Both the position numbers and the translations under genes were made by a program. Positions 1-40,584 of a stretch of 40,584 bases of DNA are shown here, piece by piece. The DNA comes from Kangiellaceae bacterium. Lineage in GTDB: Bacteria > Pseudomonadota > Gammaproteobacteria > Enterobacterales > Kangiellaceae. The stretch spans positions 1-40,584 of the forward strand of contig JADGFG010000014.1 in assembly GCA_016743995.1 (NCBI GenBank). Reading direction: 5' to 3'. Numbering within the stretch: position 1 is the stretch's first letter; each line of letters begins with the position of its first letter. Under the pieces are notes generated by a model that searched no databases, was not told where the DNA came from, and worked only from the letters and a program-made list of their open reading frames with translations.

Positions 1-714
1 GGAAATTTCTATCAGGGACAAGGTTTCTATTTTGAAAATAAAATGACTGATTATAATAACGGGTAAACTGAATAACAGGCCAAAAGCACTGGTTATTACT
101 GGTTTTTGTAATAGTACTTTTAACAGGTGGGTATAGCTAATTCTGTGGCGTTGCAAGGTAGGGGAAATAAAGTCCAGTCCAAAGGAAAAAAAGACAAAAA
201 GGTAGCTTAGAATAATTGATAAAATATTGGCCCACAAGTAGGGATAATAACCTATCCATAAAATAACGCTTTGTGCCGTCAGGTAAATGAGTAGCAGCTT
301 TGTTTCTTCCCATGCCTGGTAAAGTAACGGGAATTCTTTGCAGCTACCATTTTTGTATTGGCCATTTTTCTCAAAAACAGCAGAGAATTTTTCTTTAACT
401 GGAAAAAGAAATATTGATGCAAAAACTAATGAACCGGAAATAATGAGGTTACCCAGCACAATTTTTGCCTGAGGTTCAAATAAGAAATCCCCCAGCAATT
501 CAGATAGTCCATGCCAGGATTCTGGGAAAAGGTAATCAAGAATAGTATCTTTAATAGCATCCTGGTTTTCCAGCAGCGTCCAGGTGAACAGCGAAAATAG
601 CACGAGCCCACAAGCCAGGTAAATGAGCATCCATCGAATCGACTGACGCTTCAAATACCGTAAAGACAGAGGGGCATGAATTAATGCCTGGTTTAGCTGC
701 TGTGTTAAAGTCAT
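1..714 (-). CDS. Integral membrane protein, C-terminus outside the window
   Basis: This minus-strand reading frame starts with ATG at 714 and stays open to base 1, so about 238 N-terminal residues are seen and the C-terminus is missing. After a basic N-terminus (APLSLRYLKRQSIRW) there are about five hydrophobic segments, near residues 28-45, 85-103, 140-155, 158-180 and 205-225. The charged loop near residues 106-130 contains KEKFSAVFEKNGQYKNG. I do not recognise the family. The layout resembles small multi-spanning inner-membrane proteins of the EI24/CysZ kind, but that is only an impression. It lies 18 bases downstream of the radical SAM gene on the same strand and may be co-transcribed with it. 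Confidence 0.6.
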   Translation of the reverse strand, partial: MTLTQQLNQALIHAPLSLRYLKRQSIRWMLIYLACGLVLFSLFTWTLLENQDAIKDTILDYLFPESWHGLSELLGDFLFEPQAKIVLGNLIISGSLVFASIFLFPVKEKFSAVFEKNGQYKNGSCKEFPLLYQAWEETKLLLIYLTAQSVILWIGYYPYLWANILSIILSYLFVFFSFGLDFISPTLQRHRISYTHLLKVLLQKPVITSAFGLLFSLPVIIISHFIFKIETLSLIEIS

Positions 715-732
715 AATTGAGTTGTTTTCTCG

Positions 733-2271
733 CTAGCTGACATGCCGGCTTTGGCGGGCCAGGCGACGACTTTGTGAGCCACTTTCGTCAAATTTACTAT
801 TGCTTAAGGTTAAACGCTTAAATGAACCTTTAAGTCTGGAAGAATCGTAATCGAGCTCAAGTTGTTGAGCGACTTTAGCATATCTTTCCGAAAATAGCTG
901 TTCGACCGCCTGTGCTACCAGTTCGTATAGTTTTTTCAGGTTTATCTGGTGAGTTTGCCCTGTTTTATTAAATATCCAGTCTGTTATGGCCATAAAGTCA
1001 TAAAATGGGTCGGCTTTTCCGTCTCTAGATTGCGCATTTTCGATGAGTATAAAGGGAAGTGTGTTTTTAAATCGGCCAGAGTTACCAATCATGTCCCAGT
1101 AGCGTGCAAAACGATTGACCCGTTGCATTGTTGCAAAGTCAACGGTACTGTTACTCAGTAGATTAAAAGGCGGTAACGGATTAAAACGCAAATCAAAGGT
1201 TTCTGTGTGGCGAATGATCGGGCTGCCTCGCAAGCGCTTTAATATTCCGGATTGAATTTCATGAGGTCTGCAGGCATAAAGCTGGTTAAAGCTATCGGCA
1301 AATGAGGCGAATGTTTCACCAGGTAAACCAAAAATCAGGTCAGCATGAATATGAGCCGTGGTATTGTCTCTCAACCAGATCAGGTTATCTTTTGATTTTT
1401 GATTATTCTGTTTTCGACTGATATGCGATTGAACTTCGCTATTAAATGTCTGAATGCCTACTTCAAATTGTAAAGAGCCTTCAGGGAATTTTTTCAAAGC
1501 CTCTTTCAACTTTTCAGGCAGATGGTCTGGAATAACTTCAAAATGCAAATAGAGTTCGTCATCCATTCGTTCCAGAAAGAAATCAAGGATTTGTATGGTT
1601 GTGCTGACTTTCAGGTTGAATGTTCGATCAACAAATTTAAAATTTCTAGCGCCCCGTTGATAAAGTAGTTCCATTTCATTAAGAAATCTTGTTAATTCGA
1701 ATGGATAAGAGGTCTTGTCGAGAGAAGACAGGCAAAACTCACATTTAAAAGGACAGCCCCGAGAAGCTTCAACATAAAGTAGTCGATGCTTCAAATCTTC
1801 GTCGGAGTAAAATTGATAAGGTAGAGTCACTTCTGTTAACGTCAGTGCTTTTGACTGGAGTATTTTCTTATCTGGATATTGCAGACTAAAAATATCTTTA
1901 CAGAGTTGATAAAAGCTTTTTTCCGCAGCTCCCGTTACGACATAATCGGCATAGTCAGTAATTGACTGCTGTTCGGTTTCGTAACTGACTTCAGGTCCGC
2001 CAAGAATGATCGTAATTTCTGGTGCCACTGTTTTTAACTGGCTGATGACAGCCATGGTTTCGACCGTATTCCAGATATAAACACCAAAACCAACTATTTC
2101 AGGTTTAGATTCCAGTATTTGCTCAACAATATCAATGGAGCGCGTCTTGATGGTAAATTCTTTTATTTCGGTTACTGACTGCAGCTCATTTAAATTGGCA
2201 TACAGGTAACGTAAACCAAAACTGGCGTGTATGTATTTTGCATTCAGCGTAGCGAGGACAATTCTGGACAT
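733..2271 (-). CDS. B12-binding-domain radical SAM protein (DUF4080-like)
   Basis: A 512-residue protein with two domains. Residues 1-130 look like a cobalamin-binding Rossmann domain (VGFGVYIWN, IILGGPEVSYE). From about residue 165 comes a radical SAM core whose cluster motif RGCPFKCEFC has cysteines at 173, 177 and 180 in the usual CxxxCxxC spacing. The C-terminal 150 residues fit the DUF4080-type extension. Members use a 4Fe-4S cluster and SAM to make a radical, often with cobalamin, but the substrate of this subfamily is not known to me. It sits 28 bases downstream of rimO on the same strand, so the two may share a transcript. The link to RimO is positional only. Confidence 0.85.
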   Translation of the reverse strand: MSRIVLATLNAKYIHASFGLRYLYANLNELQSVTEIKEFTIKTRSIDIVEQILESKPEIVGFGVYIWNTVETMAVISQLKTVAPEITIILGGPEVSYETEQQSITDYADYVVTGAAEKSFYQLCKDIFSLQYPDKKILQSKALTLTEVTLPYQFYSDEDLKHRLLYVEASRGCPFKCEFCLSSLDKTSYPFELTRFLNEMELLYQRGARNFKFVDRTFNLKVSTTIQILDFFLERMDDELYLHFEVIPDHLPEKLKEALKKFPEGSLQFEVGIQTFNSEVQSHISRKQNNQKSKDNLIWLRDNTTAHIHADLIFGLPGETFASFADSFNQLYACRPHEIQSGILKRLRGSPIIRHTETFDLRFNPLPPFNLLSNSTVDFATMQRVNRFARYWDMIGNSGRFKNTLPFILIENAQSRDGKADPFYDFMAITDWIFNKTGQTHQINLKKLYELVAQAVEQLFSERYAKVAQQLELDYDSSRLKGSFKRLTLSNSKFDESGSQSRRLARQSRHVS

Positions 2272-2299
2272 AATAAAATTTCGATTCAGCTAGAAAAGA

Positions 2300-3622
2300 T
2301 TAATCTTCTACTCGAACGCCCCATATGTCGTGTTCATTAGAATGGATTATCTGAACCCATATTTTATCGCCTGGCTCAACGTCAAATTCATCGGTTAAAT
2401 GAACAACCCCGTCAACTTCAGGTGCGTCAGCATAAGTACGGCCTATTGCACCATCAGTTCCAATTTCATCGATAATAACCTGATATTCTTTCCCAATACG
2501 TTGTTTTAGCTTTTGTGTACTGATTTCAGCCTGCACTGCCATAAATCTGGCCAGCCGTTGTTCTTTTATTGCTTCCGGGACTGAATCTGGCAAGTCGTTA
2601 GCGGTAGCGCCTTCTATCGCTGAGTATTTAAAACATCCAACTCGATCGAGCTGAGCGTCTTGTAAAAATTGTAACAGTTCTTCAAATTCTTCCTCGGTTT
2701 CACCCGGGAAACCAACAATGAAGGTTGAGCGTATGATTAATTCAGGGCAGGTTTCACGCCACTGATGGATTCGTTCCAGTGTTTTCTCAATATTACCCGG
2801 ACGTTTCATAAGCTTTAGTATTCGCGGGTTTGCGTGTTGGAAAGGGATATCCAGATAAGGCAGAATTTTGCCCTGTGCCATGAGTGGAATAACATCATCA
2901 ACATGTGGATAAGGATAGACATAATGTAAGCGTACCCAGACACCCATTTCTCCCAGCTTTTCACATAATGCGAGTAAACGAGTTTTAACCGGCATGCCTT
3001 CCCAGAAACCTGTTTTATATTTGATATCAACGCCGTAGGCGGAAGTATCCTGTGAAATGACGAGTAACTCTTTTACCCCGGCATTAACCAGTCGTTTGGC
3101 TTCACTGAGTACGTCACCGACAGGGCGAGAGTCCAGATCACCACGCATTGAAGGAATAATACAAAAAGTGCAACGGTGGTTACAGCCTTCCGATATTTTC
3201 AGGTAGGCAAAATGTTTTGGCGTTAATTTTACGCCGTGGTCCGGTATCAGGTGTAAAAAGGGGTTATGGGTTGGTTTTTTGACGTGTTGGTGTACCTGTT
3301 TTAACACTTCTTCGTAAGCGTGAGCACCTGTAATCCCCAGTACTTTAGGGTGAATTTCCCGAATTTCATTTTCTTTTGAGCCCAGACAGCCTGTCACCAG
3401 GACTTTTCCGTTTTCGTTAATGGCTTCGCCAATGGTGTCGAGAGACTCCTGAACAGCGCTATCGATGAAACCACAGGTATTAACAATGACCAGATCCGCG
3501 CCATCGTAAGTCGGGACAACCTCATAACCTTCAGTTTTGAGTTGCGTTAAAATTCGTTCAGAATCAACCAGATTTTTAGGACAGCCTAGTGAAATAAAGC
3601 CAACTTTTGCACTTTCAGGCAT
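2300..3622 (-). CDS. rimO: Ribosomal protein S12 methylthiotransferase RimO
   Basis: RimO adds a methylthio group to the conserved aspartate of ribosomal protein S12, using two 4Fe-4S clusters and SAM. The N-terminal UPF0004 domain has its cysteines in SLGCPKN, VNTCGF and VTGCLG. The radical SAM motif is [10 protein letters not shown], followed by RGDLDSR, and a TRAM domain ends the protein. I place the start at the ATG at 3622, because GAGGTAA lies about five bases upstream and the resulting 440 residues match E. coli RimO. An upstream in-frame ATG at 3679 would add 19 residues with no family similarity. The radical SAM gene downstream is probably in the same operon. Confidence 0.95.
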
Positions 3623-3888
3623 TGTTACCTCAGAATATATGGACATGGGATTGCGGAAAGGGCGGCATTTTAGCATCAATTCTAGTAATCTGGGAGTGAT
3701 AGTTGATTTTATTGGTCGAAAAATGAGCGATTAGAGAGTGGCGTATTTGTCCACTGGCAAAAAGTGGTTTAAAAACAGATAGTTTACTGCTATACCAATG
3801 CGTCAGCTGACAAATTTGCTGGAATTAGCCGTCTGATTGAACGTTAGATTCATTGTATGCTGTTGATTAAAAAAGGAGAGACGATCAT

Positions 3889-4428
3889 ATGAAATGTCCA
3901 AAGTGTAAGCATATCGATTTAAACCCTGTGAGGTTAGAAGAGGCTCTGGTTGCGTCCGGCTGTTCACAATGTCATGGCGCATTTGTCTCGTTGCTTCATT
4001 ACAGAGACTGGGCTGAAAGAACTGCTGCATTGCATGAAGTGCCAGAGGTTAAGTTATTAAAAGAATTTGATAACGAAGATAGTTCAGGGGCTTTATGTTG
4101 TCCAAAATGCCAACGCTTGATGAGCAAGTTCCGAATATCAGGTTGCTCGGCTAACCGACTCGATTTGTGCAGTTCCTGTGACGAAGCCTGGCTGGATGGC
4201 GGAGAGTGGGAGTTATTAAAAGCGTTAGAGCTAACACGGGAAATGCCCGTTGTTTTTACACAACATTGGCAGAATAAAGTGAGAAAAGAGGTTTCCGAGG
4301 CTGCCAGGCGCGAAAGGTATTCAAAAATTTTAAATAATTCTGATCTGGCTCGAGCTGACGAATTTAGAGAATGGTTAAAAGTACACCCTCAGCGCAATGA
4401 AATCATGTTTTATGTGGGTCACGATTAA
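3889..4428 (+). CDS. zf-TFIIB-type zinc-ribbon protein
   Basis: A 179-residue soluble protein with two zinc-ribbon-like modules. The first has CPKC at residues 3-6 and CSQC at 25-28. The second has CPKC at 71-74 and CSSC at 94-97, followed by EAWLDGGEWELL, the signature of zf-TFIIB family proteins. The C-terminal 60 residues are charged and helical (NKVRKEVSEAARRERYSKIL) with no recognisable domain. The start is supported by AGGAGAG about ten bases before the ATG. It is divergent from rimO. Function is unknown; the zinc-binding assignment follows from the cysteine pattern alone. Confidence 0.8.
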   Translation: MKCPKCKHIDLNPVRLEEALVASGCSQCHGAFVSLLHYRDWAERTAALHEVPEVKLLKEFDNEDSSGALCCPKCQRLMSKFRISGCSANRLDLCSSCDEAWLDGGEWELLKALELTREMPVVFTQHWQNKVRKEVSEAARRERYSKILNNSDLARADEFREWLKVHPQRNEIMFYVGHD

Positions 4429-4569
4429 TCACTATTACTGAGTTGGTTATTTGTTTTATTTGAAGAGGGTTGTTGAAGCTTTCTTAATAATAGTTAACAA
4501 TGCCTTTTCATGATTGATATTCCGTAAATATTGATATTCAGGCAAATAAAATTAAAAAAGGAGATACTT

Positions 4570-5334
4570 ATGCGTAAGTTGTTATTACCGACATTAACTT
4601 TACTTCTGGCTTCTACAGGATTTAATTCTGGACTGGCTATGGCCGATAACATGGCTGACAAAATTAAGCTTGCAATGAAATCGGATGTAAGAACAGAAAA
4701 AGAAACGATCAGGGATAGAAATAGAAAGCCAGTGAAAACACTGGAATTTCTCGGTATCAAAGATGATATGAAAGTTCTGGAGCTTATTCCTGGCTCTGGA
4801 TGGTATACTTCGCTATTAGCGCCAGCATTGCGTGACAAAGGTCAACTATATGTAGCCATAGGCACCTCTCGAATTGAGAAGAAATTTGCTGACAAAAAGC
4901 CGTTCGACAAAATTAAACTGATTAGTACCAAGAGTGAGTTTGAACATAATGAAGCAGAAGATCTTTATGATGTGACCAACATCGATTTTTCAGTGAAAAA
5001 AATTGATGCCGTATTAACTTTCAGAAATTATCATAACTTTACCGTTAAAACTCGTACTGAGCTTAATAAGGCCGCCTATGCAGCACTTAAGCCCGGTGGT
5101 ATCTATGGGGTTGTTGATCATACTCGACGACATATGCAGAAAAATAATGATGAAAATGGTCGTCGTGCCGATCCGGTTCTGGTCATTAAAGAGATTCAGG
5201 CTGCGGGGTTTAAATTTGTTGATTATTCAAACTTACATTATCGGGCTGATGATGAATTGAGATATGAAGTAGGCCGAAAATCAGTGACAGGAAATACCGA
5301 CCGATTTACCTTTTTATTTAAAAAACCTGAGTAA
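4570..5334 (+). CDS. Exported class I SAM methyltransferase-like protein (COG4798 type)
   Basis: A 254-residue protein with a signal peptide (MRKLLLPTLTLLLASTGF, cleavage probably near residue 23-25) followed by a Rossmann-type methyltransferase fold. Motif I is VLELIPGSGWYT at residues 69-80, and later segments DAVLTFRNYHNF and LKPGGIYGVVDH fit motifs IV and post-IV. The start at 4570 is preceded by AAAAAAGGAGA at good spacing; a further upstream in-frame start at 4531 would spoil the signal peptide. Homologues are annotated as predicted methyltransferases with no known substrate. Export is odd, because SAM is not expected in the periplasm. Either it is a non-catalytic relative or it binds something else. 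Confidence 0.8.
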   Translation: MRKLLLPTLTLLLASTGFNSGLAMADNMADKIKLAMKSDVRTEKETIRDRNRKPVKTLEFLGIKDDMKVLELIPGSGWYTSLLAPALRDKGQLYVAIGTSRIEKKFADKKPFDKIKLISTKSEFEHNEAEDLYDVTNIDFSVKKIDAVLTFRNYHNFTVKTRTELNKAAYAALKPGGIYGVVDHTRRHMQKNNDENGRRADPVLVIKEIQAAGFKFVDYSNLHYRADDELRYEVGRKSVTGNTDRFTFLFKKPE

Positions 5335-5373
5335 TCTGTGACTTACTTTTCATCTGAGCTATTTGATTAACTG

Positions 5374-6204
5374 ATGACTGATTTAAAAAATATTCTGATT
5401 ACTGGCTGTTCTTCGGGGATTGGTCTGGATGCGGCAAAAACACTTAATAAAAGAGGTTATCGTGTTTTTGCCAGCGTCAGGCAGGAGAAAGATGTGGCTC
5501 AGTTGAAAAGTGCTGGTCTGGAAAGTTTAGTACTTGATTTAAGTTGTCAGACCAGTATTGAGCAGGGACTCAACTATGTGCTGGATAAAACCGGTAATAA
5601 ACTGGATTTTCTTTTTAATAATGGTGCGTTTGGGCAGCCCGGCGCTATTGAAGACATGCCAACTGAAATTTTACGGCAGCAGTTTGAAACTAACGTTTTT
5701 GGCTGGCATCACCTGACTCGTCTGGTCGTGAAAGTCATGCGACAACAGGGCTTTGGGCGTATTGTACAAAATAGTTCGGTGCTGGGGTTTGTCTGTATGC
5801 CTTATCGAGGTGCCTATAACGCTTCAAAGTATGCCATAGAAGGTTTAACGGACACACTAAGGCTAGAGCTGGCTGATACTCCCATTAAAGTCTCTTTGTT
5901 AGAACCTGGCCCCATCACTTCTAATTTTAGAAAAACATCAACCGTTAAATTTAAACAGCATATCCAGTGGCAGCAGAGTGTGCATAAGCATCAGTATGAA
6001 TTGCAACTGGAGCGTTTGCAAAAAAAAGGGGCGGCAAATCGATTTACTCTGGAACCTGAGGCTGTAACGCGATGTTTAATCCATGCGCTGGAAAGTGAAA
6101 ATCCTAAAGTGAGATATAAGATCACTTTTCCAACACGTTTATTTTCATTTTTAAAACGTATTTTAACCTCCAGAAGCCTGGACCGATTGCTGCAGAAAGG
6201 CTGA
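5374..6204 (+). CDS. Short-chain dehydrogenase/reductase, YbbO-like
   Basis: A 276-residue NAD(P)-dependent SDR. The cofactor motif TGCSSGIG is at about residues 10-17, the active-site serine lies in QNSSVLGF, and the catalytic Tyr148 and Lys152 lie in YNASK. The order and wording of the motifs, including RGAYNASKYAIEGLTD and KVSLLEPGPI, closely recall E. coli YbbO, as does the C-terminal segment LKRILTSRSLDRLLQ. YbbO-type enzymes reduce aldehydes or ketones; the physiological substrate here is not evident. It starts 39 bases after the methyltransferase-like gene and may be co-transcribed with it. Confidence 0.85.
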   Translation: MTDLKNILITGCSSGIGLDAAKTLNKRGYRVFASVRQEKDVAQLKSAGLESLVLDLSCQTSIEQGLNYVLDKTGNKLDFLFNNGAFGQPGAIEDMPTEILRQQFETNVFGWHHLTRLVVKVMRQQGFGRIVQNSSVLGFVCMPYRGAYNASKYAIEGLTDTLRLELADTPIKVSLLEPGPITSNFRKTSTVKFKQHIQWQQSVHKHQYELQLERLQKKGAANRFTLEPEAVTRCLIHALESENPKVRYKITFPTRLFSFLKRILTSRSLDRLLQKG

Positions 6205-6460
6205 AGTTTTTCTATAAGTAAATATTTACATTCCTCTCCGATAAACTGATCTTGAGTACAATAATAATAAGTGATAGGTTACCTTAAGCTTGAGGTCTTT
6301 GCTTTTAAATTTCACGCAGAATAATAAAAAAATCTGATTTAAAATGACGATTACTCTCTGATAGACGGTTGTAGTTTTAAATTGCCTGGTGGCGGTTGAG
6401 TAATCTTGTATCTCTTCAAGTGATAATAACTAAAAACAACATTGTTTAGGAGAATATCTA

Positions 6461-9400
6461 ATGAAAAAAAGCACGAGATTACTCGCTGGCTTTGCTCTTT
6501 CTCTCGTATCCGCCGCAGTATTAGCCGCTGATACCGGGGGAGAGATTAAGGGGCATGTCGCGGCAAGTTCTGGTATGGAGATATCCAATGCGACTGTCAT
6601 CGTTAAACATAAAACTAAAGGGGTTACCAGAACGATACAGACAAACTCTGTTGGTAACTATGTACTCCGTAATTTACCTGTTGGTGATTATGTAATGACT
6701 ATCTCTCGTGATGGTTACGATAGTCAGGAAAGTTCATTTCGCATTACCGTTGGTGACCCAACAATTGTGGATACCACATTAGGTATGTCCAGCAATGAAA
6801 ATCGAATTCAAATTGTTGGTAGTGTGATTAAAGGCCTGAATATGGCAGAAACAACGGCTGGCCGTTCTTTTGATTTTGAAGAGTTAAAAGTAATGCCTGT
6901 TGAGTCAGGTTTTGAATCTATGGTGTTAATGACTGCGGGAACAGTAGAAAATGGTGCGCCTGCTGATTTTGAAGGTGCATCCTCTATTGGTGGGGGCTCT
7001 TCTGCGGAAAATGGCTATTATCTCAATGGGATTAACATCACTCAGATCGAATCGGGCCTGGGATCTTTCAGAATGCCCTGGGAAGCCATTCAACAAACCA
7101 ATGTTCAAACCAGTGGGGTGACTGCTGAGTTTGGTGGCGCGTTAGGTGGCATTATCAATGCGGTATCTAAATCCGGTGATAACGAGTTTAAATTTGGTGC
7201 AGAACTTCGTTATGATCCTGAGTTTGGGTATTCTGCTCATGACTCTGTTCGTTCTGTCGCAAATCCCGGTTCATTTGTGGGAAAAAGTACCACAAATGTC
7301 ATGAACAATGAAAGGGATGAACAAGAGTTTCAAGAATACAGCATCTGGGCGAGTGGTCCTATTGTTGAAGACAAAGCTTTCTTTTATGTACTGTTTAATC
7401 CGAATAAAGAAAATGATGAGTGGGCAACTAACTCGTTATGGCATCAGCGTGAAAGAACATCGGATCGCTGGTTTGTGAATGCTGACTGGTTTATTACTGA
7501 AAATCACAGTGTAGGTTTTACTGCTTTTAACACAAAGCGAGAATGGACAACACTTTCCAAGCCATATACAAGCGCAACCGATACGATTAATCCATTGGTA
7601 GGAGAAGACGGTTTATCTTATGGAGAAGACGGAGGAGATTTCATCGGTCTTTCTTATCATGGAGAATTTGGTGATATGTTCTCACTTGATGTTGTGTACG
7701 GGAGAACAGAAGAAGAAGAGATACCGCTACCTGCTAATTTTCGACCACTAGTCAAAGACTGTATCAGCGGCACCTGCGTGCAATACAGCACAAACAGTGA
7801 TAATACAATTGAGCCCAATAATTTTAAGCGTGATCAGTTCAGAATTGATTTCCGCATTGATCTGGCCGCTCATGAAATTTCTGTGGGGATCGATCGGTAT
7901 GATATCGATGTTTATACTGATTCTTATCCAAACGGTGTCGCTATTGGTGACAGGAACGATGCACATACTGATTCTGCTATTGGTTCGTGGGATGTTGGTA
8001 TTGCTGGAACAGGTGATATCGGAAATACGGCTGTGCGAGATGGACTGGCTAATGGTACGCAGTTTGTACGACGACGAGTTAGAAATCGTTTTACTGATTC
8101 AACAGTGACTTCAACGGCACTTTATGCACAGGATAGCTGGACCATCAGTAACGAATTTACCCTTAACTATGGTGCACGTCTGGTATCATTTGAAAATACT
8201 CTCTCGCCAGTAGTAGAGGCTGGTGAAACCGAGGGGCTAGCTTATATTGATATGGACAATAATTTTGCGCCTCGTCTGGCTGGTATCTGGGATATTGGTG
8301 GAACGGGCGAGCACAAAGTCTTCGTATCGCTGGGTCGTTATTTTCAGCCCGTCGCATCAAGAATGAATTTTACTCAGGGCTCATCGGCTTTTGAGTATTT
8401 TGATTATTACGAGAATACAACACCCGGTACTGCACCTGCATTACGAGCTGACGGTTCGCCCGAAAGAGGCAATTCGGTTATACCGCGTTTCTTCCGAGAA
8501 AAAGGGGTGGTTTCTCCGTTCATTAAAGCTTCTAAAAATTTGAAAGCGATGTATTCGGATCAATTTTCTGTTGGTTATAGTACAGAACTTTCGGGTTACG
8601 AAGTGAGTGTCAGAGGTACCTATAATAAATTAGGACGGTCAGTTGAAGATACAGAGTACTGGACTATTATAGAGCCAAAGCTGGCTGCTATGGGGGTTGA
8701 TAATAACACGGGTGTAAAAAGTTTTTACATGTTGGCAAATCCCGGAAGTCCGGTTGAAATTGAATTTGATTTTGATGGTGACGGAACTGAGGAGAAAATA
8801 ACACTCTCTGAGGCAGATGTTCAACTGGCCAAGCCAGAAAGACAGTATCTGGCGTGGGATTTTGAAGTACAGGGTTCTGTGACTGACGATTTCCAGATGT
8901 ATGCTGCTTACACGTGGTCTCATAGCTGGGGGAATACTGAAGGTCTGGTTAAAACGACCAATGGTCAGGCGGATCCGGGCTGGACATCCGATTATGATTA
9001 TGGTGATGCACTGGATCATGCTTATGGTAATTTACCCAATGACAGACGTCATTCAATTAAATTTTCTGGTATTTATGACTTAACCGAAAGCATGGCACTT
9101 GGTTTTGCCTATCGAGGGGCATCAGGACGACCATTAAATGAGTTCTGGGATCATCCTGAAGGAGTTGACTCTTGTCGGGCCGGTACTCCCTGGGCTGCTT
9201 GTAACAGTCGAGGTTACACTGGTGGCTTTTATGATAAAGATGGTAACCCAACACCTCGTGGTTCTGCGGGTAATTTACCATGGTCACATAACTTTGACCT
9301 ATCTTTCTCTTATCGAAATGATGATATTCTTGAAGGGTTACTGTTGAAAGCGACGGTTTATAATATCTTCGAGAATGATTCTGCCATTGATGTTAAAGAG

Positions 9401-9484
9401 GTTGGAAATTCTGCCGATTTTGGTATGACCGAAACTTATCAGAAACCAAGGTACTTGTCCTTAACAGCCAGAGTGGAGTTTTAA
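6461..9484 (+). CDS. TonB-dependent receptor with N-terminal carboxypeptidase-regulatory domain (Oar-like)
   Basis: A 1007-residue outer-membrane receptor. It has a signal peptide (MKKSTRLLAGFALSLVSAAV, cleaved near ALA|AD), then a CarboxypepD_reg-like beta-sandwich at about residues 28-105 (TVIVKHKTKGVTRTIQT, GNYVLRNLPVGDYVMTISRD). The plug domain follows (GYYLNGINITQ, EFGGALGGIINAVSKSGDN), then a long beta-barrel ending in the typical aromatic terminus YLSLTARVEF. Such receptors import siderophores, peptides or glycans using TonB energy; no substrate gene is next to it. A good ribosome site (TTTAGGAG) precedes the ATG. The gene ends in a run of degenerate six-base repeats, described separately. 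Confidence 0.9.
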   Translation: MKKSTRLLAGFALSLVSAAVLAADTGGEIKGHVAASSGMEISNATVIVKHKTKGVTRTIQTNSVGNYVLRNLPVGDYVMTISRDGYDSQESSFRITVGDPTIVDTTLGMSSNENRIQIVGSVIKGLNMAETTAGRSFDFEELKVMPVESGFESMVLMTAGTVENGAPADFEGASSIGGGSSAENGYYLNGINITQIESGLGSFRMPWEAIQQTNVQTSGVTAEFGGALGGIINAVSKSGDNEFKFGAELRYDPEFGYSAHDSVRSVANPGSFVGKSTTNVMNNERDEQEFQEYSIWASGPIVEDKAFFYVLFNPNKENDEWATNSLWHQRERTSDRWFVNADWFITENHSVGFTAFNTKREWTTLSKPYTSATDTINPLVGEDGLSYGEDGGDFIGLSYHGEFGDMFSLDVVYGRTEEEEIPLPANFRPLVKDCISGTCVQYSTNSDNTIEPNNFKRDQFRIDFRIDLAAHEISVGIDRYDIDVYTDSYPNGVAIGDRNDAHTDSAIGSWDVGIAGTGDIGNTAVRDGLANGTQFVRRRVRNRFTDSTVTSTALYAQDSWTISNEFTLNYGARLVSFENTLSPVVEAGETEGLAYIDMDNNFAPRLAGIWDIGGTGEHKVFVSLGRYFQPVASRMNFTQGSSAFEYFDYYENTTPGTAPALRADGSPERGNSVIPRFFREKGVVSPFIKASKNLKAMYSDQFSVGYSTELSGYEVSVRGTYNKLGRSVEDTEYWTIIEPKLAAMGVDNNTGVKSFYMLANPGSPVEIEFDFDGDGTEEKITLSEADVQLAKPERQYLAWDFEVQGSVTDDFQMYAAYTWSHSWGNTEGLVKTTNGQADPGWTSDYDYGDALDHAYGNLPNDRRHSIKFSGIYDLTESMALGFAYRGASGRPLNEFWDHPEGVDSCRAGTPWAACNSRGYTGGFYDKDGNPTPRGSAGNLPWSHNFDLSFSYRNDDILEGLLLKATVYNIFENDSAIDVKEVGNSADFGMTETYQKPRYLSLTARVEF

Positions 9485-9536
9485 TCTGAGTCTGAATTTT
9501 CATCTTAATTATAATTTGAATCTTAATCTTAATTTG
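9483..9536 (+). repeat. 6-nt tandem repeat x 9 starting in the receptor stop codon
   Basis: Nine hexamers follow one another without indels: AATCTG, AGTCTG, AATTTT, CATCTT, AATTAT, AATTTG, AATCTT, AATCTT, AATTTG (consensus AATYTK). The first unit overlaps the TAA stop of the TonB receptor by two bases. It is the same kind of stop-anchored array seen at several other junctions in this window. Confidence 0.7.
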
Positions 9537-9544
9537 AAGTCACA

Positions 9545-9567
9545 ATTTCCCTGCCTGGCAGGGAAGT
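9545..9567. terminator. Possible bidirectional terminator hairpin
   Basis: TTCCCTGCC and GGCAGGGAA form a near-perfect palindrome (stem of about seven G/C-rich pairs with a five-base loop), extended by an A-T and a G-T pair outside. It lies between the convergent receptor and helicase genes. No long T run follows on either strand, so the terminator call is tentative. Confidence 0.4.
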
Positions 9568-9607
9568 CTGTGATTTCAGTACTTTAACAAAATTTATGTT
9601 TTAATCA

Positions 9608-10831
9608 TTAATTCTTTTTGCTCTTTACTTTACTGCCTTTCTTTTTAACTTTTTTCTTTTTACTACCAACCGCTTTACCTGAAGATTTTAATTTTTTTGG
9701 ACCTTTATAATGACCCTCCAGCTCTTTTATTTTTCGACGTTCAAATTTTTGTTTTAAGAATCGTTCAATACTGGACATCAGGTTATACTCTGGTGCACTA
9801 ATCAGGCTGATGGCCAGCCCAGAATGACCTGCTCTTCCGGTACGGCCAATACGATGGGTATAAATTTCACCGGTTCGTGGCATTTCAAAATTAATCACCA
9901 GATCCATTCCCTCAATATCGATCCCGCGAGCAGCAATGTCGGTTGCTACGATAATTTTTAATTCATGACGGCGTATTTTTCCCATCACATAGTTGCGTTG
10001 TTTCTGGTCACGGTCACCATGTAAAATACCAATGCTAATGTCATCCTGGTAATACAAAAGTCCGTATAGTCTGTCAACCTGCTGCTTTGAGTTGCAAAAG
10101 ATCAGGCAGTGTTGATGTTCTTCATTTTTTAGTAACCAGTTGACCAGTTTGACTTTATGCGCGTTGTCATCAGCAAAAATGATTTCCTGTTTAATTAAGC
10201 TGTGTTGATCGGATAGTTTGTTTAATGTAATCACTTCTGGATCAGTGAGTAATTCATTAGCCAGCCCCTTCAGGCTTTTGTTAGCCAGGGAGGCAGAATA
10301 AAGCTGAGTTTGTTGACGACGACTGCAATGTTGCACTATGGCCATAATTTCATTGCTAAACCCCATGTCGAGTAGTCGGTCGGCTTCATCCAGGATTAAA
10401 GTTTCAACTTCACCAAGGTCTAATAAGTCTCTGGCTAATAGCTCAGACAGACGACCCGGGGTAGCCACCAGAAAGTGAGGTGGATTGTGAATAATTTCTT
10501 CCTGTTTTTTTATATCGGTGCCACCGCCAATATGTCCAAACTTGAGAGAGGTAAGACGGCCAAGAAGTTTCGCTTGTTTTAACACTTGCTGAGCCAGCTC
10601 TCGAGTGGGAACAAGTACCAATACCAGAATTGAATGGGTGTCCTGGTCCAGCACGCGTTCAAAAGTGGGAAGCAGATAAGCGCAGGTTTTACCACTGCCT
10701 GTTTCGGCACTGACCAGCAGATCTCTGCCGTCAAGCGCTGGTTCAAAGGTTTGGCTCTGAACTTGTGTCGGGGTGGTAAAACCAGCATCGTTCAGGGCTG
10801 TAGCCAGTCTTTCATCGAGATCGTTAAACAC
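9608..10831 (-). CDS. srmB: DEAD-box ATP-dependent RNA helicase, SrmB-like
   Basis: A 407-residue helicase. In order it has the Q motif region (GFTTPTQVQSQ), Walker A AETGSGKT at 42-49, PTRELA, TPGR, the DEAD box at 148-151, motif III as SAS at 179-181, ARGIDIEGMD, and the closing HRIGRTGRAG. A lysine-rich tail (KKKKVKKKGSKVKSKKN) follows, as in RNA helicases that act in 50S ribosome assembly. Wording and length are closest to SrmB among the E. coli paralogues I can recall, but RhlE or other family members are possible. Motif III is normally SAT; serine replaces threonine here. The gene is followed by short A/T-rich sequence and is convergent with the receptor. Confidence 0.85.
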   Translation of the reverse strand: MFNDLDERLATALNDAGFTTPTQVQSQTFEPALDGRDLLVSAETGSGKTCAYLLPTFERVLDQDTHSILVLVLVPTRELAQQVLKQAKLLGRLTSLKFGHIGGGTDIKKQEEIIHNPPHFLVATPGRLSELLARDLLDLGEVETLILDEADRLLDMGFSNEIMAIVQHCSRRQQTQLYSASLANKSLKGLANELLTDPEVITLNKLSDQHSLIKQEIIFADDNAHKVKLVNWLLKNEEHQHCLIFCNSKQQVDRLYGLLYYQDDISIGILHGDRDQKQRNYVMGKIRRHELKIIVATDIAARGIDIEGMDLVINFEMPRTGEIYTHRIGRTGRAGHSGLAISLISAPEYNLMSSIERFLKQKFERRKIKELEGHYKGPKKLKSSGKAVGSKKKKVKKKGSKVKSKKN

Positions 10832-10930
10832 AGTAGGTCATCCGAGGGGAAAATTGGCGCTATTTTAGCAAACAATGACAGGTATTGTTGCTATTAAAAA
10901 TAAGAGAAGCTCTTTTTTTATCAATCATAG

Positions 10931-11356
10931 TTAGTTTAATGAAGATAAGGTGATCTTTATTTCTTTACGTACCTCTGTAATTGCATCGATCAGTCGGTCT
11001 GCATTTTTTCTTTTTTCTGGTAATTCTGACCAGGATTCTGCCCATACAGTCACTAACAGCTTAACTTTTTGTGTTACTCTGGGGGCGACAAGAGTACTAA
11101 GATCTTGTGCCAGACCCACTTTTACCCAGCCTGTTCTTGGGTTTCCTCTGATAATATCCTGATCATAATGAGCTGCATAAACGACTTGTTGAAATTCAGC
11201 CAGCACTTTCAGTATTTCAAAAGCAGCAGTTCTGACATTGTTGTTACTTTCGCTAACTTCCAGACGCCAGGTATTATAACTAAAGCCAACGATTGCAAAT
11301 ATAATACTGAATATTGCAGTGAAATAGTAGATTCTCAATTGTGAAGGGCGGTTCAT
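10931..11356 (-). CDS. Small single-pass membrane-anchored protein, unknown
   Basis: A 141-residue protein with one N-terminal transmembrane segment (YYFTAIFSIIFAIVGFSY, residues 10-27) and a mostly helical soluble part that probably faces the periplasm. The segment TAAFEILKVLAEFQQVVY could form a helix, and the rest is rich in polar residues with no cysteines. No domain recognised. It lies 99 bases upstream of the helicase on the same strand. Coding status is supported by the sensible membrane topology and by length, and by the absence of a better frame on the other strand. Confidence 0.6.
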   Translation of the reverse strand: MNRPSQLRIYYFTAIFSIIFAIVGFSYNTWRLEVSESNNNVRTAAFEILKVLAEFQQVVYAAHYDQDIIRGNPRTGWVKVGLAQDLSTLVAPRVTQKVKLLVTVWAESWSELPEKRKNADRLIDAITEVRKEIKITLSSLN

Positions 11357-11567
11357 GTGAGTACCTGTGTTAGTTTACGATTTAAATCAGAACGATGTAT
11401 TTATCAAGCTGTTGATTAATTATTATGGGTCACTTTTGTTCTGGTTGCTCGTCTGTTATGATGTCAGCTTACAAGTGTACGCTGAAATAAAGTTGATGCT
11501 GGTATTTGAATCTGGTTGAATTTTTAGCCCTGTTTGCCAGTCAGGCTTTATCTGGAGTAAGTTAGTT

Positions 11568-12203
11568 ATGCAACAAGTCTCTGCCTATAGTCAGAATGAA
11601 GAAATTGCCAATGCAATCACCCATGGTCTGGGGGTTTTGCTCAGTGTGGCAGGATTAACGTTGTTGGTGACCTACGCTGCTATTGCTCAGGAACCGTTAC
11701 GAATTATCAGTTTTTCTATTTATGGCGCCAGTCTGATATTACTTTTCCTGGCTTCAACTTTATATCATGGGATCAATCATGATAAATCCAGGCAATTGTT
11801 CAAATTACTGGATCATTGCGCTATTTATATTTTAATTGCCGGTACTTATACTCCTCTGATGTTAGTGACATTGCGAGAGAGTGTAGGACTGAATATGCTG
11901 ATGCTTATCTGGGGAGTCGCTATTGCCGGGGTTAGCTTTAAGCTCAAATTTGGTAACCGCTTCAAAGGGTTATCATTATTGACTTATATCGGTATGGGGT
12001 GGATGGCTCTGGCTGTTGCTCAGGAATTACAACAGCATCTGGCGTTTGAAGGTCTGGTTTTGCTCGGAACTGGTGGACTGGTGTATTCCCTGGGCGTTGT
12101 GTTCTATGTTCAAAAGAGAATTCCCTATAATCATGCAATATGGCACCTTTTTGTTTTAGGTGGAGCCATGTGTCATTTTTTTCTGATGCTGTTCTATGTG
12201 TAG
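11568..12203 (+). CDS. trhA: Hemolysin III / TrhA family membrane protein (PAQR superfamily)
   Basis: A 211-residue, seven-helix inner-membrane protein. It carries the family's conserved positions: NAITHG near residue 16, STLYHG at 63-68, LDHCAIYILIAGTYTP at 81-96, and the C-terminal HAIWHLFVLGGAMCHFF with His189, His193 and His203. These histidines and Asp82 match the metal site of the PAQR superfamily. TrhA (formerly YqfA) is linked to membrane energetics and fluidity balance in E. coli; the older hemolysin name is misleading. The gene stands alone. Confidence 0.9.
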   Translation: MQQVSAYSQNEEIANAITHGLGVLLSVAGLTLLVTYAAIAQEPLRIISFSIYGASLILLFLASTLYHGINHDKSRQLFKLLDHCAIYILIAGTYTPLMLVTLRESVGLNMLMLIWGVAIAGVSFKLKFGNRFKGLSLLTYIGMGWMALAVAQELQQHLAFEGLVLLGTGGLVYSLGVVFYVQKRIPYNHAIWHLFVLGGAMCHFFLMLFYV

Positions 12204-12513
12204 TGTTTGTTTATGCTCCTGCCTGTAGGAAGTCGTTTTCAACGATTGGCTAGCAACCCCGCTTGATCAAAAAGCAGCCTGTTTTACATAGAAGTATAGA
12301 ATTTGTAATTGTAATGGGCACCGCTTTACTGCAAAAAATGGCTGTGGATCCTATAATCCTGTTAGTTAATGACAGGTTTGTGGTTGATTTTAATCGGAAT
12401 GCAGCGGTATTCATCTGGTCATCAGCTACTTGTACTCTTTATTTTCAATATTAATTTCCGCTGGAATAACTGACCTGTTTTCCCCATAATACCGCCTTTC
12501 TGAACAGAGTAGG
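12204..12513. other. 310-base intergenic stretch, nothing assigned
   Basis: The region between trhA and sthA has no convincing gene. A small hairpin (TCGTT, three-base loop, AACGA, near 12232-12246) lies just after trhA and may help end its transcript, but it lacks a T run. The 63-codon frame at 12263-12454 has no ribosome site and no recognisable composition. Confidence 0.5.
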
Positions 12514-13914
12514 ATGAAAGAAATGAATGACGAATGTTACGATCTTGTGATTATTGGTACCGGACCTGCGGGTGAAAGTTCGGCAATGAATGCCAAAAAG
12601 CATGGATTATCAGTGGCATTGGTTGATGCTCGAAAAACGGTTGGGGGTAACTGCACTCACCAGGGCACTATTCCTTCCAAAACATTGCGCCACTCTGTTC
12701 ACTCTGTCATGAAATTTAATAAAAACCCATTGTTTCGTCATATCAGTGAACCTCGTCTGTTAACTTTTGAGCAGGTTAAGCAGTCGGCAGAAGACGTGAT
12801 CAATAAACAGGTCGCTATGAGAAGTCGTTTTTATAGTCGAAATGAAATTACTATTTATCATGGTTTTGCCAGCTTTAAAGACAGTAACAGAATTGTGGTT
12901 GATAATGGCGAAGATACGCCTGTTACTTTAAAGGCAAAAAAAGTGATTATTGCGACAGGTTCACGTCCTTATCGACCAACAGATGTTGATTTCAATCATG
13001 CAAGAGTTTTTGATTCCGATAAAATTCTAACTCTTAAAGATACCCCCAAAAGAGTGATTATTTATGGTGCTGGTGTGATTGGTTGTGAGTATGCTTCTAT
13101 TTTTAATGGGTTGGGGTGTAAGGTTGATCTGGTTAATCCTGGGGCAAAGTTATTAAGTTATATGGATGACGAAATTTCTGATGCACTGAGTTATCATTTG
13201 AGGAGTCTGGGTGTATTAATTCGTCATTGTGAAGCATTTAGTTCTCTTGAAACTTATTCAGATAAAGTCATGCTTAACCTTGAGAGTGGGAAAATTTTAA
13301 AGGCTGATATCTTTTTATGGGCCAATGGCAGAGCTGGAAATACTGAAAAGCTGAAACTGGATGTAATAGGGCTACAGGCGAATAGTCGAGGACAGCTGGA
13401 AGTCGATGAAAATTATCAAACCAGCGTTGCTGGTGTTTATGCTGTTGGAGACGTTATTGGTTTACCTGCATTGGCCAGTGCATCTTATGATCAGGGACGA
13501 TGTGCTTCGTCAAACATTGTTAATAAGGAATCTCCAGTCTTAATTGAAGATATTCCTACCGGTATTTACACCATTCCAGAAATTAGTTGTGTTGGAAAGA
13601 CTGAAACAGAACTTACCGCCAAAAAAGTTCCCTACGAAGTGGGCAAAGCCTACTTTAAAGATACTGCTCGCGCTCAGATAACGGGCGAAGATACTGGCGT
13701 CTTAAAATTACTATTTCATCGTGACACATTAGAGTTACTGGGGATTCATTGTTTTGGTGATCAGGCTGCGGAAATATTGCATATTGGACAGGCAATAATG
13801 GCTCAGACTGGTAGCGGTAATACGATAGAATATTTTGCAACCCATACGTTTAATTATCCAACCATGGCAGAAGCCTACCGGGTTGCTGCATTAAACGGAC
13901 TTAATCGGTTGTAG
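12514..13914 (+). CDS. sthA: Soluble pyridine nucleotide transhydrogenase SthA
   Basis: A 466-residue FAD enzyme that exchanges reducing equivalents between NADPH and NAD+. The FAD motif [12 protein letters not shown] is near residue 13. The active-site region [18 protein letters not shown] keeps only one of the two redox cysteines of dihydrolipoamide dehydrogenases, which is the SthA signature. The NAD-binding motif [11 protein letters not shown] follows, and the second FAD motif is VYAVGDVIG. Length equals the E. coli enzyme. Two in-frame ATGs (12514 and 12523) could serve; AGGATGA sits better for the second, the first gives the full 466 residues. The stop codon lies inside the first unit of a 15-base tandem repeat. 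Confidence 0.95.
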
Positions 13915-13980
13915 TAATAAGCTTGTAATCAATAAGTTCGTAATAAATCAGTTCGTAATAAATCAGTTCGTAATAAAAGG
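13907..13980 (+). repeat. 15-nt tandem repeat x 5 containing the sthA stop codon
   Basis: Units start at 13907 (14 nt), 13921, 13936, 13951 and 13966 (15 nt each). Two consecutive units are identical (GTTCGTAATAAATCA). The TAG stop of sthA is at positions 6-8 of the first unit, and each later unit has TAA at the same place, so the array looks like repeated copying of the gene's terminal codon region. Confidence 0.85.
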
Positions 13981-13988
13981 AATCAGGC

Positions 13989-14024
13989 GGATTGTTAGCA
14001 AAGTAAAAAACAGGCTAACAATCC
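13989..14024. terminator. Bidirectional terminator candidate between sthA and the RND operon
   Basis: GGATTGTTAGC (13989-13999) and GCTAACAATCC (14014-14024) form an 11-bp perfect stem with a 14-base A-rich loop. It lies between two convergent operons. Downstream sequence on both strands is fairly T-rich (CTTTATATTTT on the plus strand, CTTTTATT on the minus strand). Confidence 0.6.
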
Positions 14025-14030
14025 AGCAAG

Positions 14031-14058
14031 CTTTATATTTTAAGCTTTAAATTTTAAG
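14031..14058 (-). repeat. 14-nt repeat x 2 containing the pump gene stop codon
   Basis: On the minus strand CTTAAAATTTAAAG is followed directly by CTTAAAATATAAAG and then CTTG. The TAA stop of the RND pump gene is in the first unit. With two units this could be chance in A/T-rich DNA, but it follows the pattern of the other stop-anchored arrays. Confidence 0.4.
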
Positions 14059-17000
14059 TCTCAGCTTTCCCTTTTATGCGTTCCCGCATGTGCTGAATAA
14101 TAAAGTAATAGATTGGGATCAAAAGCGTACCAAAAATAGTTGCAGCAAGCATCCCTGAAAGTACCGTTAAACCAAGCGAAATACGACTGCCTGCACCAGC
14201 GCCTGAAGCAAAAACCAGAGGCAATACACCAAGAACAAATGAAAACGCAGTCATGAGTACCGCGCGAAACCTTAGTCTGGCAGCGTTAAATGCAGCATCG
14301 AAAATGCTTTCTCCCTCAGCTCTTCGTTCCATAGCAAATTCTACAATGAGAATTGCCGTTTTGGTCGACATCCCTATCAGTAACACCAGTCCCACTTGTG
14401 CGTAAATACTATTTGGCATTCCAATCAGAAATAAAGTTAACATGGAGCCGAATAATGCTAATGGGACCGCAGCTATAACCGAAATGGGAATAGTCCAGCT
14501 TTCATATTGTGCGACCAGAAACAGGTAAACAAACAGAATAGCCAGCCCCATTAAAATTGGAGCAACATCACCTGCCTGTATTTCCTGACGCGTTTGACCA
14601 GCCCAGTCAAAAATATATCCTGCTGGCAATTTAGAAGCCAGTTCAGTCATCGCTGCAATTGCTTCTCCACTGGAATATCCTGGAGCGGCCTGGCCATTAA
14701 TGCTGGCGCTACGATATAAATTAAAGTGGTTAATATTAGTGGGGCCAATAATTGGTTTTAGCGAAGCGATGGTACTTAAAGGGACCATATCGCCATTCTG
14801 ATTTCTGACATAATAATACCTGAGATCTGCCGGCTCTTTTCTAAACTCACTTTGTGCCTGGATCATCACTCGATAAGTACGACCAAACTGATTAAAGTCA
14901 TTAATGTAAAGAGAGCCTAGCTGGGCCTGCAAGGTTTGAAAAATATCACTGAGTAATACGCCCTGAGCTTTTACTTTGTTTCGATCAACATCGAGAAAAT
15001 ATTGTGGGACGTTTGCTCTGAAGGTACTGAAAGTTCGGCTGAGTACCGGGTCCTGGTTAGCGTCATAAATCATACCGTTCATTATTTGCGCTAAATTAGA
15101 TAAATCACGACCTTCGCTGTCTAACAGACGAAATTCAAATCCGGAACTATTTCCCAGGCCTGGAATAGGTGGAGGATTAAATACCATGACCTGTGCATCG
15201 GGCATGCTCCATAACTGCCCCATCAGCCTTGGGATAATTGCTCGTAACCCCAGTTCCGGATCAGTCCGCTCTTCCCAGTCTTTCAATATAATAATAGCCA
15301 GTCCGTTATTGGAACCCGGGCCACCTAATAAAGAGGTTCCTGCAACTGATATTACATCGGTGACGGCCGGATCCTTTAAGATAACGTCAGAGACATTTTC
15401 CATCACTTTGTCGCTACGGTGTACAGAAGCAGCATCGGGTAATTGAACATCAACAAACAGGTAGCCCTGATCTTCACCAGGAACAAAAGCGGTTGGTACT
15501 GATGATAATAACCAGCCGGTGACAGCGAACAGCCCTAAAGTTATTATTCCCAGTCGTCCTGATCGTTTAAGGAAAGCACCTATTATTCTGGTATAACCCC
15601 CGGTCATGCGTTCAATCGCATTTTCAACGGGTTTAAGCCAGCGGATTGGTTTCATCTGTTTTTCGCTGAGTAAAACACTACACAGCGCAGGACTTAAAGT
15701 TAAAGCATTAACGGATGATATCAGTACCGCAAATGAAATGGTGACAGAAAATTGCTTGTAAAGCTCACCGGTAATTCCGGGCATAAATCCTACCGGGACA
15801 AATACAGCCATCAGTACCAGTGTTGTCGCAATGATTGGACCGGTTACCTGTGTCATTGCTTTTTCAACGGCCTGTTTAACCGGGAGTTTTTCTACCCTGA
15901 GAATTCTTTCAACATTTTCAATAACAATGATGGCATCATCAACCACAATACCGATAGCCAGTACCAGCCCAAACAGAGTGATGGTGTTGATTGAGTAGCC
16001 CATCAGGTTCATGAAAATAAAGGTACCGATCAGAGAAACGGGAATAGCCAGTGTCGGGATTAGTGTCGCTCGCCAGTTTTGTAAAAAGATAAAGACAACA
16101 AAAATAACCAGAGCGACGGCTTGAAACAGGGTCACAATCACTTCATTAATGGAGCGATCGATAAACTCAGTTGTGTCAAAAGGAATGTCGTAGTGGAGAC
16201 CTTCAGGAAAGCTCTTTGAAAGTTCCTCCATTTTGTTTCTGACCAGTTCTGCAACCTCCGTTGCATTGGCGTCGGATAGCTGATAAATCACAACAAAAGC
16301 GGTGTCTTCATTGTTTCTTTTTGCATTAATATCGTAGCTTTCTGAAGCTAATTCAATTTTGGCGATATCATTCAGACGAACAAAGTTACCATCGGTGTTT
16401 GAGCGTAGGATGGTCTGGCCGAACTCTTCAGCTGTTTTCAAGCGTCCTCGGGCCTGAATAGAATATTCAAACTGCTGATTTTCTGGGGAGGGAGCCGCAC
16501 CAAACTTACCTGCAGCAACAATCATATTTTGTTCTTTCAGGGTATTTTGAACATCACTGATAGTCAGGCCCAGAGCAGACATTTTATCTGGCCGCAACCA
16601 GACCCGCATAGAATAGGTTTTTTCTCCCATGACTGAAGCGGCGCCGACACCTGGCAATCGTCCGAGAGGCTCAGTTAAATAATTGGTTGCATAATTACTT
16701 AAAAAGATATCGTCGATAGCTTCAGTAGAAGAGTAGATATTAATTCCCAGCAACATACTGCTGGATTGCTTTTTAACGGAAACCCCTTGCCTTTTAACTT
16801 CTTCTGGTAACGCGCTTTGAGCGAGTGAAACACGGTTTTGCACGTTAACCTGTGCCATATCAGAATCAGTGCCAACTTCGAAATAGACCGTAATAGAAGC
16901 AGCACCATTGTTGGATGACGTGGATTCTATATACATCATATGTTCAACGCCATTAACCTGTTCTTCAATAGGACGAATTACAGACTCTTCAACAACTTGA

Positions 17001-17164
17001 GCGCTAGCCCCGGGAAAGACGGTAGTAATGGTCACTTGTGGTGGGGTAATTTCCGGATACATATTGACCGGCAAAATACCCAGAGAAATAAGGCCACCCA
17101 GTGTAATAATAATAGAAATAACAAAGGCAAATTTAGGCCGATGAATAAAAGTTTTGCTAATCAT
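14054..17164 (-). CDS. RND multidrug efflux inner-membrane pump (AcrB/MexB type)
   Basis: A 1036-residue hydrophobe/amphiphile efflux-1 transporter that exchanges protons for drugs across the inner membrane. It has a first transmembrane helix at about 10-30, then a large periplasmic loop. The proton-relay aspartate pair is in GIVVDDAIIVIENVERI, and the second-half lysine is in GMSTKTAILIVEFAMERR. The family motif APPQ-like region reads PEITPPQVTITTVFPGASAQ near the N-terminus. Length is typical. It starts ten bases after the adaptor stop, so both are one operon; no TolC-type channel gene is in the window. Substrates cannot be read from sequence. Confidence 0.95.
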   Translation of the reverse strand: MISKTFIHRPKFAFVISIIITLGGLISLGILPVNMYPEITPPQVTITTVFPGASAQVVEESVIRPIEEQVNGVEHMMYIESTSSNNGAASITVYFEVGTDSDMAQVNVQNRVSLAQSALPEEVKRQGVSVKKQSSSMLLGINIYSSTEAIDDIFLSNYATNYLTEPLGRLPGVGAASVMGEKTYSMRVWLRPDKMSALGLTISDVQNTLKEQNMIVAAGKFGAAPSPENQQFEYSIQARGRLKTAEEFGQTILRSNTDGNFVRLNDIAKIELASESYDINAKRNNEDTAFVVIYQLSDANATEVAELVRNKMEELSKSFPEGLHYDIPFDTTEFIDRSINEVIVTLFQAVALVIFVVFIFLQNWRATLIPTLAIPVSLIGTFIFMNLMGYSINTITLFGLVLAIGIVVDDAIIVIENVERILRVEKLPVKQAVEKAMTQVTGPIIATTLVLMAVFVPVGFMPGITGELYKQFSVTISFAVLISSVNALTLSPALCSVLLSEKQMKPIRWLKPVENAIERMTGGYTRIIGAFLKRSGRLGIITLGLFAVTGWLLSSVPTAFVPGEDQGYLFVDVQLPDAASVHRSDKVMENVSDVILKDPAVTDVISVAGTSLLGGPGSNNGLAIIILKDWEERTDPELGLRAIIPRLMGQLWSMPDAQVMVFNPPPIPGLGNSSGFEFRLLDSEGRDLSNLAQIMNGMIYDANQDPVLSRTFSTFRANVPQYFLDVDRNKVKAQGVLLSDIFQTLQAQLGSLYINDFNQFGRTYRVMIQAQSEFRKEPADLRYYYVRNQNGDMVPLSTIASLKPIIGPTNINHFNLYRSASINGQAAPGYSSGEAIAAMTELASKLPAGYIFDWAGQTRQEIQAGDVAPILMGLAILFVYLFLVAQYESWTIPISVIAAVPLALFGSMLTLFLIGMPNSIYAQVGLVLLIGMSTKTAILIVEFAMERRAEGESIFDAAFNAARLRFRAVLMTAFSFVLGVLPLVFASGAGAGSRISLGLTVLSGMLAATIFGTLLIPIYYFIIQHMRERIKGKAET

Positions 17165-17174
17165 GGGCTATTCC

Positions 17175-18410
17175 TTATTTTTTCACTGTTTCTGGTGATG
17201 TTGATTTATTTTGTGTTTCAGATTCAGATGATATAGCTCCTGATATTTTATCAACTATTTTTGTTACTGGTTTTACTTCAACTCCCGGTCGTACCTTCTG
17301 AAGGCCTTCTATAATTATTTTTTCGCCAGATTTCAATCCGGACTCAACAGCCCACATTGCATTAATTCGACGCCCAAGTTTAACGATACGAGTCGCTACT
17401 TTGTTATCTTTGTTAATGACCAGAACAAATTTACCTTGTTGGTTTTCCTGAACCGCTACTTGTGGAATAAGTGACATTTTCTGTTTTTCACGACTTTCAG
17501 TAATGAGTGTGACAAATAAGCCTGGCAATACTAACCCATCAGGATTTGGAAAAGACGCTCTTAATCCAACCGTTCCAGTACTTTGGTCAATTTTTGTATC
17601 GGCAAAATTGATTCTGCCTCGCGGACCATAGAGCGTATTATTTGGAAGGCGTAAACTGATGTCAATTTGTACATCTTCTGGTCCCTTATTTTTGGGATGT
17701 TTTTGTAGATAGTCCAGGTATTTGTTTTCTTCCAGTTGAAAGTTAACATAAATGGGGTCGGTAACGGTTAGAGTCGCCAGTGAGTTACTTTGCGGCCCAA
17801 CAATATTACCAATATCATAGCTGACTTTACCAATTAGCCCAGAAAAAGGCGCTTTTATATCAGTGTAATTAAGATTAAGTTGCGCTTTTTCAAGCACGGC
17901 TTCAGCCGCTTGTACAGAGGCAGTACTTTGTGAAGCGGTAGTGATTAATTTATCCAGGTCAGATTGTGAGAGATAACCCTTAGCTGCAACCTCTTTACCT
18001 CGTTTTAAGTTTCTTGCTGCATTTTCGGCACCGACTTTATTGCTGGCCAGATCCGCTTTTGCCTGGTTGAGAGTGGCAATGTATTCTGTTGGATCAATTT
18101 TTATCAATAGTTGGTCTTTTTGCACCAGAGTGCCTTCTTTGAACTCTCGTTTTATGATTTCGCCTTCAACCCGGGCTCTCAAATCTGCTTGTAAAAATGG
18201 TTCAGTTCTAGCGACAAATTCGAGGTATCTGCCAATATTCTCTGAAGATACGATATAAACAGAGACTGCTGGCGCTATCTGGGGTCTGTCAGCGGGTTCT
18301 TTACCACATCCTGACATCATAATTGTCAGTACAGATGCTGCGAGAAACTTGATCAATGAGTGGCGGGTAAATACTCGAAACAGACGGTTTTTTCGAGATG
18401 GGGCTGTCAT
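17175..18410 (-). CDS. RND efflux periplasmic adaptor lipoprotein (AcrA/MexA type)
   Basis: A 411-residue membrane-fusion protein linking the pump to an outer-membrane channel. The lipobox LTIMMSGC puts the lipidated cysteine at residue 35, after basic residues and a hydrophobic stretch. The lipoyl/barrel-sandwich half starts at ARVEGEIIKREFKEGTLV, a coiled-coil hairpin spans roughly residues 105-170 (QAKADLASNKVGAENAARNL), and the other lipoyl half is KAPFSGLIGKVSYDIGNIVG. I chose the ATG at 18410 because AGGAG lies eight bases upstream and the lipobox then falls at the normal distance. An in-frame start at 18569 would add 53 atypical residues. Confidence 0.9.
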   Translation of the reverse strand: MTAPSRKNRLFRVFTRHSLIKFLAASVLTIMMSGCGKEPADRPQIAPAVSVYIVSSENIGRYLEFVARTEPFLQADLRARVEGEIIKREFKEGTLVQKDQLLIKIDPTEYIATLNQAKADLASNKVGAENAARNLKRGKEVAAKGYLSQSDLDKLITTASQSTASVQAAEAVLEKAQLNLNYTDIKAPFSGLIGKVSYDIGNIVGPQSNSLATLTVTDPIYVNFQLEENKYLDYLQKHPKNKGPEDVQIDISLRLPNNTLYGPRGRINFADTKIDQSTGTVGLRASFPNPDGLVLPGLFVTLITESREKQKMSLIPQVAVQENQQGKFVLVINKDNKVATRIVKLGRRINAMWAVESGLKSGEKIIIEGLQKVRPGVEVKPVTKIVDKISGAISSESETQNKSTSPETVKK

Positions 18411-18653
18411 AGGGAGAACTCCTGATTTTATCATTATAGGTTCAATTCCACGGAATGTACTCAATACCACGAATTTCGTTTCTGGATTGATTTGCTGCCC
18501 AGTGTATTCGCTCATTGGTGATGTGTAAAGCCTCTGAGCGAGAGCGAGCATGAGGGAATGCGTTAACAATTTATGGATAAAAGGTTATTTGGCAAACTAT
18601 TGGTATATCCAGGACTATTTATTGAATTTTATGAGTGGACAGGTTTTATCTAA

Positions 18654-18679
18654 TGTTAACGGTATTTTTATCGGTAACA
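18654..18679. promoter_or_regulatory. Imperfect palindrome, possible operator
   Basis: TGTTAACG and CGGTAACA are inverted arms (one mismatch in eight) separated by ten bases. The spacing is typical of dimeric repressor sites. It lies 244 bases upstream of the adaptor start, with no regulator gene adjacent, so its target is unproven. Confidence 0.25.
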
Positions 18680-18952
18680 ATTAAAGTTATGTGAGTTTAA
18701 CTTTGTCACATCCCCTGGTTTTAGTATTCATTTTCTGAATGTAAAGTAGATTTATGAGGACTGGATTCAGTAAAAGCTGGAACGTTTATTGTATGTTTGT
18801 TGAAGAGGGTCACTGTTTTAACTGGAAAGTATCACAAAGGTGATATGAGACTGGCTAAAATAGTGATGTTATTTTGCAACAGAAAGGGTTCAGGGGCAAC
18901 ACAAAGCATTCGGTATTTATAATGTGTCCCAGTTAAGTGAATCTGCTTTCAA

Positions 18953-18987
18953 GAATTTTAAAGCCGACGAGTTCAGCTTTAAAATTC
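18953..18987. promoter_or_regulatory. 12-bp perfect inverted repeat before the glycosyltransferase
   Basis: GAATTTTAAAGC (18953-18964) pairs perfectly with GCTTTAAAATTC (18976-18987) around an 11-base loop. It ends 22 bases before the TTG start of the glycosyltransferase. As RNA it would be a leader hairpin near the ribosome site; as DNA it could be an operator. There is no T run, so a terminator is less likely. Confidence 0.45.
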
Positions 18988-19009
18988 GTATTTTGACGGG
19001 CAAATCCAG

Positions 19010-19981
19010 TTGAATGAATTAAAAGTTAAAAACAGATTTTCAGCAAATTTTGAAGCAGTGCCTGTTCTGTCGATCGTGATCCCTTTGTTTAATGCATCTG
19101 CATACATCTATGAGTTGCTTAGTTCTATTGACTGGCAGGTGCAGTCTGATGTTGAAATTCTATTGTTGAATGATGGCTCTACTGATAATACTGAGCAATT
19201 GGTCCAACAGTTTTTGCATTGCTCTTTGAGAGCTGATTGTTATCGTTACATCAGTCAGTCAAATCAGGGGGTGAGTGCAGCACGAAACCAGGGAATTCGC
19301 ATGGCTAAAGGTCAGTACATAGGCTTTGCCGATGCAGATGATGTTTTACGTTATGATTATTTTGAAAAAGTACTTCGGGTTATTAAAAATCATAAGCCTG
19401 ATTTGATTGAGTTTGGGTATCAGTCATTTAAAAGTTCATTAGAACTGGAGCAAGGTAGAGAGCGATATATCCATAAACGATGGGGTTTGTTTCAAAGTAA
19501 TAAAATTTTACGTAAAGTTTTTAAAAAGGGAAAGTGGTACCCTTGTATCAGGGTATATAACAAAAAAACGATTGGTGAAATCAGGTTTCCAGTAGGGGTT
19601 TGCTTTTGTGAAGATCTGATGACTATTCCAGCAATTTACGCCAGGTCAAAAAAAATATTTCATTTACGAGAATCAATTTATGGGTATCGCGATAATGAAC
19701 TGGGTGCAACGAATAATCCGCGTAAAGCTTACCTTGATGATCTGATTATCTTTTTTATCAAACTGACTAATAGAGAGGTTTATAAAGAGCTTAATTCAGT
19801 GTTGAGAAACCTGCTGGCTTTTAAAGTGCTGGATATTATTAATCAACTTCAATGTGGTAAAACAAAAAAAATTGAATTGCCTGAGGAAATGAAAAGAAAT
19901 ATCTACGAAGTTTTATTGGGGGTCTTATTCATTCCGGAGGTATCAGTTCGTAAAAAAGTAAGAGCATTTTTCTGGTTTTAA
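19010..19981 (+). CDS. Family 2 glycosyltransferase
   Basis: A 323-residue GT-A fold enzyme. The N-terminal nucleotide-sugar domain has LSIVIPLFNASAYI at about 21-34, LLLNDGSTDNTEQL, the SNQGVSAARNQGI segment and the metal-binding GFADADDVL. The C-terminal third is charged and helical and has no membrane segment, so it is probably cytoplasmic or peripheral. No ATG is available near the start; the best start is TTG at 19010, and the frame is closed by a stop at 18980. The ribosome site (ACGGG) is weak. There is no polysaccharide gene cluster around it, so its acceptor is unknown. Confidence 0.8.
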   Translation: MNELKVKNRFSANFEAVPVLSIVIPLFNASAYIYELLSSIDWQVQSDVEILLLNDGSTDNTEQLVQQFLHCSLRADCYRYISQSNQGVSAARNQGIRMAKGQYIGFADADDVLRYDYFEKVLRVIKNHKPDLIEFGYQSFKSSLELEQGRERYIHKRWGLFQSNKILRKVFKKGKWYPCIRVYNKKTIGEIRFPVGVCFCEDLMTIPAIYARSKKIFHLRESIYGYRDNELGATNNPRKAYLDDLIIFFIKLTNREVYKELNSVLRNLLAFKVLDIINQLQCGKTKKIELPEEMKRNIYEVLLGVLFIPEVSVRKKVRAFFWF

Positions 19982-20181
19982 ACTGGTTGTTCCTCGAACT
20001 CTGCTGTATTGAGAGAGCGTTGCTCTGATTATAGTCTTAATCTCGTTATCAAATAAGTCTGATGATAAATTTGAATTTACGTATGTTAACGTTTAACATG
20101 CAGAAAATCTAACAATATCACTATCCTGCCGACTCAGTTATTGGTGATTTTACCGGATAACAGCAGGCTGTTTTTTTGGAA

Positions 20182-22260
20182 ATGCAAAGTTCAGAACTAT
20201 CAGGTAGAGAAAGCTGTTCAATTATTATTGAGGGAGAATGGATTTATAATGCCTCACTTCAAGTTATATCTAACTTACAGAACGAATCATTTAGTCTTCG
20301 CTCAAAAACGGCAGAAGTTTTTAATCTGCTTGTTCAAAATCATAAGAATATAGTCACTTCAGAGCTTTTTTTTCAAACCGTCTGGTCAGATAAATTTGTC
20401 AGTGAAAACGTATTAAAACAGAGTATCAGTGAGTTAAGAAGTTATCTTGGTGAGAACAGCAAATCGATAATTAAGACGGTGCCCAAACAGGGGTACTGTT
20501 TGTCTGCAAATATCGATGTTTTGTCAATAGAAAATAATTTGAGCATGTTATTGACGGAGGGAAACAAAAAACCAGGGAAAGAAGCTTGCATCATTGATAC
20601 ACCTGAAATTCAAAAGCCGAAGCCTCAGCAGCGCATCATTTCTGATAATCGAGATAAGTCAGCAGTAACCCGCCGAATAGCTGAATATACAAAAAGCGTC
20701 ATAAAGAGCATAAGAGATAGAGGTTGGAGTCAATATAGTATTGTTTTTACTGTGTGCGTATTTTGTCCTTTAATTATGGCATTGACAATAAGCCAGTTTC
20801 AATTACGCCAATATAAACAAAGAGAACAAAACCAGCAAGTCAGGTACTATTCTCTGGTGGCTGGCCGTGATTTTTTTAAAGAAATTTTATCTCGATATTA
20901 TAGTACGCCTCAAGCAGAAAAAGAATTATTCAAGTCGGTTCTGGATAAATCTGGCGTTCAGATAGAGAGGTTTACCGGTAGCATTGAAAGTCAGCTGGGA
21001 AAGTTAGTTGCACTTTTCGAGTTGTACCGCATAGGCGGATATTATAATGAAGCAAGACTCATTATCAGTCGCATTGAAGAGAATGTCGAAGCGCTATATG
21101 GGAAGAACTCTACTGAGTTCGTTCAGGTTAAGTTTGACACAATTGAGATACTGATTAATCTTCGTCGGCGTCAGGAAGCTTATGATGTTGCAAGGTATGT
21201 ACTGGAAATAACTAAACAGCAGCATCTTGAGAATAATCAGCTTTTGGCAAAAGCCTTTTTTTTAGCCGGCAGGGCTTACCTGTTTTGTATGGAGCCTTTC
21301 TGTGAGCGCGCTGATAGTATGAAAAATGGCGAACAGCTTACGAGAACAGCTTTGGAATTATACCAGGCGGAGCTGGACGAGGATGCCATTGAAATTGCTG
21401 ATACCTATTATTTATTAAACTGGTTTATTCGGACGGGAAAAGAAAAAATTGCACTTGTTGAATCGGCGAAGGATATTTATCAACGTAAACTCGGTGATTA
21501 TCATGAAAAAACAGCTGCAGCTCTGGTTGAGCTGGGACGAATTCTGACTTTTTATGAGCGGCGTTGGGAGCAGGGGGAAGCTTTCCTTTTGAAAGCTTTT
21601 GAGATACACAAACAGCTTTATCCCGATAATCACCCTGCAATGGCGGTTATCAACGGTTATCTGGGAGAGCATTATTTTATGGTGAGTCAATATGATAAGG
21701 CTATCAGGTATTCACTTATTGCTTCAAAAATAACATCTGCCAGTCGCGGTGAAGGGAATGATAGTCATCTGGAAGATCTAATGCTGACAGCACGTTCTAT
21801 GTTATATCGCGGTGATCCTGAAAATGCAAAAAAAATACTGAACAAAGCATTTGATATTATCAGGCGTCACAAATTAACGCCTGCCTTTCTCATTTTTCGA
21901 GCACTTAATTCTACATTATTGAGAACTCAGATAATGCTAAAGGAGAATATTCCGGATTATCCGCAGTTGATTGAAGAAATAAATAATAGCAAGGAAACTT
22001 TTAAAGCATCCGGCTCGGTGTTAGTTCATGAGCATCAAACGCAATTATTACTTTATTACCCTGAGCATTTTTCGAACAAGAAGTATCTGGATAATTTGCG
22101 GATACTGTTTAATAACCTGAATCCGAAAAGTCGATACTTATATCGCTCTGATTTATTGTTTCTACAAGAACGAGCCAGTCAGCTGTGTTCAATAATTAGC
22201 CCCTCATTTTGTGTTGAAGTGACGTCATCATTTAGTGATATTGATTTTAACAATGGCTGA
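20182..22260 (+). CDS. CadC/ToxR-type transmembrane regulator with TPR-like C-terminal domain
   Basis: About 692 residues. Residues 13-108 form an OmpR/PhoB-type winged-helix domain (SKTAEVFNLLVQNHKNIVT, VSENVLKQSISELRSYLG, IIKTVPKQGYCLS). A linker and a single transmembrane helix follow at about 185-205 (YSIVFTVCVFCPLIMALTIS). The remaining 480 residues are helical repeats resembling TPRs, presumably periplasmic (GNDSHLEDLMLTARSMLYRG, HPAMAVINGYLGEHYFMVSQ). The layout is that of one-component regulators that read a periplasmic signal and bind DNA from the membrane. ATG at 20182 is the likely start; a TTG two codons earlier is possible. No target is shown, but the secreted protein and the aryl-polyene operon lie directly downstream on the same strand. 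Confidence 0.8.
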   Translation: MQSSELSGRESCSIIIEGEWIYNASLQVISNLQNESFSLRSKTAEVFNLLVQNHKNIVTSELFFQTVWSDKFVSENVLKQSISELRSYLGENSKSIIKTVPKQGYCLSANIDVLSIENNLSMLLTEGNKKPGKEACIIDTPEIQKPKPQQRIISDNRDKSAVTRRIAEYTKSVIKSIRDRGWSQYSIVFTVCVFCPLIMALTISQFQLRQYKQREQNQQVRYYSLVAGRDFFKEILSRYYSTPQAEKELFKSVLDKSGVQIERFTGSIESQLGKLVALFELYRIGGYYNEARLIISRIEENVEALYGKNSTEFVQVKFDTIEILINLRRRQEAYDVARYVLEITKQQHLENNQLLAKAFFLAGRAYLFCMEPFCERADSMKNGEQLTRTALELYQAELDEDAIEIADTYYLLNWFIRTGKEKIALVESAKDIYQRKLGDYHEKTAAALVELGRILTFYERRWEQGEAFLLKAFEIHKQLYPDNHPAMAVINGYLGEHYFMVSQYDKAIRYSLIASKITSASRGEGNDSHLEDLMLTARSMLYRGDPENAKKILNKAFDIIRRHKLTPAFLIFRALNSTLLRTQIMLKENIPDYPQLIEEINNSKETFKASGSVLVHEHQTQLLLYYPEHFSNKKYLDNLRILFNNLNPKSRYLYRSDLLFLQERASQLCSIISPSFCVEVTSSFSDIDFNNG

Positions 22261-22781
22261 TTAATCATTATTATATTTTAACTGTACTGGATCTTAGCTT
22301 TCCCTGTGATTACTTTCTCAAAGCAATTCAAGTCTTAAAAACATTTCAAGTCTTTAAAACACTTCAAGCCTTTAAAACACTTAGCACAAGAAATATCTCA
22401 AAGTGATTTACTGAAAGAGGTAAACGCTTATCTTTTATCGCTTAAATAGATTATTTCAGATAATTAAACTATGAAGGAAATGTGAAATAAGCATTTTTAA
22501 TAGATTTTTTACTTTTATTGAAAGTTTTTAATGGGTAGAGGCAATATCATTCTGGTTCCAGCATGTTGGTTGATTGTTGTAGAAAATAATAATACTTAGT
22601 CTTAATTGAGTTAACAGTCGTTGTCTGGGGAAGGAATAATTATAAATTTATGTGTTGTTCAACTGAAATAGATTCACACTGCTATTAGTAATTATTCGAT
22701 AGATGGTGTCTGTAAAAAGTGGGGTGGATTCACTCGTTTAAAATACAGGCAATTTGTTTCAACAATTATGAGGAAATAAAA
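22261..22781. other. 520-base A/T-rich intergenic region
   Basis: No gene is evident between the regulator and the small secreted protein. It contains an 18-base tandem repeat (listed separately) and otherwise A/T-rich DNA that must hold the promoter of the secreted protein. I could not pick a specific promoter. Confidence 0.5.
22324..22382 (+). repeat. 18-nt tandem repeat x 3 plus a partial fourth
   Basis: Units start at 22324, 22342 and 22360 (for example CATTTCAAGTCTTTAAAA and CACTTCAAGCCTTTAAAA), then CACTT. Units differ by a few substitutions and no indels. Unlike most other arrays here it starts about 60 bases after the nearest stop codon. Confidence 0.8.
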
Positions 22782-23234
22782 ATGAAAAAAACACCAATAT
22801 TAATTTCAATGAGTTTATTTTTTATGGCGGCTTCGTCAGCAGTAATCTCTGATGTACAGTTATCAGAGCCAGAGTTTGATGCGGCCAACCAGTCGGTTCC
22901 TGATGTACAGCCAGAGGCTGCGCGCAGAGCTTCTGACAGGATGTTACATGATATCTCAACTCAGAATCGCTGTACGGTAAAAACGTCTGGCGCTAGTCGT
23001 AATTCGCTCTGGCATCGTGGGATGAGTGCAAATGTTGACCAGGATGTCCTTAATGGTGAAATAATTGCCTATCAGATCAGATGGTTCAATGGCCGTTGGA
23101 GTGGCTGGTACGTACCTGGTGTCAATGATGTGGATACTAAGGTTAACCGAAATAACTCAGCAAAAAACAATACATTGCGTCGAGTCTGGTCTTATTTCTA
23201 TGATCATACTCACAAGTATATTATTTGTCGTTAG
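22782..23234 (+). CDS. Small secreted protein with aromatic-rich C-terminus, unknown
   Basis: A 150-residue protein with a signal peptide (MKKTPILISMSLFFMAASSA). The mature part begins acidic and ends in a conserved-looking aromatic module with segments RWFNGRWSGWYVPGVNDVD and RRVWSYFYDHTHKYIICR. Only two cysteines are in the mature part (in QNRCTV and the last-but-one residue), so one disulfide could join the start and end of this module. The start is fixed by TGAGGAAAT about nine bases before the ATG at 22782; an upstream frame extension to 22719 would bury the signal peptide. I do not recognise the family; a carbohydrate-binding or lectin-like role is only a guess from the Trp/Tyr content. 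A strong hairpin terminator follows it. Confidence 0.7.
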   Translation: MKKTPILISMSLFFMAASSAVISDVQLSEPEFDAANQSVPDVQPEAARRASDRMLHDISTQNRCTVKTSGASRNSLWHRGMSANVDQDVLNGEIIAYQIRWFNGRWSGWYVPGVNDVDTKVNRNNSAKNNTLRRVWSYFYDHTHKYIICR

Positions 23235-23248
23235 TTTCAATAATAACC

Positions 23249-23275
23249 CAGGGCGCTACGGACTTAAGCGCCCTG
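23249..23275 (+). terminator. Rho-independent terminator after the secreted protein
   Basis: CAGGGCGC (23249-23256) and GCGCCCTG (23268-23275) form an 8-bp G/C-rich stem with an 11-base loop, 15 bases after the stop codon and followed by TGGTTT. The stem is strong and the T run short. It should insulate the aryl-polyene operon from upstream transcription. Confidence 0.7.
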
Positions 23276-23501
23276 TGGTTTAAGTATTGTGTATAACAGT
23301 CTTTTTGTTGGTTAAATTCCCATCTTGTCTTCAGGTCATATGCCTTGTTATTAATGGATATCTATTTATCAATAGATGTATGAAATAAAATAACCAGAAA
23401 CCTCCTGCTTTGTTCTAATTAGTTGTTTTTATTACTCTTTTCTGGAACTTGTAAACGGTGTATATCGTTACATTCAAATTACGTGTTTTTACACTGATAC
23501 C

Positions 23502-23510
23502 TGTTATAAT
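23502..23510 (+). promoter_or_regulatory. Extended -10 promoter for the aryl-polyene operon
   Basis: TGTTATAAT is a perfect extended -10 (TGnTATAAT). No good -35 hexamer lies 17 bases upstream, as is common for extended -10 promoters. A small GTGT-TTTT-ACAC dyad (23483-23494) lies where a regulator could bind. The predicted leader to the apeC start is about 93 bases and contains the 19-base repeat. Confidence 0.55.
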
Positions 23511-23556
23511 TCGGTTGAATTTATCTTTGAGTTGTGCAAAAATTGCGCGTTTTTTA

Positions 23557-23613
23557 GCGATGTGTCAATATTTGAGAGATGTGTCAGTATTTAAGGGATG
23601 TGCCAATAAATGA
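23557..23613 (+). repeat. 19-nt tandem repeat x 3 ending in the apeC start codon
   Basis: Three 19-base units start at 23557, 23576 and 23595 without indels. Each begins GNGATGTGYCA. The last ends AATGA where the first two end TTTGA and TTTAA, so the ATG start at 23610 was created inside the third copy. Confidence 0.85.
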
Positions 23614-24467
23614 GTAAAACGCTCTGTTTCACTATTGACGCCTGGTCGGCCTGGTCATCATCTCGGTGCCGTCAATCGGACTGGGTTAACTGGGGTATGG
23701 AAAAGCAGATTAGCGCCAACCAGTTGCCACTGGATGTTTCCGGGATCCCGGCAATGAAAAGAAGGCGCATGAGTCGTTTAAGCCAGATGGCAATAGCAAC
23801 AGCTTTAAATTGCACGAATGAACGGTTAGATTGTATGAATGGAAGCTTAAGTGAATCTGGAAAGCATACATCAGAATTTGATAAAGCAGTGTCCGATAAA
23901 CCAGTGCCGGATAAACCAGTGTCCGATAAACCATTATGTGTATTTGCCTCAAAACATGGAGAGCTTTCGCGCACTGTAAAAATACTGCAAACAATGGCAG
24001 CTCAGCAGGATATGTCTCCAGCAAGCTTTAGTTTGTCGGTGCATAATACATCGCTTGGATTGTTTTCTATTATTGATGGCAATGAGCAACCTGCTACCAC
24101 TGTTACTGCCGGAGAAGACACCTTTGGTTATGGTTTACTGGAATCTTCGGTTATTTTGTCCAGGTTTCCCAAAAGTCAGGTACTTTACGTTTATCACGAT
24201 GAGCCGGTGCCAGATACTTATTCTCAGTACGATGAAAGTATTGATGAGTCTATTTGCATTGCTCTTCTTTTATCGGCAACTACATTGGATAAAAAGTCAT
24301 CAAAGGACGCCATTCAGTTTTCTTTTAATGCCAGAAATCTCTCAGATAGCGAGGAATGTCAGACAGATTCCATTGAACTGGGAAGTGCTTTTTTGAAGTA
24401 CTTTTTATCTGATCGAAAAAATGCGACCGCTCATACCCCTACAACCAGTTGGCACTGGGGACAGTAA
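23610..24467 (+). CDS. apeC: Aryl-polyene chain-length factor, catalytically inactive ketosynthase-like (ApeC-like)
   Basis: A 285-residue protein of the short Ketoacyl-synt_2 family, the partner of ApeO that sets polyene length. It starts CFTIDAWSAWSSS, has KRRRMSRLSQMAIATALNC at 50-68, and has SVHNTSLG at 143-150 at the place where active ketosynthases carry the nucleophilic cysteine. There is no cysteine there, so it should not condense alone. The last part (AGEDTFGYGLLESSVIL) matches the family's AG-E motif region. Residues 91-109 are an inserted pentapeptide repeat (DKAVS, DKPVP, DKPVS, DKPL). The gene is short compared with true ketosynthases but normal for this family. It is the first gene of the operon and overlaps the next by one base (TAATG). 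Confidence 0.8.
   Translation: MSKTLCFTIDAWSAWSSSRCRQSDWVNWGMEKQISANQLPLDVSGIPAMKRRRMSRLSQMAIATALNCTNERLDCMNGSLSESGKHTSEFDKAVSDKPVPDKPVSDKPLCVFASKHGELSRTVKILQTMAAQQDMSPASFSLSVHNTSLGLFSIIDGNEQPATTVTAGEDTFGYGLLESSVILSRFPKSQVLYVYHDEPVPDTYSQYDESIDESICIALLLSATTLDKKSSKDAIQFSFNARNLSDSEECQTDSIELGSAFLKYFLSDRKNATAHTPTTSWHWGQ
23880..23934 (+). repeat. In-frame 15-nt repeat x 3.7 inside apeC
   Basis: Units start at 23880, 23895, 23910 and 23925 (partial), each close to GATAAACCAGTGTCC. They encode DKxVx pentapeptides. The length is a multiple of three, unlike the intergenic arrays of this operon. Confidence 0.85.
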
Positions 24468-25249
24468 TGTCTGGTATGATTAATTATTGCTGGCGATTAG
24501 TGGCTTCCTTGTTTAGTTTTATCGTTTTCGGTGTGGGGGGACTTTTATTGGCTGTAACCGTCTTTCCTTTGCTTTTCTTGCTGATACAAAACGAAGCCGA
24601 AAGAACCAGGTCTGCAAGATTAGTTATTCACAACAGTTTCCGTTTTTTTGTATACATGATACAGTTTTTTGGAATATTTAATTTTGATATTAAACAGGCA
24701 GAGAAACAACTGGCGAACTATCGTGGTAAAATAATTATTGCTAATCACCCATCATTGATTGATGTTGTTGTTCTTATTTCTATTCTTCCTCAAGCTGATT
24801 GTATTGTTAAAAAAGCGTTGTGGAATAACTTTTTCTTAAAAGGCGTGGTTAAGGCGGCTGGTTATATAAAAAATAGTCAGAATGCTGACGAATTAATGGA
24901 AGCTTGCTCGCAGTCTCTACAAGCAGGTTATTCTTTAATCATTTTTCCAGAAGGTACCCGAACTCGCTCCTCGGGTAAGATTGAATTGCAGAGAGGCGCA
25001 TCTAACATTGCATTGAGATGTGGTGTTGATATGATACCGGTTACTATTTGTTGTCAGCCTTCAACGTTAGCAAAAAGTGAGCCCTGGTATAGTATTCCTT
25101 GTAAAAAACCAGTGTTTAAGGTGGGTACCGGGAAACCTGTTAACGTAAGAAAGTTTATAAAATCAGATCAAAGCATGTCGATCAGTGCCAGACGATTGAC
25201 CGCTTATATAGAAAACTATTTTAATGAGGAAGTAAGTAGTCATGCATGA
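24467..25249 (+). CDS. PlsC-like 1-acylglycerol-3-phosphate acyltransferase family protein (ApeD-like)
   Basis: A 260-residue membrane-associated acyltransferase. An N-terminal hydrophobic segment (LFSFIVFGVGGLLLAV, residues 15-30) is followed by the catalytic NHPSLID (His94, Asp99) and FPEGTRTRS at 160-168, the substrate-binding block of the LPLAT family. In aryl-polyene operons such an enzyme is thought to attach the polyene to a lipid or glycolipid; that role is inferred from context. The start ATG at 24467 overlaps the upstream stop as TAATG and is preceded by GGGGA, so translational coupling is likely. The gene overlaps the following ACP by eight bases. Confidence 0.85.
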   Translation: MSGMINYCWRLVASLFSFIVFGVGGLLLAVTVFPLLFLLIQNEAERTRSARLVIHNSFRFFVYMIQFFGIFNFDIKQAEKQLANYRGKIIIANHPSLIDVVVLISILPQADCIVKKALWNNFFLKGVVKAAGYIKNSQNADELMEACSQSLQAGYSLIIFPEGTRTRSSGKIELQRGASNIALRCGVDMIPVTICCQPSTLAKSEPWYSIPCKKPVFKVGTGKPVNVRKFIKSDQSMSISARRLTAYIENYFNEEVSSHA

Positions 25250-25490
25250 ATTAGAGACTGAAATTAAAGCCCTTATTATTGACTCGCTTGAGCTTGAAGA
25301 TGTCTCCGTTGCTGATATTGATGCTACGGAAGCTTTGTTTGGTGAGGGACTGGGGTTAGATTCAATTGATGCTCTGGAACTAGGGCTGGCATTGAAGAAA
25401 AAATATAATATACAATTGGAAGCAAATTCAGAGGAGTCCAGAAAGCATTTTTATTCTGTGGCTTCGTTAGTAGCTTTTATACAAGAATAG
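25242..25490 (+). CDS. apeE: Acyl carrier protein 1 (ApeE-like)
   Basis: An 82-residue acidic ACP. The phosphopantetheine serine is Ser41 in GLGLDSIDALELG. The four-helix composition and length are normal. It carries intermediates during polyene assembly. It overlaps the acyltransferase by eight bases and is followed 15 bases later by a second ACP. Two distinct ACPs in a row are the hallmark of this cluster type; which of them takes the starter and which the chain cannot be told from sequence. The E/F letters follow gene order. Confidence 0.9.
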   Translation: MHELETEIKALIIDSLELEDVSVADIDATEALFGEGLGLDSIDALELGLALKKKYNIQLEANSEESRKHFYSVASLVAFIQE

Positions 25491-25505
25491 AGAGAAATCG
25501 TATAA

Positions 25506-25754
25506 ATGAAAGATAAGAATGACATTTTTAATTGTTTGTCAGACATTCTGGTTGAAGAATTTGAAGTTGACAGAAATGAAATCACTTTAGATGCACAGTT
25601 ATATCAGGAGCTTGATCTGGACAGTATTGATGCAGTTGACCTTGTTATTAAATTGCAGGAATTAACAGGCAAAAAAATTGAACCTGAAACATTTAAATCA
25701 GTAAGGACAATTAGCGATGTTGTTAACGCGGTAGATGAACTTATCGCCGTTTAA
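25506..25754 (+). CDS. apeF: Acyl carrier protein 2 (ApeF-like)
   Basis: An 82-residue ACP with the phosphopantetheine serine Ser40 in ELDLDSIDAVDLV. Its sequence is only moderately similar to the first ACP (82 residues each, with divergent N-termini), so it is not a recent duplicate. The stop TAA at 25752-25754 overlaps an ATG (TAATG) and is in the first unit of a 16-base tandem repeat that fills the gap to the next gene. Confidence 0.9.
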   Translation: MKDKNDIFNCLSDILVEEFEVDRNEITLDAQLYQELDLDSIDAVDLVIKLQELTGKKIEPETFKSVRTISDVVNAVDELIAV

Positions 25755-25811
25755 TGAAATCAGCGCTTAATGAAATCAGTGTTTAATAAAGTTAATACTT
25801 AATGAAAATCA
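25748..25811 (+). repeat. 16-nt tandem repeat x 4 spanning the apeF-apeG junction
   Basis: Units start at 25748, 25764, 25780 and 25796, without indels (CGTTTAATGAAATCAG, CGCTTAATGAAATCAG, TGTTTAATAAAGTTAA, TACTTAATGAAAATCA). The first contains the apeF stop, the last contains the apeG start. Three of four units contain the stop-start overlap TAATG. Confidence 0.9.
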
Positions 25812-26362
25812 TATTTAAACTATTAGCTATTTTACTGGTTGTCACTTACCCACTAATCGTTTTTTTTGGACTGAGTGTTTTTGAACCAGGAATCATTGCT
25901 ATATTTTTAATTGTAATCATTTTACTCCGGCTGATTTCTTTTCAGTCGGCTTCTGGCGTGAGCAATTTTAAAAGTGTTATCGTTGTTTCGCTTGCAGGAG
26001 GGCTTATTGCTGTTTTTACTTTAATCAGTAACTCTATTTATGGGTTAAAATTATACCCGGTGCTGATTAATTTTTCGATGTTGGTATTATTTGCTTATAG
26101 TTTAACTGCAGAGCAAACAATCATTGAAAAAATCGCTCGAATAAAGGAACCTGATTTACCAATAGAAGGGGTGATATATACCAGAAAAATCACCTGGATC
26201 TGGTGTTGTTTTTTTATCTGTAATGGACTTTTTTCGTTGTATACTGCGCTATATACCAGTATAGAGTTCTGGACCATATATAATGGTCTGGTGTCTTATA
26301 TCATTATGGGGGCTCTTTTGGGTGGCGAGCTACTCTATCGAAGTCTGGTTTTGCAAAAGTAG
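25802..26362 (+). CDS. Polytopic inner-membrane protein of the aryl-polyene operon (ApeG-like, COG4648)
   Basis: A 186-residue protein with about five to six membrane helices (IIFKLLAILLVVTYPLIVFF, then segments near residues 27-42, 55-73, 78-96, 137-156 and 160-180) and few charged loops. The only sizeable loop has KIARIKEPDLPIEG. Position between the ACP and the aryl ligase matches a conserved unknown membrane protein in this cluster type, which I recall as COG4648. Function is unknown; a scaffold for the assembly proteins is conceivable. The start overlaps an upstream TAA as TAATG. Confidence 0.75.
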   Translation: MKIIFKLLAILLVVTYPLIVFFGLSVFEPGIIAIFLIVIILLRLISFQSASGVSNFKSVIVVSLAGGLIAVFTLISNSIYGLKLYPVLINFSMLVLFAYSLTAEQTIIEKIARIKEPDLPIEGVIYTRKITWIWCCFFICNGLFSLYTALYTSIEFWTIYNGLVSYIIMGALLGGELLYRSLVLQK

Positions 26363-26371
26363 GTTGCTTTT

Positions 26372-27736
26372 ATGTTACACAGGATAAACCAGGCATTAAG
26401 TTCGGAACAGCAGCACCCTGTGTGCTATGACGGTTCCAACGTCATTCATTTAAGCCAGTTTAAAAGGGATGTTTCAGCGCTCTATGCAAAAATTATAGCA
26501 ACAAAATTTTCGCGTTGGTTAATTACAACGGAAAATTCCTATCTTTTTTTTGTGGCTCTGATTGCGGTATTTCAAGCGGAAAGAAAAGCGATTATCAGTG
26601 CGAATTTAACGCCGAGCTGGCGCCAGGGAATTGAATCTCAGTTTGATGCCATTATTTGTGAAACAATGCCTGCTGATTGTGATAAACCGGTAGTCGATTT
26701 TTCTTCCTGTCCTGTTAAAGCACCAATTATTGATGACTGGAAATTGAGCGGAACTGAAAGTATCATTTTTTATACCTCTGGTTCCACTGGTGTACCAAAA
26801 GCAATAAAAAAGTCGTTTAACTGTCTTTTAAAAGAGGTGGCTATACTTGAGCGGACATTTGGTCACCAATTTGATAACGCAATGGTTGTAGCTAGCGTAT
26901 CACCAATGCACATTTATGGACTACTGTTTAAGTTGTTATGGCCTTTTGTGACACAACGCTACTGGTATCAGGAAAAGATTGAATTTCCCGAACAACTCAA
27001 TACCGTTTCTAATAATAAGCTTGTTTTTATTTCCAGCCCGGCTTTTCTTTCCCGGTTAGATAAAAATCTGGCAATGCCGGAAATGGCAGCTATTTTTTCT
27101 TCAGGCGGGATGCTAGAGTATGAAGCTGCTCAGACTTCATTGCAGCAATTCTCCAGGTTACCTGTTGAAGTTTATGGCAGTACAGAAACTGGCGGAATTG
27201 CCTTTCGTCAGCAGACAGCGAATCAAACGCCCTGGCAACTCCTGGAAGGGGTACATGTTGAACAGTCACAACAGGAAATTCGATTATTTTCGTCCCATAT
27301 TTCACAGCAAGAAGGCATTGTACTCGATGACCGGCTTGTTTTTGATAAGGATGGTCGATTTACATTGGAAGGTAGAAAAGACCGCGTTATCAAACTGGAA
27401 GAAAAGCGAGTCTCTTTAACCGAGCTAGAACAGTTTGTTGAAAAAGATAGTCATGTGACACGTTGCATGGCACTAATGTTACCTGGAAAACGGAAAAGAA
27501 TTGGCGTTGTAATCTCTCTGTCTGAAGTTGGAAATGAACTTCATCAAAATCATGGAAAAGTATATATTGTCAGGTACTTGAAAAATTTAATGAGAGACCG
27601 TTTTGAACCGGTCACTATCCCTGGAAAATGGCGTATTATCAATGAGTTTCCGATGAATTCTCAGAGCAAAATTGATACGCATCGTTTAGTCAATCTGTTT
27701 AACCATAAGGAAAATCAGACGAATGGAATATCCTGA
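26372..27736 (+). CDS. apeH: AMP-binding aryl-acid ligase for starter loading (ApeH-like)
   Basis: A 454-residue ANL-superfamily ligase that would adenylate an aromatic acid and transfer it to an ACP. The P-loop-like motif FYTSGSTGVPKAIKK is at 133-147, YGSTETGG follows in the middle, and LEGRKDRVIKLEEKRVS is the hinge region. The C-terminal catalytic lysine is probably Lys433 in NSQSKIDTHR. The N-terminal domain is shorter than in CoA ligases, as is usual for this group. Substrate is presumably coumarate or cinnamate if the lyase further down supplies it, but 4-hydroxybenzoate is also possible. It overlaps the next gene by 14 bases. Confidence 0.85.
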   Translation: MLHRINQALSSEQQHPVCYDGSNVIHLSQFKRDVSALYAKIIATKFSRWLITTENSYLFFVALIAVFQAERKAIISANLTPSWRQGIESQFDAIICETMPADCDKPVVDFSSCPVKAPIIDDWKLSGTESIIFYTSGSTGVPKAIKKSFNCLLKEVAILERTFGHQFDNAMVVASVSPMHIYGLLFKLLWPFVTQRYWYQEKIEFPEQLNTVSNNKLVFISSPAFLSRLDKNLAMPEMAAIFSSGGMLEYEAAQTSLQQFSRLPVEVYGSTETGGIAFRQQTANQTPWQLLEGVHVEQSQQEIRLFSSHISQQEGIVLDDRLVFDKDGRFTLEGRKDRVIKLEEKRVSLTELEQFVEKDSHVTRCMALMLPGKRKRIGVVISLSEVGNELHQNHGKVYIVRYLKNLMRDRFEPVTIPGKWRIINEFPMNSQSKIDTHRLVNLFNHKENQTNGIS

Positions 27737-28061
27737 AATACGTCATCAAGAATCTAGTGAAAACACTGTTACATTAAGCTTGTTTATCGGTGAGGAACTT
27801 AATGCTTTTAAAGGACATTTTGATTCGGCACCTATTGTTCCTGGCGTTGTTCAAATAAAGTGGGTCATTGAATTTGCAAAAAGATATCTGTGCAATAATG
27901 TGGCACCAGGGGTTGATAGCATCGAAAAGCTAAAATTTCAGCAGGTTATTCAGCCTGGTAATATGATTAGTTTACAGATTGAATTGTCAAACAATAAACT
28001 GCTGTTTTCGTTTAGCGCTGAGGAAGATAAATATTCTTCCGGAAAAATTGTGATCGCCTGA
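27723..28061 (+). CDS. apeI: Hotdog-fold 3-hydroxyacyl-ACP dehydratase (ApeI-like)
   Basis: A 112-residue FabZ-type hotdog protein with KGHFDSAPIVPGVVQIKW at 30-47; His32 is the catalytic histidine of the FabZ pattern (GHF). In aryl-polyene systems ApeI is reported to work with ApeP to form the double bonds; that pairing is from memory. It overlaps apeH by 14 bases. The next ATG follows its TGA directly, so tight coupling is likely. Confidence 0.85.
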   Translation: MEYPEIRHQESSENTVTLSLFIGEELNAFKGHFDSAPIVPGVVQIKWVIEFAKRYLCNNVAPGVDSIEKLKFQQVIQPGNMISLQIELSNNKLLFSFSAEEDKYSSGKIVIA

Positions 28062-29765
28062 ATGAGTTCTTATTCTGCCTGCATTGTGATACCTAACTAC
28101 AACCATTGCAGAGGTTTTAGAGGTATTGTCGAAACATTACTGAGTTTTAATCTTCCTATAATCATTGTTAATGATGGAAGTAATACTGAAACTACCACCT
28201 TGTTGGAGAGTGTAAACAAGGATTATGCACTGGTTTCTCTGCGCTCGCTTTCAGAAAATCAGGGAAAGGGAGGAGCTGTAATTGAAGGTATGTTATTCGC
28301 ATTTAACGCTGGTTACACCCATGCGCTTCAGATTGATGCTGATGGACAACACGATTTACAGGATATTTCTCGATTTTTTGAAGCCAGTCAGTCAGAGATG
28401 AAAACAATCATTTGTGGACGCCCTGTTTATGATGAAAGCGTACCGCTGGGAAGGTTGCTCCCAAGGTACATTACTCATTTCTGGGTCTGGGTAGAAACCC
28501 TGAGCTTTGAAATTAAAGATTCGATGTGCGGTTTTCGGGTGTACCCACTTGCCAGTTTGATAGATGTCTTACGTAATGAGTCTGTCGGAAAAAGAATGGA
28601 TTTTGATACTGAGGTATTGGTCAGATTATACTGGCGAAATGCTACTTTTAATTTCTTGCCGACTAAAGTTATTTACCCAGAAGATGGTGAGTCTCGTTTT
28701 CGCCTGCTTTACGATAACTGGTTAATTACCAAAATGCATACTCGATTATTCTTTGGGATGTTATATCGGTTTCCGAGACTTCTACGGAATAAATGGAGAA
28801 AGCGAATTGCCTCAGCAAAAAAGTCAGAACATTGGGGGGTAAGAAAAGAAAAAGGAAGTTTTACAGGCATAAAAATTCTGATCTGGATTTATAAAGTTCT
28901 GGGCCGTAAAGTTTTCTCAATTTTATTACATCCTGTCATTGCCTATTTTGTACTGACATCTCGTTCTGCCAGAGAGTCATCCAGAGAGTACTTGCAACAG
29001 ATTGCCAGGCATCAGAAGTCTGTTAAGTCGGTAAATCTGCTCAGGATCTATCAGCATTTTTACCAGTTTGGTTCTTCAGCGATTGATAAAATTGCTTGTT
29101 GGCTGGGAGATATCAAACGAAGTGATGTTAAAGTACATGGGGAGCAGTTTATTCAACAAGTGGCGGACTCTGGTAAAGGGGCTGTTTTTTTAGGCTCTCA
29201 CCTGGGGAATCTTGAGCTGTGCAGAGCTTTAGGGTTAAAGTCTGAAAAAATCAAAATTAATGCCGTCGTTTTTAATAAACATGCGCCTAAATTCCAGAAG
29301 AGTCTGAGTGAAAGCAGTGCTAACGTTAATCTCAATCTTATCCATGTAGAATCGATAGGTATTGATACCGCAATATTATTGAAGGACAAAGTGGAACAGG
29401 GAGAAGTCGTTATAATTGTTGGTGATCGCACTTCTCTGAGTAGTGTGGGGCGAGTTCATTATGTGGATTTTCTGGGAAAAAAAGCACCATTTGCAGAGGG
29501 GCCACATATTTTAGCTGGTTTATTAGAATGTCCGGTTTATCTATTATTTTGTATCAAACAAAATGATGTTTATAATGTTTATCTGGAGCACTTTGCAGAT
29601 AGCTTGAAATTTAAGAGAAATACAAGAAATAAAGAGTTGGCTGATGTGGTCCAGAAATTTGCCCATCGGCTTAGTTATTATTGTCAAAAAGCACCACTTC
29701 AGTGGTTTAATTTTTATGATTTCTGGTGTGCTGATAGCGCTGATAAAATCCAGAGAAAAGACTAG
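28062..29765 (+). CDS. apeJ: Fused family 2 glycosyltransferase and LpxL-type acyltransferase (ApeJ-like)
   Basis: A 567-residue bifunctional enzyme. Residues 1-240 are a GT-A glycosyltransferase (ACIVIPNYNHCRGF, NDGS at 37-40, QIDADGQHD with Asp92 and Asp94). After a membrane-proximal linker and a hydrophobic helix near residue 290-305 (KVFSILLHPVIAYFVL), residues 320-560 resemble the LpxL/HtrB lauroyltransferase family, with GSHLGNLELCR near 377-387 and VIIVGDRTS near 446-454. Fusions of this type occur in aryl-polyene operons and may build the lipid anchor of the pigment; that role is inferred. The start directly follows the apeI stop. Confidence 0.85.
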   Translation: MSSYSACIVIPNYNHCRGFRGIVETLLSFNLPIIIVNDGSNTETTTLLESVNKDYALVSLRSLSENQGKGGAVIEGMLFAFNAGYTHALQIDADGQHDLQDISRFFEASQSEMKTIICGRPVYDESVPLGRLLPRYITHFWVWVETLSFEIKDSMCGFRVYPLASLIDVLRNESVGKRMDFDTEVLVRLYWRNATFNFLPTKVIYPEDGESRFRLLYDNWLITKMHTRLFFGMLYRFPRLLRNKWRKRIASAKKSEHWGVRKEKGSFTGIKILIWIYKVLGRKVFSILLHPVIAYFVLTSRSARESSREYLQQIARHQKSVKSVNLLRIYQHFYQFGSSAIDKIACWLGDIKRSDVKVHGEQFIQQVADSGKGAVFLGSHLGNLELCRALGLKSEKIKINAVVFNKHAPKFQKSLSESSANVNLNLIHVESIGIDTAILLKDKVEQGEVVIIVGDRTSLSSVGRVHYVDFLGKKAPFAEGPHILAGLLECPVYLLFCIKQNDVYNVYLEHFADSLKFKRNTRNKELADVVQKFAHRLSYYCQKAPLQWFNFYDFWCADSADKIQRKD

Positions 29766-29784
29766 AGTTGATTAGAGAAAAATC

Positions 29785-31386
29785 ATGTTAGTAGAAAATG
29801 ATACAAAGAAAAACATAAAGCAAACTATAAAGCAAAAGACTCTGGATGAGCCAGTTGTTTTTGGTGAGTCACATCTGACCATTGAAGATGTCGTTGGGAT
29901 TGCCATTGATAATCGAAATGTTGCGCTCAATGAAGCCGACTCATTCTATAAGCACGTGACATCGGGTGCAGAATTTCTGGAACGACTGTTGAAAGAGGAT
30001 GGTGTCATTTATGGCGTGACAACAGGCTATGGTGATTCATGTACGGTTCAGGTTCCATTAGATAAAGTGGATGAACTGCCACTACATCTGACGCGTTTTC
30101 ATGGCTGTGGTCTGGGCAAATTTTTTAACACGGCTGAGGGCCGGGCGATTTTAGCAACTCGTTTAGCCTCGCTGAGTCAGGGAGTTTCCGGGGTACGGTG
30201 GAAATTGTTACAACAGTTTGTCACTTTGATCAATAAAAATATCATTCCAGTCATTCCGCAGGAAGGCTCTGTTGGCGCTAGTGGTGACTTAACCCCACTT
30301 TCCTATGTGGCAGCGACATTAATTGGGGAAAGAAAAGTTTATTTCAAAGAAAAAGAGAGAAACACGATTGATGTTTTTAAAGAGTCCGGTATCGAACCTC
30401 TAAAATTAAAGCCAAAAGAAGGGCTTGCCGTCATGAATGGTACCGCCGTAATGACGGCGCTTGCTTGTCTGGCTTATTCTCGAGCGGAGTATTTAACACG
30501 CTTGTGCGCAAGAATTACTTCAATTTGTTCGTTAGCATTAAAAGGAAATAGCCATCACTTTGATGATATTTTATTTAGTGTGAAACCCCACCCGGGACAA
30601 AATCAGATTGCCAGCTGGATTCGTGAAGATTTACATCATGAGCATCACCCCAGAAATTCATCTCGGCTACAGGATCGCTATTCAATTCGATGTGCGCCCC
30701 ATGTGATTGGCGTGTGTCGTGATGCGCTCCCCTGGATGCGCCAGATGATAGAGATTGAACTGAATAGCGCCAATGATAATCCCATTATCGATGGTCCCGG
30801 AGAACATGTACTTCATGGCGGACATTTTTATGGGGGTCATATTGCTTTTGTGATGGACTCATTAAAGAATTGTGTCGCAAACCTGGCTGACCTGATGGAC
30901 AGACAAATGGCATTGCTAATGGATAACAAGTTTAATAATGGACTGCCAAACAATTTGTCCGCCGCCAGCGCAGATAGAAAAATGTTGAATCATGGTTTTA
31001 AGGCAGTTCAGATAGCTGTGAGTGCCTGGACTGCAGAGGCGCTAAAAAATACCATGCCTGCCAGTGTTTTTTCTCGTTCAACGGAATGTCATAACCAGGA
31101 TAAAGTCAGTATGGGAACCATTTCTGCGCGAGACTGTATTCGAGTGCTGGAGCTGACAGAGCAAGTGGCTGCAGCTTTATTGATGTCAAGTGTCCAGGGA
31201 TTACATTTAAGGCTAGATCAGAAAGAGCTTGAAGAAAGCTCGCTGTCTGACTCGGTGAAGCAAACCAGAAATGAAGTTTTTGCGGAGTTTGAACTTTTAA
31301 CCGAAGACAGACCGCTGGATGACGACTTACGAAAATTTATAAGTCTTATACAGCAACAATCATGGACTATGTATCCTGAAGAATGA
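29785..31386 (+). CDS. MIO-dependent aromatic amino-acid ammonia-lyase (HAL/PAL/TAL family)
   Basis: A 533-residue lyase that would remove ammonia from an aromatic amino acid to give a cinnamate-type acid. The MIO prosthetic triad is Ala165-Ser166-Gly167 in GSVGASGDLTPL. The catalytic tyrosine is Tyr76 in IYGVTTGYG. Length matches bacterial HAL/TAL (about 510-540). By my alignment the residues controlling substrate choice are Phe105-His106 (TRFHGCGLG), against Ser-His in histidine lyases and His-Leu in tyrosine lyases. It is not near any hut gene. Within this operon it most likely makes the aromatic starter for ApeH. Tyrosine as substrate is the usual expectation for such operons. Confidence 0.85.
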   Translation: MLVENDTKKNIKQTIKQKTLDEPVVFGESHLTIEDVVGIAIDNRNVALNEADSFYKHVTSGAEFLERLLKEDGVIYGVTTGYGDSCTVQVPLDKVDELPLHLTRFHGCGLGKFFNTAEGRAILATRLASLSQGVSGVRWKLLQQFVTLINKNIIPVIPQEGSVGASGDLTPLSYVAATLIGERKVYFKEKERNTIDVFKESGIEPLKLKPKEGLAVMNGTAVMTALACLAYSRAEYLTRLCARITSICSLALKGNSHHFDDILFSVKPHPGQNQIASWIREDLHHEHHPRNSSRLQDRYSIRCAPHVIGVCRDALPWMRQMIEIELNSANDNPIIDGPGEHVLHGGHFYGGHIAFVMDSLKNCVANLADLMDRQMALLMDNKFNNGLPNNLSAASADRKMLNHGFKAVQIAVSAWTAEALKNTMPASVFSRSTECHNQDKVSMGTISARDCIRVLELTEQVAAALLMSSVQGLHLRLDQKELEESSLSDSVKQTRNEVFAEFELLTEDRPLDDDLRKFISLIQQQSWTMYPEE

Positions 31387-31436
31387 TTGTCTATCGTGTT
31401 TGCAGGAATTAATAGCGTATTGTCGAGGTATCAGTG

Positions 31437-31862
31437 ATGACGGTAAATCATTTTGCAGAGCTAACGATTCAGGTACCATTTTATGATCTGGATCCAATGA
31501 GCATTGTCTGGCATGGGAATTATGTGAAGTACTTTGAGAAAGTGCGCTGTAAGTTGCTCTCTCAAATTAACTATGATTATTGTGAAATGCGTGACTCAGG
31601 TTATATCTGGCCGATTATTGATATGAGGTTAAAGTATATAAACTCTGCAACTTTTGGTCAGGAACTACGCTGTGTTGCGACACTTTCTGAATATGAAAAT
31701 CGTTTAAAAATAAATTATGAAATTTTTTGTAAAAAGACACAGAAAAGAATGACTAAAGGTTACACCATTCAGGTTGCGGTTAATATTAAGAGTCAGGAAA
31801 TGCAACTGGTTTCACCGGATGTGTTGTTGCGTAAACTGGGGGTGAAAAATGAACAGGGTTAA
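31437..31862 (+). CDS. apeK: Hotdog thioesterase, 4-hydroxybenzoyl-CoA type (ApeK-like)
   Basis: A 141-residue thioesterase with PFYDLDPMSIVWHGNYVKYF near residues 14-33. Asp19 is at the position of the catalytic aspartate of the 4HBT family, and His26-Gly-Asn-Tyr continue the family block. It would release a polyene acid or clear misprimed ACPs. ATG at 31437 and GTG at 31434 are both possible; GAGG lies upstream at usable spacing for either. It overlaps the next gene by 14 bases. Confidence 0.85.
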   Translation: MTVNHFAELTIQVPFYDLDPMSIVWHGNYVKYFEKVRCKLLSQINYDYCEMRDSGYIWPIIDMRLKYINSATFGQELRCVATLSEYENRLKINYEIFCKKTQKRMTKGYTIQVAVNIKSQEMQLVSPDVLLRKLGVKNEQG

Positions 31863-32514
31863 TCTTTGTTTAATATTGGTACTTCTTTTTTCTTTTAACA
31901 GCACCGCCTGTGAGTTAAGAGATATTAATGAAAAAGTAAAAAGTAATCATCTTGCAGCGGAATTTAAACAATCAAAGGTTATTAAAGCGCTATCCAGACC
32001 ATTGCTTTCGAAAGGTTACATCTGGTTCGGGGAAACTGAACAGCTTATCTGGCAGGTTATTTCGCCACTAAAATCAACCATGGTTATTCAACCAGGAAAA
32101 ATAAAGCAGTTTGATAAAAATGATAACCCGCTAAAACTCCATGTGAATAGTATGGCTACAGATTTATCAAATGTTTTTTTTAAATTGCTGGTTGGTGATT
32201 TTTCTTCCTTGTCTGATACCTTCAAGATAGCGGCCGAATGTCAAAAAGCGGGTTGGAAGTTGAAACTAAACCCGCGAACGCCACAATTATCCAGAATAAT
32301 TAATCAAATTGAAGTTATTGGCAATGAAAAACTGGAAGCCATTATGATTGAAGAGAAACGTGGCGATCATACAACGATTGAATTGTTTAACTCGACTCAA
32401 ATAACCGAAGACAATTTTAAGCGCTATCTGAAAGACAGTCAGAAAGAACGTCGGAAAGACAGTCGGAAAGATAGTCAGAAAAAAGACAACGAGATTCAGC
32501 GTGATAAAAAGTAA
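31849..32514 (+). CDS. apeL: LolA-like outer-membrane lipoprotein carrier homologue (ApeL-like)
   Basis: A 221-residue periplasmic protein with a signal peptide (MNRVNLCLILVLLFSFNSTA). The mature part has a LolA-like beta profile: HLAAEFKQSKVIKALSRPL, then YIWFGETEQLIWQVISP. Such proteins probably shuttle the finished polyene lipid through the periplasm with the exporter encoded next. The last 28 residues are a charged tail built from a 12-base DNA repeat (KDSQ, KERR, KDSR, KDSQ) and are not part of the fold. The gene overlaps both neighbours by 14 bases. Confidence 0.8.
   Translation: MNRVNLCLILVLLFSFNSTACELRDINEKVKSNHLAAEFKQSKVIKALSRPLLSKGYIWFGETEQLIWQVISPLKSTMVIQPGKIKQFDKNDNPLKLHVNSMATDLSNVFFKLLVGDFSSLSDTFKIAAECQKAGWKLKLNPRTPQLSRIINQIEVIGNEKLEAIMIEEKRGDHTTIELFNSTQITEDNFKRYLKDSQKERRKDSRKDSQKKDNEIQRDKK
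32431..32478 (+). repeat. In-frame 12-nt repeat x 4 at the 3' end of apeL
   Basis: Units AAAGACAGTCAG, AAAGAACGTCGG, AAAGACAGTCGG, AAAGATAGTCAG start at 32431, 32443, 32455 and 32467. They encode four charged tetrapeptides and lie just before the overlap with the next gene. Confidence 0.85.
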
Positions 32515-34840
32515 AAGTCGAGTTTTACTCTGGATTTCCGCATTAGCCGCTATTTTACTGTTTGCAGGCCTGAGTGTTCATAATGGTGTTGCAGTCGAAA
32601 GCAATATCCTTAAGCTACTACCCAATACTGAGCAGGATAAGTTCAGCGAAAAAGCTTTTCAACAGTTTACCGAAAGAAATATGTCACGAATGGTCTTTCT
32701 TGTGGCAAATCGCGATAAGCAGGCTGCTAAAGAATCTGCTGGTGAATTGATTACGGCTTTAAAAGAAAGTGGTACTGTGAGTGCTGTGGACTATCATCTT
32801 TCAGCCAGTGAAAAGATGCAGTCAGGAAAGTATGGGTTTGATAATCGCTATTGGTTATTGTCTGAAAAAGACGAAGCTTTATTAAAGTCAGAACAATTTG
32901 AGAATTTTTCAGATACCGTCATTCAACAAATTTATTCTCCGCTATCTGCTGGCCTTATCGACCTTGTGAGCAGAGATCCATTTTTATTGTCTATCAGGTT
33001 TGCCAGTAGTGCCAGCAATAACTTACAGGACATGCTTCCCGATGAAGATTTCTGGGTCATTAACAAAGAGGGTATCTATTATGTTGTTATATCCGCCCAG
33101 TTAAATGCCAGTGCTTTTTCTGCAGAGTTACAGCAAAGTTTAAACCATACGCTCAGTCGGGTAGAGTCGGGGTGGTGTCAATCAGAAAGAGATTCTTGCC
33201 TGTATCGTAGTGGAACCGTTTTTTATGCTGGCAAAGCGCAAGAAACTGCTCGTGATGAAATATCGACTATTGGAACAGGTTCTATACTTCTGATTATTGC
33301 CCTGGTTATCTTTGCTTTTTGCAGTATCAAACCCTTGTTTTTTATTTTGCTGACAATCGCTGTAGGTATTGTGACGGGATTTGTCAGCGTATTGTATTTA
33401 TTTGAAAGTATTCATCTGTTAACGATTGTTTTTGGTGCCAGTTTAATTGGCGTTGCTGTAGATTACGCTTTCCATTATTTTGCGGTAGGCTCAAAGGTTG
33501 CCGGGCCGGAGCGTATCAGGAAAATATTTCCAGCAATTACTCTGGGTTTAATCTCCAGTGTCATTGGTTATCTGTCATTGTTAACGGCTCCTTTTCCAGG
33601 TTTTCGTCAGATGGGGGTGTTTTGTATTTTCGGCCTTATTGCTGCGTATCTGACTGTTGTATTATTATTGCCAGCGCTTAAAATAAAGTACAATGTTCGA
33701 AGTAGCTTACTATGCTATTGCAAAAAAACACTAAACTATATTGAACAAAAGGTATCACTCAAGCTTTTTATCCTGCTATTGATTATTCCTGTCTTTTGTC
33801 TGACCCGATATTATCATTTACCTGAACAAAGTGATGATATCAGACAGTTTCAAAATGTTGATATTGAATTAAAAACGCAGCAGAAGGTTATCGAATCCAT
33901 ATTGGAACTGCCTGTCGCCAATCAGTTTTATCTGGTCAAAGGTAAAGATATCGAGTCTCTGTTAACTAATATTGACAAAGCAGGTATTGAGCTGGGTAAG
34001 CTGGTTGAAAAAAATATAATCGAAGGATATACCACAATATCTGACTGGTTTCCTGCCAAACGACGACAAGCCCGTTCGTATCAGTTATATGAAAAGCTCT
34101 ATCAGTCCACTGGGTTTGAGCGGCTTATTGAAGCGGGTATTTTAAGTCAGCCGCAGGCAGAAGAACTTAAACAGCAATTTTTTCAAAACAAAAACTCCAG
34201 CATAAATATTGATAGCTGGTTAAACATGCCGATAGGAAAAGCACAATCTCATTTGTGGTTAGGGCAAATAGAAGGTTTTTACGCTGCGATTATTCCGGTT
34301 ACCGGGATAAGCAAGCTTGAAAAACTGCAGGATATCAGCAGCATGATTACCTTTGTTGATAAGGTTGCAAAAGTCTCAGATTTATTAAGTATTTATAAAT
34401 CGAAGGCGTTCAACCTGCTACTGCTGGCTATCGGTTTGATCTTTGTCTTGCTTTTATTTCGTTATAAAGGGGTTAATGCCTGTTTTATTATATCAGTCCC
34501 CCTGATTGCTATTGCCAGTGCCATTGCAGGAACTGCGTTACTCGATATTAATCTTTCTTTGTTTAATACGCTCGCATTATTTCTGATTGCAGGCATTGGA
34601 ATTGATTATGGACTCTTTTTTGCGGAGTCGAATGAGTCAGAGGGTAATACGCTATTGGCTGTTATGTTGTCGGCAACCACAACATTGTTGTCTTTTGGGC
34701 TTTTATCCTTTAGCCAGACGCCAGCTATTACCGCATTTGGAGTGACTATGTTGATAGGAATCAGTATGTCATTGCTAACTTCCCTTATTATTGGTGCTTT
34801 AATCGCCCAGTCCAGGAAATCAAAGAATGAGAACAGATAA
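32501..34840 (+). CDS. apeM: MMPL/RND-type exporter of the polyene (ApeM-like)
   Basis: A 779-residue polytopic transporter. It has two halves, each with a periplasmic loop followed by a group of five to six helices, with hydrophobic cores near residues 255-395 and 640-775. An N-terminal helix (LLWISALAAILLFAGLSVHN) is followed by the loop starting ESNILKLLPNTEQDKF, typical of this family. It likely moves the polyene lipid out of the inner membrane and pairs with the LolA-like protein. The start is GTG at 32501, inside the upstream gene by 14 bases. It overlaps the FAD enzyme by 14 bases. Confidence 0.85.
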   Translation: MIKSKSRVLLWISALAAILLFAGLSVHNGVAVESNILKLLPNTEQDKFSEKAFQQFTERNMSRMVFLVANRDKQAAKESAGELITALKESGTVSAVDYHLSASEKMQSGKYGFDNRYWLLSEKDEALLKSEQFENFSDTVIQQIYSPLSAGLIDLVSRDPFLLSIRFASSASNNLQDMLPDEDFWVINKEGIYYVVISAQLNASAFSAELQQSLNHTLSRVESGWCQSERDSCLYRSGTVFYAGKAQETARDEISTIGTGSILLIIALVIFAFCSIKPLFFILLTIAVGIVTGFVSVLYLFESIHLLTIVFGASLIGVAVDYAFHYFAVGSKVAGPERIRKIFPAITLGLISSVIGYLSLLTAPFPGFRQMGVFCIFGLIAAYLTVVLLLPALKIKYNVRSSLLCYCKKTLNYIEQKVSLKLFILLLIIPVFCLTRYYHLPEQSDDIRQFQNVDIELKTQQKVIESILELPVANQFYLVKGKDIESLLTNIDKAGIELGKLVEKNIIEGYTTISDWFPAKRRQARSYQLYEKLYQSTGFERLIEAGILSQPQAEELKQQFFQNKNSSINIDSWLNMPIGKAQSHLWLGQIEGFYAAIIPVTGISKLEKLQDISSMITFVDKVAKVSDLLSIYKSKAFNLLLLAIGLIFVLLLFRYKGVNACFIISVPLIAIASAIAGTALLDINLSLFNTLALFLIAGIGIDYGLFFAESNESEGNTLLAVMLSATTTLLSFGLLSFSQTPAITAFGVTMLIGISMSLLTSLIIGALIAQSRKSKNENR

Positions 34841-36095
34841 AAATCAACAAGACAAACCGTTAAACACAACTGTCGTTACCACCGATGTATTAATTATTGG
34901 CGCTGGTCCTTCGGGCGCGCTGGCATCATCAATATTAAATAAAAATAATATTGATGTGCTGGTGATAGAAAAACAAAAATTTCCACGCTTTTCAATTGGA
35001 GAAAGCTTATTACCTCAGTTAATGAACAACCTGAAACAGGCCGATTTACTGGCCACTGTTGATGCTGCCGGTTACCAGTTAAAAAATGGTGCGGCGTTTC
35101 GAAAAAATGGGGATTACAGCGTCTTTAATTTTGAAGATAAATTTTCTGCTGGTGCCGGCACGACTTATCAGATTAAGCGAGCGGAGTTTGATAAGCGTCT
35201 CGCCGATGAAGTGGAGAGTCAGGGTGTCGATATTCGTTATGAGCAAGAGGTTATTGCGGTTGAGGTTTTAGCGGACTGTTGTCAGGTGCGAGTACGTGAT
35301 GTTGAAGGGAAAGAGTACACCATTGAGGCGGGTTTTATCCTTGATGCCAGTGGATTTGGCCGAGTATTACCCAGGTTGTTTGATCTGGAGCTGCCTTCAG
35401 ACCTGCCAGTAAGACAGTCTATATTTTGTCATGTGAAGGATAATATTGTTGATGAACATTATGACCGGGATAAAATATTGATTAGTGTACACCCGGAAAA
35501 CGATAAAGTCTGGTACTGGCTTATTCCTTTTTCAGATGGAACCTGTTCGTTGGGTGTGGTGGGTGAACCTGAATTTTTCGAGAATATCCCCGGTGATAAT
35601 AAAGACAAGTTATTTGCCTGTGTTAATGCAGAACCTGATTTATCTCGCTTGCTGGTTAATGCGGAAGTGACTACTGAAGTCGAACAACTTCAAGGCTATT
35701 CTGCAAATGTTAAACAATTACATGGCTCTCGTTTTGCTTTGTTAGGCAATGCCGGTGAGTTTCTGGATCCGGTTTTTTCATCGGGTGTGACGATTGCATT
35801 TAAGTCTGCTGAGCTGGCTACTTCATTGTTAGTTAAACAAAAGAATGGAGAAACCGTATGTTGGCAGAAAGATTATGCAGACGCTTTAATGAAAGGCGTT
35901 GATACTTTCAGGGCTTTTGTTAATGCCTGGTACGATGGCCGTTTACAGGATATCATTTTTTATGAAGATGCCTCAGCAGAAGTCAGACAAATGATCTGTG
36001 CTATTCTGGCTGGATATGCGTGGGATGAAACTAATCCCTATGTCTCAAAGCCTGAAAAACGTTTGAATGTACTGGCTGAAATATGCAAAAAATAA
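34827..36095 (+). CDS. FAD-dependent oxidoreductase, flavin halogenase/geranylgeranyl-reductase-like
   Basis: A 422-residue flavoprotein. The FAD motif IIGAGPSGALA is at about 23-33, RFSIGESLLPQL follows at 54-65, and VWYWLIPFSDG near residues 228-238 contains the WxWxIP pattern typical of flavin-dependent halogenases. The C-terminal FAD loop reads LLGNAGEFLDPVFSSGVT. No residue known to me settles whether it halogenates, hydroxylates or dehydrogenates. Position inside the aryl-polyene operon suggests tailoring of the aromatic head or the chain. Brominated polyenes are known from the related xanthomonadins. It overlaps the next gene by 13 bases. Confidence 0.8.
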   Translation: MRTDKNQQDKPLNTTVVTTDVLIIGAGPSGALASSILNKNNIDVLVIEKQKFPRFSIGESLLPQLMNNLKQADLLATVDAAGYQLKNGAAFRKNGDYSVFNFEDKFSAGAGTTYQIKRAEFDKRLADEVESQGVDIRYEQEVIAVEVLADCCQVRVRDVEGKEYTIEAGFILDASGFGRVLPRLFDLELPSDLPVRQSIFCHVKDNIVDEHYDRDKILISVHPENDKVWYWLIPFSDGTCSLGVVGEPEFFENIPGDNKDKLFACVNAEPDLSRLLVNAEVTTEVEQLQGYSANVKQLHGSRFALLGNAGEFLDPVFSSGVTIAFKSAELATSLLVKQKNGETVCWQKDYADALMKGVDTFRAFVNAWYDGRLQDIIFYEDASAEVRQMICAILAGYAWDETNPYVSKPEKRLNVLAEICKK

Positions 36096-36733
36096 TTATT
36101 TTATTTTTTGTTTTTTTTATTTCGGCCTGTTTTAAGCCTGCAATATCAGTGAAAGATACACAGGCGCCGGGTCGAGTAGACAGTGCCACTAAAAAAGTAA
36201 CACTGGCACCTGGCGTTGTATTTCGATTATTACCTCCCGCCAGTTTTGGTAAAAATGTTTCACTGAGTCAGACCGCTGAAATCGCTTTTAACGGTGAACA
36301 ACATGAACTGGTATTTCAAACAGAAATATCGGCAGAAAAACTTGTGGTCGTCGGATTACGACCTGATGGTATGCGTTTGTTTACTATTGTTTACGACGGT
36401 AAAAGTATTTCTACTGACGGGGTTGGAAAAGCCATTGATAATATTAAGCCTTTGTATCTGCTTGCTGATATGCAGCTTTCTTTATGGCCAGTCGAGGTCT
36501 TGCGTAAGGAATTAGAGAACAATTCTGACTGTTTCCGGTCAGGCGTATGTAGCCTGCTTAGCGGCTCGAACCCTGGTCTGTTTCCTTTTTCGCGGCAGCT
36601 GCTGAATGATGATAAGGTTGTCATCTCAATTCAGTATAAAGGTCAACCAGGCTATTCTCATGGTTTAAATTATCATCATTTATTACGAAATTATAAACTG
36701 GTTATTTCACCTTTTGCCGTAGAGAGTCTTTAG
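36083..36733 (+). CDS. apeN: DUF3261-type lipoprotein of the aryl-polyene operon (ApeN-like)
   Basis: A 216-residue lipoprotein. The signal peptide MQKIIILFFVFFISAC ends in the lipobox ISAC, placing lipid on Cys16. The mature protein has beta-rich segments (VVFRLLPPASFGKNVSL, QHELVFQTEISAEKLVVVG) and ends in KLVISPFAVESL. DUF3261 lipoproteins are regular members of aryl-polyene operons and probably act at the outer membrane, but their activity is unknown. Its stop codon is in the first unit of the 13-base tandem repeat that fills the gap before apeO. Confidence 0.8.
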   Translation: MQKIIILFFVFFISACFKPAISVKDTQAPGRVDSATKKVTLAPGVVFRLLPPASFGKNVSLSQTAEIAFNGEQHELVFQTEISAEKLVVVGLRPDGMRLFTIVYDGKSISTDGVGKAIDNIKPLYLLADMQLSLWPVEVLRKELENNSDCFRSGVCSLLSGSNPGLFPFSRQLLNDDKVVISIQYKGQPGYSHGLNYHHLLRNYKLVISPFAVESL

Positions 36734-36851
36734 CAAGACTATTTAACGAGACTATTGAGCAAGGCGATTAAACAAAAGTATTTAGCAGTGTTGCTTAACG
36801 AAAGTGCTTAACGAAAGTGCTTAACGAAAGTGCTTAACGAAAGTGCTTGGC
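36722..36851 (+). repeat. 13-nt tandem repeat x 10 filling the apeN-apeO gap
   Basis: Ten contiguous 13-base units with no indel start at 36722 and run every 13 bases. Units 7, 8 and 9 are identical (GAAAGTGCTTAAC), unit 10 differs at two bases, and units 1-6 are increasingly diverged toward apeN. Unit 1 holds the TAG stop of apeN at its positions 10-12. Units 2 and 5-9 have TAA or TAG there, and units 3 and 4 have TGA or TAA one base earlier. Confidence 0.92.
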
Positions 36852-36860
36852 GAAAAATTT

Positions 36861-38069
36861 ATGACAGATAATAAAAAAATATACTTAAGCCATCTGGGGC
36901 TGGTCAATGCGCTCGGTTTTGAGCATCAGATGATTTACGATAATATGCTTAAGGGTTTTTCTCCCGGTATGGGAAAAATCAGTTCGCCGCTTCATGGAAA
37001 AACATTTTTTGCAGGTGAGGTGACGGCTGATTTGCCCCAGGTTCCCAGTGAGTTAAGTTTATATGATTGTCGTAATAACCGACTGGCGCTGGCTGCTGTT
37101 AATCAGATTAAACCGGCCATTGAGCGTTTAAAGCAAAAGTTCGGCGGTGATAGAATTGGTGTGGTGATGGGAACCAGTACTTCCGGTGTTGCCGAGGCGG
37201 AGCAGGCTTTTGTGAGTTTGCATAATGAGGCAGAATTTCCCGAAAAATTTCACTACAAGCAACAGGAAATGGGCAGTTTATCAAAATTTTTAGCAAGCTA
37301 CCTCGCATTAGAAGGACCCTCTTATGTGATATCTACCGCTTGTTCATCCAGTGGTAAAGTGTTTGCCTCTGCCAGAGGTTTGATAGCGCTGGGGGTCTGT
37401 GACGCGGTTATTGTGGGCGGTGTAGATTCTTTATGTGAAATGACCCTCGCCGGGTTTGCTTCACTGGAAGCGGTATCAGATGAGCTGACAAATCCTTTTA
37501 GCGTTAACAGAAAAGGGATTAACATTGGTGAAGCTGCGGCGATATTTGTGATGACTCAATCTACCGAGCCAGACTCTGAAGCCATTGAATTATCAGGTGT
37601 TGGAGAGTCCTCAGACGCACATCACATGTCTGCACCAGACCCGGAAGGTAAAGGGGCGGTCAGGGCTATTCAGGCTGCGCTGGTTGATGCACAATTGCAG
37701 CCAGAGGCTATTGATTATATTAATCTTCATGGCACAGGGACTCAGCTTAATGACATAATGGAAAGCAAAGCGGTTTCTATGGTGTTTGGTGATAATGTTC
37801 CCGTTAGCTCAACTAAACCCCTGACCGGGCATACTTTGGGGGCCGCTGGTGCGACTGATCTGGCGCTTTGCTGGTTGCTGATGAAAAATCAGGCCTGTTC
37901 TGGCATTCCTCATCGCTATGATGGGTGTGATGACCCGCAGTTAAGTCAAATTCGACTTTGTCGAGAAAATGCAAATGAACAGGAAAATCCTGTTAGCATT
38001 TGCATGAGTAATTCTTTTGCTTTTGGCGGGAATAATGTGAGCGTGATTATCCAGAGGTCTGCTTCGTGA
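36861..38069 (+). CDS. apeO: Beta-ketoacyl-ACP synthase, FabF-type (ApeO-like)
   Basis: A 402-residue active ketosynthase with the full triad: Cys161 in STACSSSG, His290 in LHGTGTQLND and His324 in TGHTLGAAG. It would extend the polyene with malonyl-ACP and pair with the Cys-less ApeC as length factor. I place the start at ATG 36861 (MTDNKKIYLSHLG). An in-frame GTG at 36843, inside the last 13-base repeat unit, would add six residues, and neither start has a clear ribosome site. The stop is followed at 38101 by a second array of tandem repeats. Confidence 0.9.
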   Translation: MTDNKKIYLSHLGLVNALGFEHQMIYDNMLKGFSPGMGKISSPLHGKTFFAGEVTADLPQVPSELSLYDCRNNRLALAAVNQIKPAIERLKQKFGGDRIGVVMGTSTSGVAEAEQAFVSLHNEAEFPEKFHYKQQEMGSLSKFLASYLALEGPSYVISTACSSSGKVFASARGLIALGVCDAVIVGGVDSLCEMTLAGFASLEAVSDELTNPFSVNRKGINIGEAAAIFVMTQSTEPDSEAIELSGVGESSDAHHMSAPDPEGKGAVRAIQAALVDAQLQPEAIDYINLHGTGTQLNDIMESKAVSMVFGDNVPVSSTKPLTGHTLGAAGATDLALCWLLMKNQACSGIPHRYDGCDDPQLSQIRLCRENANEQENPVSICMSNSFAFGGNNVSVIIQRSAS

Positions 38070-38100
38070 TAACAATGAGAAACGACTGTATTGCTCCAGG

Positions 38101-38212
38101 CGGAAATCATAAAGCAGAACTGATAAAGCAGAAATGATAAAGCGGAAATGATAAAGCGGAAATCACAAAGCAAGAACGATAAAGCAGGAATGAAAAAAAA
38201 GAATGAATGAAC
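38101..38212 (+). repeat. 14-nt tandem repeat x 7-8 in the apeO-apeP gap
   Basis: Units of 14 bases without indels start at 38101, 38115, 38129, 38143, 38157, 38171 and 38185, with an eighth, weakly matching unit at 38199. Consensus is CRGAAATGATAAAG, with TGATAA double stops in several units. The eighth contains the ATG start of apeP. The stop of apeO is also followed by TGATAAC, a plausible source of the motif. Confidence 0.88.
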
Positions 38213-38667
38213 AGTTTTTAAATTATCCGGTGACCGAGTTAGTCCCTCACTCACCGCCGATGGTATTAATTAATCGTATTGTCGACACTCAGCCAGAGGG
38301 ATTAACCGCTGAAATCGATATTACCGAAGAGAGCCTGTTTTTTGACAACGCCATGCAGGGTGTTCCTGTCTGGGTTGGTATAGAATATATGGCGCAGGCA
38401 ATTGCCGCACTGGCGGGAATACGCGCAAAAATGGAAAAACAGGAAATAAAGCTGGGATTTTTACTGGGAACACGCAAATATAAAAGTTTGCAACAGAGTT
38501 TTCAGTCTGGACGTTGTTTTCAAATTAAGGTTCAGCAGCTATATATGGATGAGTCTGGCTTAGCCAGCTTTGATTGTAGTATTTCGTCAGGGGATGAAAT
38601 TTACGCGCAAGCCCGGCTCAATGTGTTTGAAACTGATAATGCCGATAAGGTAACGGGGAAGTCATAG
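38203..38667 (+). CDS. apeP: Hotdog 3-hydroxyacyl-ACP dehydratase (ApeP-like)
   Basis: A 154-residue protein with VTELVPHSPPMVLINRIVD at 9-27, the usual opening of ApeP-type dehydratases, and GVPVWVGIEYMAQAIAALAG near residues 51-70, which covers the hotdog helix. His15 sits at the place of the FabA/FabZ histidine. It is expected to act with ApeI. The upstream ribosome site is only CAGGAA at about twelve bases, inside the repeat. The stop overlaps the next start (TAGTG). Confidence 0.85.
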   Translation: MNEQFLNYPVTELVPHSPPMVLINRIVDTQPEGLTAEIDITEESLFFDNAMQGVPVWVGIEYMAQAIAALAGIRAKMEKQEIKLGFLLGTRKYKSLQQSFQSGRCFQIKVQQLYMDESGLASFDCSISSGDEIYAQARLNVFETDNADKVTGKS

Positions 38668-39392
38668 TGAATCAAAGAGTACTGGTAACGGGTTCAAGCC
38701 GTGGTATCGGAAAAGAAATTGCAATTTCTCTGGCGAATGATGGATTTTTTCCAGTGATTAATTGCCGCTCGCGAATTGATGATGCGCAGGCGGTTGTTGA
38801 GCAGATAAAAAGTAATGGTGGAAATGCCGGGTTATTGCCGTTTGATATTGCTGACAGAGAGAACGCTCGTCATGTGATTAAGGCTGACATTGAAGAAAAT
38901 GGTGCGTTTTATGGCGTGGTCTGCAATGCCGGCGTGACTCGTGATAATGCATTTCCTTCTATTACCGATGAAGACTGGGATAAGGTTATTCATACCAACC
39001 TGGATGGTTTTTACAATGTGGTTCACCCATTAATCATGCCAATGATTCAGACCAGAAAAGGCGGGCGTGTTGTTGTCATGTCTTCGGTTTCCGGCGTGGC
39101 GGGTAATCGTGGGCAGGTAAACTACAGTGCTTCAAAAGCGGGTTTAATTGGCGCAGCTAAAGCGCTGGCTGTTGAAGTTGCCAAACGAAAAATAACCGTT
39201 AACTGTGTTGCCCCTGGATTAATTAATACTGAAATGGTTTCCAGTGAACTGGCCGATGAAGCCATTAAAATGATACCGGCGCGCCGAATGGGAGAGGTTA
39301 AAGAAGTTGCCAGTCTGGTCAGTTATCTGTTTTCCCCGAATGCGGGATACATTACTCGTCAGGTAATATCGGTTAATGGAGGCATGGTATGA
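38667..39392 (+). CDS. apeQ: 3-oxoacyl-ACP reductase, FabG-type (ApeQ-like)
   Basis: A 241-residue SDR. The cofactor motif TGSSRGIG is at 8-15, NAG occurs in VCNAGVTRDNAF, the serine is in MSSVSGVAG, and Tyr153/Lys157 are in YSASKAG. The ending YITRQVISVNGGM matches FabG closely. It reduces the beta-keto intermediates before dehydration. GTG is the start, overlapping the apeP stop as TAGTG. It overlaps apeR by four bases (ATGA). Confidence 0.92.
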   Translation: MNQRVLVTGSSRGIGKEIAISLANDGFFPVINCRSRIDDAQAVVEQIKSNGGNAGLLPFDIADRENARHVIKADIEENGAFYGVVCNAGVTRDNAFPSITDEDWDKVIHTNLDGFYNVVHPLIMPMIQTRKGGRVVVMSSVSGVAGNRGQVNYSASKAGLIGAAKALAVEVAKRKITVNCVAPGLINTEMVSSELADEAIKMIPARRMGEVKEVASLVSYLFSPNAGYITRQVISVNGGMV

Positions 39393-40584
39393 CACGAAGG
39401 GTAGTAATCACTGGAATGAGTGGTATTACGGCTTTGGGCACTCAATGGGGTGAGATACAAAGCCAGTTGATGACAAAGAAAAATGCTGTTCGCTATATGC
39501 AGGAATGGGACATCAGTAGTGATTTAAGAACGCGTCTTGCGGCACCGATTGATGATTATTGTTTCCCAAAATTTCCACGGAAAAAAGTCCGTAGTATGGG
39601 ACGAGTCTCTTTATTATCAACCTGCGCGACTCAAACCGCATTAGCGCAGGCTGGTTTGTTGGAGCATGAGAGCCTGACTAATGGAGACACTGGCATAGCA
39701 TACGGCTCTTCTTCTGGGAGCATGCGACCCATTACATACTTTAGTAACATGTTAGCGACAGGCGCAATGGCAGGGTTTACTTCAACCTCTTATGTTGAAA
39801 TGATGAGTCATACTGCGCCGGTGAATATGGGCGTTTTTTTTGGTTGTAAAGGCCGCATCATTCCAACCAGTAGTGCCTGTACATCGGGAAGCCAGGGAAT
39901 TGGATTTGCTTATGAAGCGATTAAAAATGGTTATCAGCAGGTCATGATTGCTGGCGGTGCTGAAGAGTTGAGTATTACCCAGGCCGCAGTATTTGATTCA
40001 TTATTTGCAACCTCGGTTAAAAATAATGAGCCTGATTTATCGCCTCGTCCATTTGATGAAAATAGAGATGGTCTGGTGATTGGAGAGGGAAGCGGTACAC
40101 TGATCCTGGAAGATTATGAATTTGCAAAGCAACGGGGCGCCAACATACTGGCTGAAATTGTCGGGTTTGGTTGTAATTCAGATGGCGCGCATGTCACTCA
40201 GCCAAAATCGGAAACTATGGCCGTTGCCATGCAACTGGCGCTCAAAGATGCCAATATTGCGCCTGATAAAATTGGTTATGTTAGTGCTCATGGTACGGCG
40301 ACCGACAGAGGTGATATTGCAGAATCTAATGCTACTCGCTCTGTTTTTAATCGGCCAATTGCAATCAGTTCGTTAAAAAGTTATCTGGGACATACGCTGG
40401 GGGCTTGTGGTGCCATTGAAGCCTGGTTAACCATTGAAATGATGCGAAGTGGGTGGTTTGCGCCAACAACTAACCTGACTCACGTTGACCCGGAATGTGG
40501 GGATCTTGATTACATTACCGAGCCTGATCGTGAAATCAATTGTGACTATGTTATGTCTAATAATTTTGCATTTGGTGGTATTAA
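39389..40584 (+). CDS. apeR: Beta-ketoacyl-ACP synthase, FabF-type, C-terminus cut by the window edge (ApeR-like)
   Basis: The frame starts at ATG 39389 (MTRRVVITGMSGITALG), overlaps the ketoreductase stop by four bases, and is open for 398 codons to the right edge. The triad is complete: Cys164 in TSSACTSGSQG, His301 in SAHGTATDRGD and His335 in LGHTLGACG. The last visible residues, NNFAFGGI, are the conserved FabF ending, so only a few residues are missing. In the reported systems a second ketosynthase acts on the first extension or starter; that division of labour is recalled, not shown here. Confidence 0.92.
   Translation, partial: MTRRVVITGMSGITALGTQWGEIQSQLMTKKNAVRYMQEWDISSDLRTRLAAPIDDYCFPKFPRKKVRSMGRVSLLSTCATQTALAQAGLLEHESLTNGDTGIAYGSSSGSMRPITYFSNMLATGAMAGFTSTSYVEMMSHTAPVNMGVFFGCKGRIIPTSSACTSGSQGIGFAYEAIKNGYQQVMIAGGAEELSITQAAVFDSLFATSVKNNEPDLSPRPFDENRDGLVIGEGSGTLILEDYEFAKQRGANILAEIVGFGCNSDGAHVTQPKSETMAVAMQLALKDANIAPDKIGYVSAHGTATDRGDIAESNATRSVFNRPIAISSLKSYLGHTLGACGAIEAWLTIEMMRSGWFAPTTNLTHVDPECGDLDYITEPDREINCDYVMSNNFAFGGI

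Follow-up and report, generated by a model that had tools for sequence, protein, structure and literature searches.

The 13-bp tandem array that separates apeN from apeO in the genome of a Kangiellaceae bacterium (GenBank assembly GCA_016743995.1) is very probably a noncoding slippage minisatellite that was seeded on the last codons and the stop codon of apeN and grew in a formerly tight operon junction. The array is real, and its cause is most likely an ordinary one. The sequence analysed (hereafter the window; 40,584 nucleotides) is one entire contig, JADGFG010000014.1, of an assembly of 4.68 Mb in 326 contigs. In the window, apeO is followed by genes for an ApeP-like dehydratase and then a short-chain reductase, and the gene set matches, as expected, that of an aryl-polyene-type cluster. 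The mechanical start of the apeO open reading frame (ORF) is an in-frame GTG at 36843, inside array copy 10; the start of the gene is most likely the ATG indicated by the orthologues (Table 1).

Table 1. Genes, spacer and tandem arrays of the operon, with positions in the window.
Feature	Coordinates	Strand	Description
16-mer array, four drifted copies	25751..25818	+	Spans the junction between the 25506-25754 gene (from its stop) and the 25802 gene (to its start)
apeN	36083..36733	+	ORF, 216 aa, DUF3261 protein (Pfam PF11659, E 1e-24)
13-bp tandem array, ten copies	36722..36851	+	Indel-free; copies 7-10 near-identical (GAAAGTGCTTAAC), copies 1-6 degenerate
Array copy 1	36722..36734	+	GAG AGT CTT, the TAG stop of apeN and one base; stop aligned with that of A. 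coralliicola apeN
apeN-apeO spacer	36734..36860	+	127 nt, from the apeN stop to the apeO ATG
apeO	36861..38069	+	Ketosynthase-like protein; most likely start ATG 36861, chosen by alignment to orthologues
14-mer array, 6.8 copies	38103..38197	+	GAAATGATAAAGCA; fills the apeO-apeP spacer (133 nt); unrelated to the 13-mer

The array consists of ten contiguous 13-mers, and its self-match at lag 13 is 0.68, compared with 0.15-0.39 at lags other than multiples of 13. The even spacing and the age gradient that had been described from the window alone were thus both borne out. Copies 7-9 are identical (GAAAGTGCTTAAC), whereas copies 1-6 match them at only 5-9 of the 13 positions; copy 10 differs at two positions. 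The near-identical block has a Tandem Repeats Finder (TRF) score of 114, and a period of 26 bases fits the degenerate half as well. Arrays with a score of at least 50 occur at a chance level of ~0.2 per 100 kb in shuffled DNA of the same genome, and the contiguous head-to-tail copies, as expected of a minisatellite, are well above this level. The array had been said to make up the whole spacer, which is nearly correct: copy 1 lies inside apeN, and nine bases follow copy 10. A two-unit pattern search with up to three mismatches found no second place for the unit in the genome, and no DNA match was found in Escherichia coli genomes.

Array copy 1 encodes the C-terminus of ApeN (E-S-L-stop), with the natural stop at 36731-36733. 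In the nearest relative found, Aliikangiella coralliicola, the apeN-apeO spacer is 15 nt long and non-repetitive (TGAGTGAGCAAAACG), and the junction is the same in G002, a genome of the same genus, and in NZ_ML660163.1 (A. coralliicola M105). This agreement places the genus at Aliikangiella or its GTDB equivalent. The apeN products align to their last residues (VISPFAVESL in the window and KISPLAIEEF in A. coralliicola), as do the beginnings of the apeO products (MTDNKKIYLS and MTENTYYLA, respectively), so that the apeN stop and the apeO start occupy the same aligned positions with a gap of 127 nt in one and 15 nt in the other. In genomes G005 and G028, the two genes overlap by 8 nt, and the remaining orthologous junctions examined are all short and contain no visible array. 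The search of the genus covered seven genomes, the nearest with a 64% identical apeO, and the species itself is represented by one genome. Because the junctions in relatives are 15 nt long or 8-nt overlaps and the gene ends are aligned alike, the array is, on these alignments, a lineage-specific insertion. A 13-nt stretch of the A. coralliicola junction matches array copies 3-4 at 11 of 13 positions (P = 0.016 in one test, picked post hoc), and the seed of the array may also have included part of the old spacer in addition to the apeN end.

Copy 1 is the likely seed of the array. Replication slippage would have produced a tandem duplication of the 13-nt segment from the apeN tail into the junction, carrying the apeN stop along, and further growth would have led to ten copies in what had been a tight junction. 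Recent expansion or homogenization at the apeO end would have left the copies near apeN as the older and drifted ones. The stops in the copies would then descend from the apeN stop and, because the array segment is untranslated, would be tolerated rather than selected. The original prediction offered an expanding stop codon region as one of two readings, and this one is supported: copy 1 is the 3' end of apeN, with a stop conserved in A. coralliicola, and the others read as its copies. The observations underlying this origin are the array itself, the conserved positions of the apeN stop and apeO start, the short and non-repetitive junctions of the relatives, and the many arrays of this kind in the genome.

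In total, 120 arrays were identified in 993 kb (TRF; period 7-40, score of at least 50), or 12.1 per 100 kb compared with 0.2 in block-shuffled DNA, in a non-random sample of ~1 Mb of the 4.68 Mb in which contigs were taken by number. Genes were defined by a simple longest-ORF caller. Among the coding arrays, 43 of 53 have a unit length that is a multiple of three, against only 21 of 67 intergenic ones, which means that unit length is filtered only inside genes and is free outside them, as in minisatellites; the intergenic periods are mostly 14-18 (44 of 67). Co-directional, divergent and convergent spacers contain 30 arrays in 64 kb, 15 in 36 kb and 13 in 18 kb, respectively. The arrays are therefore not tied to translation junctions and show no preference for co-directional ones, their numbers being roughly proportional to spacer length and somewhat higher in convergent spacers. 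The apeN-apeO array is ordinary for this genome.

Among same-genus samples, which also consisted of non-random contigs, array densities per 100 kb were 6.5 (G002), 4.7 (G005), 7.1 (G004) and 4.1 (G001). The sampled contigs of G028 and G030 gave 0 and 1.7, respectively. The density in the sample of the present genome (L035-L074, L195-L234 and the window) is about twice that of the sampled same-genus relatives. G009, a genome of the same family (contigs L249-L250), contains 8 arrays in 60 kb (13.3 per 100 kb), a density similar to that of the present genome, and the samples of G028, G030 and G011 contain 0 or 1 array each. Several contigs (L049, L053, L054 and L065) begin or end in arrays, and the repeats may thus break the assembly; assemblies from short reads can also collapse arrays. 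No literature text on tandem repeats in Aliikangiella was found.

Two further junctions of the same operon carry arrays. Most units of the 14-mer array contain ATGA or a near variant, and the fold of the RNA of its spacer is at z = +0.49. The copies of the 16-mer array repeat a stop-start overlap of the TTAATG type (TTAATA in copy 3), which gives the appearance of a duplication of the junction itself. Both neighbouring arrays are also able to form start-stop chains. That one operon carries arrays at three of its junctions might point to local selection and was counted against a slippage origin, as was the borderline retention of stops described below.

The other reading in the original prediction was a selected three-frame barrier, in which selection would maintain the stops to keep ribosomes from reading into apeO, whether from apeN or in any frame. 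Nine stop-bearing copies were indeed found, although their distribution is not eight in place and a ninth within one base: the triplet occupies unit positions 10-12 in seven copies (1, 2 and 5-9) and positions 9-11 in copies 3 and 4, and copy 10 has none (CTTGGC). The stop in copy 1 is the natural stop of apeN, so that eight spacer copies bear extra stops. A stop is thus present near the same place in eight of the nine copies from 2 to 10, and, 13 not being a multiple of three, all frames are stopped. However, the stop columns are not more conserved than the other unit columns in this array. Columns 10, 11 and 12 are conserved in 8, 9 and 6 of 10 copies, respectively, and the only fully invariant columns, 9 and 13, are both outside the triplet. 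Retention of the stop in copies 2-10 gave p = 0.28 under the strict definition and a borderline p = 0.05 when one base of slack was allowed; the null takes no account of shared descent and, by overstating independence, favours selection. Moreover, the spacer contains 8 stops, fewer than the mean of 10.2 in its shuffles, and the three-frame property needs no explanation because all three frames are stopped in 92% of the shuffles. Unit stop content is also at chance level across the genome: among the 30 co-directional arrays, 27 have stop-containing units when read forward, 27 in reverse and 26.6 after shuffling. Unrelated, non-repetitive spacers in relatives with the same genes had been named in advance as evidence against a barrier, and the relatives' junctions proved to be short and non-repetitive. 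None of them has or needs a barrier, and apeN and apeO overlap in several, so that the orthologous junctions largely refute it. With column conservation, stop counts, genome-wide unit controls and relatives' junctions all against it, the barrier is unsupported and is the least probable of the explanations considered.

A termination-reinitiation relay, in which ribosomes would pass along tiny overlapping ORFs from the apeN side to apeO, is very unlikely. From copy 6 on, the units contain a GTG five nt before a TAA (GTGCTTAA), and short ORFs form an unbroken chain that begins at TTG 36755 and reaches apeO, the last one ending at TAA 36869 and overlapping ATG 36861. In favour of a relay, the ancestral junctions are overlaps, and repeats with coupled short ORFs have been reported before, in the mycobacterial interspersed repetitive units (MIRUs; PMC12548453). 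The first start, however, is 21 nt beyond the apeN stop, copies 1 and 2 are startless, and the older half of the array contains no start codon except this single TTG. Self-propagating chains are also no commoner than in controls (12 forward, 11 reverse and 10.9 shuffled among the 30 co-directional arrays), and reinitiation drops sharply at distances of this kind (PMC10666635). In experiments with E. coli and Haloferax, gaps of ~20-40 nt largely abolished termination-reinitiation, although a weaker distance dependence has been reported by other work (PMC10666635). It is equally improbable that duplication of a stop-start junction let the spacer grow with a usable start and stop in each copy, ribosome hopping keeping apeN and apeO coupled despite the 112-nt insertion. 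Under the slippage origin, by contrast, a likely side effect is that the 127-nt gap weakens the termination-reinitiation coupling of the two genes. Given this gap and the weak ribosome site of apeO (-1.9 kcal/mol), apeO would initiate largely on its own. The lack of a clear ribosome site had been pointed out for apeO, and the weakness is real, but apeN (-2.0) and some other genes of the operon are similar in this respect.

Direct repeats that bind a protein or an RNA and thereby control apeO, a role like that proposed for the TAACTGA repeats of Beggiatoaceae, are a further and hardly more credible alternative than the barrier. The array does closely precede a start codon whose ribosome site is weak, as in PMC4679880. 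However, its unit is found at no other site in the genome, the units at other junctions are unrelated to it, and the array is absent in relatives. No Rfam match was found, and the RNA fold of the apeN-apeO spacer is unremarkable and at chance (z = -1.08). No terminator-like match was found inside the spacer, and a nearby promoter-like match is on the opposite strand and does not rise above the level of shuffles. A dispersed repeat family was rejected, the unit having no second place in the genome.

Bacterial minisatellites, or intergenic VNTRs, consist of head-to-tail noncoding units of ~10-20 bases with a frame-free length, have a homogeneous core and a degenerate flank, and are lineage-specific. 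The apeN-apeO array is alike in all these traits, including its absence from orthologous junctions (15, -8 and -8 nt in A. coralliicola, G005 and G028, respectively), and sequence tests on one genome of the species would place it in this class. A copy number that differs among strains is a further defining feature of minisatellites and the hallmark of slippage. It differs in that its seed includes the stop of the upstream gene, so that the units inherited a stop. The tandem repeats of Borgs (PMC9879509) similarly form many independent arrays, with genic units divisible by three and intergenic units mostly not, but they are perfect, A-enriched and located on giant archaeal extrachromosomal elements, whereas the older copies of the apeN-apeO array have drifted. 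The TAACTGA repeats of marine Beggiatoaceae (PMC4679880) are also intergenic direct repeats, and their unit carries stop codons and has a length that three does not divide. These repeats lie a short distance before start codons, which are often without a ribosome site. They represent, however, one fixed 7-mer in ~170 sets, whereas in the present genome every array has a unit of its own and the 13-mer, rather than recurring at many intergenic sites, was found only in the apeN-apeO array at up to three mismatches. A contig of a Thiomargarita MAG (L164) bears a relative of apeO, Beggiatoaceae being the group with the TAACTGA repeats. MIRUs are likewise short repeats of co-directional junctions able to hold short ORFs, but they are apparently mobile and insert at start codons with a -4 nt coupling (PMC12548453), in contrast to the apeN-apeO array, which is a single locus and appears to have grown from the apeN end.

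These results call for caution in the interpretation of phased stop arrays, which need no selection where slippage arrays abound in the genome and the unit includes an upstream stop. The apeN-apeO array might be of use as a marker for strain typing. The apeN-apeO junction is a naturally occurring example of how a minisatellite opens up a junction between operon genes that overlap or lie close together, and it could be used to study how an operon tolerates the loss of translational coupling.
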